Shown in pieces: positions 1 through 49,797 of a stretch of DNA of 49,797 nucleotides (positions are counted from its first letter, which is position 1; each line of letters begins with the position of its first letter). The translations under genes were made by a program, and so were the position numbers. The notes under the pieces are model-generated. The model had not been told where the DNA came from. It searched no databases and saw only the letters and a list, made by a program, of their open reading frames with translations. The DNA comes from Candidatus Gastranaerophilales bacterium (GTDB lineage: Bacteria > Cyanobacteriota > Vampirovibrionia > Gastranaerophilales > Gastranaerophilaceae): NCBI GenBank assembly GCA_947594025.1, contig CANQDZ010000006.1:1-49797 (forward strand), read 5' to 3'.

Positions 1-88
1 GGGGGGGGCTACAAGTTTTCAAGCTTCTAACCTAATTCAAAACTTTAGAAAACTTTTAAATTTAACCAAACTATTAAAAAAGATTAAA

Positions 89-232
89 GCATTCACACTG
101 GCTGAGGTATTAATGGCGAAACGAATGAGCGGAAAAGAATGTACAACACATTCATTTTCCCGAGTGAGTAAGCCAAAAGAACCGACAAATAAAATGAAAA
201 ATCTCGCAGCTTTTACACTGGCTGAGGTTCTT
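89..232 (+). repeat. Duplicated prepilin cleavage motif, 120 nt apart and in frame
   Basis: Bases 89-112 and 209-232 both encode AFTLAEVL, with 19 of 24 bases identical, exactly 40 codons apart in one open frame. The upstream copy is preceded by basic residues (LLKKIK) as in a real prepilin, but it runs into an unrelated hydrophilic stretch instead of the hydrophobic helix, and no ATG precedes it in the window. It looks like the remnant of another prepilin start. Confidence 0.6.
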
Positions 233-1015
233 ATTACTCTTGCTATCATAGGTGTTGTCGCAGCACTCACAATTCCAACCGTTATCACCAACTACCAAAA
301 GAAAATGTATGTAACCCAGCTTAAAAAGTCGTACAATAGTCTGTCAAACGGTTTTAAAACCGCAATGGCAAATGAAGGAGTTACAAAGTTATCTGATACC
401 ACTCTCTGGGCAAAAATGCCGGAAGATTTCTTTTATTATAGAGATTATATTTTACGACCTGAATACGCAGAATTTCTTAAAGAATTTTCAAAAAACTTTA
501 AAGTTATTGCGGTGTATGATGAGGAAAACATTCCTGAGGAATATAACCCTGAATATAAACATCTGAGCGGTAATGTTCTCGGCAGGATTGGTTCCGCAAT
601 ATATTTGGCAGACGGCACTTATTTACATCTTGAAAATTTATACAAAACTCCAAGCGTAGCGAATTGCGGTACCAAGAAGTGTTCTTCTTTAAGAGAATTT
701 CAGGAAAAAAGAAACGCCAAGACAAAACTTTGGCAGCATGTAGGTTATATTGAACTTGATGTAAACGGACCAAAGGGTCCAAATGTTTTTGGACGTGATT
801 TATTTCGTTTTGTTATTGGTGATGATGGTATGTTATACCCATGGGGCGGTATGGATGTTGCTATTTACTTTGATTCAAACTGCAAATATGACAACTATGA
901 ATCTTGTTTTTCCAATTGGAAAAATGGCAGCATCGTATATGGATGTACTGAAGGCTTTTTGGGTTTTGGTTGTGCAGGACGTATCATGGAAGAAGGGTGG
1001 GAGATGAAGTACTAA
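194..1015 (+). CDS. Prepilin-like protein (type IV pilin/pseudopilin N-terminus)
   Basis: A 273-aa protein whose first residues, MKNLAAFTLAEVLITLAIIG, are a class III (prepilin peptidase) signal: short basic leader, Ala at -1 instead of the usual Gly, Phe at +1 and Glu at +5, then a hydrophobic helix. Family knowledge says such proteins are processed at the inner membrane and built into a pilus or pseudopilus. The C-terminal part is rich in aromatic residues and Cys and I do not recognise a domain in it. I chose ATG 194 because the prepilin leader must be short; an in-frame ATG at 113 would add 27 residues. The reading frame is open upstream to the window edge and carries a second AFTLAEVL copy. 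A near-identical N-terminus starts at 49645. Which pilus or secretion machine it serves is unknown. Confidence 0.85.
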   Translation: MKNLAAFTLAEVLITLAIIGVVAALTIPTVITNYQKKMYVTQLKKSYNSLSNGFKTAMANEGVTKLSDTTLWAKMPEDFFYYRDYILRPEYAEFLKEFSKNFKVIAVYDEENIPEEYNPEYKHLSGNVLGRIGSAIYLADGTYLHLENLYKTPSVANCGTKKCSSLREFQEKRNAKTKLWQHVGYIELDVNGPKGPNVFGRDLFRFVIGDDGMLYPWGGMDVAIYFDSNCKYDNYESCFSNWKNGSIVYGCTEGFLGFGCAGRIMEEGWEMKY

Positions 1016-1021
1016 AGAGCT

Positions 1022-1054
1022 TAATTTCTTAAGGTCATAGACCTTAAGAAATTA
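1022..1054. terminator. Perfect 15-bp palindrome after the prepilin gene
   Basis: TAATTTCTTAAGGTC at 1022-1036 is exactly complementary to 1040-1054, with an ATA loop. It begins 7 bases after the prepilin stop codon. There is no clean T-run after it, so it may be a transcript-end stabiliser or a Rho-linked end as much as an intrinsic terminator. Confidence 0.55.
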
Positions 1055-1357
1055 GGAGGGCTTCGCCCATAACACTTGATAGATTTATCATAGATAACCT
1101 TCGATATTAACTTAGAAGGCTTCGCCTTTATCATTTGATAGATTTATCTTAAAATTAGATAGTCCTCGATATTAATTTAGTGGGCTTCGCCCTAACACTT
1201 GACAAATTTATCAGAAATAACTTTCAATATTAATTTAGAAAGCTGCGCCTTAACATTTGGCGAGTCTATCTTAAAATCAGATAGTTCCCGATATTGATTT
1301 AAGGAAGACTTCCCCTTGACACTTGTTAAATTTATCGCAGATAACTCTCGAAGTTAG
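1055..1357. repeat. Degenerate tandem array of hairpin-bearing repeats (five units)
   Basis: This gene-free stretch holds five direct, decayed copies of a unit of about 57-65 bases. Each opens with a small hairpin: GGGCTTCGCCC at 1058-1068 and 1182-1192, AAGGCTTCGCCTT at 1116-1128, AAAGCTGCGCCTT at 1239-1251, and a worn form near 1301-1317. Each continues with a variant of AACACTTGATAGATTTATC and ends in CGATATTAATTTAG. Units alternate short and long (about 58 and 65 bases), so the true period may be a dimer of about 123 bases. It fills the gap between the prepilin gene and deoB, and no open frame was seen in it. It is not a CRISPR array: repeats are imperfect and there are no unique spacers. 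Confidence 0.75.
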
Positions 1358-1376
1358 GGAAAGTACTTATATGCTC

Positions 1377-2510
1377 TTATATTTCAAGCCATTTTCTGAT
1401 AATATCCGCAACAAAGCTTCCCGTATTTTTAACCCCGTATTCTTTTGGTTTTTGGCTTTTGCTGTACATAATCACGGGAACCTGTTCTCTTGTATGGTCT
1501 GTGCCTTCAGCAGTGGGGTCACAGCCATGGTCTGCAGTTATAATCAAAAGGTCATCTTCTTTCATGCTCTTTATAATTTCCGTCAGATAGCTGTCTATTT
1601 CCTCAATAGCTTCTGCGTACCCTTTGTAATTTCTTCTGTGACCGTAAACCATGTCGGTATCTACAAGGTTTGTAAATATAAAATTATCTTCCCCTGATTT
1701 TATGGCTTTAAGTGTAAGTTCAAGCCCCTCTTTATTTGAACCCGTGGGAGTTGCTTTTGTAACACCGGAACCTACAAATATATCTTTAATTTTTCCTATT
1801 CCGTAAACACTTCCGCCATTTTTTTCAATTTCATTTAAAAGGGTGTCAGAAGGAGGCGGTACTGAATAATCATGTCTATACTTTCCAATTCTTGCAGGTT
1901 TTCCATCTATTACCTGATATGGTCTTGCAATTACTCTTGAAATGCCATATCCTTTATCTAAAATCTTACGCGCAATTTTGCACCATTCATATAATGTTTC
2001 TAACGGTATAACATCAATATCCGCAGCTATTTGGAAAACGCTGTCCGCGCTTGTATAAATGATAGGATATTTTGTTTTATGATGTTCATCATTTAAATCT
2101 TCAATAATTTTTGTGCCTGATGTGGGATAATTACCTAAAATACCGCCGCAATTTGTTTTTTGAATAAATTCATCAATTAATTCGTCAGGGAATTTAATAT
2201 ATGTTTTAAAAGGTTCTTTTAAAATAAGACCCATAAGCTCCCAATGCCCTGTCGTTGTATCTTTGCCTTTTGCTTTCATCTTTGCAATTGCATAGCTTCC
2301 CATAGGGTCTTCAACAGGTTCAACGCCTTCAATTTCAGCTAAATTACCAAGTCCCAATTTTTGAAGATTAGGAACCTTTAAACCTCCGTTTGCGTGAGCC
2401 GTATTTACAATAGTATTACAGCTTGGTTTATCACCGTAATCCGCACAATCAGGCAGTGCTCCTATTCCCATAGAATCGACAACGACAACTATTACTCTTT
2501 TTTTATTCAT
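1377..2510 (-). CDS. deoB: Phosphopentomutase
   Basis: This 377-aa protein matches the usual length of DeoB, which interconverts ribose-1-phosphate or deoxyribose-1-phosphate with the 5-phosphates in nucleoside salvage. It belongs to the alkaline-phosphatase superfamily of two-metal enzymes. Visible signatures are the N-terminal VVVVDSMGIGALPDCADYGD metal site, the KGKDTTTGHWE segment with the phosphorylated Thr, and the C-terminal ITADHGCDPT and GTDHTREQVP metal-binding motifs. It lies 10 bases behind the decarboxylase gene and is probably its second cistron. The leader has no strong Shine-Dalgarno, which suggests translational coupling. No nucleoside phosphorylase gene is adjacent. Confidence 0.97.
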   Translation of the reverse strand: MNKKRVIVVVVDSMGIGALPDCADYGDKPSCNTIVNTAHANGGLKVPNLQKLGLGNLAEIEGVEPVEDPMGSYAIAKMKAKGKDTTTGHWELMGLILKEPFKTYIKFPDELIDEFIQKTNCGGILGNYPTSGTKIIEDLNDEHHKTKYPIIYTSADSVFQIAADIDVIPLETLYEWCKIARKILDKGYGISRVIARPYQVIDGKPARIGKYRHDYSVPPPSDTLLNEIEKNGGSVYGIGKIKDIFVGSGVTKATPTGSNKEGLELTLKAIKSGEDNFIFTNLVDTDMVYGHRRNYKGYAEAIEEIDSYLTEIIKSMKEDDLLIITADHGCDPTAEGTDHTREQVPVIMYSKSQKPKEYGVKNTGSFVADIIRKWLEI

Positions 2511-2520
2511 ATATATACCC

Positions 2521-3825
2521 TTATCTTATTACTCTTATTTTGTCGCCAATTTTATCCAAGTGCCATTCTTGAATAACTTCACCAGGGTATATTATAGCGC
2601 AACAAGGAGGTGTTGTTGCAATTGTTTCCGCAGAAATTTTTAAAAGAGCGTCCTTTGCGCTTATTTCAACGCTTTCCATGTTAAATGCATCAATCGGTTT
2701 AATCTTTACAAACGGAAACGGTTGAAAACTTACATTGCTATCTCCGCCAGGCAGTTTAATATAATTTAGAGCATCTTTTAATTTGCCCATTTTACACCCG
2801 CCGGTGCCTACCCCTGTTAAGAATAAGAGATAAGAAGGAGTTGAGATTTCTTCTTCAATATTAAAACCGTTATATAAAATATCAGATAAAACAAGCATAT
2901 TTGTGTTTGGTTTTCTTAAAACAATTTTCATCCTGTCATTATTCAAAAATTCATACCCGTTTTTAGATACGGATTTTTGTAATTTTTCAATATTTTTAAT
3001 TACTTTTTTAATTTCTTTTCCGCCTTCTTTAACCAAATAGTCAACATTTGCTTCAATTGCTGCAAGCATAGGATAAGAAGGCGACGTTGTTACAACTAAA
3101 TTCAGACAATCTTGTATTTTATCCAAATTTACCTTGCAGGAATTTGAAATATGCAAAAGTGCACAAGGATTTGGCGCGCCTGCCGTTTTATGAAGCGAAT
3201 TTACGGAAAAATCCGCACCTTGTTTAATTGCAGGCTTTGGAAGTAAATCTGAAAAATTATATAAAGCTCCATGCGCCTCATCTACAAGCAAATAGGCTCC
3301 GTTTTCATGACATATTCTTGAAATTGTTTCAATATCGGAGTTTAATCCTTCATACGTGGGGCTTGTTATAATAACCATTTTATATTGGTTTAATTTCAAA
3401 TTGTCTTCAAGTTTTTTAGGGTCAATTACTTTATATATACCCCAACTCTCATCAATGTCGGGCATGAGCCAATCTACACTTGCACCGGATAAAACAAGCC
3501 CTGAAAATACTGATTTGTGGCAGTTTCTTGCAACTAAAACCTTTTCATTTGGTTTTAGCATAGCTTTCATTATTGCCACAATTCCGCTTGATGAGCCGTT
3601 TATCAGCATATATGTTCTTTGCGTTTCATATATTTCAGAAAGTTTTTTTATGGTATCTAAAATCGCCCCTTTTGGTTTATGCAGATTATCAAAACCGTCT
3701 AACTCCGAAAAATCATGTTGATATAAACCCTTAAGCCAACTTGGTTTTGCGTTTTTTTGATTGTGTGTCGGCGTTGTAAATAATATTTTTTTACATTTAT
3801 GTTCCAATAATTCTAAAATACTCAT
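2521..3825 (-). CDS. Orn/Lys/Arg decarboxylase family PLP enzyme
   Basis: A 434-aa fold-type I PLP enzyme of the Orn/Lys/Arg decarboxylase group, which makes diamines for polyamines. In order: the TPTHNQ N-terminal motif, NGSSSGIVAIM (cofactor phosphate region), LVDEAHGALY with the PLP-binding Asp, and NSLHKTAG with the Schiff-base Lys; the C-terminus has the PGEVI motif typical of the family's last domain. It lacks the N-terminal receiver-like wing of the large enterobacterial enzymes, so it resembles the short SpeA/YaaO type. The substrate (arginine, lysine or ornithine) cannot be told from sequence. Start: ATG at 3825, six bases after a TAAAAT box, so the mRNA looks leaderless. It probably leads an operon with deoB. 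Confidence 0.9.
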   Translation of the reverse strand: MSILELLEHKCKKILFTTPTHNQKNAKPSWLKGLYQHDFSELDGFDNLHKPKGAILDTIKKLSEIYETQRTYMLINGSSSGIVAIMKAMLKPNEKVLVARNCHKSVFSGLVLSGASVDWLMPDIDESWGIYKVIDPKKLEDNLKLNQYKMVIITSPTYEGLNSDIETISRICHENGAYLLVDEAHGALYNFSDLLPKPAIKQGADFSVNSLHKTAGAPNPCALLHISNSCKVNLDKIQDCLNLVVTTSPSYPMLAAIEANVDYLVKEGGKEIKKVIKNIEKLQKSVSKNGYEFLNNDRMKIVLRKPNTNMLVLSDILYNGFNIEEEISTPSYLLFLTGVGTGGCKMGKLKDALNYIKLPGGDSNVSFQPFPFVKIKPIDAFNMESVEISAKDALLKISAETIATTPPCCAIIYPGEVIQEWHLDKIGDKIRVIR

Positions 3826-3837
3826 AGCCCAATTTTA
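3826..3837 (-). promoter_or_regulatory. Leaderless promoter of the decarboxylase
   Basis: On the minus strand TAAAAT (3837-3832) is followed by six bases and then ATG at 3825, which would place the +1 on the A of the start codon. No Shine-Dalgarno is possible. Confidence 0.5.
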
Positions 3838-3892
3838 AATAATGTAAACATAATATTCAATAAAATTTAAAAAAATAGGTCAAAATACGTAA

Positions 3893-5911
<2,019 letters not shown>

Positions 5912-5930
5912 CTAAAGAAAGGAAAAGTTT

Positions 5931-6650
5931 ATGAAAAGAACAATTACGCTTTTATTAATGTTTGTTTTTTGTTTGGGAACTTATGTTTATGCAAGAGAAG
6001 GCAGTTCTTTAAATATTAATACCACAGCTTATGAAGAATACACTCCAAATGTTGCGGAAATTACACTTACGGTTGATACAAAAAACAAAAATGCAGCCGT
6101 TGCGGCAAACGAAAACAAAAGAATTGCAAATAATGCAATTGAAATTATAAAAAAAGAATTGGATACACAAAACGGAGACGGCATTAAAACAAGAGGATAC
6201 AATGTTTCACCTCAATATCAATACAAAGACGGCAAAAGTATTTTAACGGGCTATAAAGTAACAAACAGTTTTACGGTTAAAATAAAAGATGTCGCAAAAA
6301 TCGGTGATATTATAAATCTTGCTTTAAATAACGGTGTCAACGAAGTAGATAGTTTAAATTTTTCACTTGAAGGAGCAGAACAATATTGTAATGAACTTAT
6401 GGCACGTGCCGCAAAATCCGCAAGAGAAAGAGCGGAAGTTGTCGCAAAGGCTATGAACAACAAAATTAAAGGAGTTCAACACGCTTCCGTTTCTTGTTCA
6501 GACCAGAGTCATTTTAACAATGTAGCACCATACAGAATGCTTAATGCAAAAACAATGGATTCAGCCGGTTTTGCAGAAAATGCCGTTTCTGTTGAGGCAG
6601 GTTCTTTAAAAATCAATGCATCATTTAACGGAACATTTTTATTAAAATAA
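5931..6650 (+). CDS. SIMPL-domain (DUF541/YggE-like) exported protein
   Basis: A 239-aa protein with a Sec signal peptide (MKRTITLLLMFVFCLGTYVYA, cut near residue 21). The mature part shows the SIMPL/DUF541 pattern: an N-terminal strand with NINTTAYEEYTPNVAEITLTV, a helix with AAVAANENKRIANNAIEIIKK, GYKVTNSFTVKIKDVAKIGDII, and a C-terminal VSVEAGSLKINASFNGTFLL strand. The family is periplasmic and linked to oxidative stress in E. coli, but its chemistry is unclear. A Shine-Dalgarno (AAAGGAAAAG) precedes ATG 5931. It shares a strand with ligA and ends at a strong terminator. Confidence 0.85.
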   Translation: MKRTITLLLMFVFCLGTYVYAREGSSLNINTTAYEEYTPNVAEITLTVDTKNKNAAVAANENKRIANNAIEIIKKELDTQNGDGIKTRGYNVSPQYQYKDGKSILTGYKVTNSFTVKIKDVAKIGDIINLALNNGVNEVDSLNFSLEGAEQYCNELMARAAKSARERAEVVAKAMNNKIKGVQHASVSCSDQSHFNNVAPYRMLNAKTMDSAGFAENAVSVEAGSLKINASFNGTFLLK

Positions 6651-6663
6651 AAATAAGTAAAAT

Positions 6664-6705
6664 AAAAAGGGTGCAGCTGCTCATTATTGTAATTGCACCC
6701 TTTTT
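6664..6705 (+). terminator. Intrinsic terminator after the SIMPL-domain gene
   Basis: Perfect 12-bp arms AAAAAGGGTGCA (6664-6675) and TGCACCCTTTTT (6694-6705) with an 18-base loop, the second arm ending in a T-run. The A-run on the other side lets it also stop the minus-strand HD-GYP transcript, which ends at 6733. Confidence 0.85.
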
Positions 6706-6732
6706 ATATGCAAAATTTATAATTTAAAATTT

Positions 6733-7743
6733 CTATAACTCTACCTGTAAGTTTTTTTCGATTTCTTCAATTTCTTTATCAAATTCGCTTGCATTTTGCT
6801 CTAAAATATCAAATAATTTTTCATCAAATTGTGTGCCTCTTTTCTCTTTAAGAATTCTTAAAGCGGAAGCGCTGTCCGTTTTTTTCCTGTATATTCTGTT
6901 TGAAATTAAACTTACATATGCGTCTGCTAAATTTAAAATTCTTGATAAAAGGGGTATTTCCTCACCTTTTAAATGATAAGGATAACCGCTTCCGTCATAA
7001 TGCTCATGGTGATATTTTATGATATCAATTACGGGATTTAATTGTTTAATATCTTCCAAAATTCTTATGCCGTATTCAACATGCTTTTTGATTTCATTAT
7101 ATTCTTCATCCGTTAATGCTTCAGTTTTATTTAAAATATCCTCGGGAACACCTATAATACCAATGTCATGAAGAAGTCCCGCAAGTTCGAGTTTGCTTTC
7201 TTCGAGTTTTTTTAATCCTAATTTTTGACCAATTTTTATGGCGTAATATGTAACTTTTCGGCTTTTGCCTAAAGTATAAGAATCTTTTGCGTCAAGTGCT
7301 TCAGTGATTGATTTTATTGTACCTTCAAATAAGTCTTTAAAATCAACGATAAGGCTTTCATTATCAGCTTTTAGCTGATAATATTCAGCTGCCGCTTGAA
7401 CCACCTGTAAAAGTTCAAGAGGTTCATAAGGTTTTTTTACGTATCTGTATATTCCGGCATAATTTATTGCATCAATTAATATTTTAACGTCAGAATAAGC
7501 TGTAACCAATAATCTTACTGCGTTTGGCAATTTCTGTTGAGATAGTTTTAAAAATTCTACGCCGTCCATTTCAGGCATTTTATGGTCGGAAATGATTATT
7601 TGAAAGTCTTCTTCTTCCATCATTTTTAATGCTTCAACGGGAGAAACCGACCTTTTAACTTCATAATATCCCCTTAAAGTTCTGTAAAGAAGCGCAAGGT
7701 TGTCAGGCTCATCATCAACAGTTAGGATTTTATACTTTTCCAT
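6733..7743 (-). CDS. Response regulator with HD-GYP output domain
   Basis: A 336-aa two-domain regulator. Residues 1-120 are a receiver domain (VDDEP acidic pocket, phospho-acceptor D53 in SDHKMPEMDG, conserved Thr81 and Lys near 103-104). After a linker helix comes an HD-GYP domain, the family that hydrolyses cyclic di-GMP: LLHDIG with the HD pair at 192-193, H221, and HHEHYDGSGYP at 245-255. An odd point is that the first helix, usually GHSxRV, reads GKSRKV here, so a likely metal ligand is Lys160; a second conserved Asp of the DAYDAL motif is Val. It overlaps the upstream sensor kinase by 14 bases, its probable partner. Confidence 0.93.
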   Translation of the reverse strand: MEKYKILTVDDEPDNLALLYRTLRGYYEVKRSVSPVEALKMMEEEDFQIIISDHKMPEMDGVEFLKLSQQKLPNAVRLLVTAYSDVKILIDAINYAGIYRYVKKPYEPLELLQVVQAAAEYYQLKADNESLIVDFKDLFEGTIKSITEALDAKDSYTLGKSRKVTYYAIKIGQKLGLKKLEESKLELAGLLHDIGIIGVPEDILNKTEALTDEEYNEIKKHVEYGIRILEDIKQLNPVIDIIKYHHEHYDGSGYPYHLKGEEIPLLSRILNLADAYVSLISNRIYRKKTDSASALRILKEKRGTQFDEKLFDILEQNASEFDKEIEEIEKNLQVEL

Positions 7744-9265
7744 TTTCTACCTCTTTGTTTTTAATGGGCAGTTTTATTGTAAATGTTGTGCCTTCGCCTT
7801 CAGTGCTTTCGACACTAATATCTCCGTTATGATTTTTGATAACTTTATAAGCTATGCTCATTCCGAGTCCTGTACCTTCGCCTACGGGTTTTGTTGTAAA
7901 GAACGGGTCAAATATCTTTTTAAGGTTTTCCGGAGAAATACCTTTTCCGTTATCTCTAAATTTAATAATTATATTTTCGTTATCTTTTGTGACATCAATA
8001 TAAATTTCGCCCGAATCGCCAACGGCATATTGAGCATTATCTAAAATATTCATAAATACCTGATTTAATTGTCCGCCGTAAGCAGGTATTTTCGGCAGAT
8101 TTTCTTCATAGTTTTTATAGATTGTAACTCTGTTTTTAATCTTATTGTGAAGAATATTTAAAGTTGTTTCTATTTCTTTTGGAACATCAAAGTCGCTTAA
8201 AACCATTTCTTCTAATCTTGAGAAGTTCTTTAAGTCTTGTACAATATTTTTAGTTCTTTCCGTTCCTTCTTTACAACTTTTAATCAAATCCGCTATATCA
8301 TCATGTAAAAATTCAAGATCAATTTCTTTTTTAATTCTGTCAATTTCTTTCCTTTTATCTTCCGGAATTGCATCTTCTGTTTTTGTGTATAAATCAATTA
8401 AATTTATAAGGTCATTTGAATATCTTTCAAGATGAATTATGTTGCCATAGATAAAATTAATAGGGTTATTTATTTCATGAGCAATACCTGCGACAAGCTG
8501 ACCGAGTGACCTCATTTTTTCAGAATGAACCATCATAGCCTGAGTTTCCTTTAATTGTTTGTTGGCATCTTCAAGCGCTATGGTTCTTTCCCGAACTTTT
8601 GTTTCTAATGATTCATAAAGTTCTTTTAATTGTTTTGCCATTTCGTTGTAAGCAACAACAAGCTCATTTAACTCATATAATTTTGTTTCTTTTAGTTGAT
8701 GATTAAAGTCACCCTTTGAAAATTCTTTAACACCTCCGATAAGTTTTGTAATAGGTTTACTTACAATGTTTGAGATTAAAACACTTACAATAAAACCAAG
8801 CAGCAAGAAAACAAGTACAAAAATTCTTGTGTTAAAGAGAACCATTTGGATATTACCTGTTTGCATTGCACCTAATACATATCCCGTAGTTATGATATAG
8901 TGAGGTGTTTCTCTTTTAATTTGGCTGATTTTTAAATTTTCGGTTTCTTTGCTGTAACTACTGCTTTTTTTAGACCATAATTCTTTGTTTGTTGCTTTAT
9001 CTTCCACTGATATATAGCTTAAAATTCCGTTTTTTATCAAAGCATCGGAAATATCGGATATTTCGCTAAAACTATTATCTTTTTCCATTCTGCTGTATGC
9101 ATTTGACATTAATGATGTAATTGTCATTCGAATGTTACTGTCTAAATCTCGGGCATTATTTACCATATATTTATTAAAGTAAATTACAAGCGACAATATA
9201 ATAAAAGTAATCAATAAACTTATATAAAGTACTAAATACCAACCTATGCTTTTTTCTTTTCTCAT
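7730..9265 (-). CDS. Membrane sensor histidine kinase with HAMP domain
   Basis: A 511-aa transmembrane kinase. TM1 is about residues 11-30, a putative periplasmic sensing region 31-145, TM2 about 147-168, then HAMP (ISNIVSKPITKLIGG to about 220) and a coiled coil. The phosphorylation site is H263 in GIAHEINNPINF, the style of NtrB/ZraS-type (HPK4) kinases. The ATPase domain has its N box (VFMNILDNAQYA), G1 (FRDNGKGIS), F box (IFDPFFTTK) and G2 (GTGLGMS). It is sandwiched between a PilZ gene 14 bases upstream and the HD-GYP regulator overlapping downstream, which suggests a phosphorelay that controls cyclic di-GMP turnover. The sensed signal is unknown. Confidence 0.95.
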   Translation of the reverse strand: MRKEKSIGWYLVLYISLLITFIILSLVIYFNKYMVNNARDLDSNIRMTITSLMSNAYSRMEKDNSFSEISDISDALIKNGILSYISVEDKATNKELWSKKSSSYSKETENLKISQIKRETPHYIITTGYVLGAMQTGNIQMVLFNTRIFVLVFLLLGFIVSVLISNIVSKPITKLIGGVKEFSKGDFNHQLKETKLYELNELVVAYNEMAKQLKELYESLETKVRERTIALEDANKQLKETQAMMVHSEKMRSLGQLVAGIAHEINNPINFIYGNIIHLERYSNDLINLIDLYTKTEDAIPEDKRKEIDRIKKEIDLEFLHDDIADLIKSCKEGTERTKNIVQDLKNFSRLEEMVLSDFDVPKEIETTLNILHNKIKNRVTIYKNYEENLPKIPAYGGQLNQVFMNILDNAQYAVGDSGEIYIDVTKDNENIIIKFRDNGKGISPENLKKIFDPFFTTKPVGEGTGLGMSIAYKVIKNHNGDISVESTEGEGTTFTIKLPIKNKEVENGKV

Positions 9266-9279
9266 AAAATAAACTCCGT

Positions 9280-9879
9280 CTATTTATTCTCGTTTTCAAG
9301 TAAAACTTGGAATGAATATTGAATAAGCGCAATTCTGTCTACACTCTGCAAGTTTATAAATCTTGCCCTGATATCATATTTTCCGTCTTGCGTTTCAAAT
9401 ATTCTTAAAATTTCTATGTCACAATTAATTTTTATATTATTTTTTAATTCCAACGTCACCTTATATGTCTTGTTAGGACTTATTTTTTGGTCGACATAAA
9501 TTCTAAAACCGCCTGCTGATATATCAACAGGTTCAATATTTAAGTCTTGGAAGTCTTGAATTGAAATTTTACCGTCAAAACTAACTCTTGAATATTCTCT
9601 CCTTTGAATGTTTTTAAGGTTTTCAGGATATTTTATTTTTAAAACCTTGTCATTTTTTTCACTTATTGTGGAAACAAAATAAATAAGACCTTCTTCACCA
9701 AGACCAAATATTTCAACCTCTTGTCCTACTTGATAATCCTCTATTTTCATTTCATCTGTTTGAAATAACTCTATCTTAAAATCATTATCATTAAATTCTT
9801 TCACATCAAAAATTGTAGAACTTCTAAATTTATCGGGTACAATTTTAAAACCCTTTATTTTCTTGATTGTATCTATCAT
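9280..9879 (-). CDS. PilZ-domain protein, YcgR-like
   Basis: A 199-aa protein with two parts. The N-terminal half (IKGFKIVPDKFRSSTIFDV to about residue 90) resembles the YcgR/PilZN beta domain. The C-terminal half is a PilZ domain with RREYSR (the RxxxR c-di-GMP ligand motif) and DISAGGF (the D/NxSxxG motif), so c-di-GMP binding is predicted. PilZ proteins act as receptors that adjust motility, secretion or polymer synthesis. I choose ATG 9879: TTGGAGAAAATC just before it holds the Shine-Dalgarno (GGAG), and extension to TTG 9891 would bury that site. It is the first gene of the kinase/HD-GYP operon. Confidence 0.9.
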   Translation of the reverse strand: MIDTIKKIKGFKIVPDKFRSSTIFDVKEFNDNDFKIELFQTDEMKIEDYQVGQEVEIFGLGEEGLIYFVSTISEKNDKVLKIKYPENLKNIQRREYSRVSFDGKISIQDFQDLNIEPVDISAGGFRIYVDQKISPNKTYKVTLELKNNIKINCDIEILRIFETQDGKYDIRARFINLQSVDRIALIQYSFQVLLENENK

Positions 9880-10002
9880 GATTTTCTCCAACGTATTTAA
9901 TACTCATTATTATACGATAATTTGGGTGTTTTGTGAATATTTTTCATAAAAATTTGAATTTAAAGTATTTTTTTGCCGCATGATGAAATTTTGCTACAAA
10001 AT

Positions 10003-10032
10003 TTGACATACAGCCGTTATGTGTTGTGTAAT
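10003..10032 (+). promoter_or_regulatory. Promoter of smc-scpA-scpB
   Basis: TTGACA (10003-10008), an 18-base spacer and TGTAAT (10027-10032) form a near-consensus sigma-70 type promoter. Transcription would start near 10039 and leave a leader of about 36 bases with a GGAAGAG Shine-Dalgarno before ATG 10075. Confidence 0.65.
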
Positions 10033-10074
10033 ATAGAGGGGGAGCATACCCTTTTAGCGGACTTGGAAGAGAAA

Positions 10075-13000
10075 ATGCATTTAAAACAATTAGAAATTGA
10101 TAATTTTAAATCTTTCGCAAATAAGGTAGAAATACCGCTTTTGCCCGGATTTACAACGATTTCAGGTCCGAACGGTTCAGGAAAAAGCAACATAATTGAC
10201 AGTATTTTATTCGCATTAGGTTTAACGTCCGCAAGAGCTTTAAGGTCTGAACATGGTGTAAGCGACCTCATCACAACTCACAACAACAGAGGCGAAGCGT
10301 CCGTTAAAGTAATATTTGTCGTAAATGAAGAAACGGGAGAAGAATTAAGCGTTTTAAGACGTATTAAAAAATCAACTCAAGGCTATACGAGTTCTTACTA
10401 TATGAACGATAAGCCTGCAACATTATCTCAAATTCACCTTGAGCTTGAAAAATATAACGTTACCCCAAACGGATATAACGTTATTATGCAAGGTGATGTT
10501 GTTACAATCACAACTTGTTCTCCGGTTGAGAGACGTAAAATCATTGATGAAATTGCAGGAGTTGCGGATTTTGACAGAAAACTCGAGCTTGCGCAAGGGG
10601 AACTTGAAACGGTTGACCTTAGAGTAAATGAGGCAAATATTATATTAGATGAAGTTGACGCCAGAATGGAAGCTTTAAGTGCAGAAAGAGAAGTTGCTCT
10701 TAAATATGACAAACTTCGCAAAGAAAAAACAGAGCTTGAATCTCAGATAAATGTTGTAAAATATTTTGATACAAAACGTTCTCTTGATATGGTTCATCAA
10801 AACATTCTTGATGCCCAAAAAGAGAAAAAAGAAGCTGAAACATCAGTTGAAAAAACAAAAAAGATTTTAAGCATAAAACAAGAAGAATACGAAAAACTAT
10901 CTGACGAAGTTAAAGAAAAAGGCGAAGATAAACAACTTGAAGTCAAAAAACAGGCTGAAGAAAAAAAGGGTGAAATTGAACGTAAAACTATGGCAATTGA
11001 TCATAGTGACAAAGTTATATTAGATAACAAAAAAACAATTACAAATGCAAAAAGCGGTATCGAAAATTGTGAAGATATAATCCAAAAAACTCAGCAAAGT
11101 ATCGAAGAAAAAAATCTGAAAATCAAAGAACTGGAAGTTCTTCTTAACAATCAAAAAGATGAACTCAACACCGTTTTAAACGAAATGTCAGGTTTAGGAA
11201 AAACCGCAAATGAACACATTGAACATTTAAGAGCATTAAAGGGAACTCTCGATAAATTAAAGGATGAAGAAAATAATATTATAAAAGAAAAACTTCCCCT
11301 TGAAGGAAAATATAACAATCTTCAAAATGAATTAAATGATGTGAATGAAACTCTCGATAAATACAACAAAGATAACGCATCATTTTCTGATGATAAAGAC
11401 AAACTTGAACTTCAAATCTCAACTCTTAAAAAAGAACTTGATGACTGCAAAATCCTTCAACAATATGCTTTTGAAGAACTGGATAAAATAAAAAATAAAG
11501 TAAACGATACAGCCTACAATATCCGTCTTGCAAATACAAAAATTGCTCAAATGGAAGCAAAAAAACAGGCGTTTAAAGAATTTGGTCTGGGGGGCGGTGT
11601 CGATACCATTATGAGAAGCAGCCTAAAAGGTGTTCATGGCGCTCTGGCACAACTTATTGAAGTTGAAAGCGAATACACGGATGCTATTATGGCGGCTCTT
11701 GGAAATCGCGCAAGATTTGTTATTGTAGAAGATGAAAACGTTGCAACTCGCGCAATTGATATTTTAAAATCTTCAGGAAAAGACAGAGCAACATTTTTAC
11801 CTTTGAATAAAATGAAACCCGCCCCGAGCAGATTGTCTTTGCCTAAAGATAAAGGGGTTATTGATTTTGCAATAAACCTGCTTGATTTTGATGATAAATA
11901 CTTAAATTCATTATATTTTGCACTTGGTGAAACACTTGTTGTTGAGGACATGCAGGTTGCAAAAAAAATGATGGGTAAATATAGAATTGTTACCTTAGAG
12001 GGCGAAATATTCGAGAAATCAGGCGCCATTACGGGCGGTGCAAAAAGACAAGCAAATATCGCATTTGGTAAAGGCGAAGATAAAGAGCTTGAAAAATACA
12101 GAGCAAGACTGAAAGAATTTGAAGACGAACTTGATGCACTTGATAAAAAACAAAAACAGGTAAACCTAAGACTTGAAGAAATAAGGGAAAAATATTCTTC
12201 TGCAAATAACGAATATAACAGCGCAAAATTTGAACTTCAAAATCTTGAAAAAAATCACTCATCAATAGAAGAAAATATTACCAAGAAAACAGACAGAAGG
12301 AATGAAATTAAAAAAGAACTTTCAGAACTGGAAAAAAAGCTTGATAAATATGAAGAAAAGCATATGAATAAAAGCGAAGAAATTCTCAAACTTCAAGAAG
12401 AAATCGCCCAAACCGAAAGTCTTATTGATGAATCCGAGCTTGATAAATTAAAAGAAAAAACAAAAGTGTTTGAAGATAATATTAAAGAAACAAATTCTAA
12501 AATTACAAATACTCAAACGGAAATAGACAAAGAAAACAACAATATTAAATTCCAAAATACAATTATTGAACAAAGAGAAAAAGACATCCTAAAACTTACG
12601 GACGATAATAAATCCCTTGAAAATGACAAAATCAGATTTAAAGGCGAAATTGAAATTTTATCAAAAGATTTAGAAGTATTAAATGCGGAAATTGAGGAAC
12701 TCGGTAAAAATTTAATCGAACTTCAAACAAAAAGAGATAAAATGCGCGACGATTTGCTTGAAGATTCTAAAAACATCAATATTATGGAAAATAATATCGG
12801 TCTTATTCAAGAAAAACTTGAAAGCTATAAAGCAAGAAGACGCGAGTTAGAACCGCTTCATGAAATAGCGAGAGAAGATTTAATCTCTGCAGGAGTTGAA
12901 ATAGAAAAACTCGAACCCGTTGAAATTTCCGTTGAAGAAATTACAAATAAAATAGCAAGACTTCAAAAGAAAATGGATGATTTAGGCGACGTTAACATGA

Positions 13001-13584
13001 AAGCGCTCAAAGATTATGATGAAGTTTATGCACGTCAAAACGAATTAAGAGATAAAATTAAAACTCTTATTGACGAAAAGGCCGCAATATCAGAACGTAT
13101 GAAAGGATATGAGGCATTAAAGAAAGAAACATTCCTGAAAACATACAGAGGAATAAAAGAAAACTTTAAAGAAGTTTTCCAAGAACTTTCAGACGGCGAA
13201 GGAGATTTGGTTTTAGAAAATGAAGACAGTCCGTTTGAAGGCGGTTTAACATTTATTGCAACTATTGCGGACAAGAAAAAACAAAAACTTGCAGGGCTTT
13301 CAGGCGGTGAAAAATCACTTACCGCACTTGCTTTTGTATTTGCAATTCAAAGGCATATTCCTGCACCGTTCTATGCATTTGATGAAGTCGATATGCACCT
13401 TGACGCGGCAAATGATGAAAGACTTGCAAATATGATAAATAAATCTTCTAAAAATACGCAATTTGTAGTAATAAGCTTAAGAAAACCGATGATTGATTCA
13501 GCCGATCGTATGATAGGAGTTACGCAAAGAAAAGGAGGCATCACTAAAATAAGTGGTGTAAAATTAAAAGATGACCAGTGCTAA
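10075..13584 (+). CDS. smc: Chromosome partition protein SMC
   Basis: A 1169-aa condensin ATPase that dimerises through its hinge and compacts and segregates chromosomes with ScpAB. From ATG 10075: Walker A GPNGSGKSN at residues 31-39, long coiled coil to about 480, hinge (GGGVDTIMRSSLKGVHGALA to the GGA region near residue 660), second coiled coil, then the signature LSGGEKSLTA and Walker B FYAFDEVDMHLD. The FDEVDM form and the SLRKPMIDSADRMIGVT end are of the archaeal/cyanobacterial type rather than the Firmicute or proteobacterial type. The frame stays open upstream to 9973, but that region contains the -35 and -10 boxes, so the later start is preferred. scpA overlaps its 3' end by 14 bases. 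Confidence 0.97.
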   Translation: MHLKQLEIDNFKSFANKVEIPLLPGFTTISGPNGSGKSNIIDSILFALGLTSARALRSEHGVSDLITTHNNRGEASVKVIFVVNEETGEELSVLRRIKKSTQGYTSSYYMNDKPATLSQIHLELEKYNVTPNGYNVIMQGDVVTITTCSPVERRKIIDEIAGVADFDRKLELAQGELETVDLRVNEANIILDEVDARMEALSAEREVALKYDKLRKEKTELESQINVVKYFDTKRSLDMVHQNILDAQKEKKEAETSVEKTKKILSIKQEEYEKLSDEVKEKGEDKQLEVKKQAEEKKGEIERKTMAIDHSDKVILDNKKTITNAKSGIENCEDIIQKTQQSIEEKNLKIKELEVLLNNQKDELNTVLNEMSGLGKTANEHIEHLRALKGTLDKLKDEENNIIKEKLPLEGKYNNLQNELNDVNETLDKYNKDNASFSDDKDKLELQISTLKKELDDCKILQQYAFEELDKIKNKVNDTAYNIRLANTKIAQMEAKKQAFKEFGLGGGVDTIMRSSLKGVHGALAQLIEVESEYTDAIMAALGNRARFVIVEDENVATRAIDILKSSGKDRATFLPLNKMKPAPSRLSLPKDKGVIDFAINLLDFDDKYLNSLYFALGETLVVEDMQVAKKMMGKYRIVTLEGEIFEKSGAITGGAKRQANIAFGKGEDKELEKYRARLKEFEDELDALDKKQKQVNLRLEEIREKYSSANNEYNSAKFELQNLEKNHSSIEENITKKTDRRNEIKKELSELEKKLDKYEEKHMNKSEEILKLQEEIAQTESLIDESELDKLKEKTKVFEDNIKETNSKITNTQTEIDKENNNIKFQNTIIEQREKDILKLTDDNKSLENDKIRFKGEIEILSKDLEVLNAEIEELGKNLIELQTKRDKMRDDLLEDSKNINIMENNIGLIQEKLESYKARRRELEPLHEIAREDLISAGVEIEKLEPVEISVEEITNKIARLQKKMDDLGDVNMKALKDYDEVYARQNELRDKIKTLIDEKAAISERMKGYEALKKETFLKTYRGIKENFKEVFQELSDGEGDLVLENEDSPFEGGLTFIATIADKKKQKLAGLSGGEKSLTALAFVFAIQRHIPAPFYAFDEVDMHLDAANDERLANMINKSSKNTQFVVISLRKPMIDSADRMIGVTQRKGGITKISGVKLKDDQC

Positions 13585-14437
13585 TATAAACATAGATTTT
13601 TACGGTGAAAATAATGAACTTTTAAATGAAATAAGTTCATTAGACGGAAGCGTCAGTTTTAATTCAAATTCAAACTCGACGGATGCAATAGGCATTTTGG
13701 TTGAACTTGCCCGTCAGGGTAAAATTGACCCATGGAACATAGATGTAGTCGACGTTTATGATAAGTATACGGCTCATCTTGCAAAACTTAAGGCTCATAA
13801 CTTAAAACTTGCAGGCCGTGCAATTTTATTTGCATCTATCTTACTAAAATTAAAATCCAATATCTTAAAAGGCATAAATGTCTTAGATTTTGATATTGAC
13901 AATGATGATGAAGAATTTTTTGATGATGACTTTGAAGGCGGTTTTGAAGGCGAACAAATGAAAATGCCTGCAAATAATATCATCTCTTTTGAAGAAGTGC
14001 TTCAAAGAAGAACATCCACAAGGCTAAATCATTCAAGAAAAGTGACATTGAAAGACCTCATCCGTCATTTGGAATTTTATGAAGAACTTGAAAAGAAAAG
14101 AACTTTAAAGAACGCATTAGAAAAAACAAAAAGACGTATAAGAGACTATTCTAAAATGACTGCAACAGATATTAAAAATCTGGCTCATGAAGAATATATC
14201 GAAAGAATAGTTGAAAAAATGCGTCAAAATCTTGTGAAAATTTTGTCCCGCGAGGAAAAAATAGAGCTAAAAGAACTTTGTCTTTTAGGTTTTGACAGAG
14301 CATCAGCTTTTCTTGCGGCACAATTTTTATTTAAAGATGACAGAAATTACACTTTTGAACAAGATAAATTCTACGGTAAGTTTTACGTAAAAAAAGCAAC
14401 AAAAAAGGATGAGGAGCTTTTGGTAAATGCAAATTGA
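13571..14437 (+). CDS. scpA: Segregation and condensation protein A (kleisin)
   Basis: A 288-aa kleisin subunit that bridges the SMC heads. The N-terminal SMC-neck binding region reads IGILVELARQGKIDPWNIDV, close to cyanobacterial ScpA; RAILFASILLKLKSNIL follows. The middle is a low-complexity acidic linker (DDDEEFFDDDFEGG), and the C-terminal winged helix has REEKIELKELCLLGFDRASAFLAAQFLF. The start overlaps smc by 14 bases and there is no clear Shine-Dalgarno, so translational coupling is likely. Confidence 0.93.
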   Translation: MTSANINIDFYGENNELLNEISSLDGSVSFNSNSNSTDAIGILVELARQGKIDPWNIDVVDVYDKYTAHLAKLKAHNLKLAGRAILFASILLKLKSNILKGINVLDFDIDNDDEEFFDDDFEGGFEGEQMKMPANNIISFEEVLQRRTSTRLNHSRKVTLKDLIRHLEFYEELEKKRTLKNALEKTKRRIRDYSKMTATDIKNLAHEEYIERIVEKMRQNLVKILSREEKIELKELCLLGFDRASAFLAAQFLFKDDRNYTFEQDKFYGKFYVKKATKKDEELLVNAN

Positions 14438-14939
14438 AGAATTAAAACCAAAAGTTGAAGCCGCTTTATTTGTGACGGCAAGAGCAATGAAACCTATTGA
14501 AATTGCCGAGCTTTTAGAAGTTGATGAAGATTCTGTTCAAGAGGCGCTTCTTGAACTTATGTTTGATTATTCCTCAAGAGAAACGGCATTGGAAATTGAC
14601 GATGAAGACGGCTACATTATCCAAGTCCGTCAAGAACACTTAGACATAGTTGAAAAACTTTGTCCTATTGACCTTACGTCAGCAGTTTTAAAAACTCTTA
14701 CGGTTATTGCACTTAAAGAACCCATAAGACAAAGCGCCTTAAAAGAATTAAGGTCAAACGCATACGAACATGTTGCGGAACTTGTTGAAAAAGGACTTGT
14801 TGCAAAAACACGTGACAGAAACGGACGCTCTTTCAACCTTAAAACAACCCCTAAATTTGCGGAATACTTCAAGCTTAAAGGGGATGCCAAAACCCTTGCA
14901 AAATATTTGGACAGCAATGAACAACTAAAAAATCTCTAA
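14427..14939 (+). CDS. scpB: Segregation and condensation protein B
   Basis: A 170-aa protein made of two winged helices, which as a dimer binds the ScpA linker in the condensin complex. The start MQIEELKPKVEAALFVTARAM and the conserved LKTLTVIALKEPIRQSALKELR and LVEKGLV segments identify it. It overlaps scpA by 11 bases, completing an smc-scpA-scpB operon, an arrangement not universal among bacteria. It ends one base before the convergent aldolase gene, with no visible terminator. Confidence 0.93.
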   Translation: MQIEELKPKVEAALFVTARAMKPIEIAELLEVDEDSVQEALLELMFDYSSRETALEIDDEDGYIIQVRQEHLDIVEKLCPIDLTSAVLKTLTVIALKEPIRQSALKELRSNAYEHVAELVEKGLVAKTRDRNGRSFNLKTTPKFAEYFKLKGDAKTLAKYLDSNEQLKNL

Positions 14940-14940
14940 T

Positions 14941-15540
14941 CTATTTTGTTTTTTCAATTGCAAGTTTAGTTGTTTCAACTATTTCTTTGTAGGTTTTATT
15001 TTTATATAGTTTTCTGCCCAGTGCAACTGCTGATGCACCGCAATCCAGATAATCTTTGATATCTTCAATATCAACAGAACCGGAGGGCATTACGTTTAAG
15101 AACTTCATCGGTCTTAAAAGGTCTTCAATATAGGTTTTTCCGCCTAAATCTTTAATCGGATATATTTTGATTAAAGGTATTCTTGCTTTCCAAGCATTAT
15201 AAGCCTCGTTTGGTGTTGTTGCAGTTAAAATCAAGGGAACTTTGCATCCTGATGACAGTTTAACCAAGTTCATCTGTAAAATTGGCGAAACCAAAACCTT
15301 AGCGCCTGCCTCAATTGCTTGTTGTGCTTGAATTGAAGTAATTATGCCTCCTGCTGCAACTGATATATCAGGGTTATTTTGAGCAATCTCTTTAACCGCT
15401 TCAATATTTGCGTTCATTTCGATAATTTTTAAACCTGCTTCTATATAAGCATTTGCAACTTCTATAGCTCTTTTTGTATCGTCAGCTCTAACAACTCCAA
15501 AAATTTTATTTGTTGTGATTTCTTTAATTACATTTTTCAT
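14941..15540 (-). CDS. KDPG/KHG aldolase family protein
   Basis: A 199-aa class I aldolase of the Eda family, which cleaves 2-keto-3-deoxy-6-phosphogluconate or 4-hydroxy-2-oxoglutarate to pyruvate plus an aldehyde. Family landmarks are IFGVVRADD, an EMNANIEAV helix in place of the usual EVTxRT, VAAGGIITS, KVLVSPILQ, the Schiff-base Lys region LIKIYPIKDLGG (usually KFFPA) and MPSGSVDIEDI. The several departures from the classic motifs leave the substrate open. I start at ATG 15540 rather than 15582 because a TATAGT box ends six bases before it. No 6-phosphogluconate dehydratase gene is in the window. Confidence 0.78.
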   Translation of the reverse strand: MKNVIKEITTNKIFGVVRADDTKRAIEVANAYIEAGLKIIEMNANIEAVKEIAQNNPDISVAAGGIITSIQAQQAIEAGAKVLVSPILQMNLVKLSSGCKVPLILTATTPNEAYNAWKARIPLIKIYPIKDLGGKTYIEDLLRPMKFLNVMPSGSVDIEDIKDYLDCGASAVALGRKLYKNKTYKEIVETTKLAIEKTK

Positions 15541-15552
15541 ATTTTTACTATA
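15541..15552 (-). promoter_or_regulatory. Leaderless promoter of the aldolase
   Basis: Minus-strand TATAGT (15552-15547), six bases (AAAAAT), then ATG at 15540: +1 falls on the start codon. Confidence 0.5.
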
Positions 15553-15645
15553 CCTTATCCCTACAATTATTATACATAACAAATATTATTTGAGTAAATG
15601 AATTTTGAAATTTTAGTCTTATTTTTGTAAAATGGGTTTTTTGGT

Positions 15646-15664
15646 GTACAATATGTACTATAAT
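15646..15664 (+). promoter_or_regulatory. kdsD promoter region with a perfect palindrome
   Basis: TATAAT at 15659-15664 lies upstream of a GAGGAAA Shine-Dalgarno and ATG 15685. Directly before the -10 box is GTACAATATGTAC (15646-15658), 5-bp arms around ATA, in the position of a repressor operator. No good -35 box was seen. Confidence 0.4.
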
Positions 15665-15684
15665 TATCTGAGGAAATTGGATTT

Positions 15685-16659
15685 ATGATGACTGTAAATG
15701 ATGTTTTATCAAGCGCAAAAGAAGTTTTTGAAATTGAAGCAAATTCTATTATGAGGCTTGTAAACAGACTTGATGAAAACTATGAAAAAGCAATAGAGAT
15801 TTTATATAATTCAAAAGGTAAAGTTGTTGTGACAGGCATGGGAAAATCGGGTCTTGTCGGCAGAAAAATTGCTTCCACTTTTTGTTCTACAGGTACTCCC
15901 GCAGTGTTTTTGCATCCTGCAGAAAGCACCCACGGCGATTCCGGAATTATAAGCAGAGGGGATGTTATTATTGCTATTTCAAACAGCGGTGAAACAGGCG
16001 AACTTTTAAATCTTCTTCCTTTGCTTCATCGTTTTAACGTTCCGATTATCGCAATGACGGGAAACAAAAATTCCACTCTCAGCAGAATGGCAAACGTGAC
16101 TTTAGATATATCCGTTGAAAAAGAAGCATGCCCTTTAGGCAAAGCACCTACTGCAAGCACAACGGCAACTTTGGCTATGGGAGATGCGATTGCTGTTTGT
16201 CTTCTTAAAAAACGAGGTTTTACGACGGAAGACTTTTTAATGTATCATCCCTCCGGAACACTCGGAAAAGGTATTTTATATTCAGTAAACGACCTTATGA
16301 TTAAAGGGGAGGGCTTGCCTTTAATTTCTGAAACTACAGAATTTAAAGAAGCATTGAATACAATTAGCGAGAAAAAACTGGGTACTGCTTTGATTACGGA
16401 TAATAACGGCATATTAAAAGGTGTTTTAACAGACGGTGACATAAGAAGAATTCTGATTAAATATGACAATGTTTCAAGTTTAAAACTTCAAGATGTTATG
16501 ACTAAAAACCCAAAAACAATAGGCAAAGATGAATTATGTGCAAAAGCGTTATCCGTTATGGAAAAATACAGTATAACATCTCTTGCGGTTGTCGATGAAA
16601 AACAAGTGCCTATCGGTATTATTCATATTCATGACTTGTTGAAAGCAGGTGTTGCGTGA
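15685..16659 (+). CDS. kdsD: D-arabinose 5-phosphate isomerase (KDO pathway)
   Basis: KdsD turns ribulose-5-phosphate into arabinose-5-phosphate, the first committed precursor of KDO for LPS. At 324 aa the architecture is canonical: a SIS sugar-isomerase domain (GMGKSGLVGRKIASTFCSTG, HPAESTHGDSG, SNSGETGELLNL) followed by two CBS domains (from about residue 205, with DLMIKG and VMTKNPKTIG). The active-site His after PLGKAPTASTTATLAMGDA and the FLMYHPSGTLGK motif are present. ATG 15685 is used; an ATG three bases later is equally possible. It overlaps kdsC by four bases. Confidence 0.95.
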   Translation: MMTVNDVLSSAKEVFEIEANSIMRLVNRLDENYEKAIEILYNSKGKVVVTGMGKSGLVGRKIASTFCSTGTPAVFLHPAESTHGDSGIISRGDVIIAISNSGETGELLNLLPLLHRFNVPIIAMTGNKNSTLSRMANVTLDISVEKEACPLGKAPTASTTATLAMGDAIAVCLLKKRGFTTEDFLMYHPSGTLGKGILYSVNDLMIKGEGLPLISETTEFKEALNTISEKKLGTALITDNNGILKGVLTDGDIRRILIKYDNVSSLKLQDVMTKNPKTIGKDELCAKALSVMEKYSITSLAVVDEKQVPIGIIHIHDLLKAGVA

Positions 16660-17198
16660 ACTTAAATTTAAAGAATAAAGCAAGTAAAATAAAGCTTGTT
16701 GCCTTTGATGTTGACGGGGTTATGACAGACGGCTCTTTAACCTTTGACGAGGAAGGAAAAGAATATAAAACCTATAATGCAAAAGACGGTCAAGGGATTG
16801 TGATGCTTAATCGTGCAGGCTTTAAAACGGCAATTATTACTGCAAGAGATAATCAAACCGTTATGGTTAGAGCAAAAATTTTAAATATAACAAGAGTTTT
16901 TTACGGCACAAAAAATAAGTCGCTTGCCTTTGATGAACTTATGAAAGAGTTTAATTTAAAAGAGGATGAAATTGCATACATGGGAGATGACCTTCCTGAT
17001 ATTTGTGTTTTAAAAAGAGCAGGCTTATCATCTTGTCCGAATGACGCAGTTGACGAAGTTAAAAAAGCGGCTCATTTTATATCAGCTAAAAATGGCGGAC
17101 GAGGCGCAGTCAGAGAACTTTGCGATTTAATTTTAAAAGCAAATAATGTTTCTTTTGAAAGTGTCTCAACTTCAAAATCTAACTTAGTCCGCAATTGA
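16656..17198 (+). CDS. kdsC: KDO 8-phosphate phosphatase
   Basis: A 180-aa capless HAD phosphatase that removes phosphate from KDO-8-phosphate, just after the KdsA step. Motif I is [12 protein letters not shown] with both catalytic Asp, then the KDGQGIVML helix, ITARDN (motif II), the Lys of [10 protein letters not shown] (motif III) and MGDDLPD (motif IV). The GTG start overlaps the kdsD stop as GTGA, so the two are translationally coupled. Its 3' end overlaps convergent rfbA by 15 bases. A second, more diverged paralogue sits at 31587-32072. Confidence 0.93.
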
Positions 17199-18047
17199 TT
17201 TTAGGTACTCGCCGTATTCGTTTTTGTCGTATTTTTTAGATAAGTCAAGCAATTGGTCTTTATTTATATAGCCCATTTTGTATGCCGTTTCTTCAATACT
17301 TGCAATTTTTGTGCCTGTATTTAATTCCATTGATTGAATAAAGTTGCTTGCTTGAAGAAGACTTTGATGTGTTCCTGTATCAAGCCAAGCAAAACCTCTA
17401 TCTAATATTTCAACATTCAAACTGCCTTTCTTAAGATATATATTATTCAAATCCGTAATTTCCAACTCCCCTCTTTTGGAAGGGTGAAGTTCTTTTGCGT
17501 ACCGAACTACGTTATTGTCATAAAAATAAAGTCCGGTGACCGCATATTTAGATTTTGGATTTTGCGGTTTTTCTTCAATTGAAATCGCTTTTTTATTTTT
17601 GTCAAATTCTACAACCCCAAATCTTTGAGGGTCTTTTACCATATATCCGAATACCGTTGCGCCATTTAGATTTTTAATTACGTTTTGCAATTTAGTTGAA
17701 AATTCCGGTCCATGGAAGATGTTATCCCCTAAAATTAGGGCAACGGACTCATCTTCAATAAATTCTTCACCAATAATAAAGCTTTCAGCAATTCCTCTTG
17801 GTACAAATTGAATTGCGTATTCAATTTTGACACCGATTTGTGAGCCGTCGCCTAAAAGCTTTCTAAAATTATCATAATCGTCAGGATTTGTGATAATTAA
17901 AATTTCTTTAACACCTGCCAAAAGCAAGGTTGTCAAAGGATAATAAATCATCGGTTTATCGTAAACCGGAAGCAGAATTTTAGAGATAGGAAGACTTGCC
18001 GGATATAATCTTGTTCCTGCTCCGCCTGCCAGAATTATTCCTTTCAT
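17184..18047 (-). CDS. rfbA: Glucose-1-phosphate thymidylyltransferase
   Basis: RmlA/RfbA joins dTTP and glucose-1-phosphate to dTDP-glucose, the first step to dTDP-rhamnose and related cell-surface sugars. The 287-aa length is normal. Signatures: [12 protein letters not shown] nucleotide-binding loop, [20 protein letters not shown] with the metal-binding Asp, VVEFD and [20 protein letters not shown], and [14 protein letters not shown] near the C-terminus. The usual rfbB, C and D partners are not in the window. It starts 21 bases after recA with a good Shine-Dalgarno (GGAAAGGAAG), so it is probably cotranscribed with recA, an unusual pairing. Confidence 0.94.
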
Positions 18048-18068
18048 CTTATCTTCCTTTCCTATTTA

Positions 18069-19088
18069 TTAATCTTTTTGTGCAAGTTTTTCTCTAACTT
18101 TATCTTCAATTTCTTTTAGAAGTTCAGGGTCATTTTCTAAAACTTCTTTTGATTTATCTCTGCCTTGTCCGAGTTTTTCATCGTTATAGCTAAACCAAGC
18201 ACCTGCTTTTTTAATTACATCAAGGTTTACCGCAACATCAAGTATGTTTCCGATTTTGCTTATGCCTTTTCCGTATATAATGTCAAATTCTGCTACCCTA
18301 AAAGGTGGTGCTACTTTGTTTTTAACAACTTTTACTTTAACACGGTTTCCGTATTCTTCGCCGTCTTTTTTAAGAGTTTCAATTCTTCTGATGTCAAGTC
18401 TTACAGAGGCATAATATTTTAAGGCGTTACCCCCTGTAGTTGTTTCGGGGTTACCGTACATAACGCCGATTTTTTGTCTTAGTTGGTTTATGAAAATAAC
18501 GGTTGTGTTTGTTTTTGAAACAACACCCGTAAGTTTTCTAAGTCCTTTAGACATAAGTCTTGCTTGAAGTCCCATTTGTTGTTCATCCATTGCACCTTCG
18601 ATTTCCGCCTTAGGGACAAGGGCTGCGACTGAATCGACTACAACAACGTCAATTGCGCCTGAACGTACAAGTTCTTCGGTAATATCGAGGGCTTGTTCAC
18701 CTGTATCGGGCTGTGAAATCAAAAGAGAATCTATGTCAACTCCTAAATTTTTAGCATATTCCGGGTCAAGAGCATGTTCGGCATCAATATATGCCGCAAT
18801 TCCGCCTTTTTTTTGGCATTCTGCGACAATATGCTGGGCAAGCGTTGTTTTACCTGAGGCTTCAGGTCCGTATACTTCTATTATTCTGCCTCGCGGGATA
18901 CCGCCTATACCGAGTGCAAGGTCAAGCGCCATGGCACCGGTTGGAATAAAATCAACATTTACTGATGATTTATCGCCAAGTCTCATTATTGAGCCTTTTC
19001 CAAAATCTTTTTCTATCTTATCAAGTGCCATTTTTAAGGCTTTGTCTTTACCTTGTGAAATTTCGTCTTTTTCTTTTGTTTCAGCCAT
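18069..19088 (-). CDS. recA: Recombinase A
   Basis: RecA forms filaments on single-stranded DNA, promotes strand exchange and triggers the SOS response. The 339-aa sequence has Walker [10 protein letters not shown], the [18 protein letters not shown] Walker B region, loop L1 near [17 protein letters not shown], and the highly conserved [26 protein letters not shown] loop L2. The acidic tail is short. A strong Shine-Dalgarno (AGAGGGGG) precedes the ATG. The 48-base gap to divergent kdsA must hold both promoters. I see no recognisable LexA box there. Confidence 0.99.
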
Positions 19089-19123
19089 ATTTCCCCCTCT
19101 TGTACTGTCCGATTATTTTATTA

Positions 19124-19129
19124 TATAAT
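19124..19129 (+). promoter_or_regulatory. Near-leaderless promoter of kdsA
   Basis: TATAAT followed by seven bases and ATG 19137, so transcription would start within one base of the start codon. It shares the short intergenic gap with divergent recA. Confidence 0.55.
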
Positions 19130-19136
19130 AAATCCT

Positions 19137-19949
19137 ATGAAAAGTATATTACTTAATAATTTTGAGATAGGTAACGATAAACTGACAATTTTGGCAGGTC
19201 CTTGCGCAATAGAATCAGAAGAAATAGTCATGGAAACTGCTAAAAAATTAAAAGAAATTACATCTAAGCTTGGCATAAACTATGTTTTTAAAGCAAGTTA
19301 CGATAAGGCAAACAGATCTTCCGTAAATTCTTACAGAGGCTTGGGTATTGAAAAAGGTCTTGAAATTTTAGCGAATGTAAAAAAAGAATTTAATTTACCT
19401 ATTGTGACCGATGTTCATCAGGTTCAAGAGGTTGAAAAAGCTGCACAAGTTGCAGATATTATACAAATCCCCGCTTTTTTATGCAGACAAACAGATATCG
19501 TGCTTGAAGCGGCTAAAACAGGTAAAATCGTAAACATTAAAAAAGGACAATTTTTGGCTCCGGAACAGGTTAAACCGCTTATTGAAAAAGTTAAATCACA
19601 AGGAAATGACAATATTTTAATTACAGAGCGCGGAACAACATTTGGCTACAATAATTTGGTTGTCGATATGAGAGGAATTAAAATTGTTCAAGACCTGGGC
19701 TATCCTGTTGTATTTGATGCAACCCATTCTGTTCAATTGCCGGGAGAAAAGGGTGAAAGCTCGGGCGGAGACAGAAGATTTGTTCCCTTGCTTGCAAAAT
19801 CAGCAATTGCGGCAGGTGTTAAATGTTTATTTTTTGAAATTCATCCAAACCCTGATTGCGCCAAATGTGACGGCGATAATATGCTTCCGTTAGATGAAGC
19901 GGAAGGCGTTTTTGATATTTGTAATAAGATTTTCAAGCTTGTTTTATAA
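19137..19949 (+). CDS. kdsA: KDO 8-phosphate synthase
   Basis: KdsA condenses arabinose-5-phosphate with phosphoenolpyruvate to KDO-8-phosphate. The 270-aa TIM-barrel protein shows LAGPCAIESEE, FKASYDKANRSS, the long GLEIL helix, IPAFLCRQTD, VNIKKGQFLAPEQ, ERGTTFGYNNLVVDMR, DATHSVQLPG and FFEIHPNPDCAKCDG. It falls between kdsD (substrate) and kdsC (product) in the pathway, and all three lie within 4.3 kb, though split by recA-rfbA on the other strand. No Shine-Dalgarno; the mRNA looks leaderless. Confidence 0.97.
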   Translation: MKSILLNNFEIGNDKLTILAGPCAIESEEIVMETAKKLKEITSKLGINYVFKASYDKANRSSVNSYRGLGIEKGLEILANVKKEFNLPIVTDVHQVQEVEKAAQVADIIQIPAFLCRQTDIVLEAAKTGKIVNIKKGQFLAPEQVKPLIEKVKSQGNDNILITERGTTFGYNNLVVDMRGIKIVQDLGYPVVFDATHSVQLPGEKGESSGGDRRFVPLLAKSAIAAGVKCLFFEIHPNPDCAKCDGDNMLPLDEAEGVFDICNKIFKLVL

Positions 19950-19964
19950 TTAACAAATTTACGG

Positions 19965-19970
19965 TATAAT
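19965..19970 (+). promoter_or_regulatory. Near-leaderless promoter of the FlhB-like gene
   Basis: TATAAT, seven bases, then ATG 19978. Another TATAAT at the end of kdsA lies about 20 bases further upstream. Read-through from kdsA is also possible. Confidence 0.45.
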
Positions 19971-19977
19971 TTAACTT

Positions 19978-21036
19978 ATGGGCGATGAAGATAAACAATT
20001 TGATGCCACCCCCCAAAAACTGCAAAAAGCAAGAAAAGAGGGTCAAGTTGTAAAATCAAAAGATTTTTCGACAGCAATAGGTTTGCTTGTTATTTTTGTT
20101 GCGATATACGCACTTTCGCCTTTTATCTGGAAACAAATTTCTCAAATTTTTGTTCTTTTGTACGAGCAAATACCAAATGCACATATGGAAAAAATAGGAC
20201 TATCGTACATAATGTTTACAACGCTTGTTCCTCTCATTTTAATATTGGGACCTATTTTAATTATTGCTTGGTTTATGGGAATTATGGGCGACCTTGTGCA
20301 AATCGGGCCATTATTTACGACAACCCCTTTATCTCCCAAATTTGATAAATTAAATCCGACAAAATATTTTAAAAACTTATTCTCACCAAAAACTTTATTT
20401 GAGCTTTTCAAAAACATTTTAAAAGTTACAATATTAGGTTATATAGGCTGGAATGTATATAAAAGTCATTTTCCCGTTATTTTGTCTTTAGTTAATGTAG
20501 ATAATCAATTTGCAATTTTAATTGAGTTTGGCAAATTAATTGTTGAATTCGTATTTAAAGCGGTAATTGCTTTTTTGATTATATCTGCGGCAGATTACGG
20601 TATGACCAAATGGAAATTTTTACAAGACCAAAAGATGTCTTTCAAAGAGTTAAAGGATGAATTTAAAAACACTGAAGGCGATCCAAACGTCAAAGCAGCA
20701 CTTAGACAGCGTCGTCAGCAAATGCTTCAAAGGTCAATGATGGATGCCGTACCCGATGCTGATTTTTTGGTTACGAATCCGACTCATATAGCTTGCGCCC
20801 TAAAATACGATGCGGAAACAATGCAATCACCTAAACTTGTCGCAAAAGGCACTGAATTATTTGCAAAGAAACTAATCGAAATTGCAAGAGAACATGATGT
20901 TCCCGTCATTGAAAATCCGCCTGTTGCAAGAGCAATATTTAGAATAGTTGAAGTAAACAAAGAAATTCCGCCCGATTTATACAAGGCAGTTGCCGAAATC
21001 TTATTATTCGTATACAAACATAAAAAGAAGAAGTAA
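19978..21036 (+). CDS. flhB: FlhB/SctU family export gate protein
   Basis: A 352-aa protein of the flagellar/type III secretion substrate-specificity switch family. The start DEDKQFDATPQKLQKARKEGQV is typical. Four membrane segments follow (about residues 28-48, 80-105, 140-160, 185-205), then a cytoplasmic domain with the NPTHIACALKYD autocleavage site, VVARGTE-like VAKGTELFAKKLIEIA, and IPPDLYKAVAEILLFVYK. NPTH is intact, so self-cleavage is predicted. The C-terminus looks more like flagellar FlhB than injectisome SctU, but no other flagellar or type III gene is in the window, so the system it serves is open. Confidence 0.88.
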   Translation: MGDEDKQFDATPQKLQKARKEGQVVKSKDFSTAIGLLVIFVAIYALSPFIWKQISQIFVLLYEQIPNAHMEKIGLSYIMFTTLVPLILILGPILIIAWFMGIMGDLVQIGPLFTTTPLSPKFDKLNPTKYFKNLFSPKTLFELFKNILKVTILGYIGWNVYKSHFPVILSLVNVDNQFAILIEFGKLIVEFVFKAVIAFLIISAADYGMTKWKFLQDQKMSFKELKDEFKNTEGDPNVKAALRQRRQQMLQRSMMDAVPDADFLVTNPTHIACALKYDAETMQSPKLVAKGTELFAKKLIEIAREHDVPVIENPPVARAIFRIVEVNKEIPPDLYKAVAEILLFVYKHKKKK

Positions 21037-21675
21037 CTATATTATAGAATTTTTATTTACATAAAAATTGTTTTCCATTTCATGTCCTATGGTTGTGTTT
21101 TCTCCATGTCCTGTGTAAACCATTGTGTCTTTAGGAAGTGTGTAGAGTTTATTTGATATATTATGTACTATTTCATTAAAATTTCCACCTGCAAGGTCGC
21201 ATCTTCCAACATTTTCATAAAATAAAGTATCACCTGAAAACAATTTATTATCTATCATATAACACACTCCGCCCGGGGTATGTCCGCTTGTGTGAATTAC
21301 ATCAATATCGTATGCGCCAAATTCAAGCTTTGAATTTTCATCTATAACGGCGTCAACCTTTGGCATTTTAAAAACGGGAATGCCAAATAAATTGCACTGG
21401 ATATCAACATTATCAACCATGATTTTGTCGTCTTTGTGAATTACAATTGTCGGATTTAATTTATCTTTAAATTCCAGGCAGCCGAATATATGGTCAAAAT
21501 GTCCATGAGTGAGTAAAATATATTTTAATTTTGCGCTATATTTATCAAGTTCTTTTTTTATCTCAACAAAATTGCCCGTACAGTCAATTAAAACGGCTTC
21601 ATGCCCTTTTTCATCAATTAGAAGATAGTTATTCGTTTCAAACCTGTCATCGATTTTATATTTTTTTAAAATCAT
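21037..21675 (-). CDS. Metallo-beta-lactamase fold hydrolase (glyoxalase II-like)
   Basis: A 212-aa single-domain MBL hydrolase. Metal-site motifs are LTHGHFDHIFG, HTSGHTPGG, FSGDTLF and VYTGHGENTTIG, the order seen in glyoxalase II and the YcbL/GloB-like group. Hydroxyacylglutathione or another thioester is a likely substrate, but the C-terminal substrate domain of true glyoxalase II is missing. A GGAG Shine-Dalgarno precedes the ATG. It ends one base from convergent flhB and follows an unknown small gene by 8 bases. Confidence 0.85.
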   Translation of the reverse strand: MILKKYKIDDRFETNNYLLIDEKGHEAVLIDCTGNFVEIKKELDKYSAKLKYILLTHGHFDHIFGCLEFKDKLNPTIVIHKDDKIMVDNVDIQCNLFGIPVFKMPKVDAVIDENSKLEFGAYDIDVIHTSGHTPGGVCYMIDNKLFSGDTLFYENVGRCDLAGGNFNEIVHNISNKLYTLPKDTMVYTGHGENTTIGHEMENNFYVNKNSII

Positions 21676-21683
21676 ATATTCTC

Positions 21684-21899
21684 CTACCAGAAAGATTTTA
21701 TCATATCTACAATCTTATTGATAGTGTTTTTGCCCTTTATGGTTGTTGAAGCTTTATAGACAATTTGTTTCAAGCTTTCATCAGATAAATTAAAATGAAG
21801 CTGAAGTTCTTTAATATATTTAGAAAGATAATGAAGTGCCAATTTTTCTTTTGTACTGTTGGGCGATGCACTTTTTGACGTGATAATTTTTTCCTTCAT
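21684..21899 (-). CDS. Small uncharacterised protein, 71 aa
   Basis: I do not recognise this protein. It is lysine-rich and looks helical and soluble, with no membrane segment (for example LALHYLSKYIKELQLHFNLSDESLKQIVYKA). It lies 8 bases upstream of the MBL hydrolase gene, so the pair is probably one transcript. The start is supported by a TATCAT box six bases before the ATG, which predicts a leaderless mRNA. Confidence 0.65.
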   Translation of the reverse strand: MKEKIITSKSASPNSTKEKLALHYLSKYIKELQLHFNLSDESLKQIVYKASTTIKGKNTINKIVDMIKSFW

Positions 21900-21911
21900 A
21901 CATAAATGATA
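21900..21911 (-). promoter_or_regulatory. Leaderless promoter of the 71-aa gene and MBL hydrolase
   Basis: Minus-strand TATCAT (21911-21906), six bases (TTATGT), then ATG at 21899. Confidence 0.45.
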
Positions 21912-21953
21912 AGAAATTATTTATAATATATCATTGCCTAAAAGTTTAAAAGC

Positions 21954-22358
21954 TTAACCCTTTTTCTGGGAATTTTTTATAACGTAAGGACGTACAAAAC
22001 TCCAAGTACCAAATAAGCTAATAACGGTAGATGCAAGTGCAAGTACTGTTTTAATTTTTTTATTTTGTCCCTTTTCCCCAACTTTGATAAGGCTGTTTAT
22101 TGCACCTAAGGAAGTTCCTGCCATAAAGGCTAAATAACCTTTGAATATTGTTCTTGGAACTTCAATAGTATCGTTCATATCACAAGAATTTTTGACTTCC
22201 GTTTCAAATTTTTTCAGTAAATCAAGTTTTTGTTTAGGTTTATTTTGCTGTTCATTATTTAAAACGACAGGATTAGGTATTTGAACATTGACCGCCGAGT
22301 TTTGAACAGCGTGCGGAACTTTAATAGGTTTTAAATTTGATACGCCTTGTACACTCAT
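21954..22358 (-). CDS. Uncharacterised membrane protein, 134 aa
   Basis: Not recognised. The first 75 residues are hydrophilic with many Asn, Gln, Pro and Lys. Two hydrophobic segments follow, about residues 76-92 (YLAFMAGTSLGAINSLI) and 106-124 (LALASTVISLFGTWSF), each flanked by Lys, so a hairpin in the inner membrane is plausible. A Shine-Dalgarno (AAGGAT) lies seven bases before the ATG. It sits downstream of secG with a 53-base gap on the same strand. Its style, a polar N-terminus followed by membrane helices, resembles the unknown protein at 34577. Confidence 0.7.
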   Translation of the reverse strand: MSVQGVSNLKPIKVPHAVQNSAVNVQIPNPVVLNNEQQNKPKQKLDLLKKFETEVKNSCDMNDTIEVPRTIFKGYLAFMAGTSLGAINSLIKVGEKGQNKKIKTVLALASTVISLFGTWSFVRPYVIKNSQKKG

Positions 22359-22411
22359 TTTAATAATCCTTAATTACAATTATTTAAAGCGTATGAATAA
22401 ATAATTTTGCG

Positions 22412-22633
22412 CTATTTGATAACAAAACCAAGTATAAATGTAGTGATGACAAAAATACCTGAAACTATATATGTAACTTTGTTCAATCCTGATTCTGCGC
22501 TTTTTTGAGACGAAAATAACTGACTTGCAGAACCTATTGAAGCTAAACCGTCGCCTTTTGGAGCATGTAACAGAACTAAAATAATAAGTAATATTGCTGA
22601 TAATATTTGTATGATATATAGAAATGTTGTCAT
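22412..22633 (-). CDS. secG: Preprotein translocase subunit SecG
   Basis: A 73-aa inner-membrane subunit that assists SecYE and SecA in protein export. It has the expected two membrane helices (about residues 4-22 and 52-72) and the conserved cytosolic loop with LLHAPKGDGLASIGSASQLFSS, equivalent to the usual QxGKGADMGAAFG region. Length and layout fit the family. A clear Shine-Dalgarno (AAGGAAAA) precedes the ATG. It is divergent from nnrD. Confidence 0.92.
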   Translation of the reverse strand: MTTFLYIIQILSAILLIILVLLHAPKGDGLASIGSASQLFSSQKSAESGLNKVTYIVSGIFVITTFILGFVIK

Positions 22634-22748
22634 CTTATTTTCCTTTTATTACCTAAAAAGATTATCATGAAAAAAAAAATAATACAATTGTCTAACTCAT
22701 AATATGTAAAATATGCTAGAATAACTTTAATGGTATTTGGAGAATAAA

Positions 22749-23642
22749 ATGGAAAACACTTTAAACCACATTGAGCTTACAAAAGAATATGTGCAAAAAC
22801 TTTTGCCTCAAAGAAGCGACTATTCAAGCAAGGGAAGTTACGGCTGCGTGGTAAATATTGCAGGCTCTCTTATGTATTCGGGGGCGGCATATTTAAGTTC
22901 AATTTCTGCTCTAAAAGTAGGGGCAGGGCTTGTAAAACTTGCAACAACAACAAATGTTATCCCAATCACCGCTTCTTTAAGTGCGGATATTACTTTTATT
23001 GATTTGGGTGAAAGCTCCGATTATACAATTCCAAAAGATGCTTATAAGATTTTAAAAGAAATAAAAGAGCCAAGCTCTTATTCAATAGGATGCGGGCTTT
23101 CTTTAGGTCATGACATTCAAGATTTTATATTATCTTTTCTTAAAAATAACAAGGACAATCAAACTCCGATTATTATTGATGCAGACGGTATTAACGCACT
23201 TGCCTGTACAAATAAGAAGTTTACATTGCCCCTAAATTCAATAATTACACCTCATCCTCTTGAGCTTTCAAGACTTATAGATGTGCCTGTTGATGAAATA
23301 CAATCAAACAGAATTAAATATGCGTGGGAAACAAGCAGGGAATTTGACTGCATTGTTTTGTTAAAAGGACATGACAGTGTAATTGCCGTTCCAAACGGAC
23401 AGATTTTTGTGAATAAAACAGGAAATTCTGCTCTTGCAAAAGGGGGTTCCGGAGATGTCTTGACAGGCATGATAGCAGGTTTTTCAGCCCAAGGATTAAA
23501 TCTTGAAAATGCAACATGCCTTGCTGTATATTTGCATGGAAAAGCAGGTGAAATTGCGTCATTAACTCAAACAGAATACGGTGTTCTTGCAACAAATTTA
23601 ATAAATACCATTCCGCAAGCCATAAAGACATTGTTAAACTAA
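22749..23642 (+). CDS. nnrD: ADP-dependent (S)-NAD(P)H-hydrate dehydratase
   Basis: NnrD repairs hydrated NAD(P)H, using ADP, and belongs to the ribokinase-like CARKD family. The 297-aa protein has GSYGCVVNIAGSLMYSGAAYL, SALKVGAGLVKLAT, IIIDADGINALA, TPHPLELSRL and the catalytic NSALAKGGSGDVLTGMIAGF with its Asp. The epimerase domain NnrE that is often fused N-terminally is absent and is not seen nearby. ATG 22749 is preferred over TTG 22737 because TTGGAGAATAAA before it holds the Shine-Dalgarno. Confidence 0.93.
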   Translation: MENTLNHIELTKEYVQKLLPQRSDYSSKGSYGCVVNIAGSLMYSGAAYLSSISALKVGAGLVKLATTTNVIPITASLSADITFIDLGESSDYTIPKDAYKILKEIKEPSSYSIGCGLSLGHDIQDFILSFLKNNKDNQTPIIIDADGINALACTNKKFTLPLNSIITPHPLELSRLIDVPVDEIQSNRIKYAWETSREFDCIVLLKGHDSVIAVPNGQIFVNKTGNSALAKGGSGDVLTGMIAGFSAQGLNLENATCLAVYLHGKAGEIASLTQTEYGVLATNLINTIPQAIKTLLN

Positions 23643-23649
23643 AATAATC

Positions 23650-25524
23650 CTAAATAGCTTCGTCTTTTGGAACCTTAATTCTTCTGAGTTTCCATTCTTC
23701 AAACCAGTTGTTTTTTTGAGTGACCTGAGAAGGATTTTCAACGACAACCTTATCATATTGTATTTTTGCGCTGTCTGAACCAAGCAAGAATACAACGTCG
23801 AGAGTGGTTCTATCCCTTACGCTGTCATAAGAAACTGCAAGTTTAAAATCCTCAGGTCCAACCATTGCATAGAACATGTTTTCCGTAAGCAAGTCTTTTT
23901 CGTAGTTATCTCTTAAAGGAGAAAGAGTTCCTCTGTATCCGATTGTTAAATATCTGCATAATCTAAAGTTTTCATCAATAGAGAATGAAACTTTACCGTA
24001 TCTGTAATCATCAAATACAAAAGGGCTTCTTCCGTGAACTCCGCCGAGACCTGCGTATATTCTTGAACCCCAGCCTTTTACCCTTGATTCGATATGAGGG
24101 TGAAATTTGGCAAATGCTATAAAATCGCCCGTACCATATAAAGTAGCACTTCCTATAGCACCTATATAACCTCTTAAGAACATATCCTGTTCTTTATTTT
24201 CTATATTTATAACTCTTTTGAAAAGTTGTCCCTGCCAGCCTAAACGCATTGTGCCAAGCTGGTGTTCTTGGTTATCTTCCGAATAGTCGGCGGCATAACC
24301 GCCGTTCACCCTTTGCATATAAGTTGCATCCAAATCTTTGTTATACCATTTTTTTTGATGAGCCAATTGTAATAAGTATCCTGCCCTTCTGTAGCCGTTT
24401 AACCATTCATTCATATATCCGTGACGTGCATATTCGATTTGCAGGTCGTCATTAATGCGATATTTACCTCTAAAAACCAAGTCACTGCTTGAAGTTCCCC
24501 AACCGGCTTCCAAGGTATTTCTTTTTGAACGATGTCTTACGATTGCGCCCACACCGGCTTTATCCTTATATACAAATGCGGGAACAACTTTGATTGTGGA
24601 GTTGCCGGGTGCTTTAAACACAAAACCCGGACCAACGTATGTACCAAAGCCGTTTAAAGAACCGATTTCAGGCATGTTTACTTCCGCATAACTTTGTTCT
24701 TTATCCGTGTATAAGCTGATTTCAGGTGCGGATGCTAATTTTAATTTTTTATAGAAAATTTCAGCGTCCTTCATTGTAATTTCATCATGACTTTTTCCGC
24801 CTTTTATTACAATTTCCCTTGTCTTTATTCTATATGGTTCAGACCTTTTCTTTCTCATCTCAAAAGTGGCATCTTCATCATCAATAACCGTTCTGTCATA
24901 AAAAGAACCAAAACCATGTGATTCAACCCTCATTTCAAGTTTTTCCGCAAGCTCTATATCGCCGTTTACGGCCTCCACCTTATTTGCGTAAGCGTAACCT
25001 TCCCTTGAAGTGATTTTAAATGTATCAAAATTTCCTATAGGTTCATTCATCAGAATATTTTCTTTATTTAAATCGATTATCATATAATCGCCCGTGATGA
25101 TACCACCGTCTTTATAAAGTTTGATATTGTCAAAAAGTTTCACATAATTTTCATTGTGGTTGAATATTGCCTTGTCCGCCTTTAATTTGATTTTATCAGG
25201 ATAAGTGACAATAACCACATTTCCTGTTGCAACAACCGTATTTTCATCATTATTATATTCCATTTTGTCGCAGTCAAGGGTCATTGATGAGGATTCTTTA
25301 GGTTGAGAAGCGCCTTCTTCGGCATTTTTTTCTTTCAGGTAATCAATAGGATTGGGGATGTAAATTCCTTCGTCAGTTATTTCTTTGCTAATCTCCGCAT
25401 TGTATTTTCTTGCATTGCTTTTAATCAAATCTTCTTCACTTTGAGCCTGAATAACTTCCATGGCACGCAGGGGAAGTGTCACAAAAATTAAAAAGATTAA
25501 AATTAATATATAACGCAGTTTAAT
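23650..25524 (-). CDS. lptD: LptD/OstA-like LPS assembly outer-membrane protein, probable ATT start
   Basis: LptD inserts LPS into the outer membrane. An N-terminal OstA jelly-roll region (LDCDKMEYNNDENTVVATGNVVI, LKADKAIFNHNENYVKLFDNI) is followed by many beta strands with aromatic girdle residues, consistent with a barrel; about 624 aa is short for LptD. The usual initiators give a poor start: GTG 25482 would begin after the hydrophobic core of a signal peptide. Extending the frame gives KLRYILILIFLIFVTLPLRA, a good signal peptide. A GAGG Shine-Dalgarno lies eight bases before an in-frame ATT at 25524, and no ATG, GTG or TTG is available there; CTG 25518 is the alternative. The ATG inside the Shine-Dalgarno (25538) is out of frame and stops after three codons. 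Confidence 0.8.
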   Translation of the reverse strand: MKLRYILILIFLIFVTLPLRAMEVIQAQSEEDLIKSNARKYNAEISKEITDEGIYIPNPIDYLKEKNAEEGASQPKESSSMTLDCDKMEYNNDENTVVATGNVVIVTYPDKIKLKADKAIFNHNENYVKLFDNIKLYKDGGIITGDYMIIDLNKENILMNEPIGNFDTFKITSREGYAYANKVEAVNGDIELAEKLEMRVESHGFGSFYDRTVIDDEDATFEMRKKRSEPYRIKTREIVIKGGKSHDEITMKDAEIFYKKLKLASAPEISLYTDKEQSYAEVNMPEIGSLNGFGTYVGPGFVFKAPGNSTIKVVPAFVYKDKAGVGAIVRHRSKRNTLEAGWGTSSSDLVFRGKYRINDDLQIEYARHGYMNEWLNGYRRAGYLLQLAHQKKWYNKDLDATYMQRVNGGYAADYSEDNQEHQLGTMRLGWQGQLFKRVINIENKEQDMFLRGYIGAIGSATLYGTGDFIAFAKFHPHIESRVKGWGSRIYAGLGGVHGRSPFVFDDYRYGKVSFSIDENFRLCRYLTIGYRGTLSPLRDNYEKDLLTENMFYAMVGPEDFKLAVSYDSVRDRTTLDVVFLLGSDSAKIQYDKVVVENPSQVTQKNNWFEEWKLRRIKVPKDEAI

Positions 25525-25561
25525 AATTATTTCCTCATCAGGTCTTATGTTTATTATTTTA

Positions 25562-25597
25562 CTTTAAATATTTTTCTTTATGCAAAAATATTTAAGG
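25562..25597 (-). terminator. AT-rich hairpin between the M23 and lptD genes
   Basis: Arms 25562-25575 and 25584-25597 pair over 14 bases with one G-T wobble and an 8-base loop. It begins right at the M23 stop codon on the minus strand. It lacks GC pairs and a clear T-run, so it may be a processing or partial-termination site upstream of lptD. Confidence 0.4.
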
Positions 25598-26719
25598 TTA
25601 TCTTGGAACGTAATTGAAAGGATTTGTTGTTTTACCGTTTACACGAACTTCAAAGTGAAGATGCGGTCCTGTTGAATAACCTGTTGTTCCGACATATCCT
25701 ACGACTTGTCCTCTTTGAACGCTATTGCCTTTAGATGTGTTAAATCTTGACATATGAGCATATAGAGTTGTTGTATTTTGACCGTTGATTTTACCATGGT
25801 CTATAATTACAACTTTTCCATATCCTCCGTACCAGCCTACAAATATAACTTTTCCGCTATTTGCCGCCTTAATCGGAGTTCCTGCCGGTGATGCCAAATC
25901 TACGCCTGAGTGGAAAATTCTTTTCTTAAATATAGGATGGGTTCTATATCCGTAAGGCGATGATACTCTGCCGTTTGTAGGCCTTAAAAATGTTTTATTT
26001 GCAACAATAACTTCACTATCGTCCCCTACGCTCTTATTAATTAAGCTTGTTAATTGTTTACTTTGTTTTGCTAAATCTCTTTCCGCTTTTTCCCAGGTTG
26101 TTCTGTCTGTTTTTAGCTTTTCAATATATTTTTCGTTCTTGGAAATGGCATTTTTAATGTTTTTCTCTTGTTTATTCATTATTTTGATATTTTCATCCAA
26201 ATATCTTTGCTGTTCTTCAATTTTTCGTTTAAGAATCATTATATTTCTTGTTTTTCTTTGAGAATTTTTGATATTTTCTCTGTCTATTTTCATAATCAAA
26301 TTTTCAAAATATAATCTATCCAATAAATTATTAATATCACGTGCATTTAACAAGAATTCAACATAATTTTGTCTTTGTTTTTTGTATATGCTTACAATTC
26401 TTTTATTACTCATACTTTTTTGTTTTTCGTAATCTTGAATTGAAGCATCAAGCTGTTTTTTTAAGGAACTCAAATTTTCCTGAGTTTTGGCGTATTTTTC
26501 TTTATTTACGGTTAAATTCTCTTGAGTTTCTTCAAGCTTTTGTTGATTGCTATACAATTTTTTGGATTCAATCTTTTCAAGAAGTTTTAACTTATATATT
26601 TTATCTTGCGCCATTTTTCTTTTTTGTTCAATTTGTGCTTGAGTATCCGCATAACAAAGACCCGACATGAACATGGCGGCGATTAAACATATTAAAATTT
26701 TAAATCCGTTTTTTTTCAT
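25598..26719 (-). CDS. M23 murein hydrolase with coiled coil (EnvC-like)
   Basis: A 373-aa exported protein. A signal peptide (MKKNGFKILICLIAAMFMSG, cut after CYA) precedes a long coiled coil to about residue 240, then a LytM/M23 peptidase domain with all zinc ligands: HSGVDLASP (HxxxD), LYAHMS and GPHLHFEV (HxH). Complete ligands argue for an active D,D-endopeptidase, unlike the inactive LytM domain of E. coli EnvC, although the coiled-coil layout is EnvC-like. Role: peptidoglycan remodelling or cell separation in the periplasm. ATG 26719 starts the signal peptide; ATG 26770 would overlap the small gene upstream. The gap to that gene is two bases, so coupling is likely. Confidence 0.93.
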   Translation of the reverse strand: MKKNGFKILICLIAAMFMSGLCYADTQAQIEQKRKMAQDKIYKLKLLEKIESKKLYSNQQKLEETQENLTVNKEKYAKTQENLSSLKKQLDASIQDYEKQKSMSNKRIVSIYKKQRQNYVEFLLNARDINNLLDRLYFENLIMKIDRENIKNSQRKTRNIMILKRKIEEQQRYLDENIKIMNKQEKNIKNAISKNEKYIEKLKTDRTTWEKAERDLAKQSKQLTSLINKSVGDDSEVIVANKTFLRPTNGRVSSPYGYRTHPIFKKRIFHSGVDLASPAGTPIKAANSGKVIFVGWYGGYGKVVIIDHGKINGQNTTTLYAHMSRFNTSKGNSVQRGQVVGYVGTTGYSTGPHLHFEVRVNGKTTNPFNYVPR

Positions 26720-26721
26720 AA

Positions 26722-26832
26722 CTATTGTCGCGCAATGATAGGTAAAACAATTGTTAAACCAACCATCCAAGCAATTACGGTAACTGTAATTATACCAACT
26801 ATTATTCTTTTGTGTTTTCTAAAAAATTCCAT
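26722..26832 (-). CDS. Small single-span membrane protein, 36 aa
   Basis: A short open frame with a good Shine-Dalgarno (GGAGATAATTC before the ATG at 26832). The protein has a basic start (MEFFRKHKRI), one hydrophobic helix of about 24 residues (IVGIITVTVIAWMVGLTIVLPII) and the end ARQ. It stops two bases before the M23 hydrolase ATG, so the two are almost certainly cotranslated. I know no named family for it. The N-terminus resembles the membrane anchor of PpiD/SurA-type proteins, but nothing follows the anchor. It could be a small regulator or partner of the hydrolase. Confidence 0.7.
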   Translation of the reverse strand: MEFFRKHKRIIVGIITVTVIAWMVGLTIVLPIIARQ

Positions 26833-27031
26833 GAATTATCTCCAATGTCTTTTATTATTGTACCCTCAAAAAAATTATAGGGCAAATTTTGAAGATGTGA
26901 TGATTATATAATTTTGTTTTTTTCAAGCGATGACTACGTTTTTGTCATTTATGTAAAGAAATATTACAAAAAATGAGAGTATGCGCAATTTTTTATCGAA
27001 TAAATACTTTATATATATGTAAGATATAAAC
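26833..27031. other. Gene-free AT-rich stretch, no feature assigned
   Basis: Together with the candidate RNA that follows, this is a gap of about 300 bases. It should contain the minus-strand promoter for the small membrane gene and, at its right end, TAAGAT/TATAAA boxes (27020-27030) that could start a plus-strand RNA. No credible open frame or repeat was seen. Confidence 0.4.
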
Positions 27032-27138
27032 ACTACGAATTAGAGAGAAATTTAAATAACCTACACACACTAACCTTCACTTCACACGAGAATTACTAAA
27101 AAAGTATTCAGGGGCTTTTATTACAAAAGCTCTTTTTT
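27032..27138 (+). ncRNA. Candidate small RNA with its own terminator
   Basis: A plus-strand terminator at 27111-27140 has no plus-strand gene before it. About 80-90 bases upstream are -10-like boxes (TAAGAT 27020-27025, TATAAA 27025-27030). The sequence between is unstructured and rich in C and A (for example ACACACACTAACC), which could be a pairing region. Expected RNA is about 100 nt. No known RNA family was recognised. Confidence 0.35.
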
Positions 27139-27140
27139 TT
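27111..27140 (+). terminator. Plus-strand intrinsic terminator facing hpt
   Basis: GGGGCTTTT (27111-27119) pairs with AAAAGCTCT (27125-27133) around ATTAC, counting two G-T pairs, followed by a run of T ending at 27140. The T-run reaches into the hpt stop codon. Confidence 0.65.
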
Positions 27141-27660
27141 ATTCAAAATATCCTATGTAAGGAAGATTTCTGTATATTTCATCATAGTCAAGTCCAAAAC
27201 CGACTATAAACTTATCATCAACCTCAAAACCGTAAAAATCAGGCTGCACTTCATTTATTCTTGCCATTTTTTTATTTGCCATTGTTGCAATCTTTAATTT
27301 TTTAGGCTTTAAAGTTGTTTCAATATAATCTTTTAAAAACTTGATTGTAAGTCCTGTATCTATGATGTCTTCAACAACTAAAACATTTTTGTCTTCAAGA
27401 GGGGGCAGTGTTAAATCAAGTGCTTTAATCTTGCCTGATGATTTTGTATCGGCACCATAGCTTGAAAGTCTCACACATTCAATCTTAACGGGCATTTTGA
27501 GATATTTAACCAAATGAGTACAAAACATAATGGCGCCTTTAAGTACACATATAACAGTGAGTTCTTCATTTTCGCCAAAATATGCATTGATTTTATCCGC
27601 TACATTTTTTATTTTTTTATTAAGTTCTTCTTCGCTTATAAGAACCTTTAAATCCTTCAT
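27139..27660 (-). CDS. hpt: Hypoxanthine phosphoribosyltransferase
   Basis: Hpt salvages hypoxanthine (and often guanine) to IMP and GMP using PRPP. The 173-aa protein has the type I PRTase fold with ICVLKGAIMFCTHLVKYL, VRLSSYGADTKSSG and the PRPP loop VLVVEDIIDTGLT. FEVDDKFIVGFGLDYDEIYRNLPYIG is the conserved C-terminus. It is the last gene of a packed minus-strand operon, one base behind tilS. The hpt-tilS pairing is common in bacteria and supports both calls. Confidence 0.95.
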   Translation of the reverse strand: MKDLKVLISEEELNKKIKNVADKINAYFGENEELTVICVLKGAIMFCTHLVKYLKMPVKIECVRLSSYGADTKSSGKIKALDLTLPPLEDKNVLVVEDIIDTGLTIKFLKDYIETTLKPKKLKIATMANKKMARINEVQPDFYGFEVDDKFIVGFGLDYDEIYRNLPYIGYFE

Positions 27661-27661
27661 A

Positions 27662-28621
27662 TTATTCTCCTTTAAATATCTCTTTTTTATTTACGTAAAG
27701 AAAAAGTTTTGAATTTATTGAAAATTTTTTCCATTTTCTGTACTGAGGGTCTTGTCCTTCTTTTATTGTTTCTTCAATAAAATCAATAATTTGCTCAATT
27801 TTTCTTGAATTTGGATTTTTAAGATTTTCTTTTATATAATTTTGAATTACCTTCATTTTATATGATTTCGGAAGTTTTATAAATTTCTGTGTTTTTATTT
27901 TATCATCTTCAAAAACTTGAGCATTAATTTCATTTAATTTATCTTCGACAATTTCATATTCCGCTTGTGCTACTTTGATTAAATTGTTTATTGAAGTCTC
28001 TGCCGTTTCATTTATCTCTTTAAACAAGGGGAGAATTTTATGTCTTATGAAGTTTCTCATATATTTTGTGTCTGAATTGGAACTGTCTTCTCTATATTCA
28101 AGCAGATGTTTTTTGGCATACTCAATTATTTCTTTTTTAGATACATCAAGCAACGGTCTGTAAAATATTTCACGCACGGGTAAAATTGACCTTAATCCGT
28201 CGAGCCCTGTTCCTTTAATTATTCTATAAATTGCGGTTTCAACATTATCATCTTTTGTATGAGCTAAAAATATAACGTCGGAATTAAATTTTTCAGCGCA
28301 GTTATAAAAAAATTCATACCTTTTATCTCTTGCGGCGGTTTCCGTTTTTTTGGTTGATTGAGGCAATTTTTCGCTATAAAAATTTACACCGAAATTGCCG
28401 CATACTTTGCGTGCAAATTCCTCATCCTTGTTTGATTCTTCCCCTCTCCAATTATGATTAAGGTGAAGTGCTGTTATTGATTTAAAATTGAATTCATCTT
28501 TTAAATTATTTAAAACATGCAATAAGACTGTGCTGTCTACCCCTGTTGAATACCCTATCAGGATGTTTTTGTTTCTTAAATTATATTCACTTAAGAATTT
28601 TTTTACTTTATCTTGAAGCAT
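27662..28621 (-). CDS. tilS: tRNA(Ile)-lysidine synthase
   Basis: TilS attaches lysine to C34 of the CAU-anticodon isoleucine tRNA so that it reads AUA. The 319-aa protein carries an N-type ATP pyrophosphatase domain: ILIGYSTGVDSTVLLHVL (P-loop), HLNHNWRGEESNKDEEFA, and LAHTKDDNVETAIYRIIKGTGLDGL. The P-loop is STGVDS where most members have SGGxDS. RYEFFYNCA and RNFIRHKILPLF also fit. It is short, lacking the full C-terminal region of E. coli TilS. Neighbours are lysC three bases upstream and hpt one base downstream. Confidence 0.93.
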   Translation of the reverse strand: MLQDKVKKFLSEYNLRNKNILIGYSTGVDSTVLLHVLNNLKDEFNFKSITALHLNHNWRGEESNKDEEFARKVCGNFGVNFYSEKLPQSTKKTETAARDKRYEFFYNCAEKFNSDVIFLAHTKDDNVETAIYRIIKGTGLDGLRSILPVREIFYRPLLDVSKKEIIEYAKKHLLEYREDSSNSDTKYMRNFIRHKILPLFKEINETAETSINNLIKVAQAEYEIVEDKLNEINAQVFEDDKIKTQKFIKLPKSYKMKVIQNYIKENLKNPNSRKIEQIIDFIEETIKEGQDPQYRKWKKFSINSKLFLYVNKKEIFKGE

Positions 28622-28624
28622 ATC

Positions 28625-29884
28625 TTAGTCAGGAAGAGTTCCTTTAACTTCTGCAACAACATCACATTCAAGCTCAAACACTTTACATAATGCCTGTACT
28701 GCTTTTTTAGCATAAATTTTATCAACAAGACAGCTTATTTTAATTTCACTTGTTGCAATCATTTTTATGTTTATATTTTCATTTGTTAAAGCTTGAAACA
28801 TTGATGCCGCAATACCGGGCTTATCAATCATGCCGGCACCTACAATTGAAACCTTAGCAATATCTTCATCAATATGAATATTGCTTGCGCCAAGTTCTGC
28901 TTTGATACCCGCTTTTAAATCATCAAACTTCATTAAATCGCTGCTATCAATAGTAAAAGCAATATCATTTGTATTATTTGAACTTCTTGCATAAGATTGG
29001 ATAATCATATCTACACTTATATTATTCTCGGCAAGCAAAGAGAATAATTTTCCTGCAGTACCCGGTCTGTCAGGAACATCGCACATAACAATTCTCACTT
29101 GTGAAGTATCTGCGGCAACGCCTGTCACCGGTTTATAAATTTCCATATCATTTACTCCTATTATAAGTGTACCTAAATCATCTGTTTTAAAGGTTGAACG
29201 AACTCTTAAAGGAACGCTGTGTTGAAGCGCTGTTTCAACTGCCCTCGGGTGTAATACATTTGCACCGACACGAGCAAGCTCAAGAATTTCTTCATAAGAT
29301 ACTTTTTCAAGTTTTTGAGCCTTTGGAACAATTCTCGGATCTGTTGTATAAACCCCTTCAACGTCAGTATAAATATCGCATCTGTCCGCTTTAAGGGCTG
29401 CGGCTATTGCAACTGCGGATGTGTCAGAGCCTCCCCGTCCGAGAGTTGTAATTTCGTAGCCTTCCGTTATTCCTTGAAAACCTGCAACGACAACAACTTT
29501 GCCCTTGGCAAGCTGTTCTTTGATTTTATCTGTTTTTATTCCGACAATTCTTGCATTAGAGTGCGTTTCTTCTGTCATAATACCGACTTGCATTGCATTA
29601 AAGCTTATAGCATCTTGCCCCATTGATTTTAACGCTATTGCAAGCATTGCAATTGAAACACCTTCTCCGGTGGATAAAAGCATGTCCATTTCTCTTGAAT
29701 CAGGTCTTTCCGTTATTTCATGTGCTAATTTAATAAGATAATCCGTTGTATGACCCATAGCAGAAACAATAGTGACAACGGAGTTGCCTTTGTTTACTTC
29801 TTTCATTACGGATTTTGCAACTGTTTTAATTTTTTCCGAATCAGCCAGTGATGTTCCGCCATATTTTTGAACTATAATAGGCAT
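28625..29884 (-). CDS. lysC: Aspartate kinase
   Basis: LysC phosphorylates aspartate, opening synthesis of lysine, threonine and methionine. The 419-aa monofunctional protein begins VQKYGGTSLAD, with FQGITEGYEITTLGRGGSDTSAVA and DVEGVYTTDPRIV in the kinase domain, followed by two ACT domains (from about residue 270, with PGTAGKLFSLLAENNISVDMI and PGIAASMFQALTNENINIKMI) that usually bind lysine and/or threonine as feedback inhibitors. The next steps specific to threonine, hom and thrC, lie at 36.9-39.3 kb. No lysine riboswitch is possible here, since it is internal to an operon five bases behind a TPR gene. Confidence 0.96.
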   Translation of the reverse strand: MPIIVQKYGGTSLADSEKIKTVAKSVMKEVNKGNSVVTIVSAMGHTTDYLIKLAHEITERPDSREMDMLLSTGEGVSIAMLAIALKSMGQDAISFNAMQVGIMTEETHSNARIVGIKTDKIKEQLAKGKVVVVAGFQGITEGYEITTLGRGGSDTSAVAIAAALKADRCDIYTDVEGVYTTDPRIVPKAQKLEKVSYEEILELARVGANVLHPRAVETALQHSVPLRVRSTFKTDDLGTLIIGVNDMEIYKPVTGVAADTSQVRIVMCDVPDRPGTAGKLFSLLAENNISVDMIIQSYARSSNNTNDIAFTIDSSDLMKFDDLKAGIKAELGASNIHIDEDIAKVSIVGAGMIDKPGIAASMFQALTNENINIKMIATSEIKISCLVDKIYAKKAVQALCKVFELECDVVAEVKGTLPD

Positions 29885-29889
29885 TTAAT

Positions 29890-31587
29890 TTATTTCTCTC
29901 CCAGTTTTTCCTTTGTTTTGTTAATCCATTCGTCTTCGCCAAATGTTGATTTTATTTTATCACAAATGTTAAAAGCGGTGTTTTTATCTTCTTCGCGATT
30001 TTCAATTTCGTAAAGCTTTATAACTGCAAGAAGTTTTGACATCAAAAAATCTTTTGTATTGCCGTATTCTTCTTCTGCCTTTTTAATTACTTCAAGAGCC
30101 TCTCTTGGTTTATTTGATTTTACCAGACATTCACATTTGCCGTATAGCGCAAAAGTTATATTTGAATTAATTTTAAGTGCTTCATCGAATTTTTCCATAG
30201 CATCGAAAATTTGATTTTCCTTAAGTAGTAATACGGCATATGCAATAATTGTGTTTGTATTGGTTTTATCTTCAATGTATGCGGTTCTGATTTTTCTTAA
30301 TGCCTGTTTGTTATCTCCAATATCTGAATATATATTTGCAAGGTTGGTTAATGCTTCAATATTTTTGGGATAATATTCAAGATGTTTTTCATAATATTTT
30401 ATTGCTTGTTCATTATCTTCAAGCATTTGATAACAATATGCGATGTTAAAATTAAATTGATTATGTTGAGAAGGAGTTTTATTTGCTCTTTCAAAATAAA
30501 ATATGGCATCTTTATAATTTTCGTTTGAAACGTATAATTGTCCGAGATTGTATAAAGAAACAGAATGCTCTGGGTTAAGCTCGATAGTTTTTTTAAGCGC
30601 AATTTCTGCGTTTTCCTTATCACCAAGAGATAAATAAGAAATTGAAAGATTATAGGGAGCCAAGAAATTATCGGGTGAAATTTCACTTGCCTGATTTAAT
30701 TTATCAATTGCAAGTTTCCATTCACCGAAGCTTTGCAGAGATGTTGCCCAAGAATGGAAAAATAAAAATGATTTTTTGGCATTTTCACATTCTTTAAGGG
30801 CTTCTTCATAAGTGCTCAAGCACTTTTCTTTATTGTTTAAAAACAAATAACATTCTGCAAGTATGATGTATGTTTCCGCCTTTGTTTTATCTTGTACCAA
30901 CAGTTTTTTGGCGTATTTTGCGGCAAGTTCGTGTTCGCCCGATTTGTGATTGCAGTATGCGAGAAAATAGAGCGCATCTTTATGAAACGGGTCAGCACTG
31001 TGTACTAAATTTAATTTCTCAATGGCTTCTTTGTAATATCCAAACTCTGATAAAAATGTTCCCCATACAAATAAAACATCATAATTGGAAGAACTGTAAA
31101 TGCTTGCTTTTTCAAATTCATTTGAAGCTTCTTTTACATCTCCCATCTTAGCTAAGGCAATAGCATAGTTTAGATGAGTGTGAACGTTTCTTTTATCCAG
31201 CTTAATTGCTTTTTGGAACATTCTTTTTGATTGTTCATAATCCATAGCATCACAATACGCACTTCCTAAAAATGCGTATGCTTTTGCGTTATTTCTGTCT
31301 ATTCTTATTGCCTTTAAAAAGTATTCAATAGCTTCATAAACTTCTTTGTGCTTTAGTTTATAAACGCCTAAATATATAAATGTTTCAGGGTTTTTATGCC
31401 CCGTATTAACACTTATTTCAAGTTTTTTAAGAGCTTCTTCTTCGTCCTTATTTCTTAAAAGCTCAATTGCCCAGTTATTATATGCATAGGACGGAATAAC
31501 CAAGTCTTTGGTGTTTTTTTTGTAGTCACTTACCTGATTATCAAGTTGTTTTACGTTCTTTATAATGTTTTTTAGAAAGTTGTTCAT
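29890..31587 (-). CDS. TPR repeat protein, 565 aa
   Basis: Almost the whole protein is built from tetratricopeptide repeats, about fourteen, with typical spacing of small and aromatic residues (for example AYAFLGSAYCDAMDYEQSKR and SLYNLGQLYVSNENYKDAIF). No signal peptide or membrane helix, so it is probably cytoplasmic and acts as a binding scaffold. The partner is unknown. Its ATG shares one base with the stop of the upstream HAD phosphatase gene (TAATG type), so translation is coupled. A second TPR protein heads the same operon. Confidence 0.85.
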   Translation of the reverse strand: MNNFLKNIIKNVKQLDNQVSDYKKNTKDLVIPSYAYNNWAIELLRNKDEEEALKKLEISVNTGHKNPETFIYLGVYKLKHKEVYEAIEYFLKAIRIDRNNAKAYAFLGSAYCDAMDYEQSKRMFQKAIKLDKRNVHTHLNYAIALAKMGDVKEASNEFEKASIYSSSNYDVLFVWGTFLSEFGYYKEAIEKLNLVHSADPFHKDALYFLAYCNHKSGEHELAAKYAKKLLVQDKTKAETYIILAECYLFLNNKEKCLSTYEEALKECENAKKSFLFFHSWATSLQSFGEWKLAIDKLNQASEISPDNFLAPYNLSISYLSLGDKENAEIALKKTIELNPEHSVSLYNLGQLYVSNENYKDAIFYFERANKTPSQHNQFNFNIAYCYQMLEDNEQAIKYYEKHLEYYPKNIEALTNLANIYSDIGDNKQALRKIRTAYIEDKTNTNTIIAYAVLLLKENQIFDAMEKFDEALKINSNITFALYGKCECLVKSNKPREALEVIKKAEEEYGNTKDFLMSKLLAVIKLYEIENREEDKNTAFNICDKIKSTFGEDEWINKTKEKLGEK

Positions 31588-32072
31588 TATTCAGCCATTA
31601 ATAAATTGTCAATTACTTCTCTAACTGCGCCCATTCCGCCCATATTTTCAGTTATTTGTATGCCTTTTGTTTCTTTAACTTTATAATTTGCATTTTTAGG
31701 AGCAATCTTATATTTTACAAGCTCAAATGCGGGAATGTCATTTATATCATCCCCTATGTATAATACCTCATCACTTTTCAGGTTGTATTTTTTCATTAAA
31801 CTTTTTAAAGTTTCGTCCTTTTTCCTTACATTCTTATAAATATCAACCACATTTATTTTTTTTGTTAAATAATCCAAAATTTTTGAATCTTCACCCGTTA
31901 TAATTGCGAATTTGTAGCCCTTTCTCATAAGAATATAAATTCCCATAATGTCTGAAAAATTAATTCTTTTTTGTTCGTTTAAATTTTCATCGAGATATAA
32001 AGAGCCATCCGTCATAACGCCGTCAAAATCGCTTACTACAAGTTTTATTTTTGAAGATAATTTCAGCATCAT
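31587..32072 (-). CDS. KdsC-like HAD phosphatase (paralogue)
   Basis: A 161-aa capless HAD phosphatase related to KdsC at 16656. It keeps motif I ([12 protein letters not shown]), motif II (ITGEDS), the motif III Lys (RKKDETLKSL) and motif IV (YIGDDINDIPAF), plus the NMGGMGAVREVIDNLL tail, so it should be active. Substitutions around the substrate loop (FSDIMGIYILMRKG against [13 protein letters not shown]) suggest a different sugar phosphate or a redundant KDO role. Shine-Dalgarno AAGGAGA precedes ATGATG. It overlaps the upstream membrane gene by four bases and the TPR gene downstream by one. Confidence 0.82.
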   Translation of the reverse strand: MMLKLSSKIKLVVSDFDGVMTDGSLYLDENLNEQKRINFSDIMGIYILMRKGYKFAIITGEDSKILDYLTKKINVVDIYKNVRKKDETLKSLMKKYNLKSDEVLYIGDDINDIPAFELVKYKIAPKNANYKVKETKGIQITENMGGMGAVREVIDNLLMAE

Positions 32073-32476
32073 CTTCTCCTTGCATTTATTGCTTCCGATA
32101 TAAAAGGCATATAAGAATATTTACCAAAAAGTGCGCCAAGACCCATATAGAGAACAAGTATTGATATAAATGCGCCAATTATTGAAAAACCGAAATAAAA
32201 CGGACTTTGGAAAAAGAACAAAATATATTTTACTATATCTTTTATAAACGGAATGTGTGTCAAAAATCCAAATAAAATTGAGAAAAATAAATCTATAATA
32301 TATAAACCTAAGAAAAATATAACACTTTGAGTTATATGATATTGAAGAAAAGGAGTTACATACATTTTTAGAAAGAAAGAAACAACAAACCAAATAATGC
32401 CTAAAAATCCCCCCGTTAGATATGTTCCAAGTCCTATAAGACGTTCTAAAATACTCGGGTTTTCGTAATTAGGCAC
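32069..32476 (-). CDS. Small membrane protein, possibly Tic20-like
   Basis: A 135-aa protein with three or four predicted membrane helices (about residues 14-34, 48-68, 82-110 overlapping). The YHITQSVIFFLGLYIIDLFF segment and the end PFISEAINARRR recall the small Tic20/Ycf60 membrane family of cyanobacteria and plastids, but this is recognition by eye and could be wrong; the DUF4870 group looks similar. It overlaps the TPR gene upstream by eight bases and the KdsC-like gene downstream by four. Confidence 0.55.
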   Translation of the reverse strand: MPNYENPSILERLIGLGTYLTGGFLGIIWFVVSFFLKMYVTPFLQYHITQSVIFFLGLYIIDLFFSILFGFLTHIPFIKDIVKYILFFFQSPFYFGFSIIGAFISILVLYMGLGALFGKYSYMPFISEAINARRR

Positions 32477-33503
32477 TTATTTTTTCTCCTACATATTCAT
32501 TTAAAAATTCAACGTATGCAAGCATAATTTCTTTATCTTCAGGCGCATACTTTAAAGCTTTTCTGTAATATTCGATTGCTTGGTCACTATCCTTTAAAAG
32601 TACGCTCGTGTTAGCAATAAAGAAATATGATTTTGATTTATTTTCCGTAAGTTCTGCGGATTTTTTATACAATTTTATTGCTTCATCGTATACTTTTTCA
32701 CTCAGCATCAAATTACCTAAAAGCAAATATCCGTTATGATTATAAGGATTAAGCTCTATTGCATGTTTAAATAATGATGTTGCAGTCCCGTAATTTTTTT
32801 CATCACAGCAAGCGATAGCCTTGCATATAAATGCAGAATAATAATCAGGTTTAAGCTCAATTGCCTTATCAAAATATTCGTGTGCTTCCGCATATTCTTT
32901 AAGACATGTTTTTGTATTTGCAATACATAACCATATTTTTTCATCTTCAGGCGCATATCTTAAAGCGTTTTTGTAATATTCAAGCGCTCTTTTTTCTTGT
33001 CCTATTTTTTGATAAATGTTTGCGATACTCATGTAGTGTTCGCTATTTTTAGGATTTAATTCAAGCGCTCTTTCATAATTTTCTTTTGCAAGAAACAAAT
33101 TATTTTTATCTTGATATAAAACCCCGATTGCTTGATATAATTCAGGTGATTTGTCATTTATCCTAAGAGCTCTGTCGTAATAAGAAAGCGCGATATCAAA
33201 GTTATTTAACTCCGCGTAGACATTTCCTAAGTTGTACAGTGCAGAGTAGTTGTTTTCATCAATTTCCAATACTTTTCTGTATTGAGTAATTGATTTTTCA
33301 TATTCTTGCTTATAAAACCATAAACTTCCGGTATTTATAAGAAACAATATTTCCTGCGGAAATTTTTGGGATAATTCTTCGAATAATTTAAGTGCGTTAT
33401 TATAATCACCCTTTTTTGCATAAGCTTGTGCAAGAAGCTTTTTGGAATCAGTGTCGTCAGGGTTATTTTGAATTTTTTCTTTTAGTTGTTCAATATTATT
33501 CAT
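32469..33503 (-). CDS. TPR repeat protein, 344 aa
   Basis: About nine tandem tetratricopeptide repeats with clear consensus (SALYNLGNVYAELNNFDIAL, EHYMSIANIYQKIGQEKRAL, NGYLLLGNLMLSEKVYDEAI). No signal peptide or membrane span. It heads the seven-gene operon that runs down to hpt, and TATAAT seven bases before its ATG predicts a near-leaderless mRNA. The repeats share wording with the 565-aa TPR protein in the same operon, and the two may act together, which is inference. Confidence 0.85.
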   Translation of the reverse strand: MNNIEQLKEKIQNNPDDTDSKKLLAQAYAKKGDYNNALKLFEELSQKFPQEILFLINTGSLWFYKQEYEKSITQYRKVLEIDENNYSALYNLGNVYAELNNFDIALSYYDRALRINDKSPELYQAIGVLYQDKNNLFLAKENYERALELNPKNSEHYMSIANIYQKIGQEKRALEYYKNALRYAPEDEKIWLCIANTKTCLKEYAEAHEYFDKAIELKPDYYSAFICKAIACCDEKNYGTATSLFKHAIELNPYNHNGYLLLGNLMLSEKVYDEAIKLYKKSAELTENKSKSYFFIANTSVLLKDSDQAIEYYRKALKYAPEDKEIMLAYVEFLNEYVGEKISA

Positions 33504-33516
33504 AAGTTTAATTATA
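33504..33516 (-). promoter_or_regulatory. Near-leaderless promoter of the seven-gene operon
   Basis: Minus-strand TATAAT (33516-33511), seven bases, ATG at 33503. It stands back to back with the plus-strand promoter of the GshB-like gene within a 44-base gap. Confidence 0.55.
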
Positions 33517-33535
33517 ACATGTTTTATTTTTAAGA

Positions 33536-33541
33536 TACAAT
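33536..33541 (+). promoter_or_regulatory. Leaderless promoter of the GshB-like gene
   Basis: TACAAT, six bases (TCTTAT), then ATG 33548. No Shine-Dalgarno. Confidence 0.5.
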
Positions 33542-33547
33542 TCTTAT

Positions 33548-34537
33548 ATGAAAATACTATTTATTGTCGATAAACTTGAATTTAAATATTTTGAATTAAA
33601 TAAACTGGTCACAAACTTTTGGCTCATATCGGAATTTTTGCAAAGAGGATATGACATTTATGTAACAACAAATCCCAACTTGTATTTAAAGGAAAATATT
33701 CCTTATTCAAAATGCTTTAAGTCTTTTTATGAAGACGGCAATATTTTTAAGGTTAATCAGTCATCCGAATTATGCATAAATAATTTTGACTATGTATTTT
33801 TCAGACCCGATCCTCCGGTTGACATTGATTATATAAATGCAACTTATGTACTTTCATTTGTAAATGGGGAAAACACTTTATGTATAAATTCCCCCCAAGC
33901 AATCAGGGATAAAAATGAAAAATTGTATGTAAATGAATTTCAAGATATTGCGCCAAAAAATATTGTAACTGCCGATAAAAAAATAATTAAAGAATTCTTA
34001 TTCGAAAATGAAGAAATTATTATAAAACCCTTAAACCGTTGTTTTTCAAGCGGTGTATTTTATCTTAAAAAAGGCGATAAAAACGTAAACGCAATAATCG
34101 ATACCGCAACAAACAACTCTCAAACTATAGTTATGGTGCAAAAATATATGAGCGAAATCATGAAGGGCGATAAGAGGCTCATATATGTATGCGGCGAAAT
34201 TCTTCCTTATTGTGTTGTTAAAAAAGCCTCAAACGATGATTTTAAATTTAATGAGCATGCCGATGAAAATTTGCTGAAAGGCGAAGTCACGCCCGAGCAG
34301 ATGAATTTTCAAAATATAATTTCCGAAAAAATGACAAAAGAGGGCATTTTTCTTGCAGGACTTGATGTTATAGAAGATAAGGTTATTGAAATTAACATAA
34401 CAAGCCCTTGTTTTTTCATAAAAGAGATAAATTCACTATACGGAATTGAGCTTGAAAAAATTATTGCGGATAAGCTTGAGGCTTTGTTTACAAGCTTTTT
34501 AAACAAAAAGAAAAGTTTTGTAAATAATTTTAAATAG
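33548..34537 (+). CDS. GshB-like ATP-grasp ligase, diverged
   Basis: A 329-aa protein that aligns by eye along its length with glutathione synthetase GshB: RPDPPVDIDYINATYVL, INSPQAIRDKNEKLYVNEF, IIIKPLNR, GDKRLIYVCGEILPYCV and GLDVIEDKVIEINITSP with the metal-binding Glu and Asn. These mark an ATP-grasp ligase that joins a carboxylate to an amine. Two functional loops differ: the glycine-rich ATP loop (GMGG in E. coli, from memory) is NRCFSSGVF, and the RGNLAAGG loop over the active site is replaced by NEHADENLLKG. It may use another substrate than gamma-glutamylcysteine and glycine, or be inactive. No gshA is in the window. Confidence 0.75.
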   Translation: MKILFIVDKLEFKYFELNKLVTNFWLISEFLQRGYDIYVTTNPNLYLKENIPYSKCFKSFYEDGNIFKVNQSSELCINNFDYVFFRPDPPVDIDYINATYVLSFVNGENTLCINSPQAIRDKNEKLYVNEFQDIAPKNIVTADKKIIKEFLFENEEIIIKPLNRCFSSGVFYLKKGDKNVNAIIDTATNNSQTIVMVQKYMSEIMKGDKRLIYVCGEILPYCVVKKASNDDFKFNEHADENLLKGEVTPEQMNFQNIISEKMTKEGIFLAGLDVIEDKVIEINITSPCFFIKEINSLYGIELEKIIADKLEALFTSFLNKKKSFVNNFK

Positions 34538-34564
34538 AAAGCAAAAAATTTTTTTTATCTGTTT

Positions 34565-34570
34565 TATAAT
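34565..34570 (+). promoter_or_regulatory. Leaderless promoter of the 492-aa membrane protein
   Basis: TATAAT, six bases (TATGTC), ATG 34577: exact leaderless spacing. Confidence 0.55.
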
Positions 34571-34576
34571 TATGTC

Positions 34577-36055
34577 ATGGAAGTAAACTTTTTAACAAAA
34601 AGTAAAATACAACCTAATTCGCCTTTGCTGTGTTATAGCGAGCAAAACGGTTATAGAGAGACGAGTGTAAAAAATTTAAAGTATAACGGTAGACCCACGA
34701 AGGATGTAAGTTTTCGCGGGTCTACTTTTTTAAAAGCTCCAAAAGCATTGGCAAACATAGCGTCAGATGCTGTCCGTTTGTCATCAAAAGCCGATACAAG
34801 CCAAGTTAAAATTCCGAAATATGCTAAAAAACTTGTAAACAGTAATGGTTTTGGAAAAATTATTGAGAAAGTTTTAAGCAGTGAAGCCGTTGTTGAAGCT
34901 GCAATCGTACTTGGTTTAACCACAACGCTTAAACCTTTATGTACTTTGATTATGCCGGGTGCGAGCAAAGATGATAAAGAAGTTCTTGCCACAAAGCATG
35001 CATTGTCAGGTCTTGTAGGTTACGGCTTCTCTAAAATATTATATTCACCGCTTGCAAAAGCTGCAAATAAGGTTTCAAGAGACCCTGAAACATACTTAAA
35101 AGGTGATACGGAATATATTAAAAAGATTACAAAAGGCGGAAAATTACATGAATGCTTTGATGTTTTCTGGAAAAAAGGACCTGATGTTGTTGCTTCAATT
35201 CCAAAATCAATGCTTACGGTTGCCTTGATTACGCCAACTCTTGCATTTTTATTCCCAAATCATAAAAAATCGCAAAAAGGTAAACCAAATAAAAAACAAC
35301 AGCAATTAAACAATTTAATTAATCAAAAAATTTCAAATGACAACTTGTTAACCTTTAAAGGCAAACAAGATAACAATGTTTCATTTACGGGCTTAAAAGT
35401 AAATGACGCGGCACAGGCAATCGGCAAAACAAGTATCGTTAAACAAGCCGATGAACAACTTACGGAGGTTATTGCAAAAGGAATAGGTAAAGTTTCAATG
35501 CTAAAACCCGTTAAAAAAATTACGGAAGGACTTACAAAATTTAAAAAGCCTGCTCCTTTATTATCAAACTTGTCTTCAATTGTTTTAACATTATCTCTTT
35601 TAAACAACACCGCAAAATCAAAAACAATTGAAAAAGAAAGAAAACCTTATTTGTTATTAAATACGGCGCTTGTTACAATCATATCAAGTATAGCATCAAC
35701 CATTATTGATTTCTGCTCTGACGGCTTCTTAGAATCAATGAAAAAAGCTTACATGTCAGAAAAACTAGGCTTTAACGATAAACAAATTAAAAAAGGACTT
35801 CAACAATTAAGCGAAATTAAAGAATTTGGTCAAGTTAAAGACGCTGCGTGCGAAATTTTAACATCAGATAATGTTAAACAATTAAACAGATACATGCTTG
35901 GTGTAAACAAACTCAAATCACACACAATCTTCTCATTCGTAGTAAGATTTGCATCTCCTCTTTTAGTTGTTCCTTTAACGACAAAAGTGCTTGATATTTT
36001 TGAAAAAATTAACAAAAAGAAAAATAAAGACCAGACAGCTCAAGAAACACCTTAA
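34577..36055 (+). CDS. Uncharacterised multi-span membrane protein, 492 aa
   Basis: Not recognised. A polar 50-residue start is followed by about five hydrophobic segments (near residues 96-120, 213-230, 335-350, 360-380 and 452-472) in a lysine-rich protein. A short motif recurs: VSFRG (44-48), LTFKG (about 258-262) and VSFTG (about 268-272). The 5' part of the gene encloses a terminator-like hairpin at 34689-34731. A leaderless promoter supports ATG 34577. It is followed by a structured gap and another unknown membrane protein. Likely lineage-specific; the function is unknown. Confidence 0.8.
   Translation: MEVNFLTKSKIQPNSPLLCYSEQNGYRETSVKNLKYNGRPTKDVSFRGSTFLKAPKALANIASDAVRLSSKADTSQVKIPKYAKKLVNSNGFGKIIEKVLSSEAVVEAAIVLGLTTTLKPLCTLIMPGASKDDKEVLATKHALSGLVGYGFSKILYSPLAKAANKVSRDPETYLKGDTEYIKKITKGGKLHECFDVFWKKGPDVVASIPKSMLTVALITPTLAFLFPNHKKSQKGKPNKKQQQLNNLINQKISNDNLLTFKGKQDNNVSFTGLKVNDAAQAIGKTSIVKQADEQLTEVIAKGIGKVSMLKPVKKITEGLTKFKKPAPLLSNLSSIVLTLSLLNNTAKSKTIEKERKPYLLLNTALVTIISSIASTIIDFCSDGFLESMKKAYMSEKLGFNDKQIKKGLQQLSEIKEFGQVKDAACEILTSDNVKQLNRYMLGVNKLKSHTIFSFVVRFASPLLVVPLTTKVLDIFEKINKKKNKDQTAQETP
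34689..34731 (+). terminator. Terminator-like hairpin inside a coding sequence
   Basis: GTAGACCC (34689-34696) and GGGTCTAC (34718-34725) pair perfectly, extended inward by CG/CG past one mismatch, and are followed at once by TTTTTT (34726-34731). By sequence this is a good intrinsic terminator, yet it lies in codons 38-52 of the open frame, over the VSFRG motif. Confidence 0.6.
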
Positions 36056-36085
36056 GTCCAACAAACATCAGGGGATAGTGTTCAA

Positions 36086-36206
36086 AAAGCTTAGTTTTAG
36101 TGCTTACAATCTTTGAAATTATAAAACGGAAAGTCTAAGCTTTAAGCAGACTTAAACGCTTTACCTGTTATTAAGATTAGTCTTGCGGGTAAATGACGAT
36201 TTTTTT
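36086..36206 (+). other. Structured intergenic region, probable transcript end
   Basis: Between the two unknown membrane genes (36056-36383, no gene). AAAGCTTAG (36086-36094) pairs with CTAAGCTTT (36135-36143), but AAGTCT (36131-36136), which overlaps it, can instead pair with AGACTT (36148-36153). A third hairpin joins TTTACC (36160-36165) and GGTAAA (36188-36193), with AAGA/TCTT inside, followed six bases later by a T-run (36200-36206). The last is likely the terminator of the 492-aa gene. Confidence 0.45.
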
Positions 36207-36243
36207 CTTTCTTGTTTGAATACTCTTTATAAAGTATATTTAC

Positions 36244-36272
36244 TTGACACCTAATGCTTTATATGGTATATT
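36244..36272 (+). promoter_or_regulatory. Consensus promoter with a long leader, 183-aa gene
   Basis: TTGACA (36244-36249), 17 bases, TATATT (36267-36272): near-ideal sigma-70 type promoter. The transcript would begin near 36279 and have a leader of about 105 bases before ATG 36384, in contrast to the leaderless genes nearby. Confidence 0.7.
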
Positions 36273-36383
36273 TGATTGGTTTAAATTGCTTAATCGGTCG
36301 CGTACTAAGCTGTAAATGCTAAGATAAAATTACCACATAAAAAAAGGCTGAGACCCCATTTTAGCCAAAAATTTACGAGGAAA

Positions 36384-36935
36384 ATGAGAACACAATCAAT
36401 AGAAAATATTAAAAGTTATACTACTGCTGCCACACTTGGTGTGGTCGGCGGTTATGCTCTTAAACATGCTATGCCGTTATCCGAATATGAAAGAGAAGAA
36501 TTTTTTACACCTGCCGTTATTGACTCTCTAAGAAATATTGAAAATTCCGCAAAAGCGTCAGAGTTTGATTCTATTGTTATAGGCGCAAGAGAGGGTATCG
36601 AGGATGTATCTGAAGATACCATTAAAATATTTAAAGCAAACAGAGTAAACATCCTTGAAAATAAAGCGGAAGACTTGCTTGAAAATATTTCAAATTATGA
36701 TAAACATGCAAAAGAAGCAGTTATAAAACTTGCAAGAAGAGTACAGCAATCAGGACTTGATGCAAAAGATGCGCAAATTAAAAATTATGTAGCACTTGCA
36801 AAACAATCAAGACCGACATCATATTTCATGCTTGTCGGTTCTGTTATAATGCTTTCTTTTGCGGTTTTAAAGAATTCGCTTTTTAAAAACATGAATGACG
36901 GTGAAGAATATAAACCTCTTGATTACATCGCCTAG
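36384..36935 (+). CDS. Uncharacterised membrane-anchored protein, 183 aa
   Basis: Not recognised. There is a hydrophobic stretch near the start (about residues 12-27, [16 protein letters not shown]), a long charged helical middle (for example [31 protein letters not shown]) and a second membrane helix near 146-163 ([16 protein letters not shown]). A GAGG Shine-Dalgarno lies only three bases before the ATG, unusually close. A strong promoter precedes it. The 3' end overlaps convergent thrC by four bases. It may form a set with the unknown protein upstream, but this rests only on adjacency and style. Confidence 0.72.
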
Positions 36936-37990
36936 AAGTTCAAAAGTTTTACGATATCTTTAAGTTCGCTTGATGTTTTTTCAACAGGTGATTTCGCATA
37001 TTTTATTGCGGAATCAGGATCTTTTAGTCCGTTTCCGGTTAATATACAAACAATTTTTGCATTTTGTTTTAAAGTATCTTTCAATTTTATTATGCCTGCA
37101 ACAGTTGCACAGCTTGCAGGTTCAGCTAAAACTCCTTCAGTTGATGCAAGAAGATTATATGCTTCAATGATTTTTTCATCTGAAACCATGTCAATTGTTC
37201 CTTGGCTTTCATCACGTGCAGCTTCCGCCTTTTTCCGGCTTGCGGGATTACCTATTCTGATTGCAGTTGCAATTGTTTGAGGATTTTTAATAATTTGTTT
37301 TTTGACGATGGCAGCAGAGCCTTCCGCTTGAATGCCCATCATTTTCGGAAGTTTTGAGCATTTATTTAATGCATGCCATTCTTTATAACCTTTCCAATAA
37401 GCGGTTATGTTTCCTGCGTTTCCGACAGGTATAAAATGATAATCGGGCGCGTCTTCAAGTGCTTCTATAATTTCAAATGCACCGGTTTTTTGTCCTTCAA
37501 TTCTGTACGGGTTTAAAGAGTTTACAAGAGTAACGGGATAGTTGCTTGAAATTTCTTTTACGGCATCAAGTGCTTGGTCAAAATTTCCGTTTATTGCAAT
37601 AACTCTTGCGCCATACATCATTGCTTGAGATAATTTGCCGAGAGCGATATATCCGTCAGGAATTAAAACATAACATTTAACGCCGGCTTTTGCGCCATAA
37701 GCCGCAGCTGCAGCGGAAGTGTTGCCTGTTGAGGCGCAAATAATAGCGTTTGAACCTTCCTCGACGGCTTTTGTAACCGCCATTGTCATACCCCTGTCTT
37801 TAAAACTGCCCGTCGGGTTTGAACCTTCATATTTTAAATATATTTCAAGGTCATCTCTTTCTATTGCACGAGCCAAGTTATCGGCTTTAATAAGGGGGGT
37901 GTTTCCTTCATTTAGTGTTATAATCGGTGTTTTATCCGTTACGGGTAAATATTCTCTGTATTTGTTTATAAGACCTGTGTATCTAGCCAT
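36932..37990 (-). CDS. thrC: Threonine synthase
   Basis: ThrC converts O-phosphohomoserine to threonine with PLP. The 352-aa protein is the short, bacterial/plant-like form: [36 protein letters not shown] with the PLP Lys, [33 protein letters not shown] and [13 protein letters not shown]. It lies two bases behind hom, so hom and thrC form an operon. The homoserine kinase gene thrB, needed between them, is not in the window. Confidence 0.96.
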
Positions 37991-37992
37991 TT

Positions 37993-39273
37993 TTACTCCA
38001 TTACTCTTATTATATTATTTATACTGATGAATTTTTCATCATTTTCGCCTATGTTTTCAAGCTCTTTAACTGCATTTTGTATATCTTTTTCAAAACATTT
38101 TTCTGTGATAACAATAATTCTTGCACTCTTGTGGTCAGAGCTTAAACCTTTTTGTAAGATACTTAAAATGTTAATATGATTTTTTCCGCAAATAGTACCG
38201 ATATAGCCAATTGTACCGTGAATATTTTTTGCGGTTATTGAGATATAATAACTGTTTTCCGTATCTAAAATATCAACCTGATTTGCAAATTCCGTATGAT
38301 TACATCTTGCCATCGGCAAAATTTCATCATATTTATTTAGTTCTGACGCGATAATTAAAATATCTCCTGCAACTGAGCTTGCAGTTGGAAATTCTCCGGC
38401 TCCGGGGCCTGAAAATACAACTTCCCCGATAGGATGACCTTTAACTAAAACTGCATTTAGGGCATTTCCTATTTTTGCCATCGGGTTATCTTTTTCAACA
38501 AGCATCGGGTGCACTCTCACATCAATTTTGCCATTTTCCGTTTTTCTTGCAAGACCGATGAGTTTTATCTTGTATCCAAGCTCATTTGCAAAGTCAATAT
38601 CTTCCTTTGTTATTTTTGTAATACCTTCTTTGAAAATTTTATTTATGTCAATTCTTTTGTTGAATGCGATATTTGCAAGAGTTGCTATTTTATACATAGC
38701 GTCATATCCTTCAACATCGCTTGTAGGATTTGTTTCGGCGTAGCCTAAATCCTGTGCTTTTTTAAGGCAGTCTTTGTAAGACAAACCTTCTTCTTCCATT
38801 TTGGTTAAAATATAGTTTGTTGTTCCGTTTAAAATGCCCGCAACGCTTTCAAATTCATTCACTCTCATCGTTGTTTTAATGGGTGTTATAATCGGAATAC
38901 CGCCTGCAACGGCAGCTTCATATAAAATAACCTTGTTATATTTATTCGCTAAATCAAAAATATAAGCACCATGACGGGCTAAAAGTTCTTTATTGGCGGT
39001 AACCACATGTTTGCCGTTTTTAATCGCAGTTTCGATTATATCAAGGGCAGGATTACATCCGCCTATAACTTCGACAATAATGTCAATTTCAGGGTCGTTT
39101 ACCAGTTTGTAAGGGTCGTCGGTCAAATTTGAAACCTCAACTTCACGAGGTTTGTTTATGTTATGAACCGCAACTCCTTTAATTTCGATGTTATCAAAAT
39201 TTTTTAAAACTTTTACGACACCCGTGCCGACCGTGCCTAAACCTATAAGACCGATTTTAATTTTCTTTTCCAT
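37993..39273 (-). CDS. hom: Homoserine dehydrogenase
   Basis: Hom reduces aspartate semialdehyde to homoserine. The 426-aa protein has an N-terminal NAD(P) fold ([17 protein letters not shown]), [16 protein letters not shown], the catalytic region [13 protein letters not shown] and [16 protein letters not shown]-like [14 protein letters not shown], then a C-terminal ACT domain from about residue 348 ([20 protein letters not shown]) for threonine feedback. A TATAAT box six bases before the ATG predicts a leaderless mRNA. First gene of hom-thrC. Confidence 0.96.
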
Positions 39274-39285
39274 AAGTCAATTATA
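39274..39285 (-). promoter_or_regulatory. Leaderless promoter of hom-thrC
   Basis: Minus-strand TATAAT (39285-39280), six bases (TGACTT), ATG at 39273. Confidence 0.55.
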
Positions 39286-39327
39286 ATATAAAAAATCACA
39301 ATGTATATAGGTTAAATGTAGTGGTTT

Positions 39328-40143
39328 TTATAAGATTAGTGCCAATATCATAAGAACAAACGTTCCGAGTTGGAGTCCTGTTGATGTGATTTTTTGGAAT
39401 TTATTTCCGTCATAATATTTTGCGGTTTTTGTGGCGGTTGAGGCAGCTTGAATTCTTTGAATTCTGAGACTCACATCATCTGATGAAAAATCTCTTTGAA
39501 ATATTTTACGCTCTAATCTGTTTAATCTCACGCTCAAAGGGTCTTGTTCATAGGTTTTTCTAAACATTGACTGTTCAAGCCCTGCAATTTGCAAAGTCAT
39601 ATCATTTTGATTGTATTGCCAATCGTTATAAGGGTTTTGTTCACTGTAATAAGATGATGCCGTGTCTGTTTTTGTTTCAACAATTACCGCGCTGAGTCTT
39701 TCAACTCTTTGGTTTAAGTCACCTTCTTGTTTTGCGTTAAACACCTTTTTTTCAAGTCTTTCCAGTCTTGAATAAACACCTTCTCCGTTATAGTCCCTTC
39801 CGAATAATTGATTTTCAAGTTTATCAATTGCGGGATAAGAAACACCTTGAGCCTGAATGTCATCAACCTGTTTTCTGACAGCTTCCATTTCTTCTTCGCT
39901 TCCTTCCAGACCCAGTGTTTTGTTTATTTTATTTATTCTTTCCTGAATATTGGTTAATTTACTTTCTTCACCGTATACTTGTTTTTCAATTCTTTGAATT
40001 CTTTGCGCTTCGCTTTCTTTTTGATATTCAATACCAAACAAACTCTTTTCAATGTTGCCGAGTTGTATGCCGACAGGCGCAAGCCCAAGTGAAACACTTG
40101 TTGTGATTAAAAGTATTAAAATTATGGTTAACAGTTTTTTCAT
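39328..40143 (-). CDS. Exported protein with three Leu-Glu rich repeats
   Basis: A 271-aa protein with a signal peptide (MKKLLTIILILLITTSVSLG) and a hydrophobic C-terminal tail (LGTFVLMILALIL) that could be a membrane anchor. Between them are three copies of a unit of about 47 residues, starting near 30, 106 and 186: LExxLFGxxY, a short linker, then RLxRLEKKVF. The spacing of 76-80 residues and heptad-like Leu/Glu pattern suggest short helical hairpins or coiled coils. I recall similar repeats in proteins of melainabacterial genomes but cannot name a family. Its function is unknown. A TATAAT 13 bases before the ATG gives a leader of only about seven bases. Confidence 0.75.
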   Translation of the reverse strand: MKKLLTIILILLITTSVSLGLAPVGIQLGNIEKSLFGIEYQKESEAQRIQRIEKQVYGEESKLTNIQERINKINKTLGLEGSEEEMEAVRKQVDDIQAQGVSYPAIDKLENQLFGRDYNGEGVYSRLERLEKKVFNAKQEGDLNQRVERLSAVIVETKTDTASSYYSEQNPYNDWQYNQNDMTLQIAGLEQSMFRKTYEQDPLSVRLNRLERKIFQRDFSSDDVSLRIQRIQAASTATKTAKYYDGNKFQKITSTGLQLGTFVLMILALIL

Positions 40144-40196
40144 AAGTGATATTTGTATTATACAGATAAATTTTTCTATAAACTTACCTGAAAGTA

Positions 40197-41708
40197 TTAT
40201 ATTTTGCTCGTTTCTCTTAGACTATCTATTAATTTTTGAGTTTCATTGACTAAAGCATCATAATACTTTTGACATTTTTCTTTAGTTGTTGCTTCAAATC
40301 CCATGGTAAATACAGGTTCCGTATTACTTTGGCGGATAAGAGCAAAACCATCCTCAAAAATTATTCTCATGCCGTCTATTGTAACAATTTCTTTGATTTT
40401 TGAACCGAACAATTCTTCCGTCAATTTGTCTTTAAGTTCATTTAATACGGGTTTTTTAAGTTCATTTGGACAATGAAGCCTTAATTCCATACCATGATAC
40501 ATTTTTTTGTATTTTTCAATCAAATCTTCAACTTTAAAGTTTGGATTTAATTTTTTATTTTTTGCAGCAATTTCAATCATACGACAGCCTGCGTAAATTG
40601 CATCATCAAAACCATAGTATCTGTCTTTAAAGAATAAGTGGCCGCTCATCTCGCCTGCAAGCAGTGCGCTTTTTTCTTTCATCATGGATTTTATGTAAGA
40701 GTGTCCTGTTTTCCACATGACAGCTTCACCGCCCATTTCATTTATTGTGTCATAAAGGGCTTGAGAGCATTTTACTTCCGATACGATAACGGGTTTTTCT
40801 CCCCTTCCTTTTAAAGAATTGATTAAATCAAGAGCATAAATTAAAAGAAGCAAATCGCCTTGAATTTTATTTCCTTTTGAATCAATAACACCAAGTCTGT
40901 CTGCATCGCCGTCAAATGCAAGACCAAAATCCGCACCCTGTTTAACAACCTCTTTTTTAATTGCGTCAAGAGTTTTTTCATCGCTCGGATTTGGATGATG
41001 ATTTGGAAAATTGCCGTCAGGTTTTGAAAATAACTCAATAACCTCACATCCCAAATCTTTATATAACTCAGGAGCAACAACACCTGCCGTGGCATTTGCG
41101 CTATCAACCACAACTTTTATTCCGTTGCCTATTTTATCGAAATTATTTGAAATCTTTTCGATGTAAGTCGGAATTAAATTATATTCCGTAACTTTACCTG
41201 AAAGCAAACTTCTGTAACCTTGCTGTTCGCGGTTGGTATAAGCTTCTTCAGTATATTTTTTAACTTCTTTAATATCTTCTTCAACAAGGCAGGCTTTATT
41301 AAACGTCATCTTTAAACCGTTGTATTCGCTCGGGTTGTGAGATGCGGTTATAATAAGTGCGCCGTTTACCTTATTGTTATCAAGTGCGCTTTCATCAATT
41401 TGTGCAAATTCGCTGAAATATCCCAAAGGAGTGGGAGCGAGCCCTAAATCTAAAACATTAACGCCTATTGAAGATAAACCTTCAATAACTGATTTTTTAA
41501 GCTCAGGGCTGTGAAGTCTTGCATCCATACAAACCGCAAACAACATTTCATTATAATTTTTTATGATATTTAATTTTTGAAATTGTCCTTTAGCCCATTT
41601 TGCGTAGCCTTTTGCCGCATAATAAAATAACTTTGCATTTACTTCAGTCGGATAAATGCCTCTTATATCATTTTTGCCAAAAGCTGATGTGTTTAAAGTT
41701 TCTTGCAT
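40197..41708 (-). CDS. Phosphomannomutase/phosphoglucomutase
   Basis: A 503-aa alpha-D-phosphohexomutase that interconverts hexose 1- and 6-phosphates, feeding nucleotide sugars for LPS and glycans (rfbA uses glucose-1-phosphate). Domain signatures in order: FGKNDIRGIYPTEV, the active-site Ser in ITASHNPSEYNGLKMT, metal loop AFDGDADRLGVID, the sugar-binding GEMSGHLFFKD, and the phosphate loop RQSNTEPVFTMGFEA (usually RxSNTEPxLR). Substrate preference, mannose or glucose, cannot be read safely (ManB/AlgC type). A GGGAG Shine-Dalgarno precedes the ATG. Confidence 0.92.
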   Translation of the reverse strand: MQETLNTSAFGKNDIRGIYPTEVNAKLFYYAAKGYAKWAKGQFQKLNIIKNYNEMLFAVCMDARLHSPELKKSVIEGLSSIGVNVLDLGLAPTPLGYFSEFAQIDESALDNNKVNGALIITASHNPSEYNGLKMTFNKACLVEEDIKEVKKYTEEAYTNREQQGYRSLLSGKVTEYNLIPTYIEKISNNFDKIGNGIKVVVDSANATAGVVAPELYKDLGCEVIELFSKPDGNFPNHHPNPSDEKTLDAIKKEVVKQGADFGLAFDGDADRLGVIDSKGNKIQGDLLLLIYALDLINSLKGRGEKPVIVSEVKCSQALYDTINEMGGEAVMWKTGHSYIKSMMKEKSALLAGEMSGHLFFKDRYYGFDDAIYAGCRMIEIAAKNKKLNPNFKVEDLIEKYKKMYHGMELRLHCPNELKKPVLNELKDKLTEELFGSKIKEIVTIDGMRIIFEDGFALIRQSNTEPVFTMGFEATTKEKCQKYYDALVNETQKLIDSLRETSKI

Positions 41709-41774
41709 GATAATCTCCCGCTTACATCATAATTATAATATAAGCCAAGTTTAAAGTCTATTTGAAACTTTTAT

Positions 41775-43823
41775 TTATGAACAGCCTGAATAACCGCAGT
41801 TAAGGCAGATAAAACATCCTTCCGCCATTTCAATTGTATTTCCGCATTCAGGGCAGACAACTTTTTTGATTTCGCCCGTCGGGTTATATTCTTCCGCGGC
41901 TTCTTCAACTTTTTCTTCAAAAAGCTCTAAACCTTTTTTTTCTTCTTTCTTTTCAGGTTCTTCATGTTTTATTTTATCAGGGTTTGACGATTTATTATCA
42001 AACACCATAGGTTGTGTCCATCTTGAATTATTTCTATAAACCGTAAGCCCTTTCAGATTTTTTTCGTATGCGAGTTTGTAAACGTAAGCTACATCTTCGG
42101 GAGCTGCATCTTCTTCAAGGTTTATTGTTTTAGAAACAGCGTTATCCGTGTGAAGCTGGAATGATGCCTGCATTTTAACGTGAAAATCGGGAGTTACATC
42201 ATGAGATGTTACAAATATTTGTTTTGTTTTTTCGTCAATTCCTTCTATATGTTTTAATGAACCGTATTTTGCAACCTCTTTCATTAATTCTTCCGAATAA
42301 AATCCGTGTTCATGCGCATATTTTTCAAAGATAGGGTTTACTTCAAGCATTTTGGTGCCGTCCATAATATCTCTTGTAAATACCAGTCCAAACAACGGTT
42401 CAATACCTCCGGAACAGCCTGCTATCATTGAAATTGTACCGGTTGGCGCAATACATGTTGTGGTTGCGTTTCTTATTCCGTGTTTTGAAATTCTTCTGTC
42501 CAAATCTTCCCACATCACGTCTAAAATAATTCCTGCACCGTTATCTTTATATTTATTTGTAAGATAATTTTGACCGTCATATATTGAGCCTTCAAAGTTT
42601 TCAAAACGTCCTCTTATTTCACTTAAGCGGATGCTTTCAGCTTTTGAGTGGTAATCAATAAATTCCATAATCTTTTTGCCCAGCTCAATGCCTTCTTCCG
42701 AATTATAGGAAATACCAAGCTCCATAAGCATATCAGCCCAACCCATAACACCTAAGCCAATTTTGCGGTTTTTTCTGACCATTTCGGCAATTTGAGGGAG
42801 AGGGTAATTATTAACAACAATTACGTTATCCAAGAAGTGAATTGCCATTTTTGTTGTGTTTGCAAGTTTTTCCCAATCTATGTCAATTCCGCCTGCCTGA
42901 TTTTTCATAATCATTTCGGATAAATTGATAGAGCCGAGATTACAAGCTTCATAAGGTAAAAGAGGCACTTCCCCGCATGGGTTTGTTGATTCTATTTCAC
43001 CGATTTTAGGAGTCGGATTATCTTTATTTACTTTATCAATAAAAATAATACCCGGTTCGCCTGTTGCCCAGGCGCTTTTTACAATTTTATCAAATATGTA
43101 TTTTGCACTGACCCGCCTTACGACCTCTTTTGTTCTCGGGTGGATAAGTTCATAATCTTCCCCGTTTTTTAAAGCTTCCATAAACTTATCCGTTATGGTT
43201 ATTGAAATATTAAAGTTATTTAACTTAGTTAAATCGCTTTTACACTCAATAAATTCTTCAATATCGGGGTGGTCAATTCTTAAAATTCCCATATTGGCAC
43301 CGCGTCTTGTGCCGCCTTGTTTTACGGCTTCAGTTGCCGCGTTAAATACTTCCATAAATGATACGGGTCCTGATGAAACACCCATTGTTGAACGTACTAT
43401 ATCATTTCTCGGTCTTAATCTTGCAAAGGAAAAACCTGTACCGCCTCCCGATTGGTGAATTAAAGCCGTATTTTTGATTGTTTCAAAAATGCCTTCCAGA
43501 GTATCTTCAACGGGTAATACAAAACATGCGCTCAGTTGTCCGAGTTCTCTTCCGGCATTCATAAGGGTTGGAGAATTGGGCATAAAATATTTTTTTGAAA
43601 TGTAATCATAAAATTCATCGGCGGTTTTTTGTATTTCCTCATCACTGGCGCCAAATTCTTTATCTCCGAGAGCTATGGCATTTGAAACTCTTTTAAATAA
43701 ATCACGAGGTGTTTCCGTCGGATTTCCTTTTTCGTCTCTCCTTAAATATCTTTTTTCAAGAACTTTAATTGCGTTAGGAGTCAACTCTAATTCATCATGA
43801 TTTTTACAATCCATAAAACCCAT
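41775..43823 (-). CDS. nrdJ: B12-dependent (class II) ribonucleotide reductase
   Basis: NrdJ reduces ribonucleotides to deoxyribonucleotides with adenosylcobalamin, with or without oxygen. The 682-aa protein has MPNSPTLMNAGRELGQLSACF, HQSGGGTGFSFARLRP, GTRRGANMGIL, the active-site NPCGEVPLLPYEACNLGSINL (catalytic Cys and Glu), and ATTTCIAPTGTISMIAG. The C-terminus has a zinc-ribbon-like tail CPECG...CFICLNCG ending in GCS, the redox-relay Cys region. I use ATG 43823 with AAAGGG just before it; TTG 43838 would include that site. No class I or III subunit and no cobalamin riboswitch is visible in the 170-base upstream gap. Confidence 0.95.
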   Translation of the reverse strand: MGFMDCKNHDELELTPNAIKVLEKRYLRRDEKGNPTETPRDLFKRVSNAIALGDKEFGASDEEIQKTADEFYDYISKKYFMPNSPTLMNAGRELGQLSACFVLPVEDTLEGIFETIKNTALIHQSGGGTGFSFARLRPRNDIVRSTMGVSSGPVSFMEVFNAATEAVKQGGTRRGANMGILRIDHPDIEEFIECKSDLTKLNNFNISITITDKFMEALKNGEDYELIHPRTKEVVRRVSAKYIFDKIVKSAWATGEPGIIFIDKVNKDNPTPKIGEIESTNPCGEVPLLPYEACNLGSINLSEMIMKNQAGGIDIDWEKLANTTKMAIHFLDNVIVVNNYPLPQIAEMVRKNRKIGLGVMGWADMLMELGISYNSEEGIELGKKIMEFIDYHSKAESIRLSEIRGRFENFEGSIYDGQNYLTNKYKDNGAGIILDVMWEDLDRRISKHGIRNATTTCIAPTGTISMIAGCSGGIEPLFGLVFTRDIMDGTKMLEVNPIFEKYAHEHGFYSEELMKEVAKYGSLKHIEGIDEKTKQIFVTSHDVTPDFHVKMQASFQLHTDNAVSKTINLEEDAAPEDVAYVYKLAYEKNLKGLTVYRNNSRWTQPMVFDNKSSNPDKIKHEEPEKKEEKKGLELFEEKVEEAAEEYNPTGEIKKVVCPECGNTIEMAEGCFICLNCGYSGCS

Positions 43824-43932
43824 TTTAACCCTTTCCAAACTTTACATAATTTACTAAAATTATATCAATAAAAGTATTTGACAAAAAATATCTTAATTTA
43901 TTTTTACATTATCTTAAGCGAAATTTAATTTA

Positions 43933-43961
43933 TTGCTTTTTAATTCCAAGCATTGTAGAAT
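43933..43961 (+). promoter_or_regulatory. Promoter of the SLH-domain gene
   Basis: TTGCTT (43933-43938), 17 bases, TAGAAT (43956-43961), giving a leader of about 28 bases with an AGAGG site about ten bases before ATG 43996. An alternative -35 TTGACA at 43878-43883 has no good -10 partner. Confidence 0.5.
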
Positions 43962-43995
43962 AAGTGAGGAAGGTAACACGAGAGGATAACAGATT

Positions 43996-45252
43996 ATGTT
44001 TAAAAAAACTATAAAATTATTTGTTATTATGCTTGCACTGTTTAGTTTTGGAACATCTTACGGCTTGGAAGTGGCAGATGTTAAAGCAAATTATTGGGCG
44101 GCAAGTGAAATATCAAACAGTATCTCAAACAAATTTTTATCATTAAATGAAAAAAATCAATTTTTGCCTGAAAACACAATTTCAAGGTCAGATTTTGTAA
44201 GCGGACTTGTTAAAGTATTGGGTGGCGAAAATCTTGATATTTTTGCGGAAAACAGTTTAACTGACTTGAAAACAAGCGAAAAGAATTATAAAGAAATCAT
44301 GATTGCAGAGCAATTAAGATTAATATACGGATATCCCGACCAAACATTTAAACCGGATATTGCAGTATCAAGAGCGGAAGCTTCAAGTGCATTGGGTCAT
44401 ATAATTAAAGGCAACTACTCTAACCCTAAAATCTTAGAAAGATTTAAAGACGGTGCCGATGTTCCCGCTTGGTCTGTTCCTACGTATTCAAGGGCAGTTA
44501 AAAACGGATTTTATATAAACTATCCTGACAGAGCTAAATTAAGACCAAATGATAAACTTACACGCGCGGAAGCTGCAGTATTATATGACAGAGTTTTAAA
44601 AGGTCTTGATCTTGTTGATGCTAAATACAAAAAAGACTTAAAAACCATGGTTCCCGATGTTTTAATCGGAACGGAAGAATTAAAAATACATCCAAACCCT
44701 CTAACGGATGTTGTTGAAATCTATAACAACAAAAAAGTTATAAAAGCGGGTAACATCATTGAAGCAAGATTTGATAATCCTATTCATTACAAAAAAGCAA
44801 AAGTTGGCGACATTGTTGAATTTACGGCTCCAAGAGATGTAGTTACGGAACAAGGTACACTTTTATACAAAAGCGGTACAAAATTTAACTCAGAAGTTAT
44901 CAAAATTAAAAAAACCGCTTGGAGAGAACATAACACAAAAACACTTCTTGTTCTTGACAGAATTTCAACAACAGACGGTTATAACTTTGAAATGGCAGGC
45001 GTTCCGCTTTCAAGAGATAAACAATTCTTATGGTGGAAATGGTCAAGACTTATCTATACAAAAGACAGAAATACAAACTGGATGCCAAAGAAAAACATGA
45101 GAAACAGATATCCTGAAGCAGAATTTTTGCTCAGATACGGATACAAAGTTTCACCCAGAGTCAGATACCACAACAAAGCAGGAAATGAAGTTTATGTCTT
45201 GTTAACGGATGACTTAATCTTTAGAGAAAAACCTGTTGTAGTTGAAGAATAA
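43996..45252 (+). CDS. S-layer homology (SLH) domain surface protein
   Basis: A 418-aa exported protein. The signal peptide (MFKKTIKLFVIMLALFSFGT, cut near SYG) is followed by three SLH-type repeats (about residues 25-75, 85-135 and 145-195) with ISRSDFVSGLVKVL, YGYPDQTFKPDIAVSRAEASSAL and YPDRAKLRPNDKLTRAEAAVLYDRVL. SLH domains anchor proteins to peptidoglycan-linked polymer or, in cyanobacteria, sit at the base of outer-membrane proteins. The C-terminal 200 residues (VGDIVEFTAPRDVVTEQGTLLYKSG) look beta-rich and resemble no barrel I know. A good terminator follows. Confidence 0.88.
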   Translation: MFKKTIKLFVIMLALFSFGTSYGLEVADVKANYWAASEISNSISNKFLSLNEKNQFLPENTISRSDFVSGLVKVLGGENLDIFAENSLTDLKTSEKNYKEIMIAEQLRLIYGYPDQTFKPDIAVSRAEASSALGHIIKGNYSNPKILERFKDGADVPAWSVPTYSRAVKNGFYINYPDRAKLRPNDKLTRAEAAVLYDRVLKGLDLVDAKYKKDLKTMVPDVLIGTEELKIHPNPLTDVVEIYNNKKVIKAGNIIEARFDNPIHYKKAKVGDIVEFTAPRDVVTEQGTLLYKSGTKFNSEVIKIKKTAWREHNTKTLLVLDRISTTDGYNFEMAGVPLSRDKQFLWWKWSRLIYTKDRNTNWMPKKNMRNRYPEAEFLLRYGYKVSPRVRYHNKAGNEVYVLLTDDLIFREKPVVVEE

Positions 45253-45256
45253 AATT

Positions 45257-45289
45257 TAAGGGGCTTTATTGAGCCCCTTATTTATTATA
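45257..45289 (+). terminator. Intrinsic terminator after the SLH gene
   Basis: TAAGGGGCT (45257-45265) and AGCCCCTTA (45272-45280) pair over nine bases with a TTATTG loop, followed by a T-rich tail. Confidence 0.85.
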
Positions 45290-45303
45290 TTTTTTGTTTT
45301 TGA

Positions 45304-45309
45304 TATACT
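45304..45309 (+). promoter_or_regulatory. Near-leaderless promoter of lepA
   Basis: TATACT, eight bases, ATG 45318, leaving at most about two untranslated bases. The box overlaps the further-upstream ATG at 45294, which supports the later start. Confidence 0.45.
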
Positions 45310-45317
45310 TAAATCTA

Positions 45318-47120
45318 ATGAAAACCATTGATAACATAAGAAATTTTAGCATAATAGCTCATATTGACCACGGTAAATCCACTCTTGCAGACAGATTGCT
45401 TGAAAAAACAGGCACAATCTCAAAAAGAGAAATGCAAGACCAGCTTTTAGATACCATGGATATTGAGCGTGAGCGCGGTATCACAATTAAATTAAATGCT
45501 GCAAGAATGAAATATAAAGCGCGCAACGGCAAAGAATACACATTGAATTTGATTGATACCCCCGGGCATGTGGATTTTTCTTATGAAGTTTCAAGGTCAC
45601 TTGCCGCATGCGAAGGCGCGCTTTTAATTGTTGATTCAACTCAAGGGGTTGAGGCTCAAACTCTTGCAAATGTTTATCTTGCAATTGAGCAGGATTTAGA
45701 GATAATTCCCGTCATAAATAAAATAGACCTGCCTTCATCCGATGTTGAAAAGGCAAAGTCGGAAATTGAAGAAGTTTTGGGGCTTGATGCAAGCCATGCA
45801 ATTCCTGTAAGTGCAAAAGAGGGCTTAGGAATTGAAGAAGTATTAGAGGCAATAGTTGAATATATTCCATCTCCCATAGACACATCCGACAAACCTCTGA
45901 GAGCACTTGTTTTCGATAGTGCATATGACCAATATTTAGGAACGGTGTGTTTTATAAAAATTATTGACGGTTCTCTCAAAATGGGCGATAAAATAAGATT
46001 TATGGCAACAGGAAAAGAATTTGAAGTTGTCGAACTCGGTTTCTTAAATCCAAACAGAGTTCCCGTTAATGAATTAAAAACGGGTGAAGTAGGCTATCTT
46101 GCAGGCTCAATTAAAGAAATAAACAGATTTGTAGGCGATACTATAACAAATGCCGAAAATCCTGCGCATGAACCGTTAGAGGGTTATAAAGAAGCAAAGC
46201 CCATGGTATTTTCAGGGCTTTATCCCGTTGATAATGACCAATATCAAGACTTAAAAGAAGCGCTTGAAAAACTAAGATTAAATGACAGTTCAATTACGTT
46301 TGAACCTGAAACTTCATCTGCTCTCGGTTTTGGTTTCAGATGCGGATTTTTGGGCATGCTTCATATGGAAATTGCCCAAGAAAGGCTTGAGAGAGAATAT
46401 AATCTTTCACTTATAACAACCGCTCCAAGCGTTATCTACAGAGTTCATAAAACAGACGGCGAAGTCATCGAAATTGATAACCCCTCAAATCTTCCCGACC
46501 CTCAATACAGAGACTATATAGAAGAACCATACGTTAAGGTTAACGTGTTCACCCCTAAGGAGTACGTAGGAACACTTATGGACCTTTGTCAAACAAAACG
46601 CGGTGATTTTATAAATATGCACTATCTTGACAAAACAAGGGTAAACCTTGAATATCATATTCCTTTAAGTGAAGTTATAACAGATTTTTATGACCAATTA
46701 AAATCAAGAACAAAGGGTTATGCAAGTATGGATTATGAATTTCATTCTTACAAACGCTCAGATCTGGTTAAAATGGATATATTATTATCGGGCGAAGCAG
46801 TTGACGCTTTGTCTGTTATTTGCCATAAAGACAGCGCATTTAATATAGGGCAGGCTCTAACCGTAAAATTAAAGGGTATTATCCCGCGTCAGATGTTCGA
46901 AGTTGCAATTCAAGCTTCAATCGGAGGTCGTGTAATTGCACGTTCTAATATTAAAGCGCTGAGGAAAAGCGTCTTAGATAAGTGCTATGGCGGTGACATT
47001 ACGAGAAAAAGAAAACTTCTTGAAAAGCAAAAACGCGGTAAGAAAAGAATGAAAGCAGTTGGACGTGTTGAAATACCGCAAGAGGCATTTATGGCAATTT
47101 TGAGCTTAAATGAAGAATAA
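45318..47120 (+). CDS. lepA: Elongation factor 4 (LepA)
   Basis: LepA/EF4 is a translational GTPase acting on the ribosome. The 600-aa length is typical. GTPase motifs: [15 protein letters not shown] (G1), [12 protein letters not shown] (G2), [21 protein letters not shown] (G3), [11 protein letters not shown] (G4), SAKEG (G5). The LepA-specific C-terminus is present: [20 protein letters not shown], and [22 protein letters not shown], which separates it from EF-G. ATG 45318 is used because the ATG at 45294 lies before the -10 box. It converges on fusA, with a shared terminator. Confidence 0.97.
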
Positions 47121-47140
47121 TTTTTAAAAATCACGACAAC

Positions 47141-47176
47141 AAAAAACCTCTAAACATAATTGCTTAGAGGTTTTTT
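47141..47176. terminator. Bidirectional terminator between lepA and fusA
   Basis: AAAAAACCTCTAA (47141-47153) and TTAGAGGTTTTTT (47164-47176): perfect 13-bp arms, loop of ten bases, T-run in both directions, so it can end both convergent transcripts. Confidence 0.9.
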
Positions 47177-47194
47177 ATATTTATTTGATGAATT

Positions 47195-49282
47195 TTATGC
47201 TTTAACGGCACCTGCTTTTGCAATAATTTCATCTTCAACGTTCTTAGGAACTTGTTCGTATTTTTGGAATTCCATAGAGAATGTACCACGACCTTGAGTG
47301 TTAGATCTCAAGTCTGTAGCGTAACCAAACATGTTAGCCAACGGAACAATTGCTCTTACAATTACGTTTCCTGTGTTGCCTTGAGGTTCTTGACCTTCAA
47401 TACGTCCGCGGCGTCTTGAAATATCACCTATAATTGTACCCGTAAATTCATCAGGAATTTCAATTTCAACTTTCATCATAGGTTCAAGTATGCAAGGTTG
47501 AGATTTTTTACAACCTTCTTTAATTGCCATAGAACCGGCAATCTTAAACGCCATTTCAGAGGAGTCAACTTCGTGGTAAGAACCGTCATAAAGTTCAACT
47601 TTAACGTCTATCATGGGATATCCTGCAAGAATACCGCCTTCAAGCGCTTCTTCCATACCTTTTCTTGCAGGTTCGATGTATTCTTTAGGAATAGCACCAC
47701 CGACGATTTTGTTTTCAAATACAAATCCTGCATTTTCTTCAGCAGGGCTGATTTTAACTTTAACGTGTCCGTATTGACCTTTACCACCTGATTGACGGAT
47801 GAATTTAGAGTCTTGATCGGCAGTTCCTCTGATTGTTTCTCTGTAAGCAACTTGAGGTTTACCAACGTTTGCGTCAACTTTAAATTCTCTAAGCATACGG
47901 TCAACGATGATTTCTAAGTGAAGTTCGCCCATACCGGAGATGATTGTTTGTCCTGTTTCAGTATCGGTTTTAACTTGGAATGAAGGATCTTCTTCCGCAA
48001 GTTTTTGAAGGGCAATACCCATTTTATCTTGGTCAGCTTTTGTTTTTGGTTCAATAGCAACAGAGATAACCGGAGTCGGGAATGTCATTCTTTCCAGTAT
48101 AATTGGTTCTTTTTCATCACATAATGTATCACCGGTTGTAGTATCTTTTAAACCGACTGCAGCACAGATATCACCTGCGTAGATTTCTTGAATTTCATTT
48201 CTTTGATCGGCATACATTTGAACCAAACGTGAAATTCTTTCTTTCTTGCCGTTTGTTGAGTTTAATACGTAAGAACCTGAAGTTAATTTACCTGAGTAAA
48301 CTCTCATAAATGTTAAACGACCAACATAAGGGTCTGTCATAACTTTGAATGAAAGTGCGCTGAACGGTTCATCATCTGATGAATGACGTTCGGTTTTTGT
48401 TCCGTCTTCAAGTTCGCCTTCAATTGCCTTAACGTCTATAGGAGAAGGCATATAATCAACAACTGCGTTTAATAATAATTGAACACCTTTGTTTTTAAAT
48501 GCGGTACCGCAGCATACGGGAACGATTTTGTTATCGCAAACCGCACGTCTTAAAGCGGCTTTTAATTCATCAACTGTCGGTTCTTCGCCTTCTAAATATT
48601 TCATCATAAGGTCATCGTCAGTTTCAGAAATTTTTTCAATCATTGTTGCTCTGTATTCTTTAGCTTTTTCAACTAAGTCTGCGGGGATATCTTCTTCTTT
48701 GATATCAGTACCTAAGTCATTTGTATAAATTTCAGCTTTCATTGTCATCAAGTCAACAAGACCTGTAAATTTATCTTCCGCACCGATTGGAAGTTGGATA
48801 GGAACAGCGTTTGCACCTAATCTTGTTTGGATTTGTTCAACTACACGATAGAAGTTTGCACCTGTTCTATCCATTTTGTTTACAAATACCATTCTTGGTA
48901 CTTCGTATCTGTTTGCTTGCCTCCAAACTGTTTCAGATTGTGATTGAACACCGCCTACTGCACAGAAAACTGCAACAACACCGTCTAATACACGGAGTGA
49001 ACGTTCAACTTCGATTGTGAAATCAACGTGACCGGGGGTATCGATGATATTGATTTGGTGACCTTTCCAATAAGCAGTAACGGCAGCAGATTGGATTGTG
49101 ATACCTCTTTCCCTTTCTTGTTCCATAAAGTCAGTAACGGCAGCACCGTCATGAACCTCACCAATTTTGTGAGTTTTACCTGTATAGAATAAAATACGTT
49201 CGGTGGTAGTTGTTTTACCGGCATCAATGTGGGCAGCAATACCAATATTACGTATTTTTTCAAGTTTTGTTTGTCTTGCCAT
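47195..49282 (-). CDS. fusA: Elongation factor G
   Basis: EF-G drives ribosomal translocation with GTP. The 695-aa protein has the full set: [19 protein letters not shown] (G1), [10 protein letters not shown] (G2), [16 protein letters not shown] (G3), [11 protein letters not shown] (G4), followed by domains II to V with [37 protein letters not shown], and [15 protein letters not shown]. It stands alone, without the usual rpsL-rpsG-tuf neighbours, so it may be a separate or second copy; only a genome search would tell. Shine-Dalgarno AAGGGA precedes the ATG. Confidence 0.97.
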
Positions 49283-49350
49283 TGTTTTTCCCTTTTTCTT
49301 AAATTATTACTATAAGAATATTTTTACATAAAAATTTGTTTTGTAAAATA

Positions 49351-49560
49351 TTATTTTAAAAGTTCAATGACATCGATTTCAAAATAATTCGAAATTGCCT
49401 CAAGTTTATCTAAAGTAATATTCATATTTCCTTTTTCAAGCTTGGAAATATATGAGTCATCAAAGCCTAAACGGATTGATAAAGCCCCTTTTGTGATTTT
49501 TTTCTTTTTTCTTATCTCTTTTAAATTTTTCGCCAATTTTTTTCTTAAATCTTGACTCAT
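49351..49560 (-). CDS. Small XRE-family helix-turn-helix regulator
   Basis: A 69-aa single-domain DNA-binding protein of the Cro/C1 type. The HTH spans about residues 9-66: LKEIRKKKKITKGALSIRLGFDDSYISKLEKGNMNITLDKLEAISNYFEID, with SYISKLEKG as recognition helix. The start ATG 49560 follows CATAAT by exactly six bases. It faces away from the prepilin gene at 49645 across an 84-base gap that contains a palindrome, so control of itself and perhaps of the pilin gene is plausible. Similar stand-alone proteins also occur as antitoxins, but no toxin is adjacent. Confidence 0.88.
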   Translation of the reverse strand: MSQDLRKKLAKNLKEIRKKKKITKGALSIRLGFDDSYISKLEKGNMNITLDKLEAISNYFEIDVIELLK

Positions 49561-49572
49561 ATTCAAATTATG
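49561..49572 (-). promoter_or_regulatory. Leaderless promoter of the XRE regulator
   Basis: Minus-strand CATAAT (49572-49567), six bases (TTGAAT), ATG at 49560. Confidence 0.5.
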
Positions 49573-49592
49573 GGGTATAATGCAATAAAAAA

Positions 49593-49617
49593 ATGGACTG
49601 TTAATCCATAATATAAT
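49593..49617 (+). promoter_or_regulatory. Pilin gene promoter with candidate operator
   Basis: ATGGA (49593-49597) and TCCAT (49605-49609) form an inverted repeat with a seven-base centre, two bases before TATAAT (49612-49617). A GGAG Shine-Dalgarno and ATG 49645 follow. A second TATAAT lies at 49576-49581. The palindrome covers the -35 to -10 zone, a typical repressor site. Confidence 0.45.
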
Positions 49618-49644
49618 AAAAATATTCAATGAAGGAGATTTAGG

Positions 49645-49797
49645 ATGAAAAAAACAAATAAGGCTTTTACATTGGCTGAGGTGTTGATTACATTAGCTAT
49701 CATAGGTGTTGTTGCAGCACTCACAATTCCAACCGTTATCACAAATTATCAGAAAAAGATGTACGTAACCCAGCTTAAAAAAACGTACAACAACCTA
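49645..49797 (+). CDS. Prepilin-like protein, 5' part only
   Basis: The first 51 codons of a prepilin gene that runs off the window: leader MKKTNK, then AFTLAEVLITLAIIGVVAAL and the NYQKKMYVTQLKK segment shared with the prepilin at 194. Ala precedes the predicted cut before Phe in both. Bases 49696-49742 match 242-288 at 46 of 47 positions. An AAGGAGA Shine-Dalgarno is well placed. The two likely belong to a multigene family. Confidence 0.9.
   Translation, partial: MKKTNKAFTLAEVLITLAIIGVVAALTIPTVITNYQKKMYVTQLKKTYNNL

Follow-up and report, generated by a model that had tools for sequence, protein, structure and literature searches.

Translation of the lptD-like gene on the minus strand of the window (the whole 49,797-nt stretch analyzed here, a single contig of a 1.5 Mb genome) probably begins at an AUU codon at position 25524, served by a GAGG Shine-Dalgarno (SD) sequence located 8 nt upstream. 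We give this reading, in which the AUU is a real start, a probability of about 0.85. An AUU start at this codon, as proposed in the initial annotation, is supported by conservation within the genus, by the SD spacing and by the lack of a canonical alternative. LptD is the outer-membrane lipopolysaccharide exporter and lptD is normally an essential outer-membrane gene. A literature search on lptD with a weak start codon found no such report. The conserved AUU start, together with the family's preference for weak starts at this gene, offers a testable case in which start-codon strength would set the supply of LptD.

The coding sequence (23650..25524, minus strand) runs from ATT 25524 to a stop codon at 23652-23650 and encodes 624 aa, with a match to the Pfam LptD_N family and fold matches between its AlphaFold model and the PDB. 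The frame that ends in this stop is open back to 25563 on the minus strand, and in the window sequence no ATG, GTG or TTG occurs from 25563 down to the GTG at 25482 (25480..25482), which is thus the first standard initiator. This GTG sits in the hydrophobic core of the predicted signal peptide IKLRYILILIFLIFVTLPLRA (25462..25524, minus strand, read from the translation and ending at a predicted cleavage site), which aligns with IIKLRYIYTMLLLFLTLPVCA in a relative of the same genus. By inspection and hydropathy, a signal peptide for export is present only if translation begins upstream of GTG 25482. A start at the GTG would leave none, in keeping with the earlier argument from the signal peptide that an outer-membrane protein requires, and the codon was rejected as a start on this ground. 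Gene callers that accept only ATG, GTG and TTG would truncate this LptD at GTG 25482 and drop the signal peptide.

The 5′ end of the gene in the window reads GATGAGGAAATA ATT ATT AAA CTG CGT TAT ATA. The GAGG (25533..25536, minus strand, read from 25536 to 25533) stands eight bases before the in-frame ATT 25524 (25522..25524) and five bases before a second ATT at 25527 (25525..25527). The ATG at 25538 opens a frame of three codons only, ATG AGG AAA TAA (25527..25538, minus strand), which overlaps the SD sequence; with this early stop, and with its counterpart ATG absent in the same-genus relative, it was discarded as a start for lptD. All of the sequence statements and coordinates that the initial annotation gave for lptD hold on re-reading of the window.

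On the modelled fold we accept the gene as a divergent LptD, and by sequence as (weakly) LptD-like. Its N-terminal (OstA/LptA-like) domain, PF03968, scores 22.9 bits and lies above the cut-off of 20.4, and a Pfam profile search for the C-terminal family, PF04453, gave no match anywhere in the source genome. The PF04453 model matches in just 2 of 14 control genomes and so fails to reach distant LptD proteins; the name LptD-like therefore reflects the sequence of the gene, and the name LptD its fold. Weak matches to chains of both LptD and LptA (E 0.01-0.04) come from a profile of eight family members. The AlphaFold model was built with 28 members of the family and has a mean pLDDT of 74.5; a Foldseek search of the PDB with it returned LptD, whose solved structures combine a jellyroll and a barrel, at every one of ranks 1-14 with a best E of 1.2e-14 and low TM-scores. 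A diderm envelope and genes for lipid A synthesis have been reported for Melainabacteria (PMC4040986).

The only same-genus genome compared was G001 (SUTW01000001.1, loci L002/L185, titled 'Cyanobacteria bacterium SIG30'), with 62% LptD protein identity; the genus comparison therefore covers two genomes, of which at least G001 is a metagenome assembly. Among the more distant relatives, many bear the title Candidatus Gastranaerophilales, the non-photosynthetic gut Cyanobacteria. The lptD 5′ end of G001 is AAGGGGATAA-ATT-ATA-AAA-CTT-CGT-TAT, or in a longer view aaaataAGGGGATAA ATT ATA AAA CTT CGT TAT ATA, and its first seven codons differ from those of the window at two third positions, both synonymous. 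The codon aligned with ATT 25524 is ATA in G001, where ATT stands one codon earlier, and the exact AUN codon varies within the genus. An in-frame TAA directly adjoins the ATT of G001, no ATG lies close upstream of it, and no canonical start in the G001 gene would leave a charged n-region. The TAA, the missing upstream ATG and the CTT together remove a frameshift from the window's ATG, a CTG start and a long N-terminal extension, and the comparison leaves AUU or AUA as the start of lptD. An internal ATG at codon 10 of G001 was also considered and rejected, since the peptide it would leave, MLLLFLTLPVCA, carries no positive charge and the window lacks an equivalent ATG. In the same G001 genome, two loci other than lptD, L123 (minus strand, about 15943) and L126 (minus strand, about 10378), carry a run of at least 10 G directly before prepilin-like N-termini FTLAEVLITLAIIGVVAALTIP and look like phase-variable pilin-like genes.

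These data bear on whether the missing canonical start could be an artefact or a recent mutation, through a base lost near ATG AGG AAA or an ATG miscalled as ATT. The ATG at 25538 does lie near the IIIKLRYI frame, out of register with it, but the separately assembled G001 has no ATG there and carries a TAA immediately before its ATT, and further lineages likewise have no canonical start. We regard such an origin as extremely improbable. The agreement of G001 makes a local base-call error very unlikely, and an ATG at the codon of ATT 25524, which the initial annotation had named as the sign of an error or local mutation, was found in no relative within the genus (two genomes, with ATA in G001).

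The choice among the neighboring codons was made from SD spacing. The reference was the set of 127 genus orthologs with a shared canonical start, 73 of which have an SD match of four or more bases, and spacing was normalized by taking the site of the final G in GGAGG as the origin. A normalized spacing of 5 is the one seen most often in the genus (21/73 genes). In the window, ATT 25524 has exactly this value, while ATT 25527 has 2 and CTG 25518 has 11, each of the latter two seen in 1/73 genes; in G001 the ATA is at 6 and the ATT at 3. AUU 25524 is preferred because its spacing is the mode of the genus. The GAGG is complementary to the 16S 3′ end CACCTCCTTT, with a duplex energy of -5.6 kcal/mol; this anti-SD was read in 10 family genomes, on which it rests, as the search for this end of the 16S in the genome of the window itself came up empty. 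Initiation at the adjacent AUU 25527 would have in its favor that both genomes of the genus carry ATT at that codon, but its normalized spacing is too short in the window and in G001 alike when set against the mode of 5, and an AUN at 25524 followed by AAA fits the AUN-AAA pattern of L187, L189, L190, L194 and L196, so that we consider this placement quite unlikely. The CTG at 25518 (25516..25518, minus strand), offered earlier as the alternative, found no support. CUG is a known weak start, and the window's ATT-AAA-CTG aligns with ATT-AAA-GTG in the neighboring genus g36, from whose GTG start the CTG could have descended; yet the codon is CTT in the same-genus G001 and GCT in L187, and its spacing of 11 is rare, which makes a start at the CTG very improbable.

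lptD was found in 95 family genomes, of which 86 were readable at the start locus. Four of the 86, two of this genus and both genomes of genus g37, have none of the canonical starts upstream of the core of the signal peptide; three more automatic calls of 'none' were resolved on manual reading, which found a TTG or GTG. The g37 starts read GGGGAG TAA ATA AAA ATT AAC and GGGGAGAAAATCGAAA ATT ACT (AUU). A wider set of 46 named GTDB loci came from an alignment query (a single-protein query of the contigs matched none) and contains a further AUU case, L187, with GGAGTAAAGTTT ATT AAA GCT, the ATT of which aligns with ATT 25524. In the two g37 genomes and L187 the ATT lies 8-10 nt after a GGAG. The window, G001, G037, G066 and L187 have no canonical start that fits the conserved N-terminus.

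In the LptD tree, the AUN cases occupy three separate places of one 27-row clade, a distribution in which AUN would be either ancestral, with later changes to ATG or GTG, or would have arisen several times. AUU is not fixed across the wider clade, since g36 (L186, L188-L197, L202) carries a GTG two codons downstream in 12/12 genomes. This GTG has an unusually long SD spacing, normalized 11 or 13 where measured, and in 6/12 of the genomes an ATT, ATA or ATC stands two codons before it, at normalized spacing 5 in the two measured genomes with a clear SD match. The g36 pattern may represent an intermediate, dual or migrating start, and the ancestral lptD start could have been the g36 GTG codon, which is CTG in the window.

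To place these starts against a baseline, 145 non-overlapping ortholog pairs of the genus were used, of which 127 share a canonical start. The window genome starts these 127 genes with 107 ATG, 15 TTG and 5 GTG (non-ATG 20/127), and a second genome from another genus has 65 ATG, 6 TTG and 5 GTG in 76 genes (non-ATG 11/76), so that the non-ATG baseline is ~15% in both genome samples. At lptD, the 86 readable family genomes have 40 TTG, 20 GTG, 4 AUN and 22 ATG starts, a few loci with multiple candidates having been assigned by hand, and when counted by genus, 10/38 use ATG only. The excess of weak starts over the genome samples is large, with a Fisher p below 1e-14 that overstates it given the kinship of the genomes. 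The best reading of these counts is that AUU at lptD is the extreme of a family-wide habit of weak TTG and GTG starts. Among the 145 pairs, inspection of the 18 flagged ones gave infC as the only other clear case of an AUN start; the ortholog filter scores lptD itself as canonical, because within the signal peptide a GTG aligns by chance with a TTG, and can thus miss such genes.

In the mechanism we propose, the GAGG would place the start at AUU 25524, where the initiator tRNA would read AUU as formyl-methionine. As a poor start, the AUU would have LptD made at a low set rate, and IF3 would discriminate against it as at other AUN starts, so that output would rise when IF3 is scarce. Actual initiation at the AUU, low LptD output and IF3 sensitivity are all points that we infer from sequence. 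The weak-start preference of the family suggests that a low rate of LptD synthesis is deliberate. In this respect, part of the initial annotation's proposal of a regulatory device holding LptD low stands, namely a weak-start set-point, mostly TTG or GTG, that is family-wide; regulation as such is hypothetical, with no significant leader structure. Folding of four lptD leaders showed no significant advantage over shuffled sequence. For most family members, lptD follows an upstream M23 peptidase gene at a distance of no more than ~20 bases. The six bases of TAAAAT (25556..25561, minus strand, read 25561-25556) are invariant in 14 aligned lptD leaders and may be the -10 box of lptD's own promoter in the clade; a consensus promoter scan at lptD scored no better than shuffles.

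Another possibility, which we hold at rather less than even odds, is that the AUU is real but near-neutral, with few LptD copies needed and the start drifting in a small AT-rich genome with no regulation. The variation of the lptD start among ATG, TTG, GTG and AUN across the family fits with drift of this kind, as does the missing leader structure, but the strong excess of weak starts over two genome samples suggests selection for low output, as distinct from regulation. At the other end, AUN starts at lptD could make the rate at which lipopolysaccharide export is assembled depend on IF3 and on the cell's capacity for initiation. Outer-membrane biogenesis would then be under IF3-responsive control, a speculative reading that we think rather unlikely. 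The IF3 sensitivity expected of lptD would be either a by-product or regulation.

The closest comparison is infC, which encodes IF3. AUU is read by the initiator tRNA with low efficiency, IF3 discriminates against it, and infC uses this for feedback. To our knowledge, very few genes other than infC have a well-supported AUN start. The family's infC genes start with AUU, AUA or AUC, from which it follows that AUN starts are in use in the family, and in this genus the codon is ATC or ATA behind AAGGAG or AGGAG. The infC of the window genome (L049) has ATC (or ATA) behind AAGGAG, and in G001 (L059) an in-frame TAG leaves AAT ATC AGA, which points to ATC. The infC matches in G102, G107, G018, G012, G009 and G110 contain one internal TAA, perhaps because the match overruns the end of the gene. 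lptD resembles infC, present in this genome and family, in having an AUN start behind an SD sequence, but infC encodes the discriminating factor and forms a feedback loop, whereas LptD is unconnected with initiation; the infC SD here is also stronger (-9.1 vs. -5.6 kcal/mol). In the secondary account of Escherichia coli pcnB, an AUU start keeps a chromosomal gene other than infC low (Binns and Masters 2002, via PMC13009471); the product is a cytoplasmic poly(A) polymerase, in a gene and phylum unrelated to those of lptD. In Staphylococcus aureus, where in poor medium AUU/AUA starts yield ~10% of what AUG does, cvfC1 (AUU) and ccpN and citZ (AUA) likewise have AUN starts, conserved among relatives for cvfC1 and ccpN; they differ in having extended SDs and in having been demonstrated by ribosome profiling and reporters (PMC13009471), while the lptD SD is ordinary or weak. 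The GTC start of Streptomyces sigR, repressed by IF3 (PMC5472188), is a precedent for IF3 control of a gene other than infC with a non-canonical start, though the codon there is GUC and not AUU, and the product is a stress sigma factor and no envelope protein (PMC5472188).

Follow-up and report, generated by a model that had tools for sequence, protein, structure and literature searches.

Structured RNA elements that control genes are mostly sought in untranslated leaders. Among the described systems closest to the one presented here, the attenuators of the trp/his type are translated leaders, and the Rickettsia palindromic elements are in-frame palindromes translated within proteins. The element reported here lies inside the start of a protein-coding gene, on the forward strand of a 49,797-nucleotide stretch of Candidatus Gastranaerophilales DNA that was analysed as a whole (the window). 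We consider it, with modest confidence, to be a cis-acting RNA stem-loop that is translated as part of the N-terminus of a membrane-protein gene and gates early elongation. Literature searches covered hairpins and RNA structure in Gastranaerophilales, motifs in Melainabacteria (judged from titles and the opening of abstracts), structure within coding regions, and premature termination; they turned up no description of this hairpin element. The features of the locus are the following:

34541–34576, forward strand: promoter-like stretch, GCAAAAAA..TTTTTT tract plus a −10 hexamer TATAAT (34565–34570) whose end lies 6 nt from the ATG, as in a leaderless-type start (from the sequence and the spacing in the clade).
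34577–36055, forward strand: gene for a lineage-specific membrane-type protein of 492 aa, containing the hairpin (from the ORF and homologues in relatives).
34689–34725, forward strand: stem-loop with outer helix GTAGACCC/GGGTCTAC, an A/C mismatch, inner helix CGAA/TTCG and a 7-nt loop (from sequence, folding, covariation and one copy per genome).
34691–34723, forward strand: 33-nt conserved core of the window's clade, AGACCC-R-C-N17-G-Y-GGGTCT (from a pattern search, one copy per genome).
34706–34720, forward strand: VSFRG codons, shared between loop and 3' arm; the short motif they encode is also seen near the N-terminus of unrelated proteins of the lineage.
34726–34731, forward strand: run of six T after the stem, specific to the window species within the clade examined.

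The 492-aa protein is laid out as an N-terminal extension, the VSFxG motif and a conserved core from about residue 80. It had no Pfam match at E 0.001, just weak and scattered ones at E 1, and no NCBIfam match at E 1, and its single-sequence structure prediction gave a pLDDT of 33.6, too low to be of use. Homologues were present in 69 of the 99 relatives searched, and the protein family in 232 of 383 genomes of the taxonomic family (E 1e-10). By these searches the protein belongs to a membrane-protein family that is specific to the lineage and to which neither Pfam nor NCBIfam gives a name. A search of a viral collection returned six pattern stretches, and a first scan of genome contigs with the window protein 55 stretches, none of them confirmed in either case. 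The window's genus encodes the family protein in a single frame, and several genera (L027, L030, L047, L036, L040, L022) in two overlapping frames, one for the N-half and one for the C-half. Downstream of the gene lies a 183-aa gene (36384–36935), preceded by an 11-of-12 sigma-70-like promoter at 36244–36272.

The initial annotation had proposed a leaderless start, and the sequence lends it support: the TATAAT hexamer of the window ends 6 nt before the ATG, and a TA...T hexamer is found exactly 6 nt upstream of an ATG in 19 of 30 clade members (the other 11 lack it by the strict pattern). The transcript in the window's clade probably has no leader, and the core starts 111–219 nt after the first ATG listed. 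In several other genera leaders seem, by eye, to be longer.

The hairpin itself had been described as an 8-bp stem with an inner extension running into six T, placed at codons 38–52 of an intact frame about 110 bases after the start, its arms encoding GRP and RGST around VSFRG so that peptide motif and RNA structure overlap. Inspection of the sequence, its translation and folding agree with this description on every point. The outer helix pairs 34689–34696 with 34718–34725, and inside it come the mismatch A34697/C34717 and the inner helix; the stem begins 112 nt after the ATG and spans codons 38–50, and the T-run ends in codon 52. RNAfold gave −20.5 kcal/mol (z −3.75), with one of 200 dinucleotide shuffles equally stable, and the hairpin was matched by none of 40 synonymous-codon shuffles in folding energy and none of 100 in stem score (p 0.0099); it is far beyond chance. 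A strict filter for compact hairpins retained 12 inside called genes, the window hairpin included, in about 450 kb of the window genome (the window and 20 further stretches). In 850 kb sampled from six genomes, 28 compact GC-rich hairpins lay inside called genes versus 58 between genes, and five of the 28 belong to the 492-aa protein family; the gene calls behind these counts, and behind the VSFxG counts given below, come from a crude longest-ORF method. The window site was absent from the list of a simple terminator scanner; with the inner mismatch, the stem is not compatible with the scanner's loop limit of 3–8. An Rfam 15 search of the window gave no match at gathering score, and just weak ones, far below gathering scores, at E ≤ 5. 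Two other structures were seen in passing: a pair of identical 29-nt palindromes, CGCAAGAGTTTTACTTACGTACTCTTGCG, at a distance of 153 bp from each other and close to the end of a contig (L139 11–39 and 164–192, at the start of contig 7 of G000), and a strong hairpin of −26.3 kcal/mol early in a 160-aa frame that does not belong to the 492-aa protein family (L164 19297–19337, G005).

Pattern searches with the core AGACCC-R-C-N17-G-Y-GGGTCT found exactly one copy in each of 21 out of 21 clade genomes, belonging to six genera, versus none for a control pattern, and the spacer was 17 in every match even though the pattern permitted 13 to 21. The clade core was absent from two check genomes from genera with other stem types. 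It was carried by 27 of 30 loci found by protein similarity (five being duplicates of earlier loci; the other three come from other genera) and by all eight homologues from named records. Another stem type was found once per genome in four of 19 genomes and in none of the remaining 15. The covariation alignment comprised 30 sequences (29 distinct), two antisense rows (L034 +, L180 +) having been dropped. In this clade alignment 92.8% of cells pair, compared with at most 45.4% in slid controls, and both-sided changes occur in six of 13 stem pairs, with a covariation score reached by none of 500 shuffles. Because the species are related, shuffle figures of this kind overstate independence. In alignment A2 the arms were partly set by the search pattern (fixed in columns 7–12, 14, 32 and 34–39, with a choice of two letters in 13 and 33), and only pair 6–40 and the inner pairs 15–18 are free of pattern choice.

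The outermost pair is the most telling in this regard. On the 5' side it falls on the third position of a codon for a residue that is free to vary (N, F, H, I, V, T, S, D, E, G), yet 26 of 30 sequences have C there, compared with the 9.2 that codon use would give. T stands there in just those sequences in which the codon after the stem starts with A: the window species, L095 and L179. The T-A pair thus occurs in one member each of the window's own genus, g21 and g26, and since C-G is found in a relative of each within the same genus (L019, L034 and the other g26 members), these look like separate double changes. The abstract of PMC11234323 warns of covariation arising from shared ancestry, and for this reason we place weight on the switches within genera. 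Pairing is not perfect: the outermost pair is broken in L173, and the A/C mismatch is in the window species itself. Among stem mismatches GT outnumbered AC by 25 to 6, or 21 to 6 after removal of repeats, in a small sample with shared ancestry, a modest excess that favours sense RNA over DNA or antisense as the form in which the stem would be selected.

Hairpins of this kind were also found beyond the clade. We analysed 108 distinct homologous frames from 119 loci, testing the stem in the N-terminal coding region of each against synonymous shuffles of the same gene (p ≤ 0.05). A stem was detected in 64 of 77 genes with an N-terminal extension of at least 30 aa, 47 of them at the smallest possible p, versus two of 31 with shorter N-termini; counted by genus the figures are 27 of 32 and two of 23. 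The loci were picked by similarity to the window protein, so that long members are over-represented. Thirteen of the 77 extended genes miss the threshold and five of the 32 genera show no stem; one locus, L066, has a visible hairpin with a T-run, yet p is 0.356. Members with and without the long extension coexist in 14 genera, the window's own included, where the hairpin is missing from a second member (L002, p 0.861). At least five arm types were distinguished: AGACCC/GGGTCT (RP..GS), ATCCGCC/GGCGGAT (KSA..GFF), CCGC../..GCGG.CTT (K.A..GL), AGCGGCAG/CTGCCGCT (SGS..EAA) and GACCGC/GCGGTC (TTAG..SGR). In some stem types the loop and 3' arm are made up of the VSFxG codons; in others these codons lie just downstream or upstream of the hairpin. 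A single common mechanism is not certain, because the genera differ in the sequence of the stem, the length of the loop and the placement of the hairpin relative to VSFxG.

Codon choice within genera points in the same direction as the pairing. In genus g36 (15 species) a single codon is used at nine of ten conserved hairpin residues versus eight of 91 conserved residues elsewhere in the gene, a proportion reached by none of 20000 samples of outside columns, whether plain or residue-matched. In genus g26 (nine species) the figures are four of five versus 12 of 64, reached by nine of 20000 plain and none of 20000 matched samples. In the alignment of the 5' coding part the hairpin stands out as a conservation island within a diverged stretch, and in both genus alignments it is the sole consensus structure. 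The frozen codons, the switches of the outermost pair and the conservation island imply that selection acts on the stem at the level of nucleic acid, most probably that of the sense RNA. The check suggested by the initial annotation, whether compensatory synonymous changes keep the stem in homologues, comes out strongly in favour. These sequence comparisons show that nucleotide-level selection keeps the paired structure, whatever the exact stem sequence, in one gene family and once per genome in the clades tested. The hairpin is very probably a selected RNA-level element; that its action is the gating of elongation we propose tentatively, as quite possible.

The closest rival places the hairpin entirely at the level of translation, where it would slow the ribosome early, for membrane targeting or control of translation, with no involvement of RNA polymerase. 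Its location in the early coding region of a membrane-type protein and the conservation across genera of structure rather than sequence are both compatible with this, and the distance from the start is not constant, ranging from 111 to 219 nt within the clade, which is less expected of such a role. We regard it as possible but rather unlikely.

Somewhat less likely still is an intrinsic terminator, as the initial annotation proposed, in which transcription would end at the stem and T6 if ribosomes from the leaderless start did not keep close behind. What stands of this claim is the canonical appearance in the window, a stable GC-rich stem-loop with six T directly after it; what does not stand is a U-tract conserved along with the stem. 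Five or more T in the eight bases after the stem occur in one of 29 clade hairpins, namely the window's own, and the only relative from the same genus retains the stem and has lost the T-run. The U-tract score of the clade is 1.26 versus 1.30 expected from synonymous codons, a value reached by 815 of 1000 simulations. U-rich stretches do follow the stem in all seven scored members of the KSA..GFF group, which resembles a canonical terminator, but this T-run is predicted by the peptide alone (6.0 T observed, 5.7 expected). The K.A..GL group has a U excess over expectation that was reached by one of 1000 simulations. It is also the group in which the slight T excess found across all 65 hairpins tested (5.35 versus 4.96 expected in 12 bases, reached by none of 1000) is strongest. 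Furthermore, the second codon after the stem in the clade (34726–34735 in the window, and the clade loci) ends in T in 29 of 30 sequences versus 11.4 expected, with a varying residue, so that a short UUU about four bases past the stem is kept; of the remaining hints at a role in transcription, this UUU is the best. Termination may occur in the window species, given its T6, as an extra of that species, but it is not the shared function.

A DNA palindrome serving as the operator of a dimeric regulator, 110–220 bp inside the gene, is distinctly less likely. In the window's clade the constant 33-bp length, the fixed half-site sequence and the single copy per genome would fit an operator. Against it, arms 17 bp apart are unusual for a single dimer, other genera have different arm sequences and loops of 4 to about 20 nt, and the GT over AC bias among mismatches is not what a DNA palindrome predicts.

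That the stem merely results from biased codons and the peptide motif RPxxxVSFxGS is highly improbable. A similar peptide is indeed present in many members, but synonymous shuffles do not produce the stem, and the outermost pair covaries even though it lies in freely varying residues. In genus g26 the hairpin arms are kept, yet the motif is lost from the loop peptide (SLGGS, SIGGS, SLSGS), and several members of this genus have a separate VSFTG-like stretch after the hairpin. The motif is itself an N-terminal feature of the lineage: the pattern [VIL][STN]F.G occurs 29 times in 59,758 residues within the first 80 positions of lineage proteins versus 21 times in 189,068 residues further in, and its reversed control 5 versus 22 times. 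Motifs of this type are seen in the N-termini of unrelated proteins (for example L142 6002–9808, L139 11254–11712 and L053). A general link between hairpins and VSFxG was rejected, since other VSFxG proteins mostly have no comparable hairpin.

A programmed frameshift stimulator is the least credible reading: the window has two zero-frame heptamers, 8 and 11 nt upstream of the stem, but any nearby in-frame heptamer is found in just three of 30 clade members, which rules out −1 frameshifting as a shared function, and both other frames meet stops within 14 codons in 28 of 30. Three further candidates were discarded. A mobile palindromic element is ruled out by the lack of dispersed copies in the 21 clade genomes, an attenuator with alternative folds by the lack of a competing conserved structure in both genus alignments, and a CsrA-like GGA in the loop (AAGGATGT, judged by the CsrA consensus) is not kept in relatives.

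Under the preferred reading of a translated, elongation-gating stem-loop, the hairpin would take effect shortly after initiation, in the sense mRNA that carries it. There it would form a barrier at which RNA polymerase or ribosomes pause or are thinned out until the leading ribosome, or a bound factor, opens it; in the window species T6 may add real intrinsic termination. The hairpin would then be, in effect, a regulatory leader that is translated. One may speculate further, in an extension of this idea that we think rather doubtful, that carrying the hairpin is the main reason for having the N-terminal extension. With no untranslated leader available, the regulatory leader would have moved into the reading frame, to be translated as a loose, poorly conserved N-terminus, and structure rather than sequence would be inherited across an order of uncultured gut bacteria, the stem being re-invented in each genus. 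In relatives the stem persists although its sequence, the loop peptide and even its position with respect to the peptide motif have changed, and calls of a terminator inside a gene can hide a different element. Genera with members that have and lack the hairpin offer a clean set for testing the control of a gene, probably leaderless in the clade, by an early coding hairpin.

Compared with known systems, the locus resembles the trp/his-type attenuators in that a ribosome on the same transcript could determine whether the hairpin folds, and differs from them in that no separate leader peptide was seen and the two genus alignments hold no rival antiterminator fold. With the Rickettsia palindromic elements it shares an in-frame, translated palindrome; here, in contrast, there is one copy per genome, in one orthologous gene, and not a dispersed set. 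Conserved structured elements in bacterial coding sequences, as a general class (PMC4619774, PMC2864571), are alike in keeping structure through synonymous and compensatory changes, whereas the window hairpin has no Rfam 15 match at gathering score. Lastly, intrinsic terminators and the ORF-internal 3' ends reported from E. coli (eLife 2021, PMC7815308) offer a parallel in a stable stem-loop early in the transcript, with T6 in the window species. The present element differs from these in that it is the stem and not the U-tract that is conserved, and in that the sequence is translated.
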